Positions 1 to 64,000 of a stretch of 64,000 nt of DNA are shown one piece after another (position 1 is the first letter of the stretch; every line of letters begins with the position of its first letter). The notes below the pieces were generated by a model, which was not told where the DNA came from, searched no databases, and saw only the letters and a list, made by a program, of their open reading frames with translations. Both the position numbers and the translations under genes were made by a program. Source of the stretch: Oceanobacillus indicireducens (GTDB lineage: Bacteria > Bacillota > Bacilli > Bacillales > Amphibacillaceae); contig NZ_BMOS01000006.1 in the NCBI RefSeq assembly GCF_014647195.1, positions 1 through 64,000 on the forward strand, given 5' to 3'.

Positions 1-75
1 TCTTTTTCATACTGGTTGTTTTGTTCAGTTTTCAAAGAGCAAATGTTCTGCCGTTTTCTTAACGGCGACTTGTCT
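1..75 (-). promoter_or_regulatory. rRNA operon leader with boxA-like antitermination site
   Basis: Read on the minus strand, this stretch holds TGCTCTTTGAAAACTGAAC (about 25-43), the boxA-like motif found in Bacillus 16S leaders. It lies just downstream of two strong promoters (76-104 and 170-198). The 16S gene itself would start beyond the left edge. In B. subtilis the rrnD operon is also next to ygzB-perR, which supports the call. Confidence 0.8.
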
Positions 76-104
76 AATATAACATGAATGTAATATCCTG
101 TCAA
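76..104 (-). promoter_or_regulatory. rrn promoter P2 (proximal)
   Basis: On the minus strand: -35 TTGACA (99-104), 17-base spacer, -10 TATATT (76-81). A near-consensus sigma-A promoter pointing left into the rRNA leader. It is the nearer of two tandem promoters. Confidence 0.85.
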
Positions 105-169
105 CGACTATTTTTTTATTTATTGTCGCTAAGTCGTTTGAATCTCTTTCGCTTTTGGCGACGGTTATT

Positions 170-198
170 AATGTACCATGATATAAATTGGAAGTCAA
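170..198 (-). promoter_or_regulatory. rrn promoter P1 (distal)
   Basis: On the minus strand: -35 TTGACT (193-198), 17-base spacer, -10 TACATT (170-175). It lies 94 bp upstream of P2 with the same spacing, the tandem P1/P2 arrangement usual for Bacillus rRNA operons. Confidence 0.75.
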
Positions 199-411
199 CG
201 AAATAAAGAAAATCTAAATTATCTTTTAATTACGTTCAAAACAAGAAAATAAACGCTTCTATTATATAGTAAAATGACATCATGATTCCATTTCTCAATT
301 TTATTTTACTAGAATCCGAACCTGTCACGAATCCCTAACCTTTTAATCCTCAATTTCAAAGAAAATATGCTATACTACAAATGGAATACTAAGGGAGGAA
401 TCTGAAAAAAC

Positions 412-792
412 ATGTCACAATTAGTCTATTCGAGTAAAATAAATAAAATCCGTTCATTTGCTTTAATCTTGATTTTTGCTGGAATTCTTCTTATGTATGT
501 AGGGTTGATTTTCAAAAGTAGAGAATGGTTGATGGTTATCTTCTTCATATTTGGTCTATTAGCAATCTTCGCGAGCTTAATTGTCTATTTATGGATCGGT
601 ACACTCTCGCTCCGAGCCGTCCCGATAATATGTCCCAGTTGTGAGAAACCGACAAAAATGCTCGGACGGGTTGATGCGTGCATGCACTGCAAACAACCGC
701 TCACATTAGATAAAGATTTAGAAGGTATGGAGTTTGACGAGAAATACAATAAACGTAAATATGCCAAACAAAAAAATCAATCAACCGATTAA
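412..792 (+). CDS. ygzB: YgzB family membrane protein (UPF0295)
   Basis: A 126-residue protein with two hydrophobic segments (about residues 14-34 and 39-62), then a cytosolic tail with two CxxC pairs (CPSC near 74, CMHC near 90) that probably bind zinc. The length, the architecture and the position next to perR and an rRNA operon match B. subtilis YgzB, whose function is unknown. An extended -10 (TGCTATACT, 368-376) lies upstream. The GGAGG at 395-399 is 13 bases from the ATG, longer than ideal, but no other start is available. A bidirectional terminator separates it from convergent perR. Confidence 0.85.
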
Positions 793-829
793 AAAAGTCA
801 CCCGGGGGTACCATCCCAGGTGACTTTAA
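791..829. terminator. Bidirectional terminator between ygzB and perR
   Basis: Inverted repeat with AAGTCACC/GGTGACTT arms, with A-rich and T-rich flanks on the two sides, placed between two convergent stop codons. Confidence 0.8.
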
Positions 830-835
830 TTTAAA

Positions 836-1279
836 TTAATGTTTCTCTGTTGCTACCTTACTGCACTCTTCACAAGTTCCATACAATTCCAGGCGGTGGT
901 GGCTAATGTTAAAGCCCGCTACTTGTTCTGCCAGAGATTCTACTTCATCCAATGATGGGTAATGAAAATCTACAATCTTACCGCAACTGTTACAAATAAT
1001 ATGGTAATGGTCGGTTGTAGTGCAATCAAACCTGCTGGAGGAATCTCCATAGGTTAGTTCACGTACGAGCCCGATTTCTTTCAACACACGTAAATTATTG
1101 TAAACTGTTGCAACACTCATATTAGGAAACTTCCCCTCCAGCCCTTTATAAATCTCGTCCGCTGTAGGGTGAGTCATCGAACTTAGAAGGAATTCGAGAA
1201 CTGCATGACGTTGTGGAGTAATCCGGACGCCTGATTCTTTTAATGTATCAATCGCATCTCGCAGTCTTTTTTCAGACAT
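836..1279 (-). CDS. perR: Peroxide-responsive repressor PerR (Fur family)
   Basis: 147 residues. It senses peroxide by metal-catalysed oxidation and represses catalase, haem and iron genes. With the start at 1279 every known ligand falls at B. subtilis numbering: H37, D85, H91, H93 and D104 for the regulatory metal, and C96, C99, C136 and C139 for structural zinc. An in-frame GTG at 1282 would add one residue, but the GAGG ribosome site fits the ATG better. The winged helix occupies the first 80 residues. Neighbours bcp and gsaB fit a peroxide/haem context. A 16-bp palindrome overlapping the promoter may be an autoregulatory site. Confidence 0.95.
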
Positions 1280-1340
1280 CACAGCAACCTCGCTTTCAAT
1301 TAAATATTCAATCTAATAGATAATATAACATACAACTTAT

Positions 1341-1385
1341 ATTATTAATTAATAATCTTTATAATCAGTGTACCGTTATTCTCAA
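1341..1385 (-). promoter_or_regulatory. perR promoter with AT-rich palindrome
   Basis: On the minus strand: -35 TTGAGA (1380-1385), 16-base spacer, -10 TATAAA (1358-1363). Immediately downstream is the perfect palindrome ATTATTAATTAATAAT (1341-1356). It resembles but does not strictly match the PerR box TTATAATNATTATAA, so autoregulation is an inference. Confidence 0.5.
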
Positions 1386-1446
1386 TTCTAGTCAATATAA
1401 GTAGCTTGAGAATAGTGAAAACTTATCAATTATCTGCTAATATTAA

Positions 1447-2394
1447 TTAATAACCGCGAGTTAAATCAATTTTATTGATGTATTCACCCTTATTACTTAC
1501 ATATACGGTAAGATTCTTATGGAAAATATCCAATGCCCGTTTCACATATTCTGGAGATAGACCGGAGATGTGTGGGGTGATTGTAATATTCTCTTCTTTC
1601 CAGAAGCCATGCTCTTTAGGGAGTGGCTCCTCTTTAAAGACATCAAGAACAGCATGGCCAATTTCTTCGTTGCGTATCGCCCGCAGCAGATCTTCTTCAA
1701 CCAATACATCTCCTCGGCCCATATTTAAAAATACGGCGGATTCTTTCATTGCTTTAAAATGTTCATAAGTTAAAAGCTGTTTCGTTTCCTCTGTACTCGG
1801 TAGAACAGAAACAATTAAATCCGCTTTAGGTAAAATATGCAGTAATTCCGCTGTGTTATATACTTCATCAAAATGCTCAGCTGCTTTCCCGCTCCGGGAA
1901 ATTCCTATTACATTCATTTGAAATGCTTTCGCCAGTCTTGCAGTTTCGCCACCGATTGCACCTGTTCCAAGGATGAGTAATGTCTTTCCGGTAATTTCTT
2001 GAACCCTTACTCCTTTATCCCACTTGGAATGACGCTCATTTTCAATAATGGTTTTCGAATTGCGGTATACTTGAAGAAGCATTGCAATTGCATATTCGGC
2101 CATTTGCGTCTTATGGATGCCTCGCGCGTTTGTAAGCAGGATCCCCTTTTCTTTCAAGCGTTCAAACGGAAAGCCATCCACTCCCGCAGATAAGCAAGCG
2201 ATCCATTTTACGTTAGGTGCTTTTTCAAGCAACTCTTTCGTCACATCATTTCCGTACGTAACATATACTTCTGCCTTCTCCAAGTGCCTCTCCACTTCTG
2301 CATCAGTTTCGCCAAAAATAAATTGCTGCTCTGGAAAAGTCTTTATCAATTTTTCTTGATGCTTGTCTGCTACTTTAGCTGAAAATACAATCAT
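1447..2394 (-). CDS. D-2-hydroxyacid dehydrogenase (NAD-binding)
   Basis: 315 residues of the D-isomer 2-hydroxyacid dehydrogenase family, which reduces 2-oxoacids with NAD(P)H. Visible are the nucleotide-binding GTGAIGG (about 142-148) and the catalytic Arg (NMGRGD), Glu (FKEEP) and His (PHISG). The start is the ATG at 2394: a GAGGAG site lies 8 bases before it and overlaps the earlier in-frame ATG at 2409. Substrate not determinable. It sits between perR and bcp, where B. subtilis has no such gene, so it looks like a lineage-specific insertion into the block. Confidence 0.85.
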   Translation of the reverse strand: MIVFSAKVADKHQEKLIKTFPEQQFIFGETDAEVERHLEKAEVYVTYGNDVTKELLEKAPNVKWIACLSAGVDGFPFERLKEKGILLTNARGIHKTQMAEYAIAMLLQVYRNSKTIIENERHSKWDKGVRVQEITGKTLLILGTGAIGGETARLAKAFQMNVIGISRSGKAAEHFDEVYNTAELLHILPKADLIVSVLPSTEETKQLLTYEHFKAMKESAVFLNMGRGDVLVEEDLLRAIRNEEIGHAVLDVFKEEPLPKEHGFWKEENITITPHISGLSPEYVKRALDIFHKNLTVYVSNKGEYINKIDLTRGY

Positions 2395-2428
2395 GAAATC
2401 ACTCCTCATCCCTATAGATTATGTTCTA

Positions 2429-2902
2429 TTATGCATGAACTTCATCACGTAAATATTCCAGTGCCTCTTCCACATGCCCTTTCACTCGGACTTTACGGTA
2501 TTCTTTTAATAACTTTCCTTCTTTATCAATAATAAAAGTAGAGCGTTCAACTCCATAATATTCTCGTCCAAAATTCTTCTTCAACTTCCAAACATCAAAG
2601 GCTTTAGCTAATTCATGGTTCTCATCCGCCAATAATTCAAATGGCAAATCATGTTTATCGATGAATTTCTGATGTCTTTCCACCGGATCTGGACTTACTC
2701 CAAGAATCACTGCATCCAGCTCACTGAATTTCTCATGATTATCTCTAAAATCACAAGCCTGCGTTGTACAGCCTGGCGTCATATCTTTCGGGTAAAAATA
2801 AAGAATGACATATTTCCCTCTATAATCACTCAAACTGATTTCCTCTCCGGACTGATTCTGTATAGTGAAATTGTTAACTTCTTTTCCTAATTCAACTGTC
2901 AT
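2429..2902 (-). CDS. bcp: Thioredoxin-dependent peroxiredoxin (BCP/PrxQ type)
   Basis: 157 residues, AhpC/TSA fold. It reduces hydroperoxides using thioredoxin. The peroxidatic Cys is in PGCTTQACDF near residue 43, with the resolving Cys five residues later, the mark of the atypical two-Cys PrxQ class. GGAGG is placed 7 bases before the ATG. It corresponds to YgaF of B. subtilis and lies in the same perR-gsaB block; it may be co-transcribed with the dehydrogenase downstream (about 35 bp gap). Confidence 0.9.
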   Translation of the reverse strand: MTVELGKEVNNFTIQNQSGEEISLSDYRGKYVILYFYPKDMTPGCTTQACDFRDNHEKFSELDAVILGVSPDPVERHQKFIDKHDLPFELLADENHELAKAFDVWKLKKNFGREYYGVERSTFIIDKEGKLLKEYRKVRVKGHVEEALEYLRDEVHA

Positions 2903-2935
2903 GAAAATTCCTCCATCTCTTCTATCGCGGTGTAA

Positions 2936-3080
2936 CTGGGTATAGCCCCCACATCAAGCTCCAGCAGACATTTCAGTTTCTAAGTGGGAGTTGCAGCAAC
3001 CAGTAACTGCCCGGTTAATTCGACTAACATTCCGTGAAAGTGAAGTACAGCCCCACAGAATGAAGTTCTACTTTATACCC
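2936..3080 (+). repeat. R2 foldback repeat, diverged copy
   Basis: Between divergent bcp and gsaB. It shares the core blocks of the family: 'GGGTATAGCCCCCAC', 'GGTTAATTCGACTAACATT', then 'CCCCACAGAATGAAGTT' and 'ACTTTAT', compared with the better copy at 26341-26503. It fills most of the 318-bp gap; the remaining bases hold the two 5' ends. No reading frame of its own. Confidence 0.6.
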
Positions 3081-3220
3081 ACTATATCATAGACAGTAAC
3101 TGGATTCCTTAAAAAATGCTTTAATTCATTATGTACGAAATGATAATATTTGATATAGTAAATAGGCATCTATTCATTATATGTATTACTGTAATAACTC
3201 ATGAACAAGGAGGCTTAACG

Positions 3221-4510
3221 ATGAATCATCAAACATCAGAAAAATTGCATCAAGAAGCATTAGAACATATTGTCGGAGGAGTGAATTCCCCTTCCCGCTC
3301 TTATAAAGCAGTAGGTGGTGGTTCACCTGTCTATATGGATCGTGCTGAAGGTCCTTATTTTTACGATGTCGACGGAAATAAATATATTGATTATTTAGCG
3401 GCATATGGTCCAATCATTACGGGACATGCACACCCACATATAACGAAAACGATTCAAGAACAAGCGGCAAAAGGGGTGCTTTACGGAGCACCAACGAGTC
3501 TTGAAAATAAATTTGCGAAAATGTTAAAAGAGGCAATTCCTTCCCTTGAAAAAGTCCGTTTTAATAACTCGGGAACAGAAGCAGTAATGACAACTATCCG
3601 TGTCGCTCGTGCATATACCGGACGAGATAAAATCATCAAATTCGCTGGGTGCTACCACGGACATTTTGATGCAGTGCTCGTTGAAGCAGGCTCAGGACCT
3701 TCCACATTAGGAACACCGGATTCAGCTGGTGTTCCACAAACAACGGCCAATGATGTCATCACTGTTCCTTTCAATGATTTAGCAGGACTAAAAGAAGCAT
3801 TAGAAAAATGGAAGGATCAAGTAGCTGCAGTTCTTGTGGAACCGATTGTCGGGAACTTCGGAATCGTGACACCACATGACGGGTTCCTTCAAGGCGTAAA
3901 TGACCTTGCCCACGCGGCAGGTGCACTCGTTATTTATGATGAAGTCATTTCTGCATTCCGCTTCACTTATGGAAGTGCCCAGCAAGTGTACGGTGTCGAA
4001 CCGGATATGACAGCAATGGGTAAAATCATCGGTGGCGGCTTGCCAATCGGTGCTTATGGCGGGCGGAAAGATATAATGGAACAAGTTGCCCCGCTCGGTC
4101 CAGCTTATCAGGCAGGCACGATGTCAGGTAACCCGTTATCCATGGCTGCGGGGATTGCCTGTTTGGAAGTGCTTCAAGAAGAAGGTGTTTACGACAGGTT
4201 GGAGAAGCTTGGTGCACAGCTTGAAGCAGGTATTTTAGAAAAAGCAGCGAAACATCAAATTGATATTACAATCAATCGTCTGCGCGGAGCATTAACCGTG
4301 TTCTTCGGTACAGAAGAAGTAACAAACTACGCGGAATCCGAGGCAACCGACGGTGAGGCTTTCGCGAAGTTCTTCCAACTGATGCTACATGAAGGAATAA
4401 ACTTGGCCCCATCGAAATACGAAGCCTGGTTCCTAACGACGGAGCATACAGAGAAAGATATTGATGACACAATCGCAGCTGTTGACCGAGCCTTTGAACA
4501 AATGAGATAA
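3221..4510 (+). CDS. gsaB: Glutamate-1-semialdehyde 2,1-aminomutase
   Basis: 429 residues, class III PLP aminotransferase fold. It converts glutamate-1-semialdehyde to 5-aminolevulinate, the tetrapyrrole precursor. The start is at 3221, behind AAGGAGG; the longer in-frame ORF from 3131 has no ribosome site and would overlap promoter sequence. NNSGTEA (phosphate/PLP site), [24 protein letters not shown] with the Schiff-base Lys, and AGTMSGNPL are typical. Its location next to bcp/ygaD equals B. subtilis gsaB rather than hemL of the main hem operon. Confidence 0.93.
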
Positions 4511-4512
4511 TC

Positions 4513-4652
4513 AAGAGCGGAAACGCCCGTTTAGCGACGTACAGATTGGACTGAGCCGGAGGAGATAAAGGAAACACAGCGACCAAAGGGAGCTGATGTT
4601 GACTTATCGTACGGAGGTAAAGGAAATTCGATAGTCGCTGGACACTGGAGCT
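4513..4652 (+). repeat. R1 long-hairpin element, copy A
   Basis: Starts 3 bp after the gsaB stop. It folds by AGCGAC (4533-4538) with GTCGCT (4634-4639), GATAA with TTATC, and ACACAGC with GCTGATGT around a loop of about 10 nt. Compared with other copies, the AGCAAC/GTTGCT stem is replaced by AGCGAC/GTCGCT, a compensatory change. The outermost stem is degraded here. Confidence 0.7.
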
Positions 4653-4668
4653 AGATGAGATAGAACAA

Positions 4669-4710
4669 AAACAGGAAGAAATCTTTTAACGGATTTCTTC
4701 CTGTTTTTTA
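4669..4710. terminator. Bidirectional terminator between gsaB and ygaD
   Basis: Long inverted repeat AACAGGAAGAAATC / GATTTCTTCCTGTT followed by a T run on each strand. Confidence 0.85.
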
Positions 4711-6468
4711 TATCTTGATACCATTATCTAAATTCTGGATTTCATATAAATCAAAGTAACTTCCTTGTTTCTTCATTAACTCTTCATGTGAACCTTTTTC
4801 CACGATTTTCCCGTTTTCGATAACGACGATTGTATCGGCATGGGTAATAGTAGCAAGGCGATGGGCAACGATAAAAGTTGTCCGCTCCGCAGCAAGTTTT
4901 TCCATCGTTTCCTGGATCAATGATTCACTCTCCAAGTCAAGAGCTGATGTTGCTTCATCGAATATGAGAATTGGTGGATTTTTCAAGAATACACGGGCGA
5001 TTGCGATTCGTTGTTTCTGACCACCGGATAATTTCACTCCTCGTTCACCGACTAATGTATCGTAGCCTTTCGGGAGACTCATAATAAAATCATGAGCATT
5101 CGCTGCTTTTGCCGCTTCAATTACCTCTTCATCCGAGGCATACGGATTCCCCATTCGGATATTCATTGCAATCGATTCACTAAATAAAATATTGTCCTGT
5201 AAAACCATCCCAATATTATTCCGTAAAGAGCGTGCTTTTACATCCCGAATATCTGTACCGTCTACTCGGATTGCTCCACCGGTCACATCGTAAAAACGCG
5301 GAATCAAGCTAATAAGTGTTGATTTCCCGCCACCGCTCATTCCAACAAGGGCAACGGTTTCCCCTTTTTCCACTTTGAGGTTCACATCTTTCAGTACTTG
5401 CAATTCATCCTCATCATAATGGAATGAAACATGTTCGAACTCCACCGTACCTTCCACTCGGTCCAATTGCTCGGCGCCCTCTTTATCCGTAATATCATAT
5501 TTTTCATTCATGAATTCGAATACCCGGTCAATCGAAGCAATTGATTGGACTAGGACAGTGGATGAGTTGACTAAACGGCGTAACGGGCTATACACCCGGT
5601 CCATGAACCCGACAAAGGCAACCATCGTACCGACTGTCACATTCCCATTAATCACCTGGTAACCTGCATAAGCAATCACGAGCAGTGGAGCAAGGTCTGT
5701 GATTGTGTTCGTGACGGCAAATGTTTTCGCATTCCAGTCTGTATGTTCTAGGGCTTTATTCAGAAAGCCTGAGTTTCGCTTACCAAATTGTTCCTGCTCA
5801 TAATCCTCCAACGCGAAACTACGGGTGACAGGTACTCCTTGAATTCGTTCATGGAGATGGCCCTGAACCTCTGCCAATTTCTGTGACCGTTCTCTTGTAA
5901 GCTGCCTGAGTCGACTATAAAAATATTTAATTGCAAATCCGAAAAACGGAAAGAGCGCAATAGCGACGAGTGTTAACGGAATATCCATAGCAAACATGAT
6001 GCCAAGTGCAATAAATATAGTAATTAAATCCAGCCACACGTTCATTAACCCGGTCATCACGAAATTCTTCGTTTGTTCGACATCATTTATTACCCGGGAA
6101 ATTATTTCACCGGATTTTGTCTTCGAATAATACTTTAAACTGAGCTTTTGAATATGGTCAAAAAGCTTATCACGAATATCGAAAAGAACCGTGTTTCCGA
6201 CCCACTGGGCGTAATATTGTCTGGCATATTCAATCGGTGGACGGATGATTAAGAATATCAGAAAGGCGATTCCCATTACCCATAAAAGTTGGGTTACTTT
6301 CTCATCCGTTGTCAATGTCTCCACATAAATAATATCATCAAGGACATATTTAAGTATCAGTGGCATTAACAAAGGGATTCCGAATTTTAAAATCCCGATT
6401 AAAATCGTCAGGAAAATCTTCCACTTATATGGCTTTACAAATTCCATATATTGTCTAATACTACTCAT
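4708..6468 (-). CDS. ygaD: ABC exporter, fused membrane and ATPase domains (YgaD type)
   Basis: 586 residues: six transmembrane helices in the first 310, then an ABC ATPase. Walker [10 protein letters not shown], signature LSGGQKQR, Walker [13 protein letters not shown] and the H-loop IVAHRL are all intact. Half-transporters of this class form homodimeric lipid or multidrug flippases; the substrate is unknown. Size and location equal B. subtilis YgaD. The ATG is preceded by GAGGAAG. Confidence 0.9.
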
Positions 6469-6547
6469 GCAGTCATCTTCCTCTTATACGTGCTATAAAT
6501 AATAGTTACCCATCTATTGTTAACCTTTTTCCTTTCACTTGTAAAAC

Positions 6548-6582
6548 AAAATGCCTTGCTACAATTTGTAACAAAGCATTTA
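6548..6582 (-). terminator. Terminator downstream of ygaC
   Basis: Inverted repeat AAATGC..TTG..TAC / GTA..CAA..GCATTT just beyond the ygaC stop, before the ygaD promoter region. Confidence 0.55.
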
Positions 6583-6595
6583 GATCGATTTCAAT

Positions 6596-7123
6596 CTAAC
6601 GGTATGTAAGGTATCGTTCATACCAATTATCGACGAAATCCGGTGCGAAGGGACCTTTCTGCTGATGGATCCAATGTTTCAATAATCTTAAGTTTTTTTG
6701 TAAGATCCGGTCGATTTCAATCGGATAATTCATCAATTTCCTATGGAGATCATATTCATCTTCATCAAGCAGCTCATACGTCATGTCCGGAAACACTCTC
6801 ACATCCAAATCATAATCAATATATTTCAGGGCTTTATCTTCATATATGAATGGAGAACTAAGATTGCAATAATAATGTATGCCGTTATTTCGGATCATGC
6901 CGATAATATTAAACCAGTGTTCGGAATGGAAATAACAGATTGCCGGTTCCCTTGTCAACCATACTCTACCATCACTTTCCTTCACCTTTGTCCGATCATT
7001 TGCCCCGATTATTTCTGACTCCGTACCTTTTAAAACTAGGCTGCTTTCCCATATGCGATGAACCGTCCCATTATGTTTATAGCTTTGTATTTCTATTCTA
7101 GAACCAGGCTCCGGAGCAACCAC
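6596..7123 (-). CDS. ygaC: Nucleoside tri-/diphosphate phosphatase, DUF402 family (YgaC type)
   Basis: About 175 residues. The family (UPF0374/DUF402) hydrolyses nucleoside tri- and diphosphates. Recognisable are IQSYKHNG near the N-terminus, IGANDRT, and [11 protein letters not shown], the family core. The likely start is GTG at 7123, nine bases after AAGGAAGG; this gives the usual family length, whereas the TTG at 7132 touches the ribosome site. It lies between ygaD and sspE as in B. subtilis. Confidence 0.85.
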
Positions 7124-7206
7124 TTGGATCAACCTTCCTTTTACGTTAATTACTCTTTTCTTTTTATATCTTATCTATTATAAAGGGAATGATATAAAAT
7201 ATAAAG

Positions 7207-7240
7207 GAAAAGAGCCTCCTATAACGGAAGCTCTTTTTTA
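7207..7240 (-). terminator. Terminator of sspE
   Basis: AAGAGC..TCC / GGA..GCTCTT inverted repeat just after the sspE stop on the minus strand. Confidence 0.65.
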
Positions 7241-7246
7241 TCCAAG

Positions 7247-7414
7247 TTATTTTTTGTTTTGTTGAGACTTTTGGTTTTTGCGTTTTACTTCTTGTGCATC
7301 AGTCTCAGAAGCAAACTCTGTCCCATATTGACCTTGCTGTGCCATTTGGTTTTGCTGTCTTACTTTTTGTACATTGGTGCCCGCCTTAGAGTTTTTAGGG
7401 TTGTTGTTAGCCAT
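7247..7414 (-). CDS. sspE: Gamma-type small acid-soluble spore protein
   Basis: 55 residues, rich in Asn, Gln, Lys and Ala, without Cys or Trp. It is an amino-acid store made in the forespore and cut at germination by the GPR protease; the cleavage-type motif TEFASET is at about residues 32-38. The start is the ATG at 7414, placed after GGAGGTGATATTG; the longer ORF upstream has no signal. It is shorter than B. subtilis SspE (84 aa): one of the two repeats is missing. Expected to be sigma-G dependent. Confidence 0.9.
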   Translation of the reverse strand: MANNNPKNSKAGTNVQKVRQQNQMAQQGQYGTEFASETDAQEVKRKNQKSQQNKK

Positions 7415-7517
7415 CAATATCACCTCCGTAGTTGTTAATTTATCCATTTCTCGCAGGACTATACGGAGGAAAATATTACTTCTGGAAAGCTTGGAGAGGC
7501 ACTAGGCACCAAAATGT

Positions 7518-8582
7518 CTAAAAACCGCGGATTCTTAAATGCGATACAGGAAATGGTAGTTTTTTCATTTCGTCTGGGCTCGCCAGACGGAGGCGGTTGT
7601 CTGCCACTTCGATCGCATCTGTTTCGGCTTCGTAAATTTCGATATCCCATATTAAATGGCTGAAGACGTGTTTCAAATCGCCGTCCCGTTTCCCAAGCAT
7701 AACATCAACACCGTATTCTTTTTTAAACCACTTCGGGATATCGATTAGAGCAACTTCGCTGAGCGGAACCATTGGAAATTGGTACATATTCGCAAGCAAT
7801 CCCGTTTCCGGTCGTTTTTCAATTAAATAATTGCCGTCCGCATTTTTCACCTTTAGTGCTGCATAAAATATTGGCTTTTGTTTTTTCGCCTTCGATTTTA
7901 CTGGTAATTCGGCTTGAGCACCGACTTCAAAGGCACGGCAATGTTCTAGTACGGGACAGACGAGGCAAGCAGGTGACTTCGGTGTGCAAATTGTTGCACC
8001 AAGGTCCATAATCGCCTGATTAAAAGATGATGGATCTTCTTTTGAAATCACTTCCCTAACGACTGTTTCAAAATGTTTTTTCGTTCGCGGACGAGCGATA
8101 TCATCATTAATTAATAACAAACGGGAAAATACGCGCATGACATTTCCATCCACGGCTGGTTCTGGCTGATTAAATGCAATAGACAGAATTGCTCCTTGAG
8201 TGTAGGGGCCGACACCTTTTAAGCTTCCCAACTCCTTCTTTTCATCCGGAATGGTTCCCCCATAATTTTCCACGACTTCCTGTACCGCTGTATGTAAGTT
8301 CCTCGCCCGTGAATAATATCCTAACCCTTCCCACTCTTTCAATACTTCTTCTTCTGGGGCTTCTGCGAGTGAGTATACGGTTGGATATTTCTCCATAAAA
8401 CGTTTAAAATAAGGGATAACAGTATCTACTTTGGTTTGTTGCAGCATGATCTCAGATACCCAAATACGATAAGGGTCCCTCGACTCTCTCCAAGGGAGCA
8501 TGCGCTTATTTTCATGATACCAAGTTAATAAATCAGATTCGAATGCTTTTATGTTAAAATTTTGTAAAATATCTTCTACCAT
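7518..8582 (-). CDS. mutY: A/G-specific adenine DNA glycosylase MutY
   Basis: 354 residues. It removes adenine mispaired with 8-oxoguanine. The N-terminal glycosylase domain shows the catalytic Glu in SEIMLQQT (about 43), the helix-hairpin-helix LKGVGPYT with the Asp of AVDGNV, and the 4Fe-4S cysteines of C-x6-C-x2-C-x5-C near 195-211. The C-terminal NUDIX-like 8-oxoG recognition domain covers about 235-354. AGGAAGGTGG precedes the ATG. It is divergent from yfhP, as in B. subtilis. Confidence 0.93.
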   Translation of the reverse strand: MVEDILQNFNIKAFESDLLTWYHENKRMLPWRESRDPYRIWVSEIMLQQTKVDTVIPYFKRFMEKYPTVYSLAEAPEEEVLKEWEGLGYYSRARNLHTAVQEVVENYGGTIPDEKKELGSLKGVGPYTQGAILSIAFNQPEPAVDGNVMRVFSRLLLINDDIARPRTKKHFETVVREVISKEDPSSFNQAIMDLGATICTPKSPACLVCPVLEHCRAFEVGAQAELPVKSKAKKQKPIFYAALKVKNADGNYLIEKRPETGLLANMYQFPMVPLSEVALIDIPKWFKKEYGVDVMLGKRDGDLKHVFSHLIWDIEIYEAETDAIEVADNRLRLASPDEMKKLPFPVSHLRIRGF

Positions 8583-8703
8583 TGTGCCACCTTCCTTTGG
8601 TACAATTGATGTATACGATTAAAAGTAACCTAAAAAATTATTGCTGTTTTTGACTATGAACATTGATTAATAATAATTAAAACGATAGGAAGTGTCCTTA
8701 ATT

Positions 8704-9690
8704 ATGGATACCGCTACACATATTGTAATGGGCGTCTCACTTGCAGGACTTGCAACATTAGACCCCGTTGTACAGAGTGATCCAATGCTCTTTAACGCTG
8801 TACTCGTCGGAACAATTGTCGGGTCCCATGCACCAGACTTTGATACCGTATTTAAAATGAAAGATAACGCCACCTACATCCGGCACCATAGAGGAGCAAG
8901 CCATTCGATCCCAGCCGTTATCCTATGGGGGCTACTCGTTTCCGGTGGTATATACTTATTCGTCCCAGAAGTAAGCTTTCTTCATTTATGGCTCTGGACT
9001 GCCCTTGCCGTGATCATTCACGTGACAGTTGATCTCTTCAATGCATACGGAACTCAAGCTTTCCGGCCGTTTACGAATAAATGGATTGCAAAAGGCTTCA
9101 TCAACACGTTCGATCCATATATTTTCACATTGAACGTTGTCGGAATCATCGCCTGGTCACTCGGGGCAAATCCCGCCTATACGTGGATCACGATTTATAC
9201 GGTCATCATCCTCTACTATATTAAACGATACTTGGATAAACGGGAAATCGTTCATAAAATCAAAGAACATTTTCCTGATACAGTAGAGATTGCAACTTCA
9301 CCAACATTAAAACAAAATTATTGGCGGGTCGCAATTACGACGAAAAATCGGTTCTATGTAGGTAAAGTGGAAAATCGTCATATTGAAATTGTAGATGAAT
9401 TCGAGAAAATATCCTTACCGGAAATTCCACTTATTGAAACAGCGAAGACGGATGAAAATATTGCTGCATTCTTGAACTTCTCCCCCGTTTACCGCTGGGA
9501 AATCAATGAGTTCGATGCCTATACCGAAGTAAGACTGATTGACCTTCGCTACCGCTCGAATGATTATTATCCATTTGTCGCTGTAGTGAAAATCAACCCA
9601 GACCTTGAAGTTATCAGTTCCTACACAGGTTGGATCTTCTCTGAGCATAAGCTGCAGCGGAAATTATATGCTAGTGACACGCTCGCCTAA
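8704..9690 (+). CDS. yfhP: Membrane-bound metal-dependent hydrolase, YfhP/YdjM family
   Basis: 328 residues. The N-terminus MDTATHIVMGVSLAGL is typical; HAPDFD and HRGASHS give the His/Asp metal-site residues, and about four membrane segments follow up to residue 170, with a soluble C-terminal half. The role is unproved; in B. subtilis YfhP influences the neighbouring yfhL-yfhQ genes. Start at ATG 8704: the in-frame GTG at 8692 directly abuts the AGGAAG ribosome site. Two hairpins follow the stop. Confidence 0.85.
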   Translation: MDTATHIVMGVSLAGLATLDPVVQSDPMLFNAVLVGTIVGSHAPDFDTVFKMKDNATYIRHHRGASHSIPAVILWGLLVSGGIYLFVPEVSFLHLWLWTALAVIIHVTVDLFNAYGTQAFRPFTNKWIAKGFINTFDPYIFTLNVVGIIAWSLGANPAYTWITIYTVIILYYIKRYLDKREIVHKIKEHFPDTVEIATSPTLKQNYWRVAITTKNRFYVGKVENRHIEIVDEFEKISLPEIPLIETAKTDENIAAFLNFSPVYRWEINEFDAYTEVRLIDLRYRSNDYYPFVAVVKINPDLEVISSYTGWIFSEHKLQRKLYASDTLA

Positions 9691-9712
9691 ATTGATTTAT
9701 CGTTAGAAAACG

Positions 9713-9745
9713 AAGGTTGTCACCAAGCTATTAGGTGGCAACCTT
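9713..9745 (+). terminator. First hairpin after yfhP
   Basis: AAGGTTG.CACC / GGTGGCAACCTT stem without a strong T run. A second, stronger hairpin follows at 9767. Confidence 0.5.
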
Positions 9746-9766
9746 ATGTAGATAATAATACCAAAT

Positions 9767-9796
9767 AAGAACAGCAGGCTATCCTGCTGTTCTTTT
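9767..9796. terminator. Bidirectional terminator between yfhP and yfhH
   Basis: Perfect inverted repeat AAGAACAGCAGG / CCTGCTGTTCTT followed by T residues, between convergent genes. Confidence 0.85.
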
Positions 9797-10130
9797 ATTT
9801 ATCCACCTTTTTGCCAAGTAGTGAAATCGGCAATGCTTCTATCGCTTCATATCGTTCATCAAGCAAATTAATTCGATATCCCCAAGCAAATATACCGTTT
9901 ATGTACTCAATCTGAAATCGGAAACCCGGCTCCATCTTCAATTGATAAATTTCTTCTGGTTTGAATTCATCTGGGTTCATCGTGTAGGAAATGGCAACCT
10001 GCATTTTCCTTTCATTAATCTGTACTTCGGAAATATTCCCTTGCTGCTCCGCTTTCAGTGCTTTTTCTTTTAATTCCCCAATTTCTTTATATAGTTGCTC
10101 CACGGAGTAATCACTATATCGATAATTCAT
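9795..10130 (-). CDS. yfhH: YfhH family protein (DUF1811)
   Basis: 111 residues. An N-terminal coiled-coil-like stretch (about 8-45: Glu/Lys rich, QINERKMQVA) is followed by an SH3-like beta region with PEEIYQL, DLL and WGYRINLLDE. It matches the DUF1811/YfhH family in length and order, adjacent to recX as in B. subtilis. Function unknown. It lies 80 bp downstream of recX on the same strand, so co-transcription is likely. Confidence 0.85.
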   Translation of the reverse strand: MNYRYSDYSVEQLYKEIGELKEKALKAEQQGNISEVQINERKMQVAISYTMNPDEFKPEEIYQLKMEPGFRFQIEYINGIFAWGYRINLLDERYEAIEALPISLLGKKVDK

Positions 10131-10210
10131 GTCGTTTCCCCCTATCCTTCTTCTAGCTTACCAACTTTTCACCAGGAAGGGAATAATCAAACTCCTCGCG
10201 GGAAAATTTG

Positions 10211-11026
10211 TTATTCCTGTTCGATCTGTTCTTCAATAAACCGCTCAATTAAATCGAAGGGAAATCCTTTCCGGTACAATCCCTCTTTAATCTTGTTTCG
10301 GAGCTCATAACCGGAAAACTTCGCTGCATGTCTCCTCACCAATTTCTCCCCTTGGAAAACAAGAGCATCCCATTCTTCATCTGTATCCAATTCACCGAAA
10401 AACTCCGAGGCAACATCTTTCACAACATCGCTAGCAAAACCTTTCTGAATCAAGTTCATCTGAAGCTGTTCCATCCGTTTACGAAAAGCATGCTTTGTGG
10501 ATTGCCGAAGTTTCTTTTCCATAAACTTATACGCCTTATCATATTGCTCCTCATACCCATACATTGGAATGACACTTGCAATAATTGCCGCACTGACACC
10601 TTTTTCTTTTAATTCCTGCTCAATCAGCTTTGGACCTTTCGACGAGGTGTTCATTCTGGTGCGGATGAACATTTCGGCAAATTCCCGATCGTTCAGCAGT
10701 TTTTCTTTCGTCAGGCGCTCGATGATTTTCTCTATATACTCAGGCTCTAATTCCTTCTTCATTAAATAGTCATAAATTTCTTTTTTTGTCCGCATTCGAT
10801 AGCTTAAAAAATGAATAGATTGGGTATAGAACTGATGGAGCCTTTCTTTTTGCGTTATTTTCTTGATTGTCTCTTCATCTAGTTCCAATCCCTTACGCAG
10901 CCTGAATTCGATTAGTACTGCTTCATCGACACCGAATGCAAAAGCTTCACCATTTCCATCATCAAGGAATATGTTATAACGGCTCGTATTTTTCTGTTGC
11001 GTTGTGATTCGGGTAATTTTTTTCAA
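10211..11026 (-). CDS. recX: Regulatory protein RecX
   Basis: 271 residues, within the Bacillus range (about 264). RecX binds and modulates RecA filaments. Three-helix repeats are visible: FLSYRMRTKKEIYDYL near 78, DREFAEMFIRTR near 130 and ELRNKIKEGLYRKGFP near the C-terminus. It is paired with yfhH as in B. subtilis. Confidence 0.9.
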   Translation of the reverse strand: MKKITRITTQQKNTSRYNIFLDDGNGEAFAFGVDEAVLIEFRLRKGLELDEETIKKITQKERLHQFYTQSIHFLSYRMRTKKEIYDYLMKKELEPEYIEKIIERLTKEKLLNDREFAEMFIRTRMNTSSKGPKLIEQELKEKGVSAAIIASVIPMYGYEEQYDKAYKFMEKKLRQSTKHAFRKRMEQLQMNLIQKGFASDVVKDVASEFFGELDTDEEWDALVFQGEKLVRRHAAKFSGYELRNKIKEGLYRKGFPFDLIERFIEEQIEQE

Positions 11027-11342
11027 AATCCTTCACCCCTTCCATCCTATTTTATCATGAAAAGAGAAGGGGCAGTGAATGTTCAGCATCCACCCAAATT
11101 TGTTTTTCATTATCCGATCATAAGTTGCTTTCGAAAGCTTGACACAGGGCCTTTGGATACTTTAATCCCGGCAGAAAAATCAGACGAAAAAGAAACAAAA
11201 TCAGTAAAAAATTTTTAATAATATTTTTTTAAAAAACCCATTCACATTTTGTAAAATCCGTTGTAGAATGAGTTAAGTAAATTGATTACATCATGTAGAA
11301 AAGAGATGACGGCTTACAGCATTCCGTACGATTAAGAAATTT

Positions 11343-11415
11343 AATAGGGAAGGCAAATGGTGCGCCACCGGTATGTTCATACTGGTTCTAGTGGGTTCGA
11401 TTCCCACCCCGAATT
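11343..11415 (+). ncRNA. tRNA-like element in the GNAT leader
   Basis: The spacing follows a tRNA cloverleaf: a weak acceptor (11343-11349 with 11408-11414, 5 of 7 pairs), a D-arm GGC/GCC (11352-11366) with GG in the loop, an anticodon-like arm CCGGT/ACTGG (11368-11385) with an 8-nt loop, a 5-nt variable region, and a perfect T-arm GTGGG-TTCGATT-CCCAC (11391-11407). There is no CCA, and the loop size and acceptor mismatches argue against a working tRNA. It is either a tRNA relic or a tRNA mimic acting as part of the leader. A 36-codon frame with a fair ribosome site (ATG 11357, stop 11465) runs through the same bases. Confidence 0.4.
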
Positions 11416-11459
11416 TTTGTTTATCGCAAGTTTTAACGTAATATCGTGGATAAAAATTC

Positions 11460-11533
11460 GTGGGTAGGATTCAGGAGGACCGCTTGTTTTAGTGGCTGCA
11501 CCTTGAATAATACCCACCTGGAATAAAGGAGGG
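11460..11533 (+). promoter_or_regulatory. Attenuator-like leader of the GNAT gene
   Basis: A large hairpin pairs GTGGGTA (11460-11466) with TACCCAC (11511-11517), then ATTCAGG with CCTTGAAT, capped by CCGC/GTGG. The 3' arm CCCACC (11513-11518) can instead pair with GGAGGG (11528-11533), which is followed by seven T residues and is also the ribosome site of the next gene. The two structures exclude each other, the layout of an attenuator. Signal unknown. Confidence 0.45.
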
Positions 11534-11540
11534 TTTTTTT

Positions 11541-12098
11541 ATGCTAAAAATGCGTGAATTACAAGAGGTGCCAGTTCTGTATGAATTGATGACACATCCT
11601 GAAGTATTTCCCTACGTTAGACAAAAAGCCGACACATTGGATGAATTTTATTTTGTAACAAGACAGACGATCGAAGCCGAACAAAACCAAGAGTTGATTT
11701 CGCGAACGATTCTAGATGAATTCGGGCAGCCGATTGGTACAATCAATTTATTTGATATTGAAGAGAATCACGGATTCCTCGCCACTTGGATTGGGAAGCC
11801 TTATTTTGGCAAAGGGTATAACCGTCAGGCAAAGGATATGTTTTTTGACGAGTTATTTTTCACCCAAGGGATAGATGGTATATTCATGAAGGTTCGTAAA
11901 ACGAATATCCGCTCCTTAAAAGCCGTATTAAAGCTTCCATATATCGCATTAGCTAATGAAACCTATCCTGAAGTGTTCGCGAAAGTCAATCCAGATGAGG
12001 AGATTTATGATTTATTCGTTATATCAAAGGAAAGCTATGTCTCCTACAAACAATTCGTACCTGTAGAAACAGCAGCGAGTGGTATAGAGGTTTCATAA
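11541..12098 (+). CDS. GNAT family N-acetyltransferase (RimJ/RimL type)
   Basis: 185 residues, Acetyltransf_3-like. It uses acetyl-CoA to acetylate an amine. The beta4-alpha3 region WIGKPYFGKGYNRQA (about residues 91-105) carries the pyrophosphate-binding loop, and the KTNIRSLKAV segment is typical of the family. GGAGGG then seven T precede the ATG. Substrate unknown; RimJ/RimL relatives modify ribosomal protein N-termini or small molecules. It stands alone behind the structured leader at 11343-11533. An R2 fragment and a terminator follow. Confidence 0.8.
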   Translation: MLKMRELQEVPVLYELMTHPEVFPYVRQKADTLDEFYFVTRQTIEAEQNQELISRTILDEFGQPIGTINLFDIEENHGFLATWIGKPYFGKGYNRQAKDMFFDELFFTQGIDGIFMKVRKTNIRSLKAVLKLPYIALANETYPEVFAKVNPDEEIYDLFVISKESYVSYKQFVPVETAASGIEVS

Positions 12099-12099
12099 A

Positions 12100-12125
12100 G
12101 TGAAACTTCATTCAGCGGGGGATCC
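12100..12125 (-). repeat. R2 repeat, terminal fragment
   Basis: The complement of this stretch reads CCCCCGCTGAATGAAG then TTTCACTTT, the 3' end of the R2 family. Only the terminal 26 bases remain. Confidence 0.5.
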
Positions 12126-12157
12126 TTCCCCCCTAATAAAGGCCGTATATTAAAATA

Positions 12158-12198
12158 ACCAAAGCTGGTTCAGATATATCTGGCAGCTTTGGTGTTTT
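12158..12198. terminator. Terminator between GNAT gene and convergent hypothetical gene
   Basis: ACCAAAGCTG / CAGCTTTGGT inverted repeat with T-rich 3' flank. Confidence 0.75.
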
Positions 12199-12216
12199 AT
12201 TTGCTCCTATACACCG

Positions 12217-12504
12217 TTACTGAGTTAGATTCTCCTTATCTGTCTTAAACTGCTTCAGTGCTTCTTCCAATGCTCTTTCCTTTGTATGTTCGAAAGCATA
12301 CACCGTCTGGATACCCGAGCTCTCAAAATCCATTGTCGCCTGCCAAACCTGACACTTCTCCACCCCTTCAAGATAGATGATTGTCGTTTTCTTATCCAAC
12401 ACTTCTATTTCAATTCTCTGATTGTTAAACACACTTCGTAATAGCAAGCTCTTTGTATAACTTGAGATTAATGGATGATATAACACCATGCAACCTAGTG
12501 ACAA
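12217..12504 (-). CDS. Hypothetical protein, 95 residues
   Basis: Not recognised. The start is TTG at 12504 with a very strong GGAGGTGATAC ribosome site; the next ATG would lose six residues and that spacing. The protein has an N-terminal half rich in beta-type residues and a C-terminal helix (ERALEEALKQFK). No signal peptide or membrane segment is certain. It is single, flanked by a terminator on the left and divergent from an XRE regulator on the right. Confidence 0.6.
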   Translation of the reverse strand: MSLGCMVLYHPLISSYTKSLLLRSVFNNQRIEIEVLDKKTTIIYLEGVEKCQVWQATMDFESSGIQTVYAFEHTKERALEEALKQFKTDKENLTQ

Positions 12505-12650
12505 AGTATCACCTCCTTCGTTCTAATCAGGAACATATTATCATATGTTAACTAAATGAACAAGCGTAGTGGAACTTATTGTCTTTTTGCGTGATACCAT
12601 ATGTATTGTCTAAACGATTATATGATTCTAAAAAAAGTAGTGATGCTTAA

Positions 12651-13064
12651 ATGATTGAACAAATCGCTTACAATATAAAATTTTTAAGGGAACAGAAAAA
12701 ATGGACACAGCAAAGACTTGCTGATCAATTAATGATTTCCCGTTCTACCGTGACAAAATGGGAAAACAACCAGCTGACCCCTGATATACAGAGTTTAATT
12801 AAACTTAGCAGTGTATTTAACATTACACTCGATAATCTTGTAGGCAATTATACATACCACGAGGAATTGATGAAGGAATTTAAACGGATTTACCGTTCCA
12901 AATCGGTTGAATTTGATGATGAGGCTGTTAAACTTGTGGAATATATGATGAAGTTCCCTGAATTGAAAGAACAAATTTATCGTCTACAGCAATTATCCAT
13001 TAAAAAGCAAATATCGGTTCAAAAGCTATTAGCAAGCATAATCGATCAATATGAACAAATTTGA
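12651..13064 (+). CDS. XRE family transcriptional regulator
   Basis: 137 residues. A Cro/CI-type helix-turn-helix fills residues 1-62 (QQRLADQLMISRSTVTKWE with LTPDIQSLIKLSSVF following); the C-terminal 70 residues are helical and probably serve dimerisation. The ribosome site is weak. Target unknown; it could regulate itself or the divergent 95-residue gene. It ends with a clear terminator, so it is monocistronic. Confidence 0.8.
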   Translation: MIEQIAYNIKFLREQKKWTQQRLADQLMISRSTVTKWENNQLTPDIQSLIKLSSVFNITLDNLVGNYTYHEELMKEFKRIYRSKSVEFDDEAVKLVEYMMKFPELKEQIYRLQQLSIKKQISVQKLLASIIDQYEQI

Positions 13065-13066
13065 AA

Positions 13067-13098
13067 AGAGAGCAGGAAGACTGCTCTCTTTTTTGTTG
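13067..13098 (+). terminator. Terminator after XRE regulator
   Basis: AAGAGAGCAG / CTGCTCTCTT inverted repeat with T run. Confidence 0.85.
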
Positions 13099-13139
13099 TT
13101 CAACATTCTCACGTATGGTGCAAAGGGTGCTTATGCCTA

Positions 13140-13181
13140 TTGTTTAAAATTCGTTTTTCTGTTATATTAGTAGTATAACAG
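13140..13181 (+). promoter_or_regulatory. Promoter and operator of the GntR-YxlEFG-like operon
   Basis: -35 TTGTTT (13140-13145), 17-base spacer, -10 TATATT (13163-13168). The -10 lies inside a perfect inverted repeat CTGTTATA-N7-TATAACAG (13159-13181), the size expected for a GntR dimer. The encoded YtrA-type GntR protein probably represses its own operon. Confidence 0.75.
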
Positions 13182-13190
13182 ACAAACGGG

Positions 13191-13219
13191 TGGGACAGAT
13201 GCTCTGACCCCGTGTCCCA
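13191..13219 (+). repeat. R3 REP-like hairpin, single unit
   Basis: TGGGACA...TGTCCCA with the core GCTCTGACCCCG between the arms. It sits in the 5' untranslated region of the GntR operon, between the promoter and the ribosome site. Confidence 0.7.
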
Positions 13220-13238
13220 GTGAAAGGTGGGTGTGTGT

Positions 13239-13640
13239 ATGTTTTTAGAGCTTGATATGGCTGGGGATAAGCCGATTTATGTTCAGTTGAAGGAGCAGAT
13301 TATTGAGGGGATTGCGCGGGGGAGTTTGCGGCCTGGGGATGATTTGCCTTCTGTTCGGGCACTTGCTGCTGATATTGGAATTAATTTGCACACGGTGAAT
13401 AAAGTTTATCAACAGCTGCGGCAAGAAGGATATATCCAGATTCACCGCAGCCGGGGAGTGATGATTCATCCGGACGGCTTTCTTAAGGCTGATAAAACGT
13501 ACCGCACAAATCTTAAAGCAACGTTACGGCCCCTCATTGCGGAAGCGATCGTCCATGATTTTAGTGCAGAGGAATTTGCCCGTTTATCTCAAGAAGTATA
13601 TGAACAAATTTTAACGAAAGAAGGTGGAGAAGATGAATGA
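13239..13640 (+). CDS. GntR family regulator, YtrA subfamily
   Basis: 133 residues. Winged-helix GntR domain (PIYVQLKEQIIEGIARG to IHRSRGV, residues 10-75) followed by a short helical tail, the YtrA type that commonly controls ABC transporter operons. The start is ATG 13239, eight bases after AAGGTGG; upstream GTG codons have no site. The coding end overlaps the next gene by ATGAATGA, so translation is coupled. First gene of a five-gene operon; the operator lies at 13159-13181. Confidence 0.88.
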   Translation: MFLELDMAGDKPIYVQLKEQIIEGIARGSLRPGDDLPSVRALAADIGINLHTVNKVYQQLRQEGYIQIHRSRGVMIHPDGFLKADKTYRTNLKATLRPLIAEAIVHDFSAEEFARLSQEVYEQILTKEGGEDE

Positions 13641-14739
13641 GTTCCTATTTCCAATCATCGTTTTAACGATTTTTATTCCAGTAGTAGTAACGATTACGTT
13701 CATCCCTTACTGGACGCGGAGAACGGAAAGCTTTGGAGTTACGATTCCCCAGAAAATTTATCCTAGCGCTGAGTTAAAGAAAATGAGGAAGCAGTATGCA
13801 GGATACACAAGTATATTTGCCCTGCTTCTATTAATTATTTTGTTCGTTTTAGACTGGAACGTATCTGAACAGGTGTTGGGAATCCAGTTAGCCATTACCA
13901 TTATCTTATATCTACTAGTCAGCTTTCTCATTTATTTGAAATTCCACCTTGAGATGAAAAAGCTGAAAGCAAAAAGAAATTGGAATGAAGGAAAAAGTGA
14001 GCGTCTTTTTATTAGCACGAATTTCTACCAGGATAAATTAAGATATTCAAATCTCTGGTTTTTAATCTCGTTTTTCACTACATTTATCGTTATATTTTTC
14101 ACCTTTAAAAATTATCATATACTTCCTGAACGAATTCCAATGCAATATAATTTCTCTGGTGAAGTAACAACCTGGGCGGACAAATCATATCGCTCTGCAC
14201 TGCTTTTTCCAGTTCTAATGCTTTATATGACTCTAATCTTTTTATTTGTAAACACAATCATCTCTCGGGCAAAGCAGCAGATAGATAGTGAAAATCCGGA
14301 GAAATCATTGAAACAAAATGCAATGTTCCGTAGAAGGTGGTCACTTTTTACCATTATCGGCGGTATTGCCTTAACCTTACTCCTTGCCTTTGCGCAGATC
14401 AGCCTATTTTTTAACTTTAGCCCTGAAGTCTTTCTGATGATCACGTTGAGCTTCACAGTCTTGCTCATCGGTGGAGCCATTTACCTTTCGTTTACGACGG
14501 GTCAAGGTGGGAGCCGAATAAAGTATGGAACAATGATTAATGATGGGAAAACAATTAATCGCGATGACGATAAATATTGGAAGCTTGGGGTCATCTATTT
14601 CAACAGGAATGATCCTGCATTATTTCTTGAAAAAAGATTCGGTGTCGGATGGACGATTAATTTCGCTCGTCCTTTAGCATGGATGACACTTATTCTAATT
14701 ATCGGGTTTGCGATTCTTATTCCACTATTATTCAGTTAA
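13633..14739 (+). CDS. DUF1648/DUF5808 membrane protein
   Basis: 368 residues with about eight membrane segments. Between segments 4 and 5 is the DUF1648 signature LPERIPMQYNFSGEVTTW, and the C-terminal loop KYWKLGVIYFNRNDPALF matches DUF5808. Such proteins accompany GntR/ABC operons for cell-envelope stress or bacteriocin defence; no biochemical role is established. Start ATG 13633, overlapping the regulator stop. Confidence 0.8.
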   Translation: MNEFLFPIIVLTIFIPVVVTITFIPYWTRRTESFGVTIPQKIYPSAELKKMRKQYAGYTSIFALLLLIILFVLDWNVSEQVLGIQLAITIILYLLVSFLIYLKFHLEMKKLKAKRNWNEGKSERLFISTNFYQDKLRYSNLWFLISFFTTFIVIFFTFKNYHILPERIPMQYNFSGEVTTWADKSYRSALLFPVLMLYMTLIFLFVNTIISRAKQQIDSENPEKSLKQNAMFRRRWSLFTIIGGIALTLLLAFAQISLFFNFSPEVFLMITLSFTVLLIGGAIYLSFTTGQGGSRIKYGTMINDGKTINRDDDKYWKLGVIYFNRNDPALFLEKRFGVGWTINFARPLAWMTLILIIGFAILIPLLFS

Positions 14740-14755
14740 AATTGGAGGGATAAAT

Positions 14756-14962
14756 ATGAATGAATTTGCGATGGAATCTATTAATTTGGGATTGATTTTG
14801 CCAATATTTTTTATCCAAGGAATCTTAATAGTCGTAGCAGTTTTCGACTGGATCAAACAGGAAGAAAATGTCCGGGGTAACCGTTGGGTATGGCTTGTTA
14901 TCATCCTAGTCCTCACGATGATTGGACCGATTCTATACTTTATCTTTGGAAGGAGAAAATAA
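14756..14962 (+). CDS. PLDc_N domain membrane protein (YxlE-like)
   Basis: 68 residues, two transmembrane helices, ending with IGPILYFIFGRRK, typical of PLDc_N domains. B. subtilis YxlE is a negative regulator of sigma-Y and precedes yxlFG just as here. GGAGGG lies 6 bases before ATG 14756. The stop overlaps the next start (TAATG). Confidence 0.82.
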   Translation: MNEFAMESINLGLILPIFFIQGILIVVAVFDWIKQEENVRGNRWVWLVIILVLTMIGPILYFIFGRRK

Positions 14963-15873
14963 TGATGAGCATCCTTTCCGTAACAGGCTTACGTAAAGAG
15001 TACAAAAATATGACTGCTGTACGTGGTGTCGACTTCTCTCTTCCTGAAGGGAAGTGTATTGCACTAATTGGACCGAATGGCGCCGGGAAAACGACGATCT
15101 TACGGATTCTTGCTGGGCTGCTGAAACAGACGGATGGTGCTGTTACTTTTTCCGGTAAAGAAACAAATGCGGATATTCGTAAATTTATCGGCTACTTGCC
15201 ACAGTATCCTGTTTTCCCTAGTTGGATGACCGCACGTGAATTTCTGCTTTTCAGTGGAGAAATCGCTGGCCTGACAAAAGAAGAAGCAGCGAGACGTGCA
15301 GAAGATTTAGCAGAACAAGTCGGGATTACAAATGCACTTGACAAACGGATTAGCGATTTTTCCGGAGGGATGAAGCAGCGTCTCGGAATTGCCCAAGCTA
15401 TTATCCACTCTCCACAACTCCTGCTGCTTGATGAACCAGTTTCATCCCTTGATCCAATCGGTCGGCGCGACGTATTAACCTTACTTGAAAGGTTGAAAAA
15501 AGAAATGACGATTCTTTTCTCAACCCATATCCTAAATGATGCCGAAGAAGTTTGTGATGAGCTTCTTTTGCTTCATGATGGAGAAATCAATGAAGCGGGT
15601 TCAATGGAAGCATTGCGGGAAAAATATCAAACGTCTGTCATTGAAGTTGAATTTCAAGAAAATCGTCAAAGATATTTAGAGAAGCTAAAACAACTTCCGG
15701 GTATAACTGCCTGTACGCTCGAACGGCAAATTATAAAAATTCCAGTAGCTGATATTGCTCAAGCTCGGAAAGAGATTTTCCAAGCTGCAGCAGAAGAGAA
15801 TTGGCCAATTATCGGTTTTAATTTAAATCGTGCTTCTCTTGAAGACCTATTTATGAAGGCGGTGAAGAAATGA
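14962..15873 (+). CDS. ABC transporter ATP-binding protein (YxlF-like)
   Basis: 303 residues. Walker A GPNGAGKTT, signature FSGGMKQR, Walker B LLLLDEPVSSLD and the switch His in STH are intact. The C-terminal 80 residues form the extra domain usual for ABC-2 export ATPases. The ATG at 14962 overlaps the YxlE-like stop, preceded by AAGGAG. It pairs with the permease that follows (4-base overlap). Confidence 0.9.
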   Translation: MMSILSVTGLRKEYKNMTAVRGVDFSLPEGKCIALIGPNGAGKTTILRILAGLLKQTDGAVTFSGKETNADIRKFIGYLPQYPVFPSWMTAREFLLFSGEIAGLTKEEAARRAEDLAEQVGITNALDKRISDFSGGMKQRLGIAQAIIHSPQLLLLDEPVSSLDPIGRRDVLTLLERLKKEMTILFSTHILNDAEEVCDELLLLHDGEINEAGSMEALREKYQTSVIEVEFQENRQRYLEKLKQLPGITACTLERQIIKIPVADIAQARKEIFQAAAEENWPIIGFNLNRASLEDLFMKAVKK

Positions 15874-16649
15874 GACAGTGGCAAACGCTTGTTAAGAAAG
15901 AACTGCTTGGTAACTTTCGGGATAGGAAATGGATTTGGGTACCCATCGTTCTCATTCTCCTTGCCGTCATGGATCCTGTATCAAACTATTATTTACCGCA
16001 AATTCTCGATGCAGTCGGTGGACTCCCCGACGGAGCGATTTACGAGATGCCTCAAGTCACCGGGATTGACGCCATCACGATGAGTATAAGTCAGCTCAGC
16101 AGTTTAGGAATATTAATTTTCGTTCTTATTTCCATGGGCACGATTGCTGGTGAAAGGAAATCCGGAATTGCGGAACTGATTCTTGTAAAGCCCGTATCCT
16201 ATACGGCTTATATTATGAGTAAATGGACAGCACTGCTCGCACTCGTACTCGTATCCTATATCGTAAGTATGCTGTTCGCCTGGTATTATATCGGGATGCT
16301 CTATGAGTTCATACCAATCGGGGATTTTTTGCTCCTTCTTTTCTTTTACGGACTCTGGTTCATCCTCGTTGTAACGCTATCGATTTTTTATAATACGGTA
16401 TTCAGATCACCTGGACTTGTCGCGTTCAGTACCATTGCAACAATTATTGTTTTGAGCGTTGTAACAAGCATGTTCGGACAAAAATTGAATTACAGCCCGA
16501 GCAATCTTTCAAACCACGCCTTGCACTATTTGCAAACCGGCGACATCTCAGGAGCGCTCATCGGCTCAGCAGTAACAACGATTAGCATCTGCGCTCTCCT
16601 GCTTGTCTGGAGTATTTATATCTTCCAGACAAAAGAACACGCATCCTAA
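15870..16649 (+). CDS. ABC-2 type permease (YxlG-like)
   Basis: 259 residues, six predicted membrane segments, including the pattern GTIAGERKSG (about 85-95), a hallmark of ABC-2 permeases. ATG overlaps the TGA of the ATPase gene. It completes the five-gene operon: regulator, DUF1648 protein, YxlE, YxlF and YxlG equivalents. Exported substrate unknown. Confidence 0.85.
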   Translation: MRQWQTLVKKELLGNFRDRKWIWVPIVLILLAVMDPVSNYYLPQILDAVGGLPDGAIYEMPQVTGIDAITMSISQLSSLGILIFVLISMGTIAGERKSGIAELILVKPVSYTAYIMSKWTALLALVLVSYIVSMLFAWYYIGMLYEFIPIGDFLLLLFFYGLWFILVVTLSIFYNTVFRSPGLVAFSTIATIIVLSVVTSMFGQKLNYSPSNLSNHALHYLQTGDISGALIGSAVTTISICALLLVWSIYIFQTKEHAS

Positions 16650-16679
16650 ACCGCGTCTATCATAATTGAAGTTAAATGT

Positions 16680-17345
16680 TAGAGTGGGAAGGAAACAGGT
16701 TTTTATTTTCCTAAACAGGCAGATTATTCGCCTTGGTGGGAAAGTAAATGGAGTTTGTTTGCCCAATAAAGCTGCTTACTCTATGCAATGGGAAAATAAA
16801 CGGGAGTTATTCGACCAATCCAGCCCGTATCCTCATGTATTGGGAAAGGAAACAGAGTTTATTTTCCCAATCCAGCCGAATGCCCTATGCAATAGGAAAG
16901 TAAACTGGAGTTATTTGCCCAATAAAGCCACATGCTCTATAAAATGGGAAAATAAACATACTTTATTTTCCCAATCCAGCCGAATGTTCTATGCAATGGG
17001 AAAGTAAACAGGGTTTGTTTGCCCAATCTAGCCGAATGCTATATGCAATGGGAAAGTAAACATGCTTTATTTGCCCAATTAAGCCGCTTGCTCTATACAA
17101 TGGGAAAGTAAACATGCTTTATTTGCCCAATCAAGCCACATGCTCTATACAATGGGAAAATAAACGGAAGTTATTTTCCCTATCCAGCCACATGCTCTAT
17201 ACAATGGGAAAGTAAAATGGAGTTATTCGCCCAATCTAGCCGCTTGTTCTATACAACAGGAAAGTAAAATGGAGTTATTTGCCCAATCCAGCCACATGCT
17301 CTATGCAATGGGAAAGTAAACTAGATTTATTCGCCCAATCAAGTA
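16680..17345 (+). repeat. R4 52-bp tandem repeat array, about 13 units
   Basis: The marker CAATGGGAAA (or close variants) recurs at 16786, 16838, 16890, 16942, 16994, 17046, 17098, 17150, 17202, 17254 and 17306, a period of exactly 52. Each unit carries a quasi-palindrome TGGGAAAGTAAAC...TTTATTTGCCCA and the spacer 'AGCCACATGCTCTATACAA'. Because 52 is not a multiple of three, the ORFs across it are meaningless. Confidence 0.9.
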
Positions 17346-17394
17346 GCCTGCACACTTTAATGAGAAAACCACAATAATCGATCGGTCGCTCACG

Positions 17395-17425
17395 AAAAAA
17401 GCCAGCATCATTTGCTGGCTTTTTC
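17395..17425 (-). terminator. Terminator of the MBL-fold gene
   Basis: AAAAGCCAGCA / TGCTGGCTTTTT inverted repeat, T-rich on both strands. Confidence 0.8.
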
Positions 17426-18298
17426 TTATTCCTTATCCTTAATTCTTTTCAGGAACCGTTCTATCGGCTGCATTTCAGGGATCACGATATACTGTTTACC
17501 GTCCGTCTCGACTACAATATTACCATAGCCGGCTGTCGAGAAGATTTGACTTTCAACTTTGGCTAAATTGTTAATTACCCGTTCGACTGGATGTCCGTAA
17601 TCATTCGAAGCACTATACGTAATAATCGACACCTCAGGATTTACTTTTTTGAGAAACTTTAATGTACTACTGGAATTCGAGCCATGATGGGCAACTTTCA
17701 AAACTTCCGAATTGACATCATACTTTTCAGCAATTGCCTCTTCCTGTTCCGCTTCCACATCACTCATAAAGAGAAAGTCTATTTCGTCATAGGACAACTT
17801 GAACGCTATGGCTGATTGATTCCTATTTTCCGCATGTTCATCTGCCGCATGCAGAATGTGCAGTTCCACATTTTCTGCTAACATGATTTTGTCATTTGCT
17901 TGAGCGATTTGTACGGGAACTTGTTCTTTGAAAAGATAGAACCGATATTTTGCAAAGGTTTTCGTCAATTGAACCTCTCCATTCTCCAAAACTTTCCGTA
18001 CAGGGAAATGCTCCAACACATCGATTAATCCGCCAATGTGGTCATAATCCGGGTGGGTCGCAATCATTAAATCAATTTCTTCGATGTGTTGCTCCTTTAA
18101 GTATGATATGAGCCTATTTCCCGCTTCAGGAACACCACCATCGATTAAGATTGCCCGATTGTCAGGAGTTTCAACTAGCATACTGTCTCCTTGCCCGACA
18201 TCAATAAAATGGACGCGCAAGCCGCTGTTTGGTGCTGTATATGTAATTTGCGGGATCATAAGTAATAAAAGGAAGAATAAATGGAGTACTTTTTTCAT
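17426..18298 (-). CDS. Secreted metallo-beta-lactamase-fold hydrolase (ComEC C-terminal type)
   Basis: 290 residues. An N-terminal signal peptide (KKVLHLFFLLLLMIPQ) is followed by the MBL domain: FIDVGQGDSMLV, LIDGG, THPDYDHIGG (metal-binding HxDxDH), VAHHGSNSS. This is the detached hydrolase domain related to the ComEC C-terminus, often a phosphodiesterase-like or nuclease-like enzyme. Start ATG 18298 after AAAGGGTGG; the GTG at 18307 lies inside that site. No competence genes are adjacent. Confidence 0.8.
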   Translation of the reverse strand: MKKVLHLFFLLLLMIPQITYTAPNSGLRVHFIDVGQGDSMLVETPDNRAILIDGGVPEAGNRLISYLKEQHIEEIDLMIATHPDYDHIGGLIDVLEHFPVRKVLENGEVQLTKTFAKYRFYLFKEQVPVQIAQANDKIMLAENVELHILHAADEHAENRNQSAIAFKLSYDEIDFLFMSDVEAEQEEAIAEKYDVNSEVLKVAHHGSNSSSTLKFLKKVNPEVSIITYSASNDYGHPVERVINNLAKVESQIFSTAGYGNIVVETDGKQYIVIPEMQPIERFLKRIKDKE

Positions 18299-18355
18299 CG
18301 GTACCACCCTTTCTTCCTCTTATTTTGCACCGAAATATTCCGCTTATGAGCATGA

Positions 18356-18387
18356 AAAAAATCCCGCTGCACGAGGCGGCGGGATTA
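18356..18387 (-). terminator. Terminator of clpE
   Basis: AATCCCGC / GCGGGATT stem followed by seven T on the minus strand, directly after the clpE stop. Confidence 0.8.
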
Positions 18388-18394
18388 ACAAGTT

Positions 18395-20527
18395 TTAAGC
18401 CTGTTTTACTATTATTTCATCTTCTTCTACATCAATATGAACTTTATCCACGGATTCGGACTCAAGAATTAAATCAGTAAGTTGGTCTTCAATTTTGTCT
18501 TGGATGACACGACGTAATGGTCTTGCACCGAAGCGTGGGTCGTATCCAAGTTCGACCAGTTTTTCTTTCGCTGCACTTGTAATTGTGATTTCAATATCAT
18601 TTTCCTCAATCGTTTCTTCAAGCTCATGCAGCATAAGGTCAAGAATAGATAATAAGTTTTCTTTTGTTAATTCGTTGAACTCTACAATCGCATCGAAACG
18701 GTTCAAGAACTCTGGTTTGAAGAAATCACTTAAGTTTTCCAAGGTCGAAACGGCGTCATGTGTGTTATTGAAACCAACATTGACTTTCTTCGTACCTGTG
18801 CCAGCGTTGCTTGTCATAATGATGACAGATTCTTTAAAGCTCACCATTCTACCCTGGGAGTCTGTCAAATGGCCATCTTCCATAATTTGCAGGAACATAT
18901 TTTGCACGTCTGGATGTGCTTTTTCAATCTCATCCAGCAAAATGATGGAATATGGATTGTGACGGACTTTCTCGGTTAGCTGGCCTGCTTCTTCGTGGCC
19001 GACATATCCTGGTGGTGAACCAATAATCTTGGACACGGAATGTTTCTCCATGTACTCACTCATATCAAGACGGATGAGCGCGTCACGTTTACCGAATAAT
19101 TCTTCTGCAAGAACTTTCGTCAATTCCGTTTTACCGACACCAGTCGGACCTACGAAGAGGAAGGAACCAATTGGACGTTCTTTTGATTTCAAGCCTGCAC
19201 GACTACGACGGATTGCCTTAGCAACTTTGTCCACCGCTTCATCTTGTCCAATTACTTTGCCGCGTAAATGGGTTGCAAGGCCCTTCATCTGCTTCTGTTC
19301 CTCTGCTTGCATTTTCGTTACCGGGATTCCTGTTTTTTCTTCAACGATCAATTCGATATCTGCTACTGTTACATCGGTAACTTTTTCACTGTCATCCGCT
19401 TTCTCCAATTGTTTCTGTAATTGGATTTCTTGGTAACGGAGATTTGCTGCAAGTTCGTAATCTTCGCGTTCGGCTGCTTCTTGTTTTTCCTTCACAATTT
19501 CATCCAAGCGTTGTTGCAAGGAGTTTGCATCTTGCTGTGAATTTTTTAAGTTCAAGCGGGAGCCGACTTCATCCATTAAATCAATCGCCTTATCCGGCAA
19601 GAAACGATCTTGGATATAGCGATCTGATAATGTAGCAAAAGCTTCAATAACATCATCAGAATAATTTACTTCATGGAACGCTTCATAGCGATCTTTAATT
19701 CCATGTAAAATCTGTACCGTTTGTTCAAGCGTCGGTTCTTTTACAATAACTGGCTGCAGGCGACGTTCGAGTGCCGGATCTTTTTCAATTTGACGGTATT
19801 CTTTAAGTGTCGTTGCCCCAATTAATTGCATTTCTCCACGGGCAAGAGCGGGTTTAAGAATGTTTCCAGCGTCCATTTGTGAACTCTCTGCTGTACCTGC
19901 CCCCACAATTAAGTGGATCTCATCAATGAATAGGATGACATCTTTTCTTTCCTGAAGTTCTGTGATCAGTTTCTTCATCCGTTCCTCGAACTGACCGCGA
20001 ATACCAGTATTGGCAACTAAAGAGGCGACATCCAGCAAGTATACTTCTTTAGAGAGTAACTTACTTGGAACAGTACCTTCGACAATTCGTAGTGCTAGCC
20101 CTTCTGCAATTGCCGTTTTACCTACACCTGGTTCCCCGATAAGGACCGGATTGTTTTTATTTCTTCTGTTCAATGTTTCAATGACTCGTTTAATTTCCTG
20201 ATCGCGTCCGATAATCGGATCGATTTCTCCTGCTCGTGCTGAATCAGTTAGATTTTTCCCTAATTGGTCAAGTAGGCCTTCACGTTTTCTTGTTTGCTGT
20301 TTTGTACGTGCACCTGTTTGTCCATTTCCTCCAGCTTGGAAGAATTGATTTTCAAATGGATTTTGCCCTTGATTAAAATTAGAGAAGAAATTATTTGCCT
20401 GGTTCATCATATTTCCTTGTATTTCACGTAAACAGGAGTTACATAGATGCATTTCCATACGCTGTCCGTTCACAATAACAGACGCATTTACATTTGCTTC
20501 ATTCTGACCGCAATGTTGACATTTCAT
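18395..20527 (-). CDS. clpE: ATP-dependent Clp protease ATPase subunit ClpE
   Basis: 710 residues. The N-terminal zinc finger (CQHC near 3-6, CNSC near 29-32) defines ClpE. First AAA module with GEPGVGKT near 137, a short UVR/coiled middle region ([15 protein letters not shown], about 355-370), and second AAA module with GPTGVGKT near 457. The ClpP-binding loop is expected in the second module. It unfolds heat-damaged proteins and feeds ClpP; it also acts on CtsR in B. subtilis. The upstream CtsR boxes support the identification. Confidence 0.95.
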
Positions 20528-20559
20528 CTTACATTCCTCCTAAAGTTTTTTAGTATTAT

Positions 20560-20629
20560 ATTGATCAATCTTGACTTTGACTATCTTTGACTTTAACTAC
20601 ATTATACTCTGACCTATTTTGACTTTCAA
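20560..20629 (-). promoter_or_regulatory. clpE promoter with CtsR operators
   Basis: On the minus strand: -35 TTGAAA (20624-20629), 17-base spacer, -10 TATAAT (20601-20606). CtsR heptad repeats (RGTCAAA-N3-RGTCAAA): AGTCAAA-ATA-GGTCAGA (20608-20624) inside the promoter and AGTCAAA-GAT-AGTCAAA (20576-20592) just downstream; a third weaker pair, AGTCAAG-ATT-GATCAAT, covers 20560-20576. Confidence 0.88.
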
Positions 20630-20671
20630 GTGTTTTGCCTAACTTTTTTTTAAAAAATTTATCGTGGAAGA

Positions 20672-20912
20672 TCAAAGGCGCAAGCGCCCGTTTAGCAACG
20701 TACAAACTGGAGCACTCCGTAATGAGATAAAGGAAACATGCCCCTTTAGGGGTATGCCGCTGTTGGGCTTTAGCCCGTATTTAAGCGGCCCTCCTTCAGT
20801 TCTGAGTTGATGTTGACTTATCGATTGGAGGAGTGTGAAGTTTGATAGTTGCTGGGCGCTGGAGCCGGACGTGGCTAGACCTGGATACCTAAGTTACCAC
20901 AGCATTTTTATT
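20672..20912 (+). repeat. R1 long-hairpin element, copy B
   Basis: Stems: AGCGCCC (20683-20689) with GGGCGCT (20854-20860); AGCAAC (20694-20699) with GTTGCT (20848-20853); CAAACT (20703-20708) with AGTTTG (20839-20844); CACTCC (20713-20718) with GGAGTG (20830-20835). The tip carries additional hairpins CCCCTTTAGGGG, GGGCTTTAGCCC and CCGCT/AGCGG. A conserved tail 'GCCGGACGTGGCTAG' to 'CACAGCATTTTTA' follows. Confidence 0.8.
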
Positions 20913-20933
20913 TTATAGTTTTCCTAAAGAACG

Positions 20934-20976
20934 AAAAAGCAGATTGAGAGTCGTTTCATCTCATCTGCTTTTTTCA
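20934..20976. terminator. Hairpin with T run between R1 copy B and the acyl-CoA synthetase
   Basis: AAAAAGCAGAT / ATCTGCTTTTT with an internal GAGA/TCTC pairing. It could terminate the acyl-CoA synthetase transcript from the right. The 200 bp between it and the gene end hold no clear feature. Confidence 0.55.
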
Positions 20977-21201
20977 TTTCATATTTTATCATCGCTATCC
21001 CAAAACCGAGGCGGGAGCGTGTTCTGCTAAGTCTTTTTCAATCGATTCCTTTATTTCTTCTGTAAATTAACAATTGACAATTCGTCAAGAAGGTTGAGTG
21101 GATGTTTTTAGTATCCATCTATCATCCCTCACTTCTAAGTATTTTATAGTAGTATACCCAAAAAGTGTACCTGGAAAACTAATGATCCTAGAAATCAGAT
21201 T

Positions 21202-22779
21202 TTACAAGTTCTTCATTTCTCTCTGACGTAATTCGATTCTTCTTATTTTCCCTGAAGATGTTTTCGGGAGTTCATCAATAAATTCTATTTCTCTCGGATA
21301 CCTGAATGGTGCCGTTTCACGTTTCACATGATCTTGTAATTCTTTAATCAAACCTGGGTCGTTCTTGTCCACATTTTGCTTTAATACGATAAATGCTTTT
21401 ACAATACTTCCGCGAACCTTATCTGGACTTGCCACTACCGCACATTCTTGAACAAATGGATGTTTCACAAGCGCATCCTCTACTTCAAAAGGTCCAATCG
21501 TGTACCCCGAGCTGACAATGATATCATCCCGGCGGCCTTCAAACCAGAAATAGCCGTCCTCATCCTTGCGCGCCTGATCTCCGGTAATATAAAAATCTCC
21601 TCGTCGGGATGCTTTCGTCCGTTCTATATCCTTATAATATTCACGGAAAAGAGCTGGACTGTCGATACGGACTGCGATGTCCCCAACTATATTCACATCT
21701 GCAATATTGCCATCTTCGTCAATAATTTCCACTTCATTACCTGGCGTTGGCTTGCCCATGGAACCCGGCTTTACTTCCATATCTTTCGTAATGCCAAGGA
21801 GTAGAGTATTTTCCGTCTGACCGTAGCCGTCACGTACCATAATCCCAAAATGCTTGCGGAAAGTATCAATTACTTCCACGTTTAGCGGCTCTCCAGCAGA
21901 GACGGCACTACGTAAATGTGGCAGCTTATAATCTTCAAGATGTTCGACTTTCGCCATTAAGCGGTATTCTGTTGGTGTACAACAGAGCACATTGATTTCA
22001 TTATCCTGAAGGAGCTCCAGATATTTGGACGGTTCAAATTTACCGCTATAAATAAATCCAGTCGCTCCTGTTCCTAGTACGGATAGAAACGGACTCCAGA
22101 TCCATTTTTGCCAGCCTGGACCTGCCGTTGCCCACACTAAATCATCCTCTTCCACGCCAAGCCAATTTTCTGGCGCTGTCTTTAAATGAGCAAATCCCCA
22201 AGCATGTGTATGCACAACACCTTTTGGATTTCCCGTTGTTCCCGAGGTATATGGCAAAAATGCGATTGTCTCCCTGGTCGTATCTGCCATTTCAAGTTCA
22301 TCACTGGCACTCGCTTTTGCTTCATCGAGGAAATCCCAACCATCAACGGTATGTCCCACAGAAAATTTCTTTAGTTCCGCAAAATTGGGTACTTTCCCTA
22401 CCTCGCTTGTAGATTCATGAAAAGCTACAACACCACTAACTTCCCCGTGTTGGATCCGATATTCCAATTCGTTGGCCTTCAGCATTTCGGAGCTTGGAAT
22501 AATAATGATTCCTGTTTTTAATGCTGCTAAATAGATTTCGTACGTTTCAATGAGTCGTGGCATGATGATGAGAATTTTATCTCCTCGCTGTAAACCACTG
22601 TTCAGGAATACGTTCCCGATTTTGTTTACATTCCGTATTAAGGCCTGATATGTAATTTCTTTTCTATTATTGTTTTCATCTAGCCAAATAAGTGCTTTCT
22701 TGTTTTTATCTTTCGCATATTTCTCGACTTCCATCGCAATATTATATTGTTTAGGTGCTATTAAATCCTCTCTCATCAT
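21202..22779 (-). CDS. Acyl-CoA synthetase (AMP-forming), MbcS/AcsA-like
   Basis: 525 residues of the ANL superfamily; it makes acyl-CoA from a carboxylic acid, ATP and CoA via an acyl-adenylate. Motifs: LPYTSGTTGNPKGVVHTH (P-loop, about 173-190), DGYGQTEN (A5), YWFEGRRDDII (hinge/A8) and the catalytic Lys of SSGKIRR near 515. It is close in length to B. subtilis medium/branched-chain acyl-CoA ligases (YtcI type), but chain-length preference cannot be read from sequence. Two adjacent ATGs; the first fits GGTGGAG. It is monocistronic. Confidence 0.88.
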   Translation of the reverse strand: MMREDLIAPKQYNIAMEVEKYAKDKNKKALIWLDENNNRKEITYQALIRNVNKIGNVFLNSGLQRGDKILIIMPRLIETYEIYLAALKTGIIIIPSSEMLKANELEYRIQHGEVSGVVAFHESTSEVGKVPNFAELKKFSVGHTVDGWDFLDEAKASASDELEMADTTRETIAFLPYTSGTTGNPKGVVHTHAWGFAHLKTAPENWLGVEEDDLVWATAGPGWQKWIWSPFLSVLGTGATGFIYSGKFEPSKYLELLQDNEINVLCCTPTEYRLMAKVEHLEDYKLPHLRSAVSAGEPLNVEVIDTFRKHFGIMVRDGYGQTENTLLLGITKDMEVKPGSMGKPTPGNEVEIIDEDGNIADVNIVGDIAVRIDSPALFREYYKDIERTKASRRGDFYITGDQARKDEDGYFWFEGRRDDIIVSSGYTIGPFEVEDALVKHPFVQECAVVASPDKVRGSIVKAFIVLKQNVDKNDPGLIKELQDHVKRETAPFRYPREIEFIDELPKTSSGKIRRIELRQREMKNL

Positions 22780-22855
22780 CGTGACTCCACCACTTTCTTA
22801 TGAGTTTTCCTTATTATAACAAAGAATCAGAAAGTTTGGTATGATTTTAATCTAA

Positions 22856-22895
22856 AAAAATCGAGAAGCAGTTGTTGCTCTGCTTCCCGATTTTT
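22856..22895 (-). terminator. Terminator of pdaA
   Basis: AAAAATCG.GAAGCAG / CTGCTTC.CGATTTTT inverted repeat followed by T on the minus strand. Confidence 0.85.
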
Positions 22896-22902
22896 CTTAT
22901 GC

Positions 22903-23694
22903 TTAATAGCCATAAATAACCTCTGGTATATGATCGCGGAGGACAAGGTCGTCAAGACTTTTAAATTGATATCCTTCTTCTTTTAAATCCGTTATCAATG
23001 CAGCAAGTGCTTCGGCATTGTCTTTAGAAACTGTATGAAGTAAAACTATTGCACCTGGATGGATTTGTTCCATCACTTCTTCATACGCATAGCGCCAGCC
23101 TTTCTGATTAGATGTCTCCCAGTCTTTAAATGCTAGCGACCAAAAGATATGAATGTAACCTAATTCATTTGCCCATTCCAATGTCTGCTCACTGAAGATG
23201 CCTCTTGGGGGGCGCAGATATTTCAAATCTTTTTGATCGGAAACTTCTCCCACTTTTTCCGCCAAGTCTTCAAGTTCTTTTTGCATAGCCTCTTTCGTTA
23301 AAATGGAGAAATCGGGATGATGATAGGAATGATTTCCAATAATATGCCCTTCATCAACCATCCGCTTTACTAATTCAGGGGCGGTCTCGACATAATGTCC
23401 GGTGACAAAGAAGGTAGCTGGAACATTTTCTTTTTTCAATACGTCTAAAATTTGCGGGGTGTACCCTTCCTCATAGCCATTATCGAACGTTAAATAAATA
23501 TATTTCCCGCCAGATTGATCGGCGAAATATGCGCCATATTCCTGTAACAGCGGATTATAGGAGCCGATTTCCGGTATTTCTCCGCCCTGACCTTTTTTAT
23601 AGCCCCAGCCATACCCTCTTGCACCAACTTCATTCTCTAAACTGAATCCAAGAAGCAGTGCAAAAATGAAACAAAACCCTAACAAACGCTTCAT
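22903..23694 (-). CDS. pdaA: Polysaccharide deacetylase PdaA (spore cortex muramic-delta-lactam)
   Basis: 263 residues: signal peptide, then a NodB-type carbohydrate esterase 4 domain. LTFDNGYEEGYT (the TFDNGYE variant of the usual TFDDG), VPATFFVTGHYV, GNHSYHHPD (metal-binding His) and LRPPRG are the family motifs. It deacetylates muramic acid as a step to delta-lactam in spore cortex, which is needed for germination. Start ATG 23694, eight bases after AAAGGG. Sigma-G control is expected but no promoter was verified. Confidence 0.92.
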   Translation of the reverse strand: MKRLLGFCFIFALLLGFSLENEVGARGYGWGYKKGQGGEIPEIGSYNPLLQEYGAYFADQSGGKYIYLTFDNGYEEGYTPQILDVLKKENVPATFFVTGHYVETAPELVKRMVDEGHIIGNHSYHHPDFSILTKEAMQKELEDLAEKVGEVSDQKDLKYLRPPRGIFSEQTLEWANELGYIHIFWSLAFKDWETSNQKGWRYAYEEVMEQIHPGAIVLLHTVSKDNAEALAALITDLKEEGYQFKSLDDLVLRDHIPEVIYGY

Positions 23695-23748
23695 CAACAA
23701 CACCCTTTTTTTCCTAGCATAACCTCCAAGGACGAAATTATGCGGAAG

Positions 23749-23815
23749 TGGGACAGTTGGGGTCAGAGCATTTGTCCCACTGCGTGCGGGACAAATGCTC
23801 TGACCCCGTGTCCCA
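23749..23815. repeat. R3 REP-like element, inverted pair
   Basis: Two units head to head: TGGGACA...GGGGTCAGAGCATTTGTCCCA, a short GCGTG-type spacer, then GGGACAAATGCTCTGACCCC...TGTCCCA. The whole is a near-perfect palindrome of 67 bp, placed between the yuiF-like stop and the pdaA start, 7 bp beyond the stop. Confidence 0.85.
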
Positions 23816-23822
23816 AAAAAAA

Positions 23823-25136
23823 CTACAAGATCATTGCTGCAATCCAGCCGAATATGATCAGTGGGATGTTGTAGTGGATGAATGTCGGTACAACTGTATC
23901 CCAGATATGGTTATGATTGCCATCCGCATTTAAACCGGATGTTGGTCCAAGGGTACTGTCAGAAGCTGGTGATCCTGCGTCACCAAGAGCACCTGCCGTT
24001 CCGATTAGTGTAGCGATTGCTAATGGCGAAAATCCTGCCGCTACACATATTGGAACATATAAAGCAACTAAAATCGGAATTGTACCGAATGAAGAGCCGA
24101 TTCCCATTGTTACAAGAAGTCCTACTAATAATAGAATAAATGCAATGACAGCCTGATTATCGCCAATAAAACCAGCAGATGCCTCAACTAATGCATCAAC
24201 TGCTCCAGTTTCGCGTAAAACTGTTCCGTAACCGGATGCGACAAGCATAATAAAGGCAATCATTCCCATTAGTCCAATTCCGTCAGCCATAATTTTATCC
24301 AGATTCCGGTAGGGAACAACGAGAAAGGCAAACATAACGAGCAACCCAGCTAACGCACCAAGGATTAAATTTTGCGTTATAATTTGGACGACTAAAGCCG
24401 CTACAATTGCGAAGATCGTAAATAAATGTTTTTTATTGAAGGTAAGGTCTTCTTCACCTATCGCCTCAACATTTATTGTGCCACTCCCTCCAGATCCTTT
24501 CACCGGGTCCCTTTCTTTCCGGTACGTGATAAAGATTGCGACAAATAGTCCAACCACCATTCCAAGTCCTGGAATTAACATAGCAAATGCTGTGTCCCAT
24601 GCAGTTAGCTCAATGCCACTCTCCGCTAAGCCATCAACAATGATACCGTGGAAAATAGCACCAAACCCTAACGGAAGCATCACATACGGCGCTTTTAACC
24701 CAAATGTCAGCGCTGTAGCAACAGCCCGGCGATCAATCCGCATCTTGTTAAACAACTTCAGAAGCGGTGGGATTAAAATGGGAATAAATGCGATATGCAC
24801 AGGAATCGCATTTTGAGAGAGACAAGCGATTCCAGCGATAACAAGTAAAATCGTTGCTCTCTTCCCAGACAATTTATTGATTACAAAATTCACGAGAAAG
24901 CCTGTTATTCCCGTATAACTAATAGCAATCGCGAACGCTCCTAGTAAAATATAACTTAAAGCCGTATTCGCCTGACCACCCATTCCACTTACAAGTAAAT
25001 CAATCGTATCTACAAATGAAAGTCCTGACATGACGCCTGCAACAATTCCAGCTGCAATCAGCGCTAAAACAACGTTAAGTCGTAATAAGCTGAGGATAGT
25101 CAGCACAAGAACGGACACAAGAACAACCCACTCCAC
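23823..25136 (-). CDS. yuiF: Na+/H+ antiporter-family transporter (YuiF type)
   Basis: 437 residues with about 12 membrane helices. The repeated hairpins ending in NAIPVHIAFIPILIPPLL and GALGDAGSPASDSTLGPT are typical of the YuiF/NhaC-related ion transporter families. Annotated homologues are called Na+/H+ antiporter or amino-acid transporter; the substrate is not settled. It is a single gene between R3 repeats on both sides. Confidence 0.8.
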   Translation of the reverse strand: MEWVVLVSVLVLTILSLLRLNVVLALIAAGIVAGVMSGLSFVDTIDLLVSGMGGQANTALSYILLGAFAIAISYTGITGFLVNFVINKLSGKRATILLVIAGIACLSQNAIPVHIAFIPILIPPLLKLFNKMRIDRRAVATALTFGLKAPYVMLPLGFGAIFHGIIVDGLAESGIELTAWDTAFAMLIPGLGMVVGLFVAIFITYRKERDPVKGSGGSGTINVEAIGEEDLTFNKKHLFTIFAIVAALVVQIITQNLILGALAGLLVMFAFLVVPYRNLDKIMADGIGLMGMIAFIMLVASGYGTVLRETGAVDALVEASAGFIGDNQAVIAFILLLVGLLVTMGIGSSFGTIPILVALYVPICVAAGFSPLAIATLIGTAGALGDAGSPASDSTLGPTSGLNADGNHNHIWDTVVPTFIHYNIPLIIFGWIAAMIL

Positions 25137-25235
25137 CTATTTCTTCCCCCTTAAATCTTTACTCTTTCATCACTTTATCACTTCATCATAATAAAGCATT
25201 AAAGATAAAAAAGCAACAGTTTTTTAAAAGAGAAA

Positions 25236-25298
25236 CGGGACACGGGGGTCAGAGGCAATGTCCCACTTTGGGACATTGCCTCTGACCCCTATGTCCCG
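25236..25298. repeat. R3 REP-like element, inverted pair (AGGCAAT variant)
   Basis: CGGGACACGGGGGTCAGAGG...TGTCCCA followed by its inverted partner ending TATGTCCCG. The core is AGAGGCAATG instead of AGAGCATTTG, and both halves carry the same change, so pairing is kept. It lies 6 bp beyond the yfkD stop. Confidence 0.85.
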
Positions 25299-25303
25299 CC
25301 TGT

Positions 25304-26098
25304 TTACTTCACTTGGAAGGAATAGGATAGGTGGTTTTGGACAGGAATCCATGCTCCGATTCCTTGTTTTGTTACATTTTTAATTGTTAGTTGTTTTTTT
25401 GTTCCCTTTAATTGGATATATACTTCTCCGAAAGTTACCCGGCCCTTTTCATGAACAGCTGGTGTATACGCTTCAAGAATTCCTAATTTTTCTGGAGGGA
25501 CAGGATAACCATGAGACATTTTTGTATTCCGCCCTATCTCCACTTCATAGGAAAGAGGAAGCTTGGTTTTATCTTTCGCTTTTTGCAGTACCATATTCCT
25601 TACCGTTTCTGCATTGGCAATCTTATTCGTGAGCATCCCTTTGATTTCCTTATGTTCCTGTTGAATATAGTTCATCTCCTGCTGACCGTCGGGACCGTTT
25701 TGGAACTCATTTTTATTAACAGCTTGATATTCCCAATTCACTCCTGTTTCCAACGATTCGTACTGTAATGGCCAGCGCCCAAGATAAATCTCTCCACGAT
25801 ACCCGAAACCAATTGGAGACGGATCGATACTTGTCTCATTCAACTGTTGAATCAACTCCGAGTTTTCAATTGCAACAGAGGCACTGTCCAGAAGTTCCTT
25901 CGTCTCCCCGCTCGGCTCAACGACTTCATTATCGGAATCGTCACTTTGCACCGTGTTTTCCTTTGATATATCTAATACATGACTCGGTACTTCAAAATTT
26001 TCTTCCGTTTCTTTTTTTTCCTCAGCAAAAAATACTACAGGAAATGTAAGCAGGATGAAAAATGCAGCAATCATACCGGATAAACGCTTAATGTTCAT
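25304..26098 (-). CDS. yfkD: YfkD-like secreted protein
   Basis: 264 residues, the same length as B. subtilis YfkD. Signal peptide (KRLSGMIAAFFILLTFPVVF), an acidic low-complexity stretch (28-75), then a conserved C-terminal domain beginning GFGYRGEIYLGRWPL with EIGRNTKMSHGYPVPPEKLG. Function unknown; its position close to pdaA and yfkH mirrors the B. subtilis yfj-yfk region. Confidence 0.75.
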   Translation of the reverse strand: MNIKRLSGMIAAFFILLTFPVVFFAEEKKETEENFEVPSHVLDISKENTVQSDDSDNEVVEPSGETKELLDSASVAIENSELIQQLNETSIDPSPIGFGYRGEIYLGRWPLQYESLETGVNWEYQAVNKNEFQNGPDGQQEMNYIQQEHKEIKGMLTNKIANAETVRNMVLQKAKDKTKLPLSYEVEIGRNTKMSHGYPVPPEKLGILEAYTPAVHEKGRVTFGEVYIQLKGTKKQLTIKNVTKQGIGAWIPVQNHLSYSFQVK

Positions 26099-26340
26099 GG
26101 ACCTCCATCCTTTCTTTTCCTATAGTTTTTTCGCTTCATGGAAAAATATACGCCCGTGCTGCACAAAAAATATGCGGATCCGTTCGTTCATATAGTGGCC
26201 CGCATGTTTTCAATCGCATTGTCATTGCCTTATTCTTCGACGGGGAAGGAAAGCAACAATATGTTAAGTTTTTTTAGTAAGCTGGTATCATTAGAAAGTA
26301 AAAAAAATCCACACACCCCAATTATGAGAGTATGATGGAC

Positions 26341-26503
26341 TTTTTTATCACGTATTAACGGTCTGTAATACCCCCACCTATAAACATGAGGGAATCCCAA
26401 CATGTGAAGGTGGGGATATACAGTCCGTAAATACCTGATTCGGTTCAACTAACATTTAGTGGGGAGATAAGGATACCCCACTGAATGAAGTTTCACTTTA
26501 TTA
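26341..26503 (+). repeat. R2 foldback repeat, most complete copy
   Basis: Hairpin 1 pairs ACGGTCTGTAATACCCCCAC (26358-26377) with its complement ending at 26428, the tip containing ACATG/CATGT. Hairpin 2 pairs AGTGGGG (26458-26464) with CCCCACT (26476-26482). It ends in ATGAAGTTTCACTTTAT. No transposase gene. The structure and lack of coding capacity suggest a MITE, possibly of IS200/IS605 type. Confidence 0.7.
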
Positions 26504-27187
26504 TAGATATTCACTAAACCTGTCTTCGAGACGATCTTGCAGAACGGATATTATTCCGCAAATCGGCCAGTAAATTAAAGCGACCAATATATACATCGTC
26601 ATCGAGTCGAACGTTCTTCCAGCTATAATCTGAGCTTTTTGGAATAGTTCAGGTACCGTAATCATCGCGGCAAGCGAAGTGCCTTTTACGATACTTAAGA
26701 ATACGTTCGATAACGGCGGAACCGCAATCCTCACCGCCTGTGGCAAAATGATTTTTCTCATCGTCGTCCAGTAAGGGATATTGAGCGCTTTTGCCGATTC
26801 CCATTGCCCAACATCAATACTATTTAACGCGGAACGATTAATTTCAGCTATATATGCTGCACTATTCAGACCAAAGGCAAGTACTGCTGCCGTAAATGCA
26901 GAAAGCTCGATTCCGATTACAGGCAATCCAAAATAAAGAATAAAAAGAAAAACGATCATTGGAGTCCCGCGTATAAATGAAATATAAACTCTTGATGGGA
27001 ATCTTAAAATGAATCTTTCAGAACCCCTTCCAAGCGCTAGGAAGAAACCAAGCACGAGACCGAACACCATGCCAAGCACGGATAGATACAATGTCATCGG
27101 CACACCTTTTAACAAGAAAGGCAAGCTTTCAAGCGCCAATTCGAGGTCAAATAAACTACTCAATTGGATATAATCTATTTCAAACAT
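26501..27187 (-). CDS. Amino-acid ABC transporter permease (YckA/TcyB type)
   Basis: 228 residues, HisM-family permease with about five helices. The EAA loop SAKALNIPYWTTMRKIILPQA (EAA---G-equivalent, about 143-163) contacts an ATPase. Start at ATG 27187: the earlier ATG at 27193 lies in the AGGGATG ribosome site. The upstream gene is its binding protein (12-bp gap). No ATPase gene is adjacent, as in B. subtilis yckBA, so it must share an ATPase from elsewhere. Confidence 0.85.
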   Translation of the reverse strand: MFEIDYIQLSSLFDLELALESLPFLLKGVPMTLYLSVLGMVFGLVLGFFLALGRGSERFILRFPSRVYISFIRGTPMIVFLFILYFGLPVIGIELSAFTAAVLAFGLNSAAYIAEINRSALNSIDVGQWESAKALNIPYWTTMRKIILPQAVRIAVPPLSNVFLSIVKGTSLAAMITVPELFQKAQIIAGRTFDSMTMYILVALIYWPICGIISVLQDRLEDRFSEYL

Positions 27188-27199
27188 GAGCATCCCTAC

Positions 27200-28069
27200 T
27201 TATTTCGCTATACCTTCAATTTCTATAATATCTTCTTCCGGCTCTACAGACACATCTTGTCCATCAAAAAACTCTTCTGATATTTTCTTTAAAGTTCCAT
27301 CTTCTAGCATGTCCGCAACAATTTGTTCTACCTCTTGATGCAGCTTATCCGCGTGTTTCGGCATAACAATGCTTGCTGTTGATGTGTGGAATTTTAAATC
27401 CGGATGGAGCTCAATATTAAACTCAGGAAATGCCTGGATTGCAAGACTTTGTAAATAATAATCATTAATAACGACGTCTGTTCTACCATTATGTACGTCT
27501 CTTAAATAAGCATCATTTGTCGCGTTTCCGTATGTTTTTACTTCTGCCCCAAATTTCTCAGCTATTTCACTATATACCGTTGTAGCAGCCCCGCCGGCAA
27601 CTTTTCCTTCGAGGTCTTCCAGACTGTTAATGCCCGAGTGATCATCTTTACGAACGATCATCGTTGCATAAGAATATTTAATCGGTTGTGTGTAAGAGAA
27701 CTTTTCTTTTCTCTCCCCGCGAAGTCCCATCGCCGTCATATCAATACGCCCTGAATCAAGTGCCGTAAGAATTGCGTCAAACCCCATGACTTCAAATTCG
27801 ATATCGACACCTAACCGATTCGCGATTTCCCTCTGGATTTCTACTTCATAACCCGTCAGTTCATCTGAGTCTTCTGGATAATAAGTCGATGGGTAGAGCG
27901 TTCCTGCAGTACCAACTGTCAAAACACCTTCATCCTGAATCTTCTCCCAAACTTCATCCGTCACCTCAGATTCTGAAACGCCCGCAGAAGTGCTTTCTTT
28001 ATCATCTCCGCCACACGCGGCTAAGAGAGTGATCAAACCAATCGCCAACAATAATACGAATCGCTTCAC
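27200..28069 (-). CDS. Amino-acid ABC transporter substrate-binding lipoprotein
   Basis: 289 residues, family 3 solute-binding protein. Signal peptide with lipobox LAACG (Cys 19) anchors it to the membrane outer face. GYEVEIQREIANRLG (about 73) and GRIDMTAMGL (about 107) are typical of polar amino-acid/cystine binders of the YckB-TcyA branch. It is co-transcribed with the permease that follows. Confidence 0.88.
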   Translation of the reverse strand: MKRFVLLLAIGLITLLAACGGDDKESTSAGVSESEVTDEVWEKIQDEGVLTVGTAGTLYPSTYYPEDSDELTGYEVEIQREIANRLGVDIEFEVMGFDAILTALDSGRIDMTAMGLRGERKEKFSYTQPIKYSYATMIVRKDDHSGINSLEDLEGKVAGGAATTVYSEIAEKFGAEVKTYGNATNDAYLRDVHNGRTDVVINDYYLQSLAIQAFPEFNIELHPDLKFHTSTASIVMPKHADKLHQEVEQIVADMLEDGTLKKISEEFFDGQDVSVEPEEDIIEIEGIAK

Positions 28070-28212
28070 ATTTACCCCTCCTGTTATAATGTTTTTTCAT
28101 TTTTGATTGTAACACATTTCCTTCTTTTACAACAGATAACTAACCTATTTAAATATTCAGGAGTAAAGCCTGTTATAGTTGGCGATTAATATAGTGCAAA
28201 CAGTCTATGTGC

Positions 28213-28567
28213 GATCAAAGGCGTAAGCGCCCTTACAGGCTAGGTTCGCGACGTCCTGTCGCAACGCCTGTACTGGCACATCCTGTGCGTCGTAGCAACG
28301 TACAAACTGTGCCTCCCAGGATGGGAGCTAGTTCGATGTTGCCCCAGGACGGGGCGAACTTAAGCGAACTTCCTTTTTACCGGAATGAGATAAAGGAAAC
28401 ATGCCCCTTTAGGGGTATGCTGCTGTTGGGCTTTAGCCCGTACTTAAGCGGCCTTCCTTTAGTTTTGAGTTGATGTTGACTTATCGATTGGAGGAGTGTG
28501 AAGTTTGCTAGTTGCTGGGCGCTGGAGCCGGACGTGGCTAGCCCGGATACCTAAGTTATCACAGCAT
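28213..28567 (+). repeat. R1 long-hairpin element, copy C (extended)
   Basis: AGCGCCC (28225-28231) pairs with GGGCGCT (28517-28523); the GTAGCAAC/GTTGCT and ACAAACT/AGTTTG stems are kept. Extra hairpins are inserted into the 5' side: GCGAC-GTCCT-GTCGC (28248-28262), GCACA-TCC-TGTGC (28276-28288), CTCCC-AGGAT-GGGAG (28313-28327) and GCCCC-AGGAC-GGGGC (28341-28355). Loops GTCCT and AGGAC are perfectly complementary. The tip hairpins and tail equal those of copy B. Confidence 0.8.
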
Positions 28568-28623
28568 TTTTTATATTATAGTTTCTTATGCATTAAAATA
28601 AGGCAGTCAGACTCCTAACCGCC

Positions 28624-29457
28624 TCATTCGAACGTCTTTTTCCTCCATGCCCGCTCATGCAGAGAAGCGTTTAATACTCCACCAATCAGCACAATCATTC
28701 CAAATAAATAAAACCAGATCATGAGTACAATAACCGTTCCTAGACTTCCGTAGGTTGTTGAATAATTCCCAAGTGTTCCTACATAAAAGGAAAAAGCCCA
28801 AGATACCAATTGAAAGCCGACCGTGGAAAAAAGCGCTCCCCAAACAATATGCCTAAAGTACACCCTCCGATTTGGAGTAAGCCGATACAATGCAACAAGG
28901 ACAATAAAGAAGATAATAGAAGAAGTCACCCAACGAAACGTCTCCCATATTTGCAAGAACTCAGCTGAAAAACCGAGCCAAGAGAAGAAATATTCTCCGA
29001 TCATCTTTCCAAACACCGGTAATAATAATGCAACAATGACGACAAAAAACATCCCAATGGTAAGCAATATGGATAAGAGACGGTAGATGATGAATATTCT
29101 CTTCGGTTTTATCTCATAAGCACGGTTTAATGCTTTCCGGACTGCATTTACCCCGTTAGAAGCTGCCCAGAGTGTACCGATGATTCCTACGGATAGAAGG
29201 CCACCACTTTGAATTTGCAGCATTGATTCAATATTTGACTCGATTAAATCATATACTTGTGGCGGAGCATAATCGACAATGGTTTGTAAAATAACCTCTT
29301 CGTTCAAAGAGAAATAACCGATTAAGTTAAATAAAAACAACAGAAAGGGAAAAAGCGATAAAAGGAAAAAATAAGCTAGCTGTGCCGCCAAGCCAAAAAC
29401 GTCGACTTTTTCCATTCGTTCATAAAATTCTTTTAAAACTGGGATGAGATTTTCCAT
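28624..29457 (-). CDS. yfkH: YihY/BrkB family membrane protein (YfkH type)
   Basis: 277 residues, six membrane helices, YihY (formerly ribonuclease BN) family. Family features include QLAYFFLLSLFPFLLFL near the N-terminus, the SGGLLSVGIIGTLWAASNG segment and a C-terminal GSLGTVIVLMIWFYL. Role unknown; not a nuclease. Size and neighbourhood (yfkD nearby) agree with B. subtilis YfkH. Confidence 0.85.
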   Translation of the reverse strand: MENLIPVLKEFYERMEKVDVFGLAAQLAYFFLLSLFPFLLFLFNLIGYFSLNEEVILQTIVDYAPPQVYDLIESNIESMLQIQSGGLLSVGIIGTLWAASNGVNAVRKALNRAYEIKPKRIFIIYRLLSILLTIGMFFVVIVALLLPVFGKMIGEYFFSWLGFSAEFLQIWETFRWVTSSIIFFIVLVALYRLTPNRRVYFRHIVWGALFSTVGFQLVSWAFSFYVGTLGNYSTTYGSLGTVIVLMIWFYLFGMIVLIGGVLNASLHERAWRKKTFE

Positions 29458-29484
29458 TTCTTATCCTCCACCGATAAAAGACAA

Positions 29485-29514
29485 TGACCCCATCACAAGA
29501 TTTGAGATGGGGTA
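29485..29514. terminator. Hairpin between yfkH and the YtxH-like gene
   Basis: GACCCCATC / GATGGGGT stem with a loop of about 11 bases. The T run is weak, so activity is uncertain. Confidence 0.45.
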
Positions 29515-29547
29515 TTCCTTCTATGTTCTTTATTTTCCGTAATCGTA

Positions 29548-29826
29548 TTATTTTTTACTAACTAAGCGGTCAAGTGTGGATTCTACTTGTTCAAGCGCAT
29601 TGATCGTATTTTCAGCCCCAACAGAAATATTCGCATTCAATTTATCGAATGAATCACGTAATTTATGCACCGTTTCCGTCGGATTGCTTAACAGGTCACC
29701 TGAGTTGTCTTTTAATTTGTTCAGACAGGTTTTCGTATAGTTGCGTGCATCCTTATCAAATTGCATTGCGAGGGCACCAAGTAACGCTCCTGCTACAACG
29801 CCAGCGATTAATTTCTTTTGTCCCAT
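29548..29826 (-). CDS. YtxH domain-containing protein
   Basis: 92 residues. An N-terminal Gly/Ala-rich membrane segment (LIAGVVAGALLGALAM, about 6-21) is followed by a long amphipathic helical region (coiled-coil-like), the YtxH architecture. These small membrane-anchored proteins are often sigma-B controlled; no sigma-B promoter was identified here. Confidence 0.75.
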   Translation of the reverse strand: MGQKKLIAGVVAGALLGALAMQFDKDARNYTKTCLNKLKDNSGDLLSNPTETVHKLRDSFDKLNANISVGAENTINALEQVESTLDRLVSKK

Positions 29827-30015
29827 TTTGTTCTCTCCTTTTCCAATTCTTTTTCTATCATACCATGTTCTATCATTATCTTATATTATAAGCGAATTAA
29901 TTTAGATGAATCAATGAAAGCTGTAATAATCTCTGTTTTTTTATCGAAGTTCTTCGTTTTACTACACCGTTTTATTACACCATTATAAAATTTAAAATAA
30001 AAATTCAAAAAAGCC

Positions 30016-30044
30016 TTGACTTATTTATAAATATTCGGAATATT
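30016..30044 (+). promoter_or_regulatory. Putative promoter of the Na+/alanine symporter gene
   Basis: -35 TTGACT (30016-30021), 17-base spacer, -10 AATATT (30039-30044). The -10 is poor, so the call is tentative. Confidence 0.4.
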
Positions 30045-30088
30045 AGATAGTATAAATTGAATTACAAAAAGGATAGGGGGATGATGAA

Positions 30089-31447
30089 ATGGTAGATTTT
30101 CTAGACAAGGTAAGTGGTTTTGTATGGGGACCGCCTCTTTTGATTCTCATTGTTGGTACAGGGCTCTACCTCACCTTCAGACTTGGATTTGTCCAGATTA
30201 CAGCACTGCCGACTGCTTTAATTAATGCATTTACCCGTAGGAAGCAAGACAAATTATCTGAAGGGGATATCACCCATTATCAAGCATTAACAACTGCAAT
30301 GGCGGCAACGGTAGGAACAGGAAATATCGTTGGAGTTGCCACAGCAGTTATCGCGGGTGGACCCGGAGCTGTATTTTGGATGTGGGTTATGGCGATTTTT
30401 GGGATGGCTACTAAGTATGCGGAAGCGGTTCTTGCAGTAAAGTATCGGGTGAAAGATGCGAAAGGTGAAATGGCCGGTGGTCCGATGTATTACTTAGAAC
30501 GTGGATTAAATGCCAAGTGGCTTGCAATTTTATTTGCAATTTTCGGTTCAATCGCTGCGTTTGGTATCGGAAACATGGTTCAAGCGAATTCCGTTTCAGC
30601 TGCTGCTTCAAACACTTTTAATATCCCGACATGGGTTACTGGTATTGTTCTTTTTATTATTACTGCGATTGTTATTCTTGGCGGGATTAAAAGCATTGGA
30701 CGAGTAACAGCTTACCTTGTACCGGTTATGGCTGTATTTTATGTTTTTGGCGGTTTAATTATTATGATTCTGAACGTTGATTTAGTACCAACTGCTTTCA
30801 ATATCATTTTAACCGATGCCTTTACGGCAAATGCGATTGGAGGAGGTATTTTAGGTACGGTGATCCGCTATGGTGTTGCCCGGGGTATTTTCTCCAACGA
30901 AGCAGGCCTTGGTTCTGCACCGATAGCAGCTGCTGCAGCCAAGACCGATTATGCGGGGAGACAAGGACTTGTTTCCATGACACAAGTATTTATCGATACG
31001 ATTATCGTTTGTAGTATTACTGGAATTACAATTGTTATGGCTGACTTGCATCAGACAGGGATTGATGGCGGTGCTCTAACAAGTGAATCTTTCGCCGTCT
31101 TTCTCGGGACGCCTGGCATGTATATCGTTGGTATCGCAACAATTTTATTTGCTTACTCCACACTGATTGGCTGGTCTTATTACGGTGAGAAATGCTTTAA
31201 CTATCTCTTTAAAAGTACAAAGGCCATCACGATCTATCGCACGGTATGGGTTTTTGTCGTACTTTTCGGTTCCATTACGCTAATTGATATCGTTTGGCTT
31301 TTCTCGGATATCTTCAATGCACTGATGGCTATTCCTAACTTGATAGGACTGCTTGGATTGTCTGGCGTAGTCGCATACGAGACGAAACGATTCCTCAAAG
31401 TTGCGAAAGAAGAAAAGGCAGCAGAGAAAAAGGCAAAAGTTTCTTGA
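30089..31447 (+). CDS. Sodium:alanine/glycine symporter (AGCS family)
   Basis: 452 residues, about 11 membrane helices. Typical AGCS blocks: GTGLYLTFRLGFVQ near 25, TALTTAMAATVGTGNIVGVA-like segment near 70-90, GGPGAVFWMWVMAIFGMATK, GGPMYYLERG, and FSNEAGLGSAPIAAAAA near 270. It takes up alanine or glycine with Na+, consistent with a halotolerant host. The B. subtilis relatives are AlsT, YrbD and YflA; which one is orthologous is unclear. A strong terminator follows. Confidence 0.92.
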   Translation: MVDFLDKVSGFVWGPPLLILIVGTGLYLTFRLGFVQITALPTALINAFTRRKQDKLSEGDITHYQALTTAMAATVGTGNIVGVATAVIAGGPGAVFWMWVMAIFGMATKYAEAVLAVKYRVKDAKGEMAGGPMYYLERGLNAKWLAILFAIFGSIAAFGIGNMVQANSVSAAASNTFNIPTWVTGIVLFIITAIVILGGIKSIGRVTAYLVPVMAVFYVFGGLIIMILNVDLVPTAFNIILTDAFTANAIGGGILGTVIRYGVARGIFSNEAGLGSAPIAAAAAKTDYAGRQGLVSMTQVFIDTIIVCSITGITIVMADLHQTGIDGGALTSESFAVFLGTPGMYIVGIATILFAYSTLIGWSYYGEKCFNYLFKSTKAITIYRTVWVFVVLFGSITLIDIVWLFSDIFNALMAIPNLIGLLGLSGVVAYETKRFLKVAKEEKAAEKKAKVS

Positions 31448-31463
31448 TAAGTGTTAATTTAAA

Positions 31464-31508
31464 AAATGGCAATTCCATCCGTATGACCATCTGATGGAAT
31501 TGCCATTT
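31464..31508. terminator. Terminator after the Na+/alanine symporter
   Basis: AAATGGCAATTCCATC / GATGGAATTGCCATTT perfect inverted repeat. Confidence 0.85.
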
Positions 31509-31550
31509 CATGTTAAACCGAAATTGTGGTTCCGCCCCTCTATCTGGCTT

Positions 31551-32234
31551 TTAAGAACCATAGTTTATTTTTTCAATGAGGGAGATGACTTCTTGCCCTT
31601 CTGCTGGATCGATGGTGATTAATTTTGTAGTTGTGATAAACGACTCCGTGAAAATCTTTATATCTTCTTCACTAAAATCATTTGGAATGTTCGTTTCCCA
31701 GCGTAACGGAACATAGTAGCGATTAATCGTGCCATCGCCATTTCCGCTATAAGTTATTGAACCGTCAACTAAGCGACTACCCGTCAACTGAATGACATCT
31801 TCCGGATAAGTAGCACTTGATTCCCAATTTGGATTAAGTGGTTCCCCTTCTGCAATATGGCGGACGTTTAATTCATCGATCTCATGATCCGGTCCAAGTT
31901 GCAACCAAATGCGTGCATATTCAATCTCTTCATTCGTGTAAGATGCGAGTGAATCCGTCTTCTCGTCCTCTGGTGTCGTGTCATCTTCCTCTGTATCTGA
32001 AGCCGAATTCTCTTCCATCTCAGTTGTAATAGAAGCACTTTTCGCCTTCTTCTCCTCTTCAATCGTCTCTTCTTCATCTTCCTCGATTACCCAATCGATA
32101 GGAAGCTTTTCTTGTATTTGCTGATCGATTTCATCATTCGTATTATGTTTAGCTGCAACTGTATCTTCGTTATTCCCGCAAGCAGCGAGTAAGAGCAGAC
32201 ATAAACCAATCCAGAATAAATTTCGACTCCTCAA
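31551..32234 (-). CDS. Putative lipoprotein, function unknown
   Basis: 227 residues from TTG 32234, which follows GGAGGTG by 6 bases. The longer frame to 32345 reads through an R3 repeat and is rejected. Lipobox LAACG near residue 18, an acidic Glu/Asp/Thr linker (about 50-105), and a C-terminal globular region with TGSRLVDGSITYSGNGDG and PLRWE. Not recognised further. It is anchored on the outer face of the membrane. Confidence 0.75.
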   Translation of the reverse strand: MRSRNLFWIGLCLLLLAACGNNEDTVAAKHNTNDEIDQQIQEKLPIDWVIEEDEEETIEEEKKAKSASITTEMEENSASDTEEDDTTPEDEKTDSLASYTNEEIEYARIWLQLGPDHEIDELNVRHIAEGEPLNPNWESSATYPEDVIQLTGSRLVDGSITYSGNGDGTINRYYVPLRWETNIPNDFSEEDIKIFTESFITTTKLITIDPAEGQEVISLIEKINYGS

Positions 32235-32262
32235 TCTATACACCTCCATACCATATGTACTA

Positions 32263-32323
32263 ATGGGGGGCAGAGCATTTGTCCCAGTTCGGAATGGGAC
32301 AAATGCTCTGACCCCATGTCCCA
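32263..32323. repeat. R3 REP-like element, inverted pair with truncated arm
   Basis: GGGGGGCAGAGCATTTGTCCCA, an 8-bp spacer, TGGGACAAATGCTCTGACCCC then TGTCCCA. The outer left arm has lost its TGGGACA. It lies directly after the SRAP gene stop (32324). Confidence 0.85.
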
Positions 32324-32989
32324 CTAAGCTAATGACGCAATGCATTGTTGGTCGTTGTTTTTGGCGGAGTTAACGTAGGTGGAGACGGGGTAGGCTGTGA
32401 GTGTTGGGTCTTCAAATTGTTTTAAAAGTTCACTTACTTGGGAGGGAGCGAATTGCACCGGCTGAACCCATTCATCTTCTGCATGTTTCGGTAGAATGAT
32501 TGGCATTCGGTGATGGATATCCTTCATGAATCCATGGGAATCCTTTGTTAAAATTGTACAAGTAAATAACGTCTCGTCACCTTGTGTCCATTTATCCCAA
32601 AGCCCGGCAAAAGCAAAGAACTTCCTATTTTCCACTTGAATCCGTTGCGGAATTTTCTCCTTGTCCGTTTGTTTCCACTCATAAAAACTATCCGCAATGA
32701 TCAAACAACGTCTTTTCGCCATCAACTGTTTAAAACTCGGTTTCACATGAGCTGTTTCACTTCTTGCATTAATCATTTTATAACCAATCTTCGGGTCATC
32801 TGCCCAAGAAGGTACAAGTCCCCAGCGTAAATAGCCGGCCCGCTTTCTCTTTCCGTCATGGATAATTGCGAGCACTTGTTGACCTGGTGCTACATTATAA
32901 CTTTCATGAAAATCATCTATCGGTTGTTCCAATGCAAATTCATCTAGAAGCTCCAATTGATCCCCTAGTAGTGTATATCTGCCGCACAT
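32324..32989 (-). CDS. SRAP domain protein (HMCES/YedK family)
   Basis: 221 residues. Family members crosslink through Cys2 to abasic sites in single-stranded DNA and shield them. Visible: the invariant MCGRYT start (Cys2 after Met removal), SYNVAPGQ, INARSET, a Glu in DSFYEWK (about 104) and HHRMPIIL (His about 160). All known active-site residues are present. It ends against an R3 repeat. Confidence 0.92.
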   Translation of the reverse strand: MCGRYTLLGDQLELLDEFALEQPIDDFHESYNVAPGQQVLAIIHDGKRKRAGYLRWGLVPSWADDPKIGYKMINARSETAHVKPSFKQLMAKRRCLIIADSFYEWKQTDKEKIPQRIQVENRKFFAFAGLWDKWTQGDETLFTCTILTKDSHGFMKDIHHRMPIILPKHAEDEWVQPVQFAPSQVSELLKQFEDPTLTAYPVSTYVNSAKNNDQQCIASLA

Positions 32990-33004
32990 ATAGAGATCCT
33001 CTCC

Positions 33005-34000
33005 TTAAAATATACTCAAATCCCAGTGGCTCGCAATATGGCGCAACAAGCGGATACCCGCGGTACTATTTCCCTGTTTATCGAGAGCTGGACCATATAC
33101 CCCGATTCCGCAGCCATCCATAAATGGCAGTAACTCATCCCTTGCCCGCGGTGGTACTGTAGCCATTATACCACCCGAGACACCACTTTTTGCAGGAATC
33201 CCAACATAGGCAGCAAATTTTCCAGATGCATCGTACATTCCACAAGTAAGCATTAACACTTTTGCCAGTCTTGCTATTTGCGTTGGAATTACTTCTTCCC
33301 CAGTCATCCTATCTATACCGTCATTAGCGAGAATCAGTCCTAATCTTGCAAGGTCTTCCGCTGACACTTCAATCGAACATTGCTTAAAATACGTTTCCAA
33401 TGTTATTTCCAAATCCGATTCAAGTACACCGGTTTCTAATAGGAAATAACCAATGGCCCGATTGCGAATTGACGTTTCCCGTTCAGATTCGTACACTTCA
33501 ATATCCAATTCCGGACGGTGGCCAAGAATTTTTTCAAACAGTTGAAAAATACCTTCCAACTTTTCATCTGACGTTTTGCCTTCCAGTAAAGAAGTAACCG
33601 TAATTGCACCAGCATTCACTAGTGGATTGAATGGTTTTTCGATTTTTTTCATTTCCAAGTGCATAATAGAGTTAAATGCCTCCCCCGTCGGCTCCACATC
33701 CACCCGGTTCAGTACATAAGACATACCACGTTGCATGCAGGCAACAATAAAAGCAAAGACCTTCGAAACACTTTGGATAGAAAATGTTGTATCGATATCT
33801 CCCGATTGTATGGTCATTCCATTATTACCGATAATAACGATTCCTAGGGCATTTGGATCTGCTTTTTCTAACTGTGGAATATAGGAAGCAAGTTTACCGT
33901 CCGTTGTATGTTTCCGGTAAAATTTAACCCAGTCGTCGACATAATTCTGCAGCCATTCCTGGGTCAGCTCTGTATTTAGATTTGTAGAACCTTGCACCAT
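33005..34000 (-). CDS. glsA: Glutaminase
   Basis: 331 residues, serine-dependent beta-lactamase-like glutaminase: glutamine to glutamate plus ammonia. Motifs: FSIQSVSKVF (catalytic Ser-x-x-Lys), NPLVNAGAI (Asn), Glu in FNSIMHLE, and SGVSGGIMA near the C-terminus. The start is taken as ATG 34000, six bases after GAGGTG; the 34057 ATG has no ribosome site. Length fits B. subtilis YbgJ (327). It lies 15 bp upstream of the SRAP gene on the same strand and could be transcribed with it. Confidence 0.9.
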   Translation of the reverse strand: MVQGSTNLNTELTQEWLQNYVDDWVKFYRKHTTDGKLASYIPQLEKADPNALGIVIIGNNGMTIQSGDIDTTFSIQSVSKVFAFIVACMQRGMSYVLNRVDVEPTGEAFNSIMHLEMKKIEKPFNPLVNAGAITVTSLLEGKTSDEKLEGIFQLFEKILGHRPELDIEVYESERETSIRNRAIGYFLLETGVLESDLEITLETYFKQCSIEVSAEDLARLGLILANDGIDRMTGEEVIPTQIARLAKVLMLTCGMYDASGKFAAYVGIPAKSGVSGGIMATVPPRARDELLPFMDGCGIGVYGPALDKQGNSTAGIRLLRHIASHWDLSIF

Positions 34001-34063
34001 CACCATCACCTCTTCTTTACTATATTTTACGCGATCTGCTGCAAAAGTCTCCATCATTTAGCA

Positions 34064-34131
34064 TAAAGCAAAATTTCAGGCAGTGGGGTGCTTTTTTCCT
34101 TCCCCACTGATTATTAGTTGAACGAATCAGG
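34064..34131 (-). repeat. R2 repeat, partial copy
   Basis: The complement carries CCTGATTCGTTCAACTAA, then AGTGGGG...CCCCACT, closely matching 26434-26500. The first hairpin of the element is absent. Confidence 0.65.
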
Positions 34132-34186
34132 TCGTTACTATTTGTTAATCTCCCGCTTCGTTTTTTGACCTTTTTTAAAAGATAAG

Positions 34187-34245
34187 TATAAAATAAAAAT
34201 GCTGTAATAAGTATCCAGGGCTAGTCACGTCCGGCTCCAACACCT
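34187..34245 (-). repeat. R1 element, 3' tail fragment
   Basis: The complement reads GGAGCCGGACGTGACTAG then CCTGGATAC and CAGCATTTTTATTTTATAC, the tail of R1 copies B-D. The hairpin body is missing, so this is a decayed copy. Confidence 0.7.
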
Positions 34246-34338
34246 TAGTTCCTCTAAATGCGGGAGTGAAACAGACAGATACATTGCGACAATTTTACCT
34301 CTATTGTAGCAAGTTTCCATCATTTAAGACAAAGAAAA

Positions 34339-34371
34339 GAGGAGACTGCATCCAGCCTCCTCATTTTTCCT
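34339..34371 (-). terminator. Hairpin after the CAP-domain gene
   Basis: GAGGAG / CTCCTC stem with short internal pairing and flanking T on one side; moderate support. Confidence 0.45.
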
Positions 34372-34377
34372 CTTATG

Positions 34378-35247
34378 TTATTTACCAATAAACATCTGTG
34401 TCCAGTGGTTTCCTTGCTCAACAAAGCCAACTCCAATGTGGGTGAAGCTGCTGTTCATGATGTTTTCGCGGTGGCCGGGGCTGTTCATCCAAGCATTTAC
34501 TACTTCTTCTGGTGAACGCTGACCTTGAGCGATGTTCTCTCCAGCTGCGTTATAGTTGATGCCATAGTTCTTCATCATATCAAATGGTGAACCGTGGACA
34601 GGGCTATTATGATCGAAGTAACCATTTGTAGCCATGTCTTTTGATTTGTCGCGAGCTACCTTACTTAGTTCATTATCGATTTTTAACGGTGCAAGTCCTT
34701 GTTTCGCCCGTTCTGCGTTTGTAAGTTCAACGACCTTAGCTTCAAATTCACTTAATTCATTTTGCTGTCCTGCTTCCTCTGCTGGCTGCTGGGACTCCTG
34801 TGGCTGCTCTGGTTGCGGTTGTGGTGTCGCATTTGGTGCCTCAGGTGTTTCCGGTTGTTCTTGGACCGGTGCCTTCTCTTGTGGCTTACTTACTTCTTTA
34901 TTCTTTTCAACTGGTTGTTCTTGTTCCGGCTGCTCTGCTTCTTTAGCAGGTTCTTCTACTTCAACTTGTTCTTTCTCTATTTCTTGTTTCCCTACTCCAA
35001 TGAGTTTCTCAATTCGTTCCCAATCAAAGTTTGTAAGATATTTCGCTTGAACTCTATCGAAAGCTTTATTTAATAGATTAGAAACATCTTCCTGTGTTAG
35101 ACTTCCTGACTCTCCATTAATAGTGTAATGGATTTTATATGGTGACTGCTGCTCAACAGACTTGGCATCTGCAGTAGATGCGAACGCACCACCTCCAAAT
35201 GTCAAGATTGCAGTTGCTGCAGTAATGATTGTTATTTTGCGAAGCAT
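34378..35247 (-). CDS. Secreted CAP (SCP/PR1) domain protein, YkwD-like
   Basis: 289 residues: signal peptide (about 1-28), a small N-terminal region with a WERIEKLIG helix, a Pro/Glu/Gln-rich linker (about 95-165), and a C-terminal CAP domain (170-289). CAP marks include LTNAERAKQGLAPL, GYFDHNSP (His), GENIAQG, WMNSPGHRENIMN (His) and HIGVGF. Such proteins are spore-coat or cell-wall associated in Bacillus. Exact role unknown. Confidence 0.9.
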   Translation of the reverse strand: MLRKITIITAATAILTFGGGAFASTADAKSVEQQSPYKIHYTINGESGSLTQEDVSNLLNKAFDRVQAKYLTNFDWERIEKLIGVGKQEIEKEQVEVEEPAKEAEQPEQEQPVEKNKEVSKPQEKAPVQEQPETPEAPNATPQPQPEQPQESQQPAEEAGQQNELSEFEAKVVELTNAERAKQGLAPLKIDNELSKVARDKSKDMATNGYFDHNSPVHGSPFDMMKNYGINYNAAGENIAQGQRSPEEVVNAWMNSPGHRENIMNSSFTHIGVGFVEQGNHWTQMFIGK

Positions 35248-35684
35248 GTTTTCCTCTCCTTGTATGTTTATTTTTGTGTTGCCTTGCTTGCAAAATCATC
35301 ATATCACAGCTTTTTTGTAATATTTACGGGAGAGATTTCCAATTGTTTTTTCATTTTACTAGAGGTTATAGAATTTGCGAAAAACATAAGTTTCCTATCG
35401 ATTTAGAGACCGTATAAAAATTGGAATAGAGGAAATTGCTAAGTGCTATGGCAGTTTTTGCTAGAAATACACCCTTGACACCCTCCAAATATCGAGTTTT
35501 TATTACAAAAAAGATGATTTTTTATTACAAGATATGAGAAAATGTAATTGAAATGTTACTTGATTTCCCCCCCTAAGCTGTTTTACGTTAAAGAGAGGCA
35601 GTTTATAATTGCAAGAGGACTATCTCATGAATGTATTGATTAATTCAACAAGAATAGATGAAATTACACATTGGAGGATTTAAC
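35248..35684 (+). promoter_or_regulatory. Intergenic region upstream of mreBH with candidate promoter
   Basis: A 437-bp gap between divergent genes. TTGACA (35475-35480) is followed after 17 bases by TTTTAT (35498-35503), a possible promoter for mreBH with a long 5' leader. The remainder is AT-rich with no repeat or frame that I can support. Confidence 0.4.
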
Positions 35685-36692
35685 ATGTTTTCAAATGCAG
35701 AAATTGGAATTGACTTAGGAACCGCAAATATCCTTATTTATTCAAAAACAAAAGGTGTCGTTTTAAATGAGCCGTCAGTTGTGGCGATTGATGTAAATAC
35801 AAAAGATGTTGTTGCAGTTGGTACAGAAGCAAAAGAAATGATCGGGAAAACACCGAAAAACATAATCCCAATTCGCCCGCTCCGGGACGGAGTCATTGCT
35901 GATTATGATGTTACCGCCCAGATGCTTAAAGTATTATTAAAGAAAGTAAGTAAGAAAATCGGCGTCTCCATGCGGAAGCCAACTGTTGTCGTCTGTACAC
36001 CGGCAGGCAGCACTGCTGTTGAGAGACGAGCGATTCATAATGCAATCACAAGCTTTGGTGCAAAAACGGTACATTTAATTGAAGAACCAGTCGCAGCTGC
36101 AATCGGAGCGGACCTCCCAGTAGACGAACCACTTGCAAGTGTTGTCGTTGATATCGGCGGAGGCACTTCGGAAGTCGGAATTATTTCCTTTGGTGGAGTC
36201 GTCTCCTCGAACTCGATTCGGGTCGGAGGAGATAATTTAGATGAAGAAATCATTCATTATATCCGGAAAACCTATAATGTTTTAATCGGGGAACGGACAG
36301 CCGAGAATATTAAAATGGAAATCGGCTATGCTCATCCGAACCATAAAGAGGACACGATGAGTATCCGCGGCCGAGATATGGTGACAGGCTTACCGAAAAC
36401 AATTGATATTACGTCAACCGAGATTCATGAGGCGATTAAAGAGCCACTCCTTAAAATTCTCGATGCAGTGAAGGCTACACTTGAAGACTGTCCACCGGAG
36501 TTAAGTGGAGATATTGTCGATCATGGCGTTGTTTTAACAGGCGGAGGATCCATGCTGCAAGGCATGAAAGAATGGCTTGCAAGCGAACTGAATGTCCCAG
36601 TGCACATGGCACCAAACCCGCTCGAAGCAGTCGCAATCGGCACAGGCAAATCCCTAAAAATCATCAACAAACTACAAAAAGCAGCAAAATAA
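35685..36692 (+). CDS. mreBH: Actin-like cell-shape protein MreBH
   Basis: 335 residues, exactly the length of B. subtilis MreBH. It forms membrane-associated filaments that direct lateral-wall synthesis (the LytE hydrolase in B. subtilis). Phosphate 1 [11 protein letters not shown], phosphate 2 [12 protein letters not shown] and adenosine motif [11 protein letters not shown] are intact. Start ATG 35685 follows GGAGG; the upstream in-frame ATG at 35658 has none. It is single and not part of an mreCD cluster, which also favours mreBH over mreB. Confidence 0.92.
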
Positions 36693-36722
36693 CGGGACAT
36701 TGGGGTCAGAGCATTTGTCCCA
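36693..36722 (+). repeat. R3 REP-like hairpin, single unit
   Basis: CGGGACATTGGGGTCAGAGC then ATTTGTCCC, beginning on the base after the mreBH stop codon. Confidence 0.8.
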
Positions 36723-36732
36723 CTCGAAAAAT

Positions 36733-36769
36733 AAAAAGCCTTCCAAGCACTTACCTTGGAAGGCTTTTT
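36733..36769. terminator. Bidirectional terminator between mreBH and the lysine operon
   Basis: AAAAAGCCTTCCAAG / CTTGGAAGGCTTTTT perfect inverted repeat between convergent genes. Confidence 0.9.
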
Positions 36770-36784
36770 CATTCTATTCATAAC

Positions 36785-37933
36785 TTAAAGTAGCATTTCC
36801 TTTATTTCTATCCCTCTTTCTTTTAATGCAGCAATATACACTTCACCAGGGACTGCACGCTCAGGCGGATAGACCCCCCTCTTTGCAATCGTCCCTGCAG
36901 CGATTAGCTGAGCGACAATCGAAATCGTACTTGCTGTCACCCGTGCCATCGCGGTTATATTTCTGCTCGTATCCTTGAACGTCTGCATTTCGTACTGATA
37001 CGTTTGCGGCTCTCCTTTTTTCATTCCAGTAACGGCAACTCGGAGTAACACCGCATCCTCCTTGTCCCGAAGATCCACAATTGGATCAATCGCTTGTAAG
37101 ACAACTTTGCGCGGATTCACCTTTTTCCCTTCTACTTCCACTTCGATATCTTTTTTTGTCAAATTCAAGTCAACGAGTAATTTGAACTTTTCCGCATGAC
37201 CGGGATAGCGAATCGTCTTATACTCCAATGTCTGCACATCCGAATACGACTGGGTTAACGTCGAAGTTCCACCTGACGTATGAAATGCTTCTAATGGACC
37301 GAACTTTTCAAAATATATTTCCTCAACTTCTGATAAGGAAGGGATTAATTTTTGCTCTCCATCACGGATAATGAGTGACGGATCTGTATAATGGTCAAAA
37401 ACTCCCTCCATCGAGAACACATGATTGTATCCAAGTGGCGGCTCGGGACGAACTGGAATCCCGCCCACGTAAAGCTTAATTTCCTTTAGTTGGTCAAGTT
37501 TGCTTGCCCCGTAACCCGTAAGAATATTAATCATCCCTGGCGCAACACCTAAGTCAGGAATAATTGTAACTCCTTTACTCCTCGCCCTGTCATCTAAACT
37601 TAATACCCGGTCTGTCATCCCGCCAATGTGTCCACCTAAATCCACTACATGTGTACCAACATCTATTCCCGCCCCCGCAACCATTTCATTAAAGGAATAA
37701 AAAAGCGCATTAACGACGACATCAAACCGCTTCATAAACTTGCCTAATTCATCGGGGTCACTTGCATCAACCTTATCCGTAACAAGTTTTTTCGAATCAA
37801 TTGTTTGCTCCGCTCGCTTCAGCTTCCCCGAATCAACATCCGCGAGTCCTACAACTTGTACGTCTCTACTGTTCACTAAATCCCTTGCTGCTTCCGTCCC
37901 CATCAATCCAGAACCAAGCACACCGATTTTCAT
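36785..37933 (-). CDS. L-lysine 6-dehydrogenase (saccharopine dehydrogenase-like)
   Basis: 382 residues. N-terminal Rossmann fold ([16 protein letters not shown]), then [38 protein letters not shown] and [10 protein letters not shown], which closely resemble Geobacillus lysine 6-dehydrogenase. That enzyme oxidises lysine with NAD to 2-aminoadipate semialdehyde. Start ATG 37933 after GGGGGG; MQ of the longer form falls in the site. The adjacent aldehyde dehydrogenase (34 bp upstream) would oxidise the product, which strengthens the call. A generic saccharopine-family reductase remains possible. Confidence 0.82.
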
Positions 37934-37966
37934 CTGCATCCCCCCGTGTGTATGTGTTATAAACTA

Positions 37967-39451
37967 TCATTCTTCCACATCAATTTGGGCACGCTGCAAT
38001 TTCCCGCTGTAATCAACATAGACCGCTTTCCATTCAGTAAATACATCTAAAGCCTGGACACCAGAATCACGGTGGCCATTCCCCGTTCCTTTCGTTCCCC
38101 CAAACGGTAAATGAATTTCAGCACCTGTTGTTCCTGCGTTCACATAAACAATTCCTGTATCCAAATCCTGCTTCGCCTGGAAGACTCGATTAACGTCCTG
38201 AGTAAAAATTGAACTTGATAGCCCGTACGCTACCCCATTATTCACCTCTATCGCTTCCGCAAAACTTTTTACAGGTATAACGGAAACAACCGGTCCAAAT
38301 ATTTCTTCCTGGGCAATGCGCATCGAACTTGTGGCATCTGTAAATAATGTCGGTTCAAAATAATATCCTTTAGTATAGGAATTCCCTGTAAGCACGCGTC
38401 CGCCAGCGAGTAATTTCGCCCCTTCTTCCTTTCCAATCTCGATATAACGCTCAATCTTTTCAAGGCCTGCTTGATTAATAATCGGTCCGACTTTAATACC
38501 TTCTTGCAAACCATCACCAATCGTCAAACCTTTCATCGCCTTTAAGAGGCGTGTTTCAAATTCTTCCTTCACCGCTTCATGGACAATAACCCGACTGCAT
38601 GCTGTACAGCGCTGGCCACTTGTCCCAAATGCACTCCAAACGACCCCTTCAACTGCTAAATCAAGATCGGCATCATCCATCACAATAACCGCATTCTTTC
38701 CGCCCATTTCAAGAGACACTTTCTTTAGTTGTCTTCCACAATCAGCAGCGATATTGCGACCAACCTCATTCGATCCCGTAAAGGAAATCACCCGGATATC
38801 TTCATGATGCACCATCGCATCCCCAACTGTACGACCTGTCCCAAATACAACATTGATCACCCCTTTAGGTAACCCAGCATCTTCAAAAATCTTCGCCAGT
38901 TCATAAGCCATGATTGGTGTCTCTGTTGCCGGTTTCCAGACGACAGCATTTCCTGCGACAATCGCCGGAAAGGACTTCCATGTCGCAATCGCAATCGGAA
39001 AATTCCACGGCGTAATAATGGCTACAACACCTATTGGCGCCCGCTCGCTCATCGCGAATTTATCCGGCAATTCCGCTGGGGTCGTTTGACCGAATAACCG
39101 TCTTCCCTCCCCCGCCATATAAAACGCCATATCAATTCCTTCTTGGACTTCTCCTCTCGCCTCTTCCAGCACCTTACCATTTTCCATTGTAAGGAGACGG
39201 GAGAGGTGCTCCTTTTTCTCCTTCATGAGTGAACCGACCCGGTAAAGAATCTCGGCTCGCTGTGGTGCTGGGACAAGCGCCCATTTTTTCTGGGAGCGTT
39301 TCGCTGCTGCTACCGCTTCGTCAACGTCTATTTTTTCCGATAGAGGCACTTGGGCGATTTCCTCACCTGTTGCGGGATTAAATACAGACGTCCGATTCTC
39401 AGCATCTACCCATTCACCAGCAATATAATTTTGCAATACTTTTTCTTCCAT
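37967..39451 (-). CDS. Aldehyde dehydrogenase, probably 2-aminoadipate semialdehyde dehydrogenase
   Basis: 494 residues, ALDH superfamily. TPWNFPIAI (NAD site), FTGSNEVGR, LEMGGKNAVIV (Glu general base), GQRCTACSR (catalytic Cys near 287) and the C-terminal PFGGTKGTGNGHR. Start ATG 39451 after AAGGAGG. It is the first gene of a two-gene unit with lysine 6-dehydrogenase, so the aldehyde is probably aminoadipate semialdehyde/piperideine-6-carboxylate. By itself the sequence also fits other ALDHs. Confidence 0.85.
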   Translation of the reverse strand: MEEKVLQNYIAGEWVDAENRTSVFNPATGEEIAQVPLSEKIDVDEAVAAAKRSQKKWALVPAPQRAEILYRVGSLMKEKKEHLSRLLTMENGKVLEEARGEVQEGIDMAFYMAGEGRRLFGQTTPAELPDKFAMSERAPIGVVAIITPWNFPIAIATWKSFPAIVAGNAVVWKPATETPIMAYELAKIFEDAGLPKGVINVVFGTGRTVGDAMVHHEDIRVISFTGSNEVGRNIAADCGRQLKKVSLEMGGKNAVIVMDDADLDLAVEGVVWSAFGTSGQRCTACSRVIVHEAVKEEFETRLLKAMKGLTIGDGLQEGIKVGPIINQAGLEKIERYIEIGKEEGAKLLAGGRVLTGNSYTKGYYFEPTLFTDATSSMRIAQEEIFGPVVSVIPVKSFAEAIEVNNGVAYGLSSSIFTQDVNRVFQAKQDLDTGIVYVNAGTTGAEIHLPFGGTKGTGNGHRDSGVQALDVFTEWKAVYVDYSGKLQRAQIDVEE

Positions 39452-39660
39452 GTTAAAAAACCTCCTTCTATATTCTACTTTTATAATAGGAAAGCATGCT
39501 TCAAACTTTAGTTTTTTTATCAACCCCAACTGAAAGCGATTACAACCCTATATACTATATTCGATATTTCTTTGCTTTTTCCTGTTTCCTGTGTAAAATT
39601 ACCAATAAGCCTAACGGAAATATACGGAAATCACGCTTATTCAAGTTCAAGGGAGGAATA

Positions 39661-40332
39661 ATGTTGCAGCTTGTTACGGTAGACTTTGACGGAACTTTAT
39701 TTCAAGGGGATTCTTTTAAACTAATGTTCCAGGCAGGAAGGAAAGAGTTCGGTATTAAGGAATTGGCAACCGTATTAATCGGCACAGCCCAAGCCTTATT
39801 TCTAGGAATAACAAGAGGAAAACATGCGCTTCGGATTCATTTCTTCCAAGCGTTCGCCAAAACCTTCAAAGGTAAAACGGAAGAAGAGCTTGCTAGCTTT
39901 TTCGATGAGTTGATTGCAGCTGGAAGAAATCAGATTAATGAACCGCTTGTACATAAAATAAAAGAACATCAAGAAAGCGGCAAACAAGTCATTATTTTAT
40001 CCGGGGCATTAAAGCCATTTTTAGATGCATTGATTGAAAAACTTGGGCTTACCGTTACAACAATCGGTACAGAATTGCTCTTTGATCAAGATGGAAGATG
40101 CACTGGGGCAACTGGTCCTGTCATTAACGGAGAAGAAAAGGTACGAGCAGTCGCCAATTGGTTGGATAAACTTCAACTTGATCCCGAAGAAACAGAGATT
40201 TGGGCATATGCAGATAGTGAAAGTGATATTCCCCTCCTCCATTTTGTCGATAAACCGATTATCGTTAACCCAAAGGATGGGATGCGTGAAGTGGCCAAAG
40301 CGAAACAATGGCCGATTTTTGGAGAGAATTAA
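39661..40332 (+). CDS. HAD-IB family phosphatase
   Basis: 223 residues. Motif I TVDFDGTLF (nucleophile Asp near residue 7), motif II IILSGALKPF (Ser), motif III Lys near GEEKVRA and motif IV YADSESDIPLL place it with phosphoserine-phosphatase-like HAD-IB enzymes; substrate unknown. Start ATG 39661 follows GGGAGG; the longer ORF overlaps the divergent promoter region. A hairpin follows. Confidence 0.85.
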   Translation: MLQLVTVDFDGTLFQGDSFKLMFQAGRKEFGIKELATVLIGTAQALFLGITRGKHALRIHFFQAFAKTFKGKTEEELASFFDELIAAGRNQINEPLVHKIKEHQESGKQVIILSGALKPFLDALIEKLGLTVTTIGTELLFDQDGRCTGATGPVINGEEKVRAVANWLDKLQLDPEETEIWAYADSESDIPLLHFVDKPIIVNPKDGMREVAKAKQWPIFGEN

Positions 40333-40350
40333 TAGAACAGAAAGGAGAAA

Positions 40351-40384
40351 GACCGTCCATACTTCAGCCTCGTATGGAGCGGTC
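40351..40384. terminator. Terminator between HAD gene and tldE
   Basis: GACCGTCCATAC / GTATGGA.CGGTC inverted repeat followed by TTTTC. Confidence 0.7.
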
Positions 40385-40402
40385 ATTTTCCCTCTTCACA
40401 TC

Positions 40403-41758
40403 CTAATCAAACGTAACTGCCAAGCCCTTAAGTTTAAGGGACGGGGATCCAATATAACCAGAACTACTCATTGGTGAAAATTCAAGATCCGCCCCGACCT
40501 CTTCAATATCTTGTAAAACTTCAAAAAAGTTTCCAGCAACCGTCATAAGTGTCGTTGGGCCAATGATTTTTCCGTTCTTTACATAAAATCCATTAGCTGC
40601 AAGGGAGAAATCACCAGAAATTGGATCGGCCCCAGAATGGAGTCCGGCTAAATCAGTTATGATGATACCTTCTTCCAGATTTCCATATAACGCTTCATAC
40701 ATTTTTTCCGTTGGCACGACATACAAGTTCGATGGACTGACACCAATCGTTTCTTTATAAGATGATTTATACCCATGCCCTGTAGAATTAACACCATCTT
40801 TTTTTGCTGTTTTTAAATTATGGAAAAAGGATACCAGTTTCCCATTCTCTACTAAGTTCAGTTCATTTGTTGGCACACCTTCTGAATCAAAGTTCCCACT
40901 ATGCGTTCCCTCCGGTAAAAAGGGATTATCCAATAATGTAACTTGTTTTGATGCTATTTTTTCATCCAGCTTTCCTTTTAATCTTGACTCGCCCTTTTGA
41001 ACCGCTTCTGCAGAGAAAGAGGATGCAAAGGTTGCGACGAGTGAAGCTGCAGCAGTATTTTTTAGAATGACTGGATAATTTTTATTAGGATAAGCCTGTT
41101 CACCAAGCTGGCTTAAGCTCTTTTCAACTGCTTCTTTCGCTATTTTTTCGGCATCTAGTGCAGCAAAGTCCTTTGTTATTTTAAAATACAAATCAGACTT
41201 AATTTCCTCGCCCTCTTTTACGACGACAGAAAAGATGACGGATAAGAAATTATTTCGATCGTGTAGCGTTAATCCCTTATTATTAAACAATCCTTTTTCA
41301 ATCGATTCATCCTGTATCGCAGCGTAATCCGTTTGAGAAACCCGGGGATCATAGGCATAAATTTTCTTTTCAACTTCTTTTAGGAATGCAATTTTTTCTT
41401 CCGCTGTTACATGTTGTAATGCTGTAGAGTAATAATCTGTCTTTTGGTAATCTGCACCTTCACCTGTAAAAAGTTCTTCGGGCTCACCTTCTAGTAACGG
41501 CGCATTTTCCTGAATACTTTTTAATAAAAAGGCAATAGAATCCTCATCCAGCTTCTCAGTATAGGCATAACCCATCTGCCCGTTGTAGAGCCCACGCACA
41601 GAAACACCGTTTACAGTCGATGATTCATACCCGTCTATTTCACCTTTAAAGATTTTCACAGAGAATTTTTCCTGTTTCTCATAATATAATTCTAAATCTG
41701 TAAACCCTAATTTTTCACCTTCTGTAAAAAGCTGCTTGCGAAATGTTGTTAAATCCAT
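40403..41758 (-). CDS. pmbA: TldE/PmbA family protein (metalloprotease partner subunit)
   Basis: 451 residues. TldE forms a heterodimer with TldD that degrades unfolded peptides and matures some modified peptides; this subunit lacks the HExxxH zinc motif, as expected. Typical are YGNLEEGIIITDLAGLHSGA and PISGDFSLAANGFYVKNGK near the C-terminus. The ATG directly abuts the tldD stop (no gap), so the two are co-translated. Confidence 0.9.
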   Translation of the reverse strand: MDLTTFRKQLFTEGEKLGFTDLELYYEKQEKFSVKIFKGEIDGYESSTVNGVSVRGLYNGQMGYAYTEKLDEDSIAFLLKSIQENAPLLEGEPEELFTGEGADYQKTDYYSTALQHVTAEEKIAFLKEVEKKIYAYDPRVSQTDYAAIQDESIEKGLFNNKGLTLHDRNNFLSVIFSVVVKEGEEIKSDLYFKITKDFAALDAEKIAKEAVEKSLSQLGEQAYPNKNYPVILKNTAAASLVATFASSFSAEAVQKGESRLKGKLDEKIASKQVTLLDNPFLPEGTHSGNFDSEGVPTNELNLVENGKLVSFFHNLKTAKKDGVNSTGHGYKSSYKETIGVSPSNLYVVPTEKMYEALYGNLEEGIIITDLAGLHSGADPISGDFSLAANGFYVKNGKIIGPTTLMTVAGNFFEVLQDIEEVGADLEFSPMSSSGYIGSPSLKLKGLAVTFD

Positions 41759-43153
41759 TTAGTTTGCCTCCCTTCCACCGACAGTAATCTCACTTACGCG
41801 TAGCATCGGCTGGCCAACATTAACTGGAATGCTTCCGCTTGATGCACCGCACATACCGGCACCATGGCCTAGGTTATTGCCAACCATATCTACCTTTTGA
41901 ATCGTTTTTGCCCCATTTCCAACCAAGGTTGCTCCACGTATTGGCTTGTCAATCTTTCCATTTTTCACCATATATGCTTCATTTACAGCAAAGTTATAAT
42001 CACCCGTTGCTGGATTGACCGAGCCGCCACCCATATATTTCGCATAGATGCCATGCTCCGTATTTGCAATGATTTCTTCAGGTGTAGACTCTCCTGGCGC
42101 GATATACGTATTCGTCATTCGAGACGTTGGAGCGAATTTATAAGACTCCCTTCGTCCCGAACCGGTCGATTCCGCTTCCATTCTTCTGCCATTAAATTTA
42201 TCAATCATATATCCTTTTAAAATTCCATTTTCAATCAGTACGTTCTTTCTTGCCTTTTCCCCCTCATCATCGATATTAATGGATCCCCATTCATTCGGTA
42301 TCGTACCATCATCAATATATGTAACAAGGTCTGAGGCAACTTGTTCACCAATCTTACCTGCAAATACCGAATTATTTTTCGCAACAGCTTCCGCCTCTAA
42401 TCCATGACCGCATGCTTCATGGAAAATAACACCGCCAAATTCATTATCGATAATAACCGGGAATTTCCCGCTTGGTGCAGGGTCTGCATGAAGCATTGTG
42501 ACAGCTATCCGGGCTGCTTCTTTTGCATAATGATTGAGATCCAGTCCTTCGATGAATTCAAACCCTTGATATGCACCCGGCCCATAAAATCCTGTCTGCA
42601 TGTCAGTTCCGTCCGTTGCAACAGCTGCAATCGCCATCCTGCTTCGTACTCGTTTGTCTTCTACAAAAATCCCTTCTGAATTAGCGATTAATACATGTTG
42701 TTCTTCGTCGATCAACCTGATAATTGCCTGAGCGATAGCTGGATCATAATTGCTTACAATTTCACTTGCATCCCTTAATACAGCTAATTTACGGTTTTTC
42801 TCCACACTGTTCGGCATCAACTGAATCGGATGTGCTGTTTCAAACGATTGTTTTTCCAGTGGTAATATGATGTCCTTTTTACTGTTCGCCCCTTGAAGTG
42901 CTTTTGCTGCTGTTTTTGCAGCTTTTACAAGCCCTTCCTCGGAATAGTCGTTTGTATATGCATAGACACTCTGAAGCCCTTTAAAAATCCGAATCCCCAC
43001 ACCAAAATCACGTCCAGCTAAGCTTTTTTCTAATTTCCCGCCTTGATGATGCATGTTATTCGTAAAGCGGTCTTCCACAAATACTTCAGAAAAGTCTCCA
43101 CCCGTTGTAAGTGCGGCAGAAATTACATTTTCAACTAATGTCTTATCAAGCAT
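41759..43153 (-). CDS. tldD: Zinc metalloprotease TldD
   Basis: 464 residues. HEACGHGLEAEAVAKN near residue 247 is the HExxxH zinc motif; the third ligand Cys is expected in the C-terminal GHGAGMCGASSG region. It acts with TldE as a tubular heterodimer that cleaves unstructured peptides. No peptide precursor gene is visible nearby, so a general proteolytic role is likely. Confidence 0.92.
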   Translation of the reverse strand: MLDKTLVENVISAALTTGGDFSEVFVEDRFTNNMHHQGGKLEKSLAGRDFGVGIRIFKGLQSVYAYTNDYSEEGLVKAAKTAAKALQGANSKKDIILPLEKQSFETAHPIQLMPNSVEKNRKLAVLRDASEIVSNYDPAIAQAIIRLIDEEQHVLIANSEGIFVEDKRVRSRMAIAAVATDGTDMQTGFYGPGAYQGFEFIEGLDLNHYAKEAARIAVTMLHADPAPSGKFPVIIDNEFGGVIFHEACGHGLEAEAVAKNNSVFAGKIGEQVASDLVTYIDDGTIPNEWGSINIDDEGEKARKNVLIENGILKGYMIDKFNGRRMEAESTGSGRRESYKFAPTSRMTNTYIAPGESTPEEIIANTEHGIYAKYMGGGSVNPATGDYNFAVNEAYMVKNGKIDKPIRGATLVGNGAKTIQKVDMVGNNLGHGAGMCGASSGSIPVNVGQPMLRVSEITVGGREAN

Positions 43154-43331
43154 ATGATTCCTCCTTTTTAAACTTTTCTAAAAATACATACACTTATTAT
43201 ACTGCAATGAATGCTTGACTGGAAAGGGAAATGAAGTTGAATTTTTAACGTCTGAAGTTTTTGTTTTAGTTAAAGAAAAAGCCTTGATGTAACAGGATTT
43301 TCTTGATAGAAAGATAGTCTAGGGGTTTTTG

Positions 43332-43340
43332 TGGTATAAT
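43332..43340 (+). promoter_or_regulatory. Extended -10 promoter of the toxin candidate
   Basis: TGG followed by TATAAT (43335-43340), an extended -10 that needs little -35 contact. Located about 70 bp before the toxin ribosome site. Confidence 0.65.
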
Positions 43341-43421
43341 GGAAACTTACATTTCTTCACTTTATCAATTTTTTGATGAAGGACAGGGCGGTTGGAGTTA
43401 CCGCGAAAAAGGGGGATTTCT

Positions 43422-43514
43422 ACGACAACATTCCAATCTTTAATGATTTCTTTTTCTACTATGATCATTGCGTTAATCGTAGTCCTTGTCGCTATTTTTA
43501 ACACAAAAAAATAG
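43422..43514 (+). CDS. Candidate type I toxin, holin-like small hydrophobic peptide
   Basis: 30 codons if read from ACG 43422, which sits 6 bases after the GGGGG ribosome site, where relatives have ATG. The frame begins TTTFQSLMISF and ends with a lone hydrophobic helix and FNTKK, resembling the holin-like BsrE/BsrG/TxpA toxin family. The first in-frame ATG (43443) would leave 23 residues without a ribosome site. A GCGGT/ACCGC hairpin (43388-43404) lies just before the ribosome site. An antisense RNA candidate overlaps the 3' end. Either a low-efficiency ACG start or an inactivated start codon. Confidence 0.55.
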   Translation, partial: TTTFQSLMISFSTMIIALIVVLVAIFNTKK

Positions 43515-43549
43515 CCCCCTGTTCGCCAAATGGCTAAGGGCTATTTTTT
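43507..43549 (-). terminator. Terminator of the antisense RNA candidate
   Basis: AAAAAATAGCCC / GGGCTATTTTTT inverted repeat with T runs on both strands. The toxin stop codon lies within the left arm. Confidence 0.7.
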
Positions 43550-43599
43550 CTTTGTATATTAGATAACGCCACTCCCTGTTAAGAGAATGGATATCTACT

Positions 43600-43629
43600 T
43601 GACCACAGTTACAGCTGTGGTCATTTTTT
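43600..43629 (+). terminator. Terminator of the toxin mRNA candidate
   Basis: GACCACAG / CTGTGGTC stem followed by six T on the plus strand. Confidence 0.75.
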
Positions 43630-43789
43630 ATTATATGTTCTGTTACTATTATAATACCACATTTTTACCCAAAATACACAAACTAATAATTTTGATTGAA
43701 AAATATAATAACTAATTTCTGGAGGTCCGCAGTCCCGAAACCTCTCGCACCTGCTGAGCGGCTGGTGAGCCTCACCTCCTCTGGCAACT

Positions 43790-43995
43790 GTCAGTTTTAT
43801 TTTCCCATTACCGTTTCATCTGGCTTAATGGGAAAACAACTGAGGGTTATTTTCCCATTAGGATGTTCTTCTTACTTTAACGGGAAAACAATAGGGAATT
43901 ATTTTCCTATTAGCGCGCTTACCTTGCTCTAATAAGAAAACAAACGATTCCTATTTTCCCATACGTATGATTATCTTACTTAATTGGGAAAGTAT
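43790..43995 (-). repeat. R4 52-bp tandem repeat, second array (about 4 units)
   Basis: TTTCCCATTA-type markers at 43801, 43851, 43903 and 43955 give spacings of 50, 52 and 52. Units contain TTATTTTCCCATTA and TTAATGGGAAAACAA, the same quasi-palindrome seen at 16680-17345, here in a more diverged form. The bases before it (43700-43790) contain short GC-rich stems but no gene. Confidence 0.75.
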
Positions 43996-44196
43996 CCGTC
44001 CGCCGGGCAACTGAACGGTAATCAGGGCACTAAAATAATAGCCGAGCAAGATACTTACGTTGAATGAATTTATATCCTGAAACTTCATGGAAAGATTCTT
44101 TATTATTGAAACCAATCCACTCTTTTTTTCGTATTCAAAAGAGAAAGATAACGATCATTATCCTCCAAAATTGATTGAATACAAGGGGCTGTTATT

Positions 44197-44865
44197 ATGT
44201 TGCGTCTATTACGGAATTGGCGTCACCAGCGGAAAATAGGTAAAGTTAAACCCGGTGATGGACACGCTTTAAAAGCCTACCGCTTTTATCACTTGCTTTC
44301 CCGGTCACTTTTTTATATCCGATTAGATGAAATTGATGGGAATTCTCACACCTATACGGTTGACGTCAATTATTTTAGTGAAGAATCGAAAGCCGATATG
44401 TACCGCGATGGTAAACATATCGCTACATCTAAGCTGCCTGCAGCTTTTCCAGTGCCCGGGGGATTTATTGAAGTTGCAACGACGACTTATGGACTGAGCC
44501 GTATGCATTTTATTCCTGAGGAAGGAAGCGAACAACAACTTAGTCCATACCCCGGCTCTACAGAAGGACTCCGGATGAGGTTTGATCAGCGCTTTCCAAG
44601 GATAAGCAAGACAATTGGAATCCTAGCTATTATTATTTTGCTTGCATCAATTATACTTGGATTACCTCAACTTATCGCCCTTATTACTGAAATTCCCTTT
44701 GTCCAGGAATATATCGGGACATTCGAATCTCCTATTATGCTACCAGGCTGGTTAAATACGTTCCTAGCTATCTCCGGGGCCTTGGCAGCATTTGAACGTG
44801 CTCTCACGCTCCGAAACCATTGGCTAATTGATATGGACACCAATTTATGGGATGACTTCGACTAA
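44197..44865 (+). CDS. Membrane protein of unknown function
   Basis: 222 residues, not recognised. A soluble N-terminal part (1-145) contains FYHLLSRSLFYIRLDE and a beta-rich stretch with YTVDVNYFSEE; two hydrophobic segments follow (about 146-168 and 185-205), ending in a short acidic tail WDDFD. No signal peptide, so the N-terminal part is probably cytosolic. AAGGGG precedes the ATG. It is monocistronic. Confidence 0.65.
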   Translation: MLRLLRNWRHQRKIGKVKPGDGHALKAYRFYHLLSRSLFYIRLDEIDGNSHTYTVDVNYFSEESKADMYRDGKHIATSKLPAAFPVPGGFIEVATTTYGLSRMHFIPEEGSEQQLSPYPGSTEGLRMRFDQRFPRISKTIGILAIIILLASIILGLPQLIALITEIPFVQEYIGTFESPIMLPGWLNTFLAISGALAAFERALTLRNHWLIDMDTNLWDDFD

Positions 44866-44978
44866 TCAACATTTGATTTCACCTAAAATATGAAAGCTAA
44901 TCATCTATAACAAACGCCCGTAGTCTTTGAAGTATGTAGCTAGACATCATTATTTAAATAATGAGTTTTGTGTAAACT

Positions 44979-45187
44979 AAACGAAATGATACTTCCATAC
45001 GGAATAATTTTGTTTTAGACAGCAAAAAAATATCCGGTCGCGCAATGACCGTACAACAGGGACGGGTATATGCAGGTTACTCTTAAAGGATCCGAACTAT
45101 GAAGCCATGTATGACCGTCTGAGAATTTACGGATTGTATGATTTGAGAATTAAAGATGAATTTGTTAGCTTTATTTTAAATGGATAG
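44979..45187 (+). pseudogene. Decayed coding remnant with frameshift
   Basis: Frame 1 from about 44979 reads protein-like (IRNNFVLDSKKISGR, MTVQQGRVYAGYS) to a TAA at 45084. Shifting frame there continues LKDPNYEAMYDRLRIYGLYD and KDEFVSFILNG to TAG at 45187. The two pieces join sensibly only with a single-base shift. The family is not recognised. No intact start with a ribosome site is seen. Confidence 0.4.
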
Positions 45188-45208
45188 CCAAAGTATATGG
45201 AAAGAAGG

Positions 45209-46219
45209 ATGAAGTTGGTTAAACTAGGAATATTAGATTACGCACAAATTGATGAAGGTAGTAACGAAAAAGAAGCGCTGGAGCAAACAGTCGAACTTGC
45301 TCAGTTAGCTGAAAGCTTAGGTTACAACCGCTTTTGGATGGCAGAGCATCACAATGTTCCAGCGTTTGCTGGCAGTTCACCCGAAATGATTATGATGCAT
45401 TTAGCAAACGCTACAAAGCGTATTCGTCTTGGTTCGGGTGGAGTGATGCTCCCCCATTACAGTCCGTTAAAAGTCGCTGAAAATTTCCGGATTCTTGAAG
45501 CATTCCACCCTAACCGTATTGATTTAGGTATTGGCAATACAGTAGGAACGGCTCTCGTCAATCGGGCGATGAATGAAAATAAACGAGAGAAGCTCGACTA
45601 TGAAGCGAGTATCACAGACATTGCAACGTATTTAACCGATGAAGTAAATAACGATCACCGCTTCCATGGACTCTCAGCCAATCCGGTTATCCCAACTGTT
45701 CCAGAAATGTGGCTCCTATCTATGAGTATCCGCACTGCAAAGATAGCTGCAAAGCTTGGAGTAGGATTCACTTACGGATTTTTCCTCCGGGGTACGGACC
45801 GGCTTGATATCGGAATAAAAGCTGTCGAGACATACCGGCGCGAATTCGCCCCATCCAGATTCATGCAAGAGCCTAAAGTTTCTCTTGCCTCTTTTGTTAT
45901 TGCAGCTGAAACAGAAAAGATAGCAAATGAATACCGGCAAGCTTTGGACTTATGGTTGCTCGGAAATGACCGGTTCAGCCAGTTTAAACAGTTTCCATCT
46001 GTTGAAACTGCAAGGAACTACAACTATACAGACGAGGAGAGAGCGCGCATCCAGGCAAACCGCAAACGGATGATAACTGGGGATGTGAAACAAGTGACCA
46101 AACAATTAGACGATCTCATCCGTCTATTTCAGGCCGATGAAGTTTTAATCGTACCACTGCTTCCACATATCACCCTCCGCAAAAAAGTGATCGAACTACT
46201 TGCAGACGCGTATTTATAG
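45209..46219 (+). CDS. Luciferase-like flavin monooxygenase (LLM class)
   Basis: 336 residues, single-domain bacterial-luciferase family. YNRFWMAEHHNVPAFAGSSPE near 45-65 and the RIRLGSGGVMLPHYSPLKVAE block near 75-95 are hallmarks of the YwcH/YtmO branch that uses FMNH2 and oxygen; substrate unknown. The N-terminus is ambiguous: ATG 45209 touches the AAGAAGG site, TTG 45215 has better spacing, and ATG 45197 has none. An R1 element follows 6 bp after the stop. Confidence 0.85.
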   Translation: MKLVKLGILDYAQIDEGSNEKEALEQTVELAQLAESLGYNRFWMAEHHNVPAFAGSSPEMIMMHLANATKRIRLGSGGVMLPHYSPLKVAENFRILEAFHPNRIDLGIGNTVGTALVNRAMNENKREKLDYEASITDIATYLTDEVNNDHRFHGLSANPVIPTVPEMWLLSMSIRTAKIAAKLGVGFTYGFFLRGTDRLDIGIKAVETYRREFAPSRFMQEPKVSLASFVIAAETEKIANEYRQALDLWLLGNDRFSQFKQFPSVETARNYNYTDEERARIQANRKRMITGDVKQVTKQLDDLIRLFQADEVLIVPLLPHITLRKKVIELLADAYL

Positions 46220-46225
46220 TTACAA

Positions 46226-46676
46226 CAAAGGCGGAAGCGCCCTTGCAGGTTAAAAACGCGACGTCCTGTCGCAACACCTGCACTAGCACATCCTGTGCGT
46301 CGTAGCAACGTACAAACTGTGCCTCCCAGGACGGGAGGTAGTTCGATGTTGCCCCAGGACGGGGCGAACTGAACTTAATCGAACTTCCCCTTTACGGAAT
46401 GAGATAAAGGAAACATGCCCTTTTAGGGGTAGACGTGAGTTGGGCTTTAGCCCGAATTTAACCGGCCCTCCTTAAGTTTGGAGTTGATGCCCGCTTTCAC
46501 CACAAGGGTAGAAGGGCGACTAAGCCGCACAAAGACCTCTCGGCAAGTCTTCTTTATCGAGTGGAGGAGTGTGAAGTTTGGGACTGCGCACTGCTCGTCC
46601 CACCAAAAGATCTGCTAGTTGCTGGGCGCTGGAGCCGGACGTGGCTAGCCCCGGATACCTAAGTTATCACAGCATT
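46226..46676 (+). repeat. R1 long-hairpin element, copy D (longest)
   Basis: The same frame as copy C, including hairpins GCGAC-GTCCT-GTCGC (46258-46272), CTCCC-AGGAC-GGGAG (46323-46337) and GCCCC-AGGAC-GGGGC (46351-46365). Two additional inserts are unique: 46490-46558 in the tip, and 'GGGACTGCGCACTGCTCGTC' with 'AAAAGATCTGCT' (from 46579) in the 3' arm. The conserved tail ends in CAGCATTTTTATTTTATAC. Confidence 0.8.
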
Positions 46677-46708
46677 TTTATTTTATACTTTCTTATCTTA
46701 CAAAAAAA

Positions 46709-46743
46709 CGAATAAAAGGCTACTAGCTAGAGCCTTTTATTCG
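46709..46743. terminator. Bidirectional terminator upstream of the 46761 gene end
   Basis: CGAATAAAAGGCT / AGCCTTTTATTCG inverted repeat with T-rich flanks, 17 bp after the hypothetical gene stop. Confidence 0.85.
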
Positions 46744-46760
46744 TTCCAATGAGTTGCGTA

Positions 46761-47429
46761 TTAATCCGTACTGTAACGATAGATGAGTTCAAAGCTTTCT
46801 TCGTCTAGCAGTTCTGCAATGTGGACGTGGATTCCATGACCAAAGGTTACTTCTGATTCTGTCACTGCGACAACCATTGCCTTCGTATTATTTCGTTTAT
46901 CAAGATAAATATCCCCAACATAAGGCTGCAGTGTTACATCTTTCTCAGCTAGATAGGAAATCGACTCATCTTTCAAGCGTTGTTCCTCTGGCACCAGTTC
47001 CTTATCATAGTAGGCAATCTCTTGACTCGCTTCACTCTTACCAGGAACGAGCATGACATATTCATGATGCTTTACACCATTATCCTTTGTCGTTGTTACA
47101 CTGTTTTCATGCACTTCTTCAACTTTTTCAATTTCATTTAATGAATAGTGATCAAATAAGTCTGGTGCAGGCTTCGTAATTAAAATGTAATCACCCGGCT
47201 CCGGCTTTTTATACTGATCAATTGTATACCGTTGTCCGTAGAAAATAAATGTATCATTATGTTTTGGTCGATACAATTCGATATCAGCTGCTCTTGTAAG
47301 AATTTGCTCCATATCTTTCAGACGATATAAGTGGACGGATTGTCTGAACATCGGCTTAACGGAGTATACTTTATGCAACTCATTTTTATAAAAAACAAAC
47401 TGTCCCTTACGAACCTGATATAACTTCAT
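46761..47429 (-). CDS. Hypothetical protein, 222 residues
   Basis: Not recognised. Soluble, no signal peptide or membrane segment. Repeated short motifs on a beta-rich background: KGQFVFYKNELHKVYSVKP near 8, NDTFIFYGQRYTIDQY near 60, GDIYLDKRNNTKAMVVAV near 172, suggesting tandem SH3- or KOW-like barrels. Start ATG 47429, six bases after GGAGG; the TTG two codons upstream is inside the spacer. It follows yfmR on the same strand with a 77-bp gap. Confidence 0.7.
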   Translation of the reverse strand: MKLYQVRKGQFVFYKNELHKVYSVKPMFRQSVHLYRLKDMEQILTRAADIELYRPKHNDTFIFYGQRYTIDQYKKPEPGDYILITKPAPDLFDHYSLNEIEKVEEVHENSVTTTKDNGVKHHEYVMLVPGKSEASQEIAYYDKELVPEEQRLKDESISYLAEKDVTLQPYVGDIYLDKRNNTKAMVVAVTESEVTFGHGIHVHIAELLDEESFELIYRYSTD

Positions 47430-47505
47430 ATCCAACCTCCTGATTTTTTAATCAACGCTTATATTTGTACATGATTCACTAGAATCAATGTTTCTAAACC
47501 TTTAC

Positions 47506-49389
47506 CTATCTATTTTCAAATGCTTCAACCATTAAAGATAATTCTTCCCAACGTTCCATTTTCTGATCAAGTTCCGCTTGTACATCTTCCTGCTCCGCGA
47601 AAAGACGCTGAACTTCTCCTGCATCGCTGCCAGCATCTGCAATCTGTTGTTCCAACTCGGAGACACGTTCCTCTAATCCCATTATATCATCTTCAATCGT
47701 TTCCCATTCTTTCTGTTCACGGTAAGTAAGCTTCTTTTGTTTTCTCTCTTCCGCGCTCTGTTTTTCTCGTTGTTTTGGCAACTTTTCTACCGGCTCGGTC
47801 TCTCGGATGTTTTCCAAGTATTCACTGTATGTTCCAATATACCGCACTATTTTTCCAGTATTGGTAAAAATAATTAACCGATCTGCCACCCGATCAAGGA
47901 AATAACGATCATGGGAAACCGTAACGACAACACCTGGGAAAGATCTGAGATATTCTTCTAGGACACTTAATGTCTGTGTATCCAAATCATTCGTCGGCTC
48001 ATCAAGGAATAAGACGTTCGGCTCTTCCATTAAGATTTTGAGTAAATAAAGGCGACGCTTCTCCCCACCAGAAAGTCTCCTAATATACGTATATTGCTCA
48101 CTGCGGGAAAAGAGGAATCGTTCACACATCTGCTCAGCCGAAATAACGTTACCATCTACCGAATGGACGACTTCAGCTGTCTCTTTAATATAATCGATAA
48201 CTCGCTGTTCACCATCCAGTTCCTCGTCACCTTGTGTATAATAACCGATTCTAACTGTTTCCCCTACTTCTACTTTTCCAGCATCAGGCGCAAGACGCCC
48301 GGCCATAATGTTAAGCAAGCTTGTCTTCCCAGAACCATTCGGTCCGATGATACCGATCCGGTCTCCAGGGATAATTAGTTCATTGAAATCATTAAGAACT
48401 TGTTTATCAACGAAAGATTTCGAAATATTTTCAAGTTCCAATACCTTTTTACCAAGCCGGTGAGAACCAATTTGTACTTCTATTCCCTGTTTTTTCGTGT
48501 CGAACTGCTTCTCTTGCAATTCTTCTATTCGTCCAATTCTCGCTTTTTGCTTTGTTGAGCGGGCCCTGGCACCGCGCTTTAGCCAAGCAAGCTCACGGCG
48601 GAGGACATTATGATGTTTTGCTTCACTTTCCCGTTCCAGTTCTTCACGTTCCGCTTTCTTCTCTAGAAAAACCTCATAATTTCCTTCATACGAATATAGA
48701 TTCCCTTTATCCAATTCAAAAATTCGATTCGTCACCCGATTTAAAAAGTAACGGTCATGCGTTACGAGCAAAAGCGCTCCCGGATAAGTTTGCAAATACT
48801 TTTCCAACCACTCTACTGTCAGATGATCCAAATGGTTTGTCGGTTCATCGAGAATCAATAATTCTGCTGGTTGAATTAGTGCTTTCGCTAAAGCGATCCG
48901 TTTCTTTTGGCCTCCGGAAAGCTCTCCTGTTAATTTATCGAAGTCGGTAATCCCTAATTTCGTTAAAATTGTTTTCGCCTGCGTATTCGCTTCCCAGGCA
49001 TCTTGTTCATCCATTTGACGCTGCAGTTTCAATAATTTTTCTTGCAGTCTCTCCTGCTCCGGTTCTGCTTGAAGCTCTAACAGGGCCTGCTCATAGGCCC
49101 GGAGCAACTTCATAAGTGCGGATTCCCCGTAATAGATTTGCTCAATCACGGTAAGGTTTGGATCTAGTTCTGGATCCTGTGCTAAATATTCTATTTCGTA
49201 ATCTTTCGCATGAGCGATCGTCCCTTTTTCCAAGGTTGCAAGCCCAGCAATCGTACGAAGGAGTGTGGATTTTCCAGTCCCATTTACACCAATCAGACCA
49301 ATTCTTTCAGATGGGGAAATGGTAAAATGGATCGAATCAAAAAGCACTTTATCTCCATACGACTTATATAATTGTTCAGCAGTTAGCAT
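47506..49389 (-). CDS. yfmR: ABC-F ATPase YfmR
   Basis: 627 residues, two ABC cassettes in one chain without membrane domains. Cassette 1: GVNGTGKST, LSGGQKKR, LLILDEPTNHLD. Linker of the P-site tRNA-interaction type with LRRELAWLKRGARARSTKQKAR (basic). Cassette 2: GPNGSGKTS, LSGGEKRR, VLFLDEPTNDLD. A C-terminal coiled coil (about 540-627) completes the YfmR/Uup form. YfmR helps ribosomes at difficult (polyproline) sequences, partly redundant with EF-P. Cytosolic, ribosome-bound. Confidence 0.93.
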   Translation of the reverse strand: MLTAEQLYKSYGDKVLFDSIHFTISPSERIGLIGVNGTGKSTLLRTIAGLATLEKGTIAHAKDYEIEYLAQDPELDPNLTVIEQIYYGESALMKLLRAYEQALLELQAEPEQERLQEKLLKLQRQMDEQDAWEANTQAKTILTKLGITDFDKLTGELSGGQKKRIALAKALIQPAELLILDEPTNHLDHLTVEWLEKYLQTYPGALLLVTHDRYFLNRVTNRIFELDKGNLYSYEGNYEVFLEKKAEREELERESEAKHHNVLRRELAWLKRGARARSTKQKARIGRIEELQEKQFDTKKQGIEVQIGSHRLGKKVLELENISKSFVDKQVLNDFNELIIPGDRIGIIGPNGSGKTSLLNIMAGRLAPDAGKVEVGETVRIGYYTQGDEELDGEQRVIDYIKETAEVVHSVDGNVISAEQMCERFLFSRSEQYTYIRRLSGGEKRRLYLLKILMEEPNVLFLDEPTNDLDTQTLSVLEEYLRSFPGVVVTVSHDRYFLDRVADRLIIFTNTGKIVRYIGTYSEYLENIRETEPVEKLPKQREKQSAEERKQKKLTYREQKEWETIEDDIMGLEERVSELEQQIADAGSDAGEVQRLFAEQEDVQAELDQKMERWEELSLMVEAFENR

Positions 49390-49401
49390 AAAAAATCCTT
49401 C

Positions 49402-49587
49402 CTATTCGGTTTTTTCTTTTCTTACTTTCAACAGGTTTTTGACGACCATTACAATTAAAAACAACAACCATGACGTTACAACATAAAAAATGTTTTTACT
49501 TGTACCTGTCATCTCATTATAGAAGAAAAACATTCCAAGCCAAACGACCGCTATCATACCTAACTGTGTAACTAACAGCTTATTCAT
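49402..49587 (-). CDS. Small two-helix membrane protein
   Basis: 61 residues, hydrophobic at about 5-24 and 32-50, ending in a basic tail (NLLKVRKEKTE). CGGAGG lies 7 bases before the ATG. Twelve base pairs upstream of yfmR on the same strand, so probably co-transcribed. Function unknown. Confidence 0.7.
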   Translation of the reverse strand: MNKLLVTQLGMIAVVWLGMFFFYNEMTGTSKNIFYVVTSWLLFLIVMVVKNLLKVRKEKTE

Positions 49588-49663
49588 GATTCAACCTCCG
49601 TTCATTACTCTTCTTCCACTAAGTTTATCTCACAAACACGGATATTTCCATTTAAACACACAA

Positions 49664-49816
49664 ACAAAGGCGTAAGTGGCCGTTTAGCAACGTACAAACT
49701 GGAACACTTTGCAATGAGATAAAGGAAACACAGCGACCAACGGGAGCTGATGTTGACTTATCGATTGGAAAAGTGTGAAGTTTGCTAGTTGCTGGCCACT
49801 GGAGCCGGACGTGGCT
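49664..49816 (+). repeat. R1 long-hairpin element, copy E (minimal form)
   Basis: The clearest hairpin: AGTGGCC (49675-49681) with GGCCACT (49794-49800); AGCAAC (49686-49691) with GTTGCT (49788-49793); CAAACT (49695-49700) with AGTTTG (49779-49784); ACACTTT (49704-49710) with AAAGTGT (49770-49776); then GATAA/TTATC and ACACAGC/GCTGATGT around a short loop. Two stems differ from copy B with both sides changed. Confidence 0.85.
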
Positions 49817-49873
49817 GTTCCAGTAATTAAACTGGACCCAAGCTTTAATGTATTATAGTTACAAACACACAAA

Positions 49874-49895
49874 AGGCAAGCGTCAGCGCTCGCCT
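49874..49895 (-). terminator. Terminator of the small GNAT gene
   Basis: AGGC.AGCG / CGCT.GCCT stem followed by TTTTG on the minus strand. Confidence 0.65.
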
Positions 49896-49923
49896 CTTTT
49901 ATATTATTACGATGTCCTATATA

Positions 49924-50202
49924 CTATTGAGCAAGAACATCATGGTATTCTACTGTATCTTCCATTCGTTTCTTGGCAAATACACAAAGGGGTTTAATTT
50001 TTTTATTATGCTCACGAGCGTATAAAACGACTTGTTCCAATAATTCCCCAGCAATCCCCTGACCTCTTAACTCATCAGAGACATAAGTATGATCGATGAC
50101 TACTAATGATCTATTAGATTCCACATATGTTATCTCAGCAAGCGGTGTTTTCACATCTTCGCCTACATAAAACTTATTTCCGGCTTTTTTAATGGTTGTC
50201 AT
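49924..50202 (-). CDS. Small GNAT-fold N-acetyltransferase (COG2388/YjdJ type)
   Basis: 92 residues. The short acetyltransferase fold with VIDHTYVSDELRGQGIAGEL (acetyl-CoA loop RGQGIA) and KIKPLCVFAKKRMEDTVEYHDV at the end, typical of this group. The C-terminal Cys-x-x-A/F-K pattern is usual. Substrate unknown. It is alone between an R1 element and a 340-bp gap. Confidence 0.85.
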   Translation of the reverse strand: MTTIKKAGNKFYVGEDVKTPLAEITYVESNRSLVVIDHTYVSDELRGQGIAGELLEQVVLYAREHNKKIKPLCVFAKKRMEDTVEYHDVLAQ

Positions 50203-50541
50203 TCTTAAATCCTCCTAAACATAAGATCTATTCTATTATAACTCATAATTATTACATTTTGTGAAAACATCAAAAAAATATTTACGGAAATATTACATTG
50301 GCTTCATAATGTACTGCTATACTTATCATAGAATCAGTAGTAAAGTGCTAAATCACGAGATGGAGAAGTAACTTAAATGGTGAAATTACTAGTAATACTA
50401 ATAGGACAATCCCTCACTAGGTCAAAATTATTAGGACCAAACCTTATTCTCGTCTCTGCCCTATCAGTAAGCAAAAAAACACTATCATACGGGGGATGTC
50501 TACACTCCCCGCATGATAGTGTTGATTGCCTTTTATATATT
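50203..50541. other. Intergenic region with a terminator hairpin only
   Basis: 339 bp between two minus-strand genes. Apart from the hairpin at 50478-50523 I see an AT-rich presumed promoter region for the GNAT gene and a weak plus-strand frame from 50377 that I do not support. Confidence 0.5.
50478..50523 (-). terminator. Terminator of the 50542 lipoprotein gene
   Basis: AACACTATCAT..GGGG / CCCC..ATGATAGTGTT inverted repeat with a T run on the minus strand. Confidence 0.8.
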
Positions 50542-51585
50542 CTACTCTTCCACCGTAACTGTTATGGTTTGCCTAATCACTTTCGAACCATCTTCAGTAT
50601 CATCAACAAAATCGCCTGCCAGATTTTGTCCATTCTCCCCATATACCTCTGTAACATGCGGACCATTGCTGCCATTGGATGGCTCCATTGTAATAATAAT
50701 ATCATATTCAGTTAGATTTTTAATTCTACTGTCTTTTTCTGGGTCTTCAAAATATAGGACTGCCGAGCCATCAGGATTTATATAACCGGTGCCTTGTATT
50801 CCCCATGTAATATAATTAGGAATGGAAGCTCTTGCTTGAATAAACGTTCCATCGATAATATTGCTATTTATTTTTACAGCAACATAATCTCCTTGCTTCT
50901 CTATTTCTGGCTCGATCCATACCGTTGCTTCTCCATAATCATCCGGTATTTCCCAGCTTGGTTCCGTAATCGCAAATGTCTGTTCTTCACCCTCATCTAG
51001 AGTGATTGTTTGTTGGAAAGATGCCTTTTGATAGGTCTCATCTAATTCTACATAGTTTCGTACAAAGCCCCCACTAAGCTCGTTTAAATAATGATTTTTT
51101 ATTTCCTCTACATCCTGACTTGTTGGCTCAAATTTTACTTCAATATGTAATATTCCTTCTACGTTATCCGGCAAAGTAGTTTCTAATTCAAAGGATCCAT
51201 TCTCATTAACTCGAGCTCGATCACTCGTTCCAATTAGTACACCATCCTCTGAATCAACCAAAAGGGTAAGTTGTGATTCTGGTAAAAGATTTGTTGTTCC
51301 TTTGACAGAAACAACTTTGTTTTCAACATGGATATCCCCTTCAAATTTCACTTCCAAATCACCTTGGTCTTCTAGTCCTTGATTCACTTCAAAGGAAACT
51401 TCTTCTTCCGTACTATCTGTTGAATCTTCTTCATCTTCAGTTTTTGATTCTGATTCCTTTTGTGCACTCGCATTGTTTTGATTTTCCGTTTCCACTTGTT
51501 TTTCATTTTCACCATTACTACAAGCAGCTAAAATCGAAATCATTAGTGCTAAAATTACCATTAATAATCGGTTGCGTCTGACCAC
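50542..51585 (-). CDS. Putative surface lipoprotein
   Basis: 347 residues from GTG 51585 (GGAGGG, 8-base spacing). Lipobox ILAACS near residue 22, an acidic Ser/Thr/Glu linker (25-65), then beta-sandwich-like domains: HVENKVVSVKGTTNLLPES and ENGSFELETTLPDN resemble bacterial Ig-like folds found in secreted proteins. Family not recognised. It ends with a strong terminator. Confidence 0.7.
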   Translation of the reverse strand: MVRRNRLLMVILALMISILAACSNGENEKQVETENQNNASAQKESESKTEDEEDSTDSTEEEVSFEVNQGLEDQGDLEVKFEGDIHVENKVVSVKGTTNLLPESQLTLLVDSEDGVLIGTSDRARVNENGSFELETTLPDNVEGILHIEVKFEPTSQDVEEIKNHYLNELSGGFVRNYVELDETYQKASFQQTITLDEGEEQTFAITEPSWEIPDDYGEATVWIEPEIEKQGDYVAVKINSNIIDGTFIQARASIPNYITWGIQGTGYINPDGSAVLYFEDPEKDSRIKNLTEYDIIITMEPSNGSNGPHVTEVYGENGQNLAGDFVDDTEDGSKVIRQTITVTVEE

Positions 51586-51735
51586 TAAACTGTCCCTCCT
51601 AAATATAGTAAATATTCGATATTAATGATATACATTGTTGTTTTTAATAACAACAGGTCAGAATACCTATTTGTTAGAAATATAAGAAACTATAAAATAA
51701 AAATGGATTTGACTGGTGAAAAGTCGTAGTATTTC

Positions 51736-52815
51736 TTATTTTTCAGCTCTCATTCTTTTATCGCCGGTGTGGATTACGAAATCCGCCAACTCATTCACTC
51801 GTAAATTTTCAATATATTTTTCTTCAAGTGGAATCCACTCATTGATGAAACGGTGAAGCTTAGCCTCATGTCCTCGCTCTTTAATCCGCTGAATCTGTGT
51901 TCCCGGATCCGTTGTGACAAAAATCTTAACATCATAGTATTCCTCGAGTGCCGGATGGAAGGAATATACTCCTTCAATGACATTGAACTTCTTATACGGA
52001 ATAACTGTCAGTTTGTCTAGATCATTAATGGAGCAATCGAATGGAACAAGCTTCACTTCCCTTCTTTTCATAAGCGGTTGGATGACCTCCTCAAGTACCC
52101 GTTCATAATGGACATTTCCTCCTGGTTCACCGAGCCGTTCTTCTGTCTTCATTTCGATAGGCAAGAAAAAATCATCCATATGGAAAACATTACAATCCAG
52201 TACTTCTTTTACAACCTGAGCAAAAGTGGTTTTCCCGCTGCCACATCTTCCATCAATTGCAATGAGTTTCGGTGTATCTCCCTTTGCAAGCTCTACCAAG
52301 TACTCTAGCACCGGCAAATATTCGAGATAACTAGCAGCAAGAACACGGTAATGTGGATCGTATTGTTCGTGATAAACTTTACTATGACTTACCGGCGGAT
52401 AGCACCTCTCTTTATAAAACTGGAACACTCCTGCTAGGTCTTGTGCATCAACCGTAAGCTTCTCTTCTTCAGCTAATTCTACTGCACGTTCTAGTCTTTC
52501 TTCCAGTTGCTCAATGGTTCCCGATCGCCTATTTGTTGACCGGATAAAAAATTTGTTTAAAAGGGATAATGTCGTCTCGCTTATCTTTTCTGCACCAAGA
52601 TGAACACGGACATAGCCATTCCCAATCGGTTCATGAAATACTCGGGTTTTCGTTTTGTCTATTCCTTTATACTCCTCGGTTAACTTTTCCAAACTATCTT
52701 TTTCATTAATCTGATCATCGTAACTACCAAATGTTTGTTGATAGATTAATTTATAGTAATCTATTGCTTCCATTTCAGCATACCTTTTTTGATGTGCTAA
52801 AAGAATCTCTTCCAT
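51736..52815 (-). CDS. Uridine kinase-like P-loop protein with N-terminal extension
   Basis: 359 residues. A C-terminal P-loop kinase domain (about 185-359) has Walker A IDGRCGSGKTTFA, a substrate-side FHMDDFFLP, and EGVYSFHPALEEYYD with the lid Arg-rich IQRIKERG, as in uridine kinase/phosphoribulokinase relatives. The first 180 residues form a helical domain, probably a tandem or fused module, absent from ordinary Udk (about 210 aa). Substrate unknown. Confidence 0.75.
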   Translation of the reverse strand: MEEILLAHQKRYAEMEAIDYYKLIYQQTFGSYDDQINEKDSLEKLTEEYKGIDKTKTRVFHEPIGNGYVRVHLGAEKISETTLSLLNKFFIRSTNRRSGTIEQLEERLERAVELAEEEKLTVDAQDLAGVFQFYKERCYPPVSHSKVYHEQYDPHYRVLAASYLEYLPVLEYLVELAKGDTPKLIAIDGRCGSGKTTFAQVVKEVLDCNVFHMDDFFLPIEMKTEERLGEPGGNVHYERVLEEVIQPLMKRREVKLVPFDCSINDLDKLTVIPYKKFNVIEGVYSFHPALEEYYDVKIFVTTDPGTQIQRIKERGHEAKLHRFINEWIPLEEKYIENLRVNELADFVIHTGDKRMRAEK

Positions 52816-52936
52816 TCTAACCCCTCCATCTCTACTTCCTTTATCGTACTAGCTTTAATTTTCATTGACAATGCATACTTATTAGTTCCTCTCCACTCCT
52901 TTTTTTGTTACGTTAAATATAGGAGGCGATGTTTAC

Positions 52937-53353
52937 ATGCAACAACTTATATTTGAAGCAGCTTGGGATAAGACGATTGCTCCGATTGATAGAGATAATA
53001 TTACGTCTCTATTCCAGAAGACAACGAATGAAAACAAGAAAAATGTGGAAATTATTCCGATAAGCCAAGCAATTAATCATAATGAAGATTTACTTGTTAT
53101 TGTGCTCATCCATAACTTTTCGAATGAGGATTTTCCCCTTAGAAATGTTTATGCTTCGTACCTAGAAGCTGATGAATTAATCGCCGAACATGATTTTACC
53201 TTTCCGCAGGTGAATATTCAGCGGAAGACGAGCATGCCTTGGACATTCATTTTCCCTAAAGTGAGTTGGCATAGGTCTCCTTCCTTTGAGAATAGCAGGT
53301 TGCAAATTGAAAAAGAAAAGAAAACTTTGCAAACGGGTAAAAGTTTACAATAA
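52937..53353 (+). CDS. SLAP domain protein
   Basis: 138 residues with one SLAP domain: FEAAWDKTIAPIDRDNI, then IVLIHNFSNEDFPLRNV and MPWTFIFPK. SLAP domains occur in accessory-Sec (SecA2) S-layer assembly clusters and in stand-alone cytosolic proteins. No signal peptide here and no secA2 nearby. GGAGG precedes the ATG by 11 bases. Confidence 0.75.
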   Translation: MQQLIFEAAWDKTIAPIDRDNITSLFQKTTNENKKNVEIIPISQAINHNEDLLVIVLIHNFSNEDFPLRNVYASYLEADELIAEHDFTFPQVNIQRKTSMPWTFIFPKVSWHRSPSFENSRLQIEKEKKTLQTGKSLQ

Positions 53354-53420
53354 TTAATGATACAATAGATAGTAGCTGAATATTCTAGCGCTTAATACAA
53401 TGGAAAGAGGAGTGGAATGC

Positions 53421-54314
53421 ATGCAGGAAAAACATTTGGAAAGAATTCGAAATGGAAAAGGTTTTATTGCAGCACTTGACCAAAGTGGCGGAAGTACACC
53501 GAAAGCCTTGAAAAATTATGGCATAGCGGAAGACGCGTACGATAATGAAGACAAGATGTTCGATCTTGTTCACGACATGCGCACCCGGATTATAACTTCA
53601 CCAGCCTTTAACTCTGAACGTATCCTTGGCGCCATATTATTTGAACAGACGATGGACCGTCACATTGAAGGGAAGTATACCGCTGACTATTTAGCAGAAG
53701 AGAAGGAAATCGTTCCATTTCTAAAAGTGGACAAAGGTCTTGCTGATGAAGCAGATGGAGTCCAGCTCATGAAGCCTATTACAGACCTGGATGAATTACT
53801 GCAACGAGCAAATGAGCGGAATATTTTCGGTACGAAGATGCGCTCTGTCATTAAGCAAGCGAACGCGCAAGGTATCCAAAAAATCGTTAAACAGCAATTC
53901 GATATCGGTAAAGACATTCTTGCTGCTGGATTAGTTCCAATTATTGAGCCTGAAGTAGATATTTTCAGTGAAGACAAATCCCAATCAGAGGAGATTTTGA
54001 AAGAAGAATTATTGAAGCAATTGAATGAATTAGCTGATGGACAAGATGTTATGCTGAAACTCTCAATCCCGACTGTAGCTAATCTCTATAAAGAAATTGT
54101 TGACCATCCACGAGTCATCCGAATTGTCGCTTTATCAGGAGGTTACCCACTCGTTGAGGCGAATGAGAAACTGAAAGAGAATGAGGGTATCATCGCAAGC
54201 TTCTCAAGAGCCCTCACGCAAAACCTCAATGTCAATCAAAGTGATGAAAGCTTTAACCAAACTCTAGACGATGCAGTGGAAACAATTTATGACGCTTCTG
54301 TAAATAAAAAATAA
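53421..54314 (+). CDS. fda: Fructose-bisphosphate aldolase class I
   Basis: 297 residues; the Staphylococcus Fda type of class I aldolase. [15 protein letters not shown] near residue 15, [16 protein letters not shown] and [12 protein letters not shown] (Schiff-base Lys) are its landmarks, with [11 protein letters not shown] at the phosphate site. It catalyses the reversible cleavage of fructose-1,6-bisphosphate without metal. Start ATG 53421 following GAGGAG. Confidence 0.9.
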
Positions 54315-54329
54315 AAATTTAAGATATGA

Positions 54330-54366
54330 AAATCCTTTCTACTTAAGTGTAGGAAGGATTTTTTTA
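54330..54366 (+). terminator. Terminator of fda
   Basis: AAATCCTT.CTAC / GTAG.AAGGATTT stem with a seven-T run. Confidence 0.85.
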
Positions 54367-54387
54367 TTGCATAGGAAAAAATGCTGT

Positions 54388-54576
54388 AGATACTTAGGGA
54401 TCCATCTCTAGCCACGTCCAGCATAGCCCAATATAAAATAGTTCTTGAGTTAGCTTCCATGACCAATCCTTTTGTCACTTTGCGAGGAGTTTTCTTCACT
54501 GAATAAGCTTACAACACGCCCCAACGAGCAGATCTTTTGGCGGGATGAGTAATCGCAGTCCTAGGCGCCCGTGAAA
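54388..54576 (-). repeat. R1 element, decayed copy
   Basis: The complement contains GCTGGACGTGGCTAG and the CAGCATTTT tail (54388-54430), then, after unrelated bases, GGACTGCG...CATCCCGCCAAAAGATCTGCT (about 54510-54555), the insert otherwise seen only in copy D. Pairing is largely lost. Confidence 0.6.
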
Positions 54577-54636
54577 CGAATCGCGAAACTTACTGTAAAG
54601 GGGCTTCTGCCAATGTTCTTTATTTCAAATAGTTTA

Positions 54637-54691
54637 TTGACAAAATAATTAATCGCTGTTACGGTTATATACATTAGTATATAACCGTAAC
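54637..54691 (+). promoter_or_regulatory. Promoter region and perfect palindromic operator of the second GntR operon
   Basis: TTGACA at 54637-54642 could serve as -35. GTTACGGTTATATAC-ATTA-GTATATAACCGTAAC (54658-54691) is a perfect inverted repeat with 15-bp arms, very probably the operator of the GntR protein encoded directly downstream. The exact -10 is not clear. Confidence 0.75.
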
Positions 54692-54718
54692 ACTAAAACA
54701 TAAAAAGGAGGGCTGGCA

Positions 54719-55093
54719 TTGAAACATCTGTTACTGGATGATAAACCAATTTATCTTCAAGTCCGTGAACAAATCGAAGACCAAATTATCAATCGACAAT
54801 TACAAGCGGGAGACCAGGCCCCTTCCACGAATCAACTTGTGAATTTTTATAAAATAAATCATGCGACGGTATCGAAAGGAATCAATCAACTTGTGGAAGA
54901 CGGAATTCTTTTTAAGAAAAGAGGGATTGGTATGTTCGTTGCAGAAGGAGCAAGAAAACAGTTGCTTGAAAAACGGCGGCAAATGTTCGTCGAGGATTAT
55001 ATAGTCACCCTCGTACAAGAGGCCGAGAAGCTGGAAATTACAGAAGAAGAAATACTAAAGTTTATTAAACAAGTTAAAGGGAGTGAGAAATAA
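54719..55093 (+). CDS. GntR family regulator, YhcF/YtrA type
   Basis: 124 residues. Winged helix from PIYLQVREQIEDQIINRQL to KKRGIGMFV, then a short helical tail (EDYIVTLVQEAEKLEITEEEILKFI), as in YhcF. Starts with TTG 54719 behind AGGAGGG. Its TAA overlaps the ATG of the ATPase gene. Probably represses the operon through the 15-bp-arm palindrome upstream. Confidence 0.85.
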   Translation: MKHLLLDDKPIYLQVREQIEDQIINRQLQAGDQAPSTNQLVNFYKINHATVSKGINQLVEDGILFKKRGIGMFVAEGARKQLLEKRRQMFVEDYIVTLVQEAEKLEITEEEILKFIKQVKGSEK

Positions 55094-55968
55094 TGAATAT
55101 AACGGCAACAAACCTTCATTTCTCTTATGGTGGAGATGTAGTGTTACAAGATATTAATTTTGAGCTGAACGAACCAAAGATTTATGGTCTCCTAGGTAGA
55201 AATGGTGCTGGGAAAACATCACTTCTTTCCATCATCGGCTCATTTCGGGAACCATCCTCCGGCAAAATGCTCATTAACGGAGAAGCACCATTTGAAAATG
55301 CGGAAATCATGCAGCAGGTTGCTTTCCTCTACAATAAAGATAATAGCGGAGAAACGGATTCTGTAAAGACATTGTTAAAAGGTTTACAAATCTATCGTCC
55401 CTATTTCGATTATGAATACGCGCTTGAATTAGTAAAGAAATTTAAATTGGATTTAAAGGAAAATTTATCCAATTTGTCCACTGGGAAACAGTCTGCTTTC
55501 AATGTGATTGTTGGCCTTGCTAGCAGAACACCGATTACAATCTTTGATGAAGTCTATCTTGGAATGGATGCACCGGCACGAGACTTATTTTATAAAGAGT
55601 TGCTAAAGGAACAGGAACGTCATCCACGGATTATGATTCTCTCCACACATCTTGTTTCTGAAATGGATTATCTGTTTGATGAAGTGCTTATTTTAAAAGA
55701 AGGTAGACTCCTTCTTCATGAAGCATATGAAGATTTGCTCTCTCGCGGGGTTAATCTGATCGGCAGCAAAGAAGCAATAGATGCCTTCAGCAAAAATAAG
55801 GAAATTGTTCATCATGAGCAATTGGGAGATACCTTTTCGGTGACTTTATACGGAGAATTTAATGATATGGAGCGGCAACAAGCGAGAGAAAGAGGTCTGC
55901 AAGTTCGCAATATCTCACTGCAAGACTTGTTTATACAGCTGACAAAGGAGGATGAAGATAATGAATAA
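55093..55968 (+). CDS. ABC transporter ATP-binding protein
   Basis: 291 residues. Walker A GRNGAGKTS; the signature is atypical, LSTGKQSAFN instead of LSGGQ; Walker B TIFDEVYLGMD also deviates from the usual DEP; the switch His is in STHLVSE. This pattern occurs in the YhcG-like ATPases of GntR operons. It pairs with the following permease and overlaps it by 8 bp. Confidence 0.85.
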   Translation: MNITATNLHFSYGGDVVLQDINFELNEPKIYGLLGRNGAGKTSLLSIIGSFREPSSGKMLINGEAPFENAEIMQQVAFLYNKDNSGETDSVKTLLKGLQIYRPYFDYEYALELVKKFKLDLKENLSNLSTGKQSAFNVIVGLASRTPITIFDEVYLGMDAPARDLFYKELLKEQERHPRIMILSTHLVSEMDYLFDEVLILKEGRLLLHEAYEDLLSRGVNLIGSKEAIDAFSKNKEIVHHEQLGDTFSVTLYGEFNDMERQQARERGLQVRNISLQDLFIQLTKEDEDNE

Positions 55969-56716
55969 ACCGGTACAAATCCATCAAGCAGCCTTCATCA
56001 TGTTACAAGCACAGCTTACTTGGACACTTTGGTATATGGGGATTCTGCTACTTGTAAATGTTGCTAGGCTGATATTCAGTGCAGACGGGATAGATACCTT
56101 TTACAATCATGCCTTTGTTGCTAGTAATGTATATATGCTTGTTATCGGAATCATCACCATTTCGTTTATGCCCTACTTTGTCGAGATGGGAGTCACCCGG
56201 AAAAGTTATTTTTATGGGAATGCAATCGCAAGTATCTGCCTTTCCATATTGATTCCGGTTTTTGCTTATGTACTCACTATTTTCGAGAAACTGATATTGG
56301 CTAATTTTAAAGAACCGACTTTCAATATCGAATCTGCTGCAGATGGCAATTTCATTGGCGATCTGTTACAAAGCATTTTAATTACGCCTTATGTTGATAT
56401 GGAGGCGAATGTATTGCTGTCCCTTGCTGTATTTAGTTTAAATATCTTTGTCTTTTATTTAATCGGTTGGTTGATTGGGACAGCATTTTATCGGCTTGGG
56501 GTGATTGGTGGGATTTTATTTATCGCCATCAGCATCGTCCTAATTGCTGCAAAAGACTCCATGCAGCGTATCGCAATGGACTTGCCGTTATTTGAAACCT
56601 ATGCCTTCTTTGCTGCAGTACCAAGCCGGGTTGCCTATATTCTTCTTGTAGTCATCATGTTCATTCCATTAATCCTTATCCGGACATTGACAAAAAGAGC
56701 ACCGATTAAAATATAA
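55961..56716 (+). CDS. ABC transporter membrane protein
   Basis: 251 residues with about six membrane helices. Family unassigned. The start is ATG 55961, nine bases from AAGGAGG; the ATG at 55952 touches that site. Third gene of the GntR-ATPase-permease operon; the likely function is export or stress response, substrate unknown. Confidence 0.78.
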   Translation: MNKPVQIHQAAFIMLQAQLTWTLWYMGILLLVNVARLIFSADGIDTFYNHAFVASNVYMLVIGIITISFMPYFVEMGVTRKSYFYGNAIASICLSILIPVFAYVLTIFEKLILANFKEPTFNIESAADGNFIGDLLQSILITPYVDMEANVLLSLAVFSLNIFVFYLIGWLIGTAFYRLGVIGGILFIAISIVLIAAKDSMQRIAMDLPLFETYAFFAAVPSRVAYILLVVIMFIPLILIRTLTKRAPIKI

Positions 56717-56741
56717 AAAGAGGGGTGCTCCCCTCTTTTTT
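56715..56741. terminator. Bidirectional terminator between the ABC operon and the MATE gene
   Basis: AAAAAGAGGGG / CCCCTCTTTTT perfect hairpin with a 4-base loop. Confidence 0.9.
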
Positions 56742-58104
56742 ATATTGTCTCTGCTTTTGTTTTAACCAACTTTTTCCTCAACCATGGTTGGGATTTCCAG
56801 CGACGATAGGCAAAAATACCACGGAACCATTCGTCCGCACCTTGCGCAAGCCATACGCCAAGTAAGCCAAGTCCGAAATGAATACCGAATACGTAACTTA
56901 GGACAACGGCAAGCCCCCACATGGAGATGACACCAATTACAACAGGGAAACGAACGTCCCCTACTGATTTTAATGAACCCATCAAGACCATATTCACCGC
57001 CCGGCCAGGCTCGATGAACACAATCGCCCAGAGGACCGGAATCGCAACGGCAATAATCGCCGGGTCACTCGTGAATATACCAAGGAGTCCTTTGCCAGTT
57101 AGCGCGATGATAAGCGAAATGACAAGTGACACAGAAACTGCTATCCGCAACGTTTTCAGGCCCCGTTTCAATGTCCGCTCATACATCCCCGCTCCGACAT
57201 AGCGGGCAATGAGAAGCTGTGTACCTTGAGATATTGCCATCGTAAACATAAAACAAAACATCGATATATTTAAAATATAAACCCGCGCAGCAAGTGCCGC
57301 GTCCCCTATGATTGCGACAAAACTTGTAATAACTACTTGCGAGAACTGATAGGATAGTTGTTCTGCAGCAGATGGTATCCCAATCACCATCAGATTTTTG
57401 ATGTTTTTCTTATCTATTTTAAAAATATCTTGCAGGCTGAATTTAATCGCCAGCCGTTTATATACAAATCCCAACAAAGCAAGAACGAGGAAGATACGAG
57501 CCACTATGATTGTAACGGAAACTCCGACAACTCCTGTCACCGGAAGACCGAACAATCCGTGAACCGCAATAAAGTATCCGGCAATACTAATTATATTCAT
57601 GATAACCGTGACAAACATCGTCTCTCTCGTATATCCGTGACTTCTTAATACAGCACTAAGCGCTAAAGCTACAGCTTCAATACAGAGGGAAAGCCCTGTG
57701 ATTGCGAGGAAAGAATACGCGTAATCATATACCTCTCCACTTAATCCGTAGAAATTTAAGAATATACCGCCAAATGCAATTACAATAATCGTCATCACGA
57801 TACCGATCCAGAAATTCAGCCCGAAAGCAGATCTTGCGTAGTCCCTCGCCGTTTTAAGCTGGTTTGCTCCAAGGTTTTGACCAATCAAGATTGTCGCTCC
57901 GACTGCTGTCACGTTAAAAAGGATAATAAAGATATTCATAATCTGGTTCGCTACACCGACACCAGCTACCGCCTGGTCAGAGTAACTACTTAATATTAAT
58001 GTTGCAAGAATGCCCACGCTCATATGAAGAGAGATTTCAATAAAAAGCGGCCACGTAATACTAAATAACGACTGTTCTTGATATTTATTTTTTTCTATAT
58101 TCAA
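56740..58104 (-). CDS. MATE family efflux transporter
   Basis: About 454 residues with 12 helices in two pseudo-symmetrical halves. SITWPLFIEISLHMSVG near the start, GVANQIMNIFI, and GAAIL-type repeats such as GQNLGANQLKTARDYARS are typical of NorM/DinF-like cation-coupled drug exporters. The start is uncertain: the ribosome site AAGGAG is followed at 12 bases by TTG 58104; the longer ORF to 58158 has no site. A leader of about 180 nt precedes it. Confidence 0.85.
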   Translation of the reverse strand: MNIEKNKYQEQSLFSITWPLFIEISLHMSVGILATLILSSYSDQAVAGVGVANQIMNIFIILFNVTAVGATILIGQNLGANQLKTARDYARSAFGLNFWIGIVMTIIVIAFGGIFLNFYGLSGEVYDYAYSFLAITGLSLCIEAVALALSAVLRSHGYTRETMFVTVIMNIISIAGYFIAVHGLFGLPVTGVVGVSVTIIVARIFLVLALLGFVYKRLAIKFSLQDIFKIDKKNIKNLMVIGIPSAAEQLSYQFSQVVITSFVAIIGDAALAARVYILNISMFCFMFTMAISQGTQLLIARYVGAGMYERTLKRGLKTLRIAVSVSLVISLIIALTGKGLLGIFTSDPAIIAVAIPVLWAIVFIEPGRAVNMVLMGSLKSVGDVRFPVVIGVISMWGLAVVLSYVFGIHFGLGLLGVWLAQGADEWFRGIFAYRRWKSQPWLRKKLVKTKAETI

Positions 58105-58282
58105 TTGAAATCGTTTCTCCTTCACTATTAAATTTTTCAAATTCCAACATAATAACACAGTTCTTAACCAGTAAAAAAGACCGCCCGAAAATCCGTAAAA
58201 TAAATAAACGAACTCCCGTGACAGCCGTCTGCTTCGATGTTAGTTACTGAAATCTCTCCAGGTGACATTTTATAGCTGATCA

Positions 58283-58330
58283 TTTTCCATTAGAATATTA
58301 TACCATTGTTAACTCACTTATTTCAATACC
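58283..58330 (-). promoter_or_regulatory. MATE gene promoter
   Basis: On the minus strand: -35 TTGAAA, 18-base spacer, extended -10 TGGTATAAT near 58297-58305. The transcript would begin near 58290 and carry a long leader containing CAG-ACGG-CTG and a CTTTTTT run at about 58173-58179. Confidence 0.6.
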
Positions 58331-58387
58331 TTTTTTTCAAAAAATGGAAGGTTAATAGGTTAATCTCTTCTATTTTTTCACGAATTT

Positions 58388-58482
58388 TATCACGTATTAA
58401 CGCTCTGTAATACCCCCACCTCTAAACAAGAGGGAAAACCAAAAAGGTAAGGAAACCCCCACTGAATGAAGTTTCACTTTAT
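58388..58482 (+). repeat. R2 repeat, internally deleted copy
   Basis: Opens with TATCACGTATTAACG, CTCTGTAATACCCCCACC and closes with CCCCCACTGAATGAAG then TTTCACTTTAT, as in the copy at 26341; the middle is missing. Confidence 0.7.
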
Positions 58483-58656
58483 CGGTATAGAACTTTGCAA
58501 ACTCTGTTTGAAAGTCTACTTTTTGATTACCGCTTTTCCATGTCGTAAAACATTCCTTAATAAGTAAGTTACTACTATAATTGTTTTATTCTTTCATAGC
58601 TGGATGATGGCTTTACCACAAATTGGATTCCATATTGAGTAATAAAATATGGTATA

Positions 58657-58665
58657 ATGATTCTC
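58657..58665 (+). promoter_or_regulatory. Extended -10 promoter of rpsN
   Basis: TGG-TATAAT ending near 58659 forms an extended -10 about 20 bases before the ribosome site AAGGAG. No Zur-type box (TCGTAAT-N-ATTACGA) is seen. Confidence 0.5.
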
Positions 58666-58693
58666 TATTTCAAATATAGAAGGAGAATGCCGC

Positions 58694-58879
58694 ATGGCAA
58701 AAAAAGCTTTAGTCGTCAAACAACAAAAGCCTCAAAAATTTGCAGTTCGCGAATATAGCAGGTGTAAGCATTGCGGCAGACCACACAGTGTTATAAGGAA
58801 ATTTGATATGTGTCGAATCTGCCTTCGGGAATATGCATATAAAGGTCAAGTACCGGGCTTGAAAAAAGCAAGCTGGTAA
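58694..58879 (+). CDS. rpsN: 30S ribosomal protein S14 type Z (zinc-binding)
   Basis: 61 residues, the short S14 form. CKHC (about 24-27) and CRIC (about 40-43) give the four zinc ligands; [10 protein letters not shown] and the end GLKKASW are conserved. It lies alone here rather than within the S10-spc operon, so it may be a paralogue. The N-terminus diverges from the usual sequence. GAAGGAG precedes the ATG. A terminator follows immediately. Confidence 0.92.
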
Positions 58880-58889
58880 ATGATAGAGT

Positions 58890-58923
58890 AAAACGGGGAG
58901 TATATGTATGCTCGCCGTTTTTT
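58890..58923 (+). terminator. Terminator of rpsN
   Basis: AAAACGG.GAG / CTC.CCGTTTT stem with a six-T run. Confidence 0.8.
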
Positions 58924-59073
58924 ATAATGGAAAGAAGTCGGTTATTTTCCTATCTTTAGGAAGAGACCAGTCGTTTAAGATCTGAAAAAGCACTTTTTTC
59001 CCCGTTATAAAGGAAATTTAAAAACCTGGATAACCTAGAGTTGCGCTGTTTTCCAGATTTCTGCAATTCCTTA

Positions 59074-59238
59074 CTATCTATGATTATCGTCATCTCTGTT
59101 ATGACGTCTTTCATTTTGATGCCCGAGGTCATTCTCTTCTACAAATTCGTTTTCATCTGAAATTTCACGATCATGGTTGTTATCTTTATTGTGATCTCTC
59201 TGATCACTACAACCGAAATTACAGTTATTGTTATCCAT
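59074..59238 (-). CDS. Small Asn/Asp/His-rich protein, 54 residues
   Basis: A 54-codon frame with AGAGGGATGAATC before the ATG. It starts MDNNNCNFGC and is thereafter almost entirely Asn, Asp, Glu, His and Arg, ending DDNHR. No hydrophobic core, so probably disordered. It could be a metal-binding or coat-associated small protein, or a chance frame; its composition and the good ribosome site argue for a gene. Confidence 0.45.
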   Translation of the reverse strand: MDNNNCNFGCSDQRDHNKDNNHDREISDENEFVEENDLGHQNERRHNRDDDNHR

Positions 59239-59320
59239 GATTCATCCCTCTCTTATATTGGGGAAAATCCTTAACCGCAAAGGTATTCTCCACGATTATG
59301 ATATCGTCTAAATTAAAATA

Positions 59321-60715
59321 TTAGTCATCTGTAATTTTAATTTGCAATGGATTTACTTGCTCCCAGTTATGCCCTATCTGCAATAATTGTTTCTCCGTAA
59401 GATGCGAACCAATAAATTGCATACCCACCGGAAGGCCATATCTATCCAGCCCAATTGGTACAGCCAAAGCGGGAACGCCCGTTAAATTGATTGGAACCGT
59501 ATAAGGCATGATACGTTTTACCACATCTAGATTCTGTTTGACCCAATTTTCCTTGAATTTCGGAGTCATAATTGGAATCGTTGGACCAAGAAGCATATCA
59601 ACTTCACCGAATGCTCTTTCAAATGCTTGCACGATCCTTCTTCTTGCTTGCTGTGCTTGAATATATTGTCTTGCCTCTATTAATGAACCGGCTAAGAAGA
59701 ATGACCGAATATCCGGTGAATAATCCTCTGCATGTGTCTTCAGCCACTGATGGTGAAAGGCTGCAGCTTCTCCACCGACAGTGGCATATCCCGCAAAAGT
59801 TGCCATCTCCAGTTCTGGGATTACTACTTCTTTAATTTCTACACCTAAGCTTTTAAGTGTACTTACCGCTTGATGGAATAATTTATCAACATCCTCATCC
59901 AAATTTTCCATATAATGTGTTGGAACCCCAATTGTTAATCCCTTTATATTTTTATTCAGATCTTCACTATAATTTGGAACAGGGACGCGTAAACTCGCTG
60001 GATCATGTGGATCATACCCCGCCATTACTTGGAGCATCAGTGCCAAATCACCTACTGAACGAGCAATCGGCCCAATTGTATCGAGCGACCAGGCAGTTGG
60101 AAAAACCCGGTGTGCACTAACAAGTCCGTGAGTAGGCTTTAAACCATAGACACCACACATAGCTGCAGGTACTCGAATAGATCCAAATGTATCACTTCCA
60201 GTGGCGAGGGTCGCAAGCCCAGCTGCTAAAGAAGCGGCTCCTCCTCCACTAGAACCTCCCGGCATATATTCGATATTCCAAGGATTACGGGTCGTACCGA
60301 AATATGGATTCGTTCCAGTAGAACCCGCAGCAAGTTCGTGCAAATTTTGTTTTCCAAGCATAACGATTCCTGCCAGAACTAACTTACTCACGACTGTAGC
60401 AGTCTCACTCGGATAAAAATTCACAAACAGCTTTGAACCATCTGTTGTGCGTATTCCCATCGTATATTGATTATCTTTTATTCCCACTGGAATCCCATGC
60501 AGTGGTCCAAGATATTCGCCTTTCATAATCTTGTTCTCCGCTTCTCTTGCTTGTTTTAACGCCGTTTCATGTAGAGGGGTTATATAAGTTCGAAGGGTGT
60601 CATCAAGCTGGTCGATACGGTCCAACATGATTTTAGTCAATTCAACCGGAGAAAGTTTTCTTTCCTTAAGTAACATTCCAAGATCTTTTGCCGACATATA
60701 GTACAGATCATTCAT
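59321..60715 (-). CDS. Amidase (amidase signature family, GatA/AtzE-like)
   Basis: 464 residues. Ser-cisSer-Lys triad: Lys in VGIKDNQYT (near 78), cis-Ser and Ser in GGSSGGGAASL and GSDTFGSIRVPAA (near 155-185). The usual GSDTGG has Phe in place of the second Gly. It hydrolyses an amide, substrate unknown. It overlaps by 4 bp the small protein encoded upstream, which resembles AtzG/GatC-type partners. Confidence 0.88.
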   Translation of the reverse strand: MNDLYYMSAKDLGMLLKERKLSPVELTKIMLDRIDQLDDTLRTYITPLHETALKQAREAENKIMKGEYLGPLHGIPVGIKDNQYTMGIRTTDGSKLFVNFYPSETATVVSKLVLAGIVMLGKQNLHELAAGSTGTNPYFGTTRNPWNIEYMPGGSSGGGAASLAAGLATLATGSDTFGSIRVPAAMCGVYGLKPTHGLVSAHRVFPTAWSLDTIGPIARSVGDLALMLQVMAGYDPHDPASLRVPVPNYSEDLNKNIKGLTIGVPTHYMENLDEDVDKLFHQAVSTLKSLGVEIKEVVIPELEMATFAGYATVGGEAAAFHHQWLKTHAEDYSPDIRSFFLAGSLIEARQYIQAQQARRRIVQAFERAFGEVDMLLGPTIPIMTPKFKENWVKQNLDVVKRIMPYTVPINLTGVPALAVPIGLDRYGLPVGMQFIGSHLTEKQLLQIGHNWEQVNPLQIKITDD

Positions 60716-60897
60716 GTTAACAACTCCTTATCGACAACCTGGATTGGTACTTCCATATTTAAATAAGGAGCTTCTACAAGAAAATATTCGGCTTGTTTTA
60801 CAGTCATTAAAATATCTTGAATAAATGGAATATCGAATTCAATTACCGGCAGTCCTTGTTCTTGCAAACTATTCTTAATATATGATTCGTAAGTCAT
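60712..60897 (-). CDS. Small amidase partner (AtzG/GatC-like)
   Basis: 61 residues, acidic, helical: MTYESYIKNSLQEQGLPVIE, then a helix DILMTVKQAEYFLVEAP. Size, order and translational coupling (ATGA-type overlap) match AtzG-like proteins, which wrap around a GatA-type amidase much as GatC does. Sequence identity to AtzG is not proven. Confidence 0.6.
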   Translation of the reverse strand: MTYESYIKNSLQEQGLPVIEFDIPFIQDILMTVKQAEYFLVEAPYLNMEVPIQVVDKELLT

Positions 60898-60993
60898 TTC
60901 ATAACCTCCTCTACAAAGTCGCTATACTATATGAACGCCTATAGATAATGTGCCATACAATTTTTCGATACATGCTGTAAAAAAATTAAAAAT

Positions 60994-61021
60994 CTGCCCA
61001 TAAGAACATTCTTATGGGCAG
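60994..61021 (-). terminator. Terminator of the sulfurylase-like gene
   Basis: CTGCCCATAAGA / TCTTATGGGCAG perfect hairpin with a T run on the minus strand. Confidence 0.9.
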
Positions 61022-61033
61022 TACCAAATAACC

Positions 61034-62749
61034 TTATTCATCATTTCCCCGATAGCGCGCATATGACAGTGAATTCCAAGTGCGATAATCCAGCTGTTCC
61101 TTCTCTATTGGAGTTGACAGATCGTCGAAAATCCTTCGAGCAACCTCCAGTTCTTTTTCCGCTTCCTGTTTATCTTGATACATAAACTCATCTGTTGTGG
61201 TATCCGGTGCTTGATCCACTTTCTCTTCCAAGTTCTGCACAACCATCTCCTGATGGCGATGGATTGTTTCCCTTGCCTCCGTCACCCAATCGTCCTGGGC
61301 GGAGCGATTCATATCCGTTACATAAGTGAACTCATCATAGATATCCCGATATACTCGGTCCGCGTTCTCCCGTACATCCCGGATGACTCCCACTAAATCA
61401 GCAATCGTCAGCTGCTCAGGTTCTAATTCTTCAGTACGCTTAGCACCGCCAAGTCGCTCATGTTTTAAATAAAATGGGAAAATGCTCTTAATCGTCTTCC
61501 CAACCGGATTGATTGCCATTTGGTTCTCATCCATTCCTTTTGGCTGAATCCCCTGCATCGCAATACGGGCCGATTCCGGTCGGACGATTTCCTTCGGTGG
61601 TAACACCCCATACCGCAGCAGTTCACGAATTCCTGTCCCGGAAATGTTAATCCGATATTTCCCTTCATGCGGGCAAGTATATTCAGTTGCAGCACTGTCA
61701 CAGCGCGTGCAATAGAACACTTCTTGAAAGAGCCGCACATCAATCCCTAATTCCTCTGGTTTAAATGTGTCAAAAATTGTATGGGCTGCATACTTATCAT
61801 AAAAATCGCCAATCCCCGCATGGTCCCTGCCAATTAATGCATGTGTACAGCCATAATTTTTCATAATTAACGCATGAAGAACCGCCTCGCGGGGACCTGC
61901 AAAAATATAAGTTACTCGAAGTGGTGCAAGAATTGTTCTTTCTTTCGGATAATACGTTTCTAAAACACTGCGATATGCAAGCATCCGGAATTCGTGACGG
62001 GTATATTCACGTTTTGCCATTTCGACAAGCGGCTGGACAAATAAACCGTCAAGCTCCTCGAGTGCGTTCCGGTGGATGTATTCATGTCCCCGGTGTAAAG
62101 GGTTCGCCCCTGTAATAAATCCTCCGACAGTATTAAACTTCTTCTCCTCATAAAATAGTTTCCATGTATCTTTTGGCTCCATGCGAATTCCTTCAAACGG
62201 ACCCCAATGTACCCGGCGCAGTAATTGAATCGGACCTCCAAGCGCCGTATCCCCCATTCTCCGGTAAATCGCATCTACACCTGGGTGGCTTCTGTCCGTC
62301 GTATCAAATAAATGCAACGCCCGAAATTCACGGTCATATTCAAAGATGTCCTCAATTTTAAGTATTGCTACTGCTTCTTTTGTGTGGTCTGCTAATGCTA
62401 TTTCATCGCCAATATTCAATGATTTGATAATTTCTTTATTTTTATCTCCAATTGGAGCGAAACTTAGCGGAACCGGCCAGACAACCCCATTACTTAATCT
62501 ACCTTCAGTAAGTACAGATTTATAATCCTCTTCACCCATAAACCCTTTGTTTGGTGAGAGTACCCCGGTTGCAATCATCTCTAATGTGATAACTGCTTCC
62601 AAATCAACGACAATCATCGGTAAATGTTTGGCCCTTTCAACCGCATCTGCTAGCGCTTCCCCTGTCAGTACTTGATTTACTAGCTCACCACCATGTGGTT
62701 GTTGCGGATAAGCTGTCATTTTTGTTTGATCCATCACCTTTTGACTCAT
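61034..62749 (-). CDS. ATP sulfurylase-like protein with C-terminal extension
   Basis: 571 residues; ordinary Bacillus Sat is about 380. The N-terminal PUA-like part and the catalytic region are recognisable: GFITGANPLHRGHEYIH near 210-226, GRDHAGIGDFYDKYAA, CTRC...TCPH (zinc-type Cys set) and SGTGIRELL. The usual QTRNPxHRGHE reads ITGANPLHRGHE, so the sulfate/ATP-binding Arg is replaced by Ala. A helical, acidic extension of about 170 residues follows residue 405. Start ATG 62749 after AAGGAGG. It follows the symporter gene on the same strand (66-bp gap). Confidence 0.75.
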   Translation of the reverse strand: MSQKVMDQTKMTAYPQQPHGGELVNQVLTGEALADAVERAKHLPMIVVDLEAVITLEMIATGVLSPNKGFMGEEDYKSVLTEGRLSNGVVWPVPLSFAPIGDKNKEIIKSLNIGDEIALADHTKEAVAILKIEDIFEYDREFRALHLFDTTDRSHPGVDAIYRRMGDTALGGPIQLLRRVHWGPFEGIRMEPKDTWKLFYEEKKFNTVGGFITGANPLHRGHEYIHRNALEELDGLFVQPLVEMAKREYTRHEFRMLAYRSVLETYYPKERTILAPLRVTYIFAGPREAVLHALIMKNYGCTHALIGRDHAGIGDFYDKYAAHTIFDTFKPEELGIDVRLFQEVFYCTRCDSAATEYTCPHEGKYRINISGTGIRELLRYGVLPPKEIVRPESARIAMQGIQPKGMDENQMAINPVGKTIKSIFPFYLKHERLGGAKRTEELEPEQLTIADLVGVIRDVRENADRVYRDIYDEFTYVTDMNRSAQDDWVTEARETIHRHQEMVVQNLEEKVDQAPDTTTDEFMYQDKQEAEKELEVARRIFDDLSTPIEKEQLDYRTWNSLSYARYRGNDE

Positions 62750-62815
62750 CAATCTTCCTCCTTATTTATCTCTATCGTAATAGCTTATGAATAGTTAAAA
62801 ATACTGCCCCTTTAT

Positions 62816-64000
62816 CTAATTCGCATCCCGGTATCCCGTATTCGCTTTAACTTTCACTTCCGCATAACGGGCCGAATTGTATTCTTTTGATAGCAAAGTA
62901 CCTAGAAAACCGGCAAGAAAACCTAGTGGAACACTGATGATTGCCGGATTATCGATAGGGAATATCGGTTCCCCAACAAACAATGCCGCACCTTCCACAG
63001 GTGAAAATACGCTCGGACTCATCGAAACAAGGATGAGTGCAGAAAGTAAACCGGTCAATAAAGCCGATATGGCACCCGCTGTGTTAAAACGTTTCCAATA
63101 TACCGTGTATAAAATAACCGGCAAGTTAGCACTTGCTGCAATACAGAACGCTAAAGAAACAAGGAATGCGACATTTAAATACTGGGCGCCTAATGCAAGT
63201 ACAATAGATAGGACGGATACGGCTAATGATGCATAGCGGGCGGCGAGCATTTGCTCACGATCCGTCACTTTTCCTTTTTTAATAATCTGGCCGTAAATAT
63301 CATGGGCAAAGGCAGATGCTCCAGATAATACAAGACCCGCAACAACCGCTAAGATGGTTGCAAAGGCTACTGCACTAATAAATGCAAATAAAATATTTCC
63401 GCCAATTGCTTGGGCAAGAAGGGGTGCTGCCATATTTCCACCTGGATTCGCTGCTAGAATTGCATCTTGGCCGACAAATGCAGCCGCTCCAAAGCCTAGG
63501 AATAAAGTTAAAATATAAAAGAGACCAATCGTCCAAGTTGCCGTAATTACAGAGCTTCTCGCTGTTTTAGCATCTTTCACCGTGAAAAATCGCATTAAAA
63601 TATGTGGTAAACCTGCAGTTCCAAAGACAAGTGCAATCATTAATGATATTGTGCTTAATGGATCTGTATAAAGCACTCCTGGTTTTAAATAATCTGCCCC
63701 ATGAGATGTCGCTGTCTTTACAGCGGTGAACATAGACGAAATATTGAAGTTGAAATGGAATAACACTAATAAAGAAATAATAAACATTCCCGCCATCAAG
63801 AGGACAGCTTTCGTAATCTGAACCCAGCTCGTTGCAATCATCCCACCGAATAGAACGTAAATCGTCATCATGACCCCGACGATTAGCACAGCAATCCAGT
63901 AATCGATCCCGAACAGCAGTTGAATCAATGCACCTGCACCGACAAGCTGGGCAATCATATAAAACAGGACAATCGTTATCGTACTAAGTGCTGCCGCTCC
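62816..64000 (-). CDS. Sodium:solute symporter, ActP/YwcA type (5' end beyond window)
   Basis: Partial: the frame is open to the right edge, so only the C-terminal 394 codons are present. Ten or more helices. QLVGAGALIQLLFGIDYW, GTAGLPHILMRFFTVKDAK and AFAHDIYG closely resemble acetate permease ActP of the SSS family. It would import acetate or similar monocarboxylates with Na+. In-frame with the sulfurylase-like gene downstream, possibly one operon. Confidence 0.88.
   Translation of the reverse strand, partial: GAAALSTITIVLFYMIAQLVGAGALIQLLFGIDYWIAVLIVGVMMTIYVLFGGMIATSWVQITKAVLLMAGMFIISLLVLFHFNFNISSMFTAVKTATSHGADYLKPGVLYTDPLSTISLMIALVFGTAGLPHILMRFFTVKDAKTARSSVITATWTIGLFYILTLFLGFGAAAFVGQDAILAANPGGNMAAPLLAQAIGGNILFAFISAVAFATILAVVAGLVLSGASAFAHDIYGQIIKKGKVTDREQMLAARYASLAVSVLSIVLALGAQYLNVAFLVSLAFCIAASANLPVILYTVYWKRFNTAGAISALLTGLLSALILVSMSPSVFSPVEGAALFVGEPIFPIDNPAIISVPLGFLAGFLGTLLSKEYNSARYAEVKVKANTGYRDAN

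Follow-up and report, generated by a model that had tools for sequence, protein, structure and literature searches.

The window, a stretch of 64,000 nucleotides that opens contig C6 of the 3.87-Mb draft assembly of Oceanobacillus indicireducens, contains five plus-strand copies of a dispersed nested hairpin, at positions 4513, 20672, 28213, 46226, and 49664. All five were re-read and are present where the initial annotation had placed them, and the stems it had listed are AGTGGCC/GGCCACT and ACACTTT/AAAGTGT in the copy at 49664, AGCGCCC/GGGCGCT in copies B-D (20672, 28213, and 46226), and AGCGAC/GTCGCT in copy A (4513). The copy at 49664 is the base form, without inserted modules. Its position had been given correctly, but its end had been set too early, at 49816; the element (49665-49862) consists of the nested hairpin at 49666-49816 and a tail that continues for about 46 bp further, to approximately 49862. 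It is flanked on both sides by AAACACACAAA (plus strand, 49654-49664 and 49863-49873), a putative target-site duplication. Immediately 3′ of it lies a terminator-like hairpin (49871-49900) that comes, on the minus strand, after the open reading frame (ORF) at 49924-50202.

Copy A (4513-4656) is a base form without the tail, starts 2 bases past the stop codon of the ORF at 3131-4510, and is adjoined by a plus-strand hairpin resembling an intrinsic terminator (4669-4709). Copy B (20674-20926) is tailed, carries one module, M2, in its apical loop (20739-20803), and is adjoined on the plus strand by an A-tract and terminator-like hairpin (20934-20974) that was seen by eye and then located. The tailed copy C (28217-28589) contains three inserted modules: two Rfam matches to Bacillaceae-1 (RF01690), one in the orientation of the element (28233-28289, plus strand) and one opposite to it (28313-28379, minus strand), and a plus-strand M2 (28402-28466). 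Copy D (46227-46696), also tailed, adjoins the ORF at 45197-46219 on its 3′ side and contains five: Bacillaceae-1 matched by Rfam in the orientation of the element (46243-46299, plus strand) and opposite to it (46323-46394, minus strand), followed on the plus strand by M2 (46416-46480, missed by the module pattern table), M4 (46490-46554), and M3 (46580-46614). The five copies are thus unequal in length because three of them hold inserted modules (one at 20672, three at 28213, and five at 46226). On reading, a hairpin comes next after the element in all five copies; that of copy C (28597-28628) is imperfect, with two A-C mismatches seen by eye, and that of copy D, with its A-tract (46708-46744, partly by eye), lacks a T-tract.

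In its base form the element is one nested hairpin of approximately 140 bp (about 142 nt), followed in many copies by a tail of roughly 45-60 nt (about 50 bp) that ends near TTATANTTTCYTA. The body of the hairpin is built from six stem blocks, the inner blocks contain symmetrical GA/GA mismatches (by eye), and the inner loop around GAGATAAAGGAAACAC / GATGTTGACTTATC is nearly invariant. Small hairpin modules, Bacillaceae-1 included, occupy the internal loops of the element, so that modular inner units stand between fixed ends as in BOX-type repeats. A pattern table scored 15 module combinations, 'none' counted, among 40 copies of the home genome; since the table overlooks some modules, some of these combinations are spurious, and about ten stand on reading. 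Miniature copies, reduced by loss of the hairpin's inner half but with both ends retained, are seen at L112:4990-5045 and L093:4750-4835, and at L086:1832-2133 one element copy has a tandem trio of Bacillaceae-1 modules in its apical loop.

Bacillaceae-1 has been catalogued as an RNA by Weinberg et al. (excerpts of PMC2864571), and its strand was already in doubt (excerpts of PMC4333381). The home genome contains 59 matches to it. Among the fetched loci, a profile count places 14 Bacillaceae-1 copies inside the element in the same orientation, 2 inside it inverted, 34 near it, and 30 without an element nearby, a count in which element copies split by several modules are often not scored as inside. 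Further copies lie, by reading, within unrelated palindromic repeats. The Bacillaceae-1 'RNA' of Rfam is one of several modules nested in the element, in both orientations; it is a module within the element and within other palindromic repeats, not the element itself. The comparison with Rfam suggested by the initial annotation therefore gave a divided answer, with the nested modules matching Bacillaceae-1 and the hairpin itself matching no family in eight base-copy loci (L009 and L013 at E up to 1, six others at E up to 2). A known Rfam RNA is thus ruled out as the identity of the hairpin, as Rfam matches hit the nested modules only. On its opposite strand, M2 (all three window copies) has the layout of Bacillaceae-1 with TAAA loops, and weak Rfam matches of 27-28 bits against a cut-off of 35 back this relation (L029, L044). 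A second large family of palindromic repeats (GTTCAGTTGCCCGG...CTCCTGCGGG) also bears Bacillaceae-1 modules (L206, L207, L209-L212, L215, L217, L218, L220-L222).

The copy at 49664 folds well below its own shuffled sequences in energy, both as DNA (z -6.4) and as RNA (z -6.3), with none of 200 shuffles equalling it in either case. For the analysis of covariation, 131 full-length copies were reduced to 49 clusters at 90% identity, and 48 of these divergent copies were aligned after exclusion of the long copy L150; structures were obtained with RNAalifold, a method favouring G-U. In this alignment 93.8% of cells are paired, and 32 of the 44 stem pairs show changes on both sides (0 of 500 shuffles). 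Cells changed on both sides number 278 against 71 in shuffled alignments, and the covariation score is 0.370 against 0.143 (0 of 500). Sliding the partners by 1-3 columns brings this score to 0.082 or less and lowers pairing to 25-46%. None of the 500 shuffles attained any of five covariation measures. The covariation expected by the initial annotation is therefore supported across the collected copies, and its reading of paired stem changes as a sign that a folded RNA or DNA hairpin is under selection is borne out by these two-sided changes and by the large excess of G-U over A-C in well-preserved copies (31:6). As the paired mutations show, evolution maintains a single-stranded fold, of RNA or of DNA.

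Selection for the fold of one strand should leave more G-U pairs than A-C mismatches. These were counted with equal weight in 156 copies (101 once those 95% alike are removed), which were sorted by how many other imperfect pairs they contain, the uncertain block P4 being omitted. Well-preserved copies, with 0-1 other imperfect pairs, have 31 G-U against 6 A-C (P 4e-5), a ratio that does not differ from the 50:5 of the SAM riboswitch (P 0.34; 28 of 30 loci, 27 without near-duplicates). In contrast, more decayed copies, with two or more other imperfect pairs, have 22 G-U and 27 A-C (P 0.57), and the two classes differ (P 3e-4). The best element copy per genome gives 35 to 3 (25 of 30 loci). Bacillaceae-1 itself gives 38 to 12 (28 of 30 loci), a ratio unsorted by decay and probably inflated by one constant column. 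An earlier reading, which denied selection for a single-stranded fold, rested on an unstratified 72:50 against a SAM ratio of 51:5 and is overturned by 35:3 and 31:6. That comparison was unfair because the SAM loci are the best match of each genome and the element copies are not, and 72:50 mixes well-preserved with decayed copies. Well-preserved copies thus bear a signature of selection for the fold of the written strand, whereas decayed ones drift; a minority of copies may decay freely, and the element would then persist through its young copies. It is supported that selection acts on the fold of this single strand, as RNA or as single-stranded DNA. G-T pairs hold in single-stranded DNA too, so the G-U excess fits both alike.

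In the home genome at least 54 pieces match the element (40 of 82 candidates scored), and 41 stretches were read; since several of these end at contig edges, a number of about 40 copies is a lower bound. The base copy as query has matches in 35 of 58 relatives (9 of 31 genera), and copy A in 119 of 159 genomes of the family (38 of 46 genera). A covariance model finds matches in 158 of 299 sampled genomes of the order and 68 of 116 genera, many of them weak, with best E values of only 1e-4 to 1e-13. Oceanobacillus, Virgibacillus, Siminovitchia, Lederbergia, Rossellomorea, Gracilibacillus, Jeotgalibacillus, and Bhargavaea are among the matches listed. The element is therefore widespread across Bacillus-like bacteria, throughout the order. 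With one copy as query, there were no matches among 72,556 plasmid records or among phage records, so that a plasmid or phage origin has no matching record. No description of the element was found in the open-licence literature of PubMed Central.

The right side of the element is often next to another hairpin. Among 58 recognisably tailed copies, 35 have an A-tract and stable hairpin within 85 nt past the end of the tail, and in 31 of those it begins at 0-9 nt. The same feature occurs in 48 of 687 windows of 85 nt downstream of element-free genes and, when the windows are extended to 160 nt, in 147 of 666, of which 51 are at 0-9 nt; A-tracts with hairpins are thus not rare at ordinary gene ends, and a contig edge accounts for one artefactual control row for these windows (listed at 2020). 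Within 160 nt, 59 of 104 flanks to the right of the element have it, as do 24 of 130 to its left and 41 of 400 random windows. This test replaced a looser fold-based scan (51 of 123 right flanks; 12 sense and 23 antisense among 130 left flanks; 93 of 600 random sites), which had itself replaced a strict terminator search (18 of 104 against 54 of 1500 random sites).

Copies of the element lie mostly between genes. Gene context was taken from simple ORFs for 95 of 131 copies, and these counts, like those of the flanks, include copies related by descent. Where the upstream gene is in the sense orientation, its stop codon is at most 11 nt away in 34 of 57 copies; the upstream gene is antisense in 38 of 95. 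The A-tract and hairpin follow 16 of 21 copies between sense and antisense genes, 16 of 26 between two antisense genes, and 4 of 7 between divergent genes (antisense/sense), with only 6 of 22 between two sense genes and 17 of 28 in unclassified contexts. As copies between two antisense genes are still oriented toward the hairpin, orientation tracks the hairpin and not only transcription. In 17 of the 57 copies with a sense upstream gene, the stop codon precedes AAAGCG by exactly 5 nt, a greater regularity than a random site close to the end of a gene would give. Two copies (L015, L016) adjoin GGGACA/GACCCC palindromes (by eye). In O. senegalensis, a copy on C4 near 2505300 (L059/L067) lies in an rRNA spacer directly past the presumed end of the 16S rRNA gene, where we take GGCTGGATCACCTCCTTTCT to be the 3′ end of that gene.

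That the element is mobile, one of the readings offered by the initial annotation, is supported by one empty site, a second absence in a sister genome, and a surplus of direct repeats at its ends. Four of seven fetched O. profundus copies were compared with a sister genome, G003, which is about 91% identical at one orthologous locus. At L233 approximately 200 bp are missing from the sister genome, leaving an empty site at which the aligned pieces overlap by 9 nt, an overlap within A-rich DNA whose two flanking copies have only 6 nt in common. At L231 the element is absent from the sister genome and the following A-tract and hairpin exist in both. At L232 the sister genome holds an internally deleted copy, not an empty site, and at L230 the copy is intact in both genomes. 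In O. luteolus, the flanks of the window copy at 49664 align, with a spacer too diverged to show the junction. In several copies a motif resembling the end of the tail is also present to the left of the element (L019, L107, L141, L183, L015, L050, L231); that of L231 is missing at the sister site, and the element may sometimes insert with the motif at both ends.

Direct repeats of at least 8 nt at the end of the tail occur in 8 of 82 tailed copies, against a permutation mean of 1.7 and a maximum of 6 in 1000 runs. Lowering the threshold to 7 nt leaves a weak excess (12 against 7.2; 24 of 1000 runs do as well). Examples lie beside the tail end of L016, L134, L070, and L195, and most of the 82 copies lack a clear direct repeat. 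An earlier test that was not anchored to the tail (17 of 93 at 8 nt or more; mean 7.1 and maximum 16 in 100 permutations) was superseded by this one. As an excess of direct repeats, target-site duplication, a trait of miniature inverted-repeat elements (MITEs), is therefore present, and the base form of approximately 140-200 bp is short, has no coding capacity, and exists in many copies, as MITEs do. At least a dozen loci hold tandem arrays of about 150 bp. The spacers within the arrays resemble the left flank beyond shuffled expectation (sum 211 against 132, 0 of 2000), with a few chance matches and within-array pairs included among the 30 spacers.

No transposase and no autonomous partner transposon were found for the element in a search for split copies, in which 32 left ends had no right end in the next 700 nt. 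Two of the 32 have a right end within 5 kb, L168 over masked bases and L178 around an IS3-like element. The latter (L178:5353-7024), presumably an IS3-like insertion sequence, has two ORFs and breaks up an element array. Long terminal inverted repeats are not evident; the inner palindrome is present, and the ends of the tailed unit are just weakly inverted (TAAGAAA-like, by eye). The home genome contains two Y1 transposase genes and matches reverse transcriptase at three places, and neither the element nor Bacillaceae-1 was found at E 10 within 1.5 kb on each side of these loci. The element hence does not flank a Y1 transposase gene as in REP/RAYT systems. One of the Y1 transposases is RAYT-like (253 aa, L309:1465-2226; C2 near 230352) and is flanked by GGGACA...GACCCC hairpins, with which it probably forms an Oceanobacillus REP/RAYT pair of its own. 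A RAYT as mover of the element was rejected, the RAYT-like gene being bordered by these other hairpins.

Group IIC introns insert near intrinsic terminators, and in this they resemble the element; no match to a group II intron was found in the loci searched with Rfam. By comparison with published descriptions, the element may work like the BOX repeats of pneumococcus and bcr1 of B. cereus. BOX of Streptococcus pneumoniae and S. suis appears nearest in organisation, as judged from its description: like the element it is interspersed and hairpin-forming, has variable inner modules between fixed ends, is found with repeats inserted in each other, and prefers positions downstream of genes, and in S. 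suis one inner module (boxB) lies between differing end types (excerpts of PMC3049150). It differs in that its terminal inverted repeats resemble those of ISSpn2 (excerpts of PMC3049150), whereas none are evident in the element; the element, as measured, ranges over an order and has a hairpin 0-9 nt from its end. Nearest in kin and size is bcr1 of the Bacillus cereus group, which as described is 147-167 bp, similar to the length of the element (excerpts of PMC2267715), and is likewise MITE-like, of high copy number, mostly chromosomal, and often in untranslated regions (excerpts of PMC6542083, PMC3446304, PMC2267715). However, bcr1 is associated with TTTAT motifs and, as described, is confined to the B. 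cereus group (excerpts of PMC6542083, PMC3446304, PMC2267715). The element does not have TTTAT at both ends; a TTAT-type motif is at its right end and in just a few copies on the left, where the flanks have a GAACA or AAGA foot. REP sequences, with which Y1 transposases are associated, are also palindromic, extragenic, and of high copy number, but the element is one nested hairpin several times longer than a REP of 20-40 bp (excerpts of PMC3733652).

The initial annotation had offered three readings, a mobile element made of structured RNA, a MITE, and an element of the 3′-UTR that serves processing or protein binding; the nested modules, the tail, and the insertion beside hairpins go beyond what it had noticed. 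Of these readings, mobility is supported, the size, copy number, and duplications are those of a MITE, and a function in the 3′-UTR is ranked as a rival. The repeat is probably a non-autonomous mobile element that inserts with constant orientation immediately 5′ of hairpins with an A-rich foot. The target hairpin would usually be an intrinsic terminator; REP-like palindromes and older copies of the element would serve at times, and insertion beside the latter would produce the tandem arrays. Some insertions would leave direct repeats of approximately 8-12 bp. The enzyme responsible would act on the folded strand, as single-stranded DNA or RNA. We tentatively suggest, as one possible mechanism, that the target hairpin guides transposition: an enzyme that recognises the folded single strand would insert it at the A-rich foot of any hairpin, whether terminator, REP palindrome, or the element itself, so that hairpins would stack and nest and Bacillaceae-1 would be a passenger.

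The strand test bears on the rivals as well, since riboswitch-like G-U in well-preserved copies slightly lowers the probability of a mobile element and of hairpin guidance and raises that of two RNA-based explanations. The fold is kept, with at most 2 imperfect pairs of 37, in 77 of 101 distinct copies, so that a maintained function fits too. Under one such explanation, which seems unlikely, the repeat is an RNA useful to the host, transcribed at gene ends before the terminator, with a hairpin that serves in mRNA protection, mRNA processing, or protein binding. This preservation and G-U tolerance would agree with it, as would the closeness of sense stop codons, the symmetrical G-A mismatches with the nearly invariant inner loop, and the placement of about half of the interspersed repeats of B. 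cereus within mRNAs (excerpts of PMC3446304). Yet the upstream gene is often antisense while copies between two antisense genes remain oriented to the hairpin (16 of 26), and of four O. profundus copies the sister genome has one intact, one internally deleted, and two missing. An origin as a SINE-like retroelement, whose folded transcript a resident reverse transcriptase, such as that of a group II intron, would copy into A-rich sites, is quite improbable. The asymmetric ends, the A-rich direct repeats of variable length, the selection of the fold of the would-be transcribed strand, and the three reverse transcriptase matches in the genome are all consistent with it, but a poly-A or other variable 3′ tract is not seen (by eye) and no copy lies at E 10 within 1.5 kb on either side of the reverse transcriptase loci. 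There is very little chance that the repeat acts as double-stranded DNA, a palindrome to which a protein of the nucleoid, replication, or topology binds and which is occasionally duplicated. Its mostly intergenic position would suit such a role; against this, mismatch tolerance in well-preserved copies is specific to one strand, the junctions resemble insertions, and modules are nested inside.

The contrast between well-preserved and decayed copies implies that strand tests based on G-U and A-C must be sorted by the decay state of the copies before they are interpreted. The annotated RNA family Bacillaceae-1 is now set in the context of a mobile element. Since the probable mobile element is a hairpin spread across the order and has an unusually exact choice of site beside terminators, the search for an enzyme that reads hairpins may become practicable in these bacteria.
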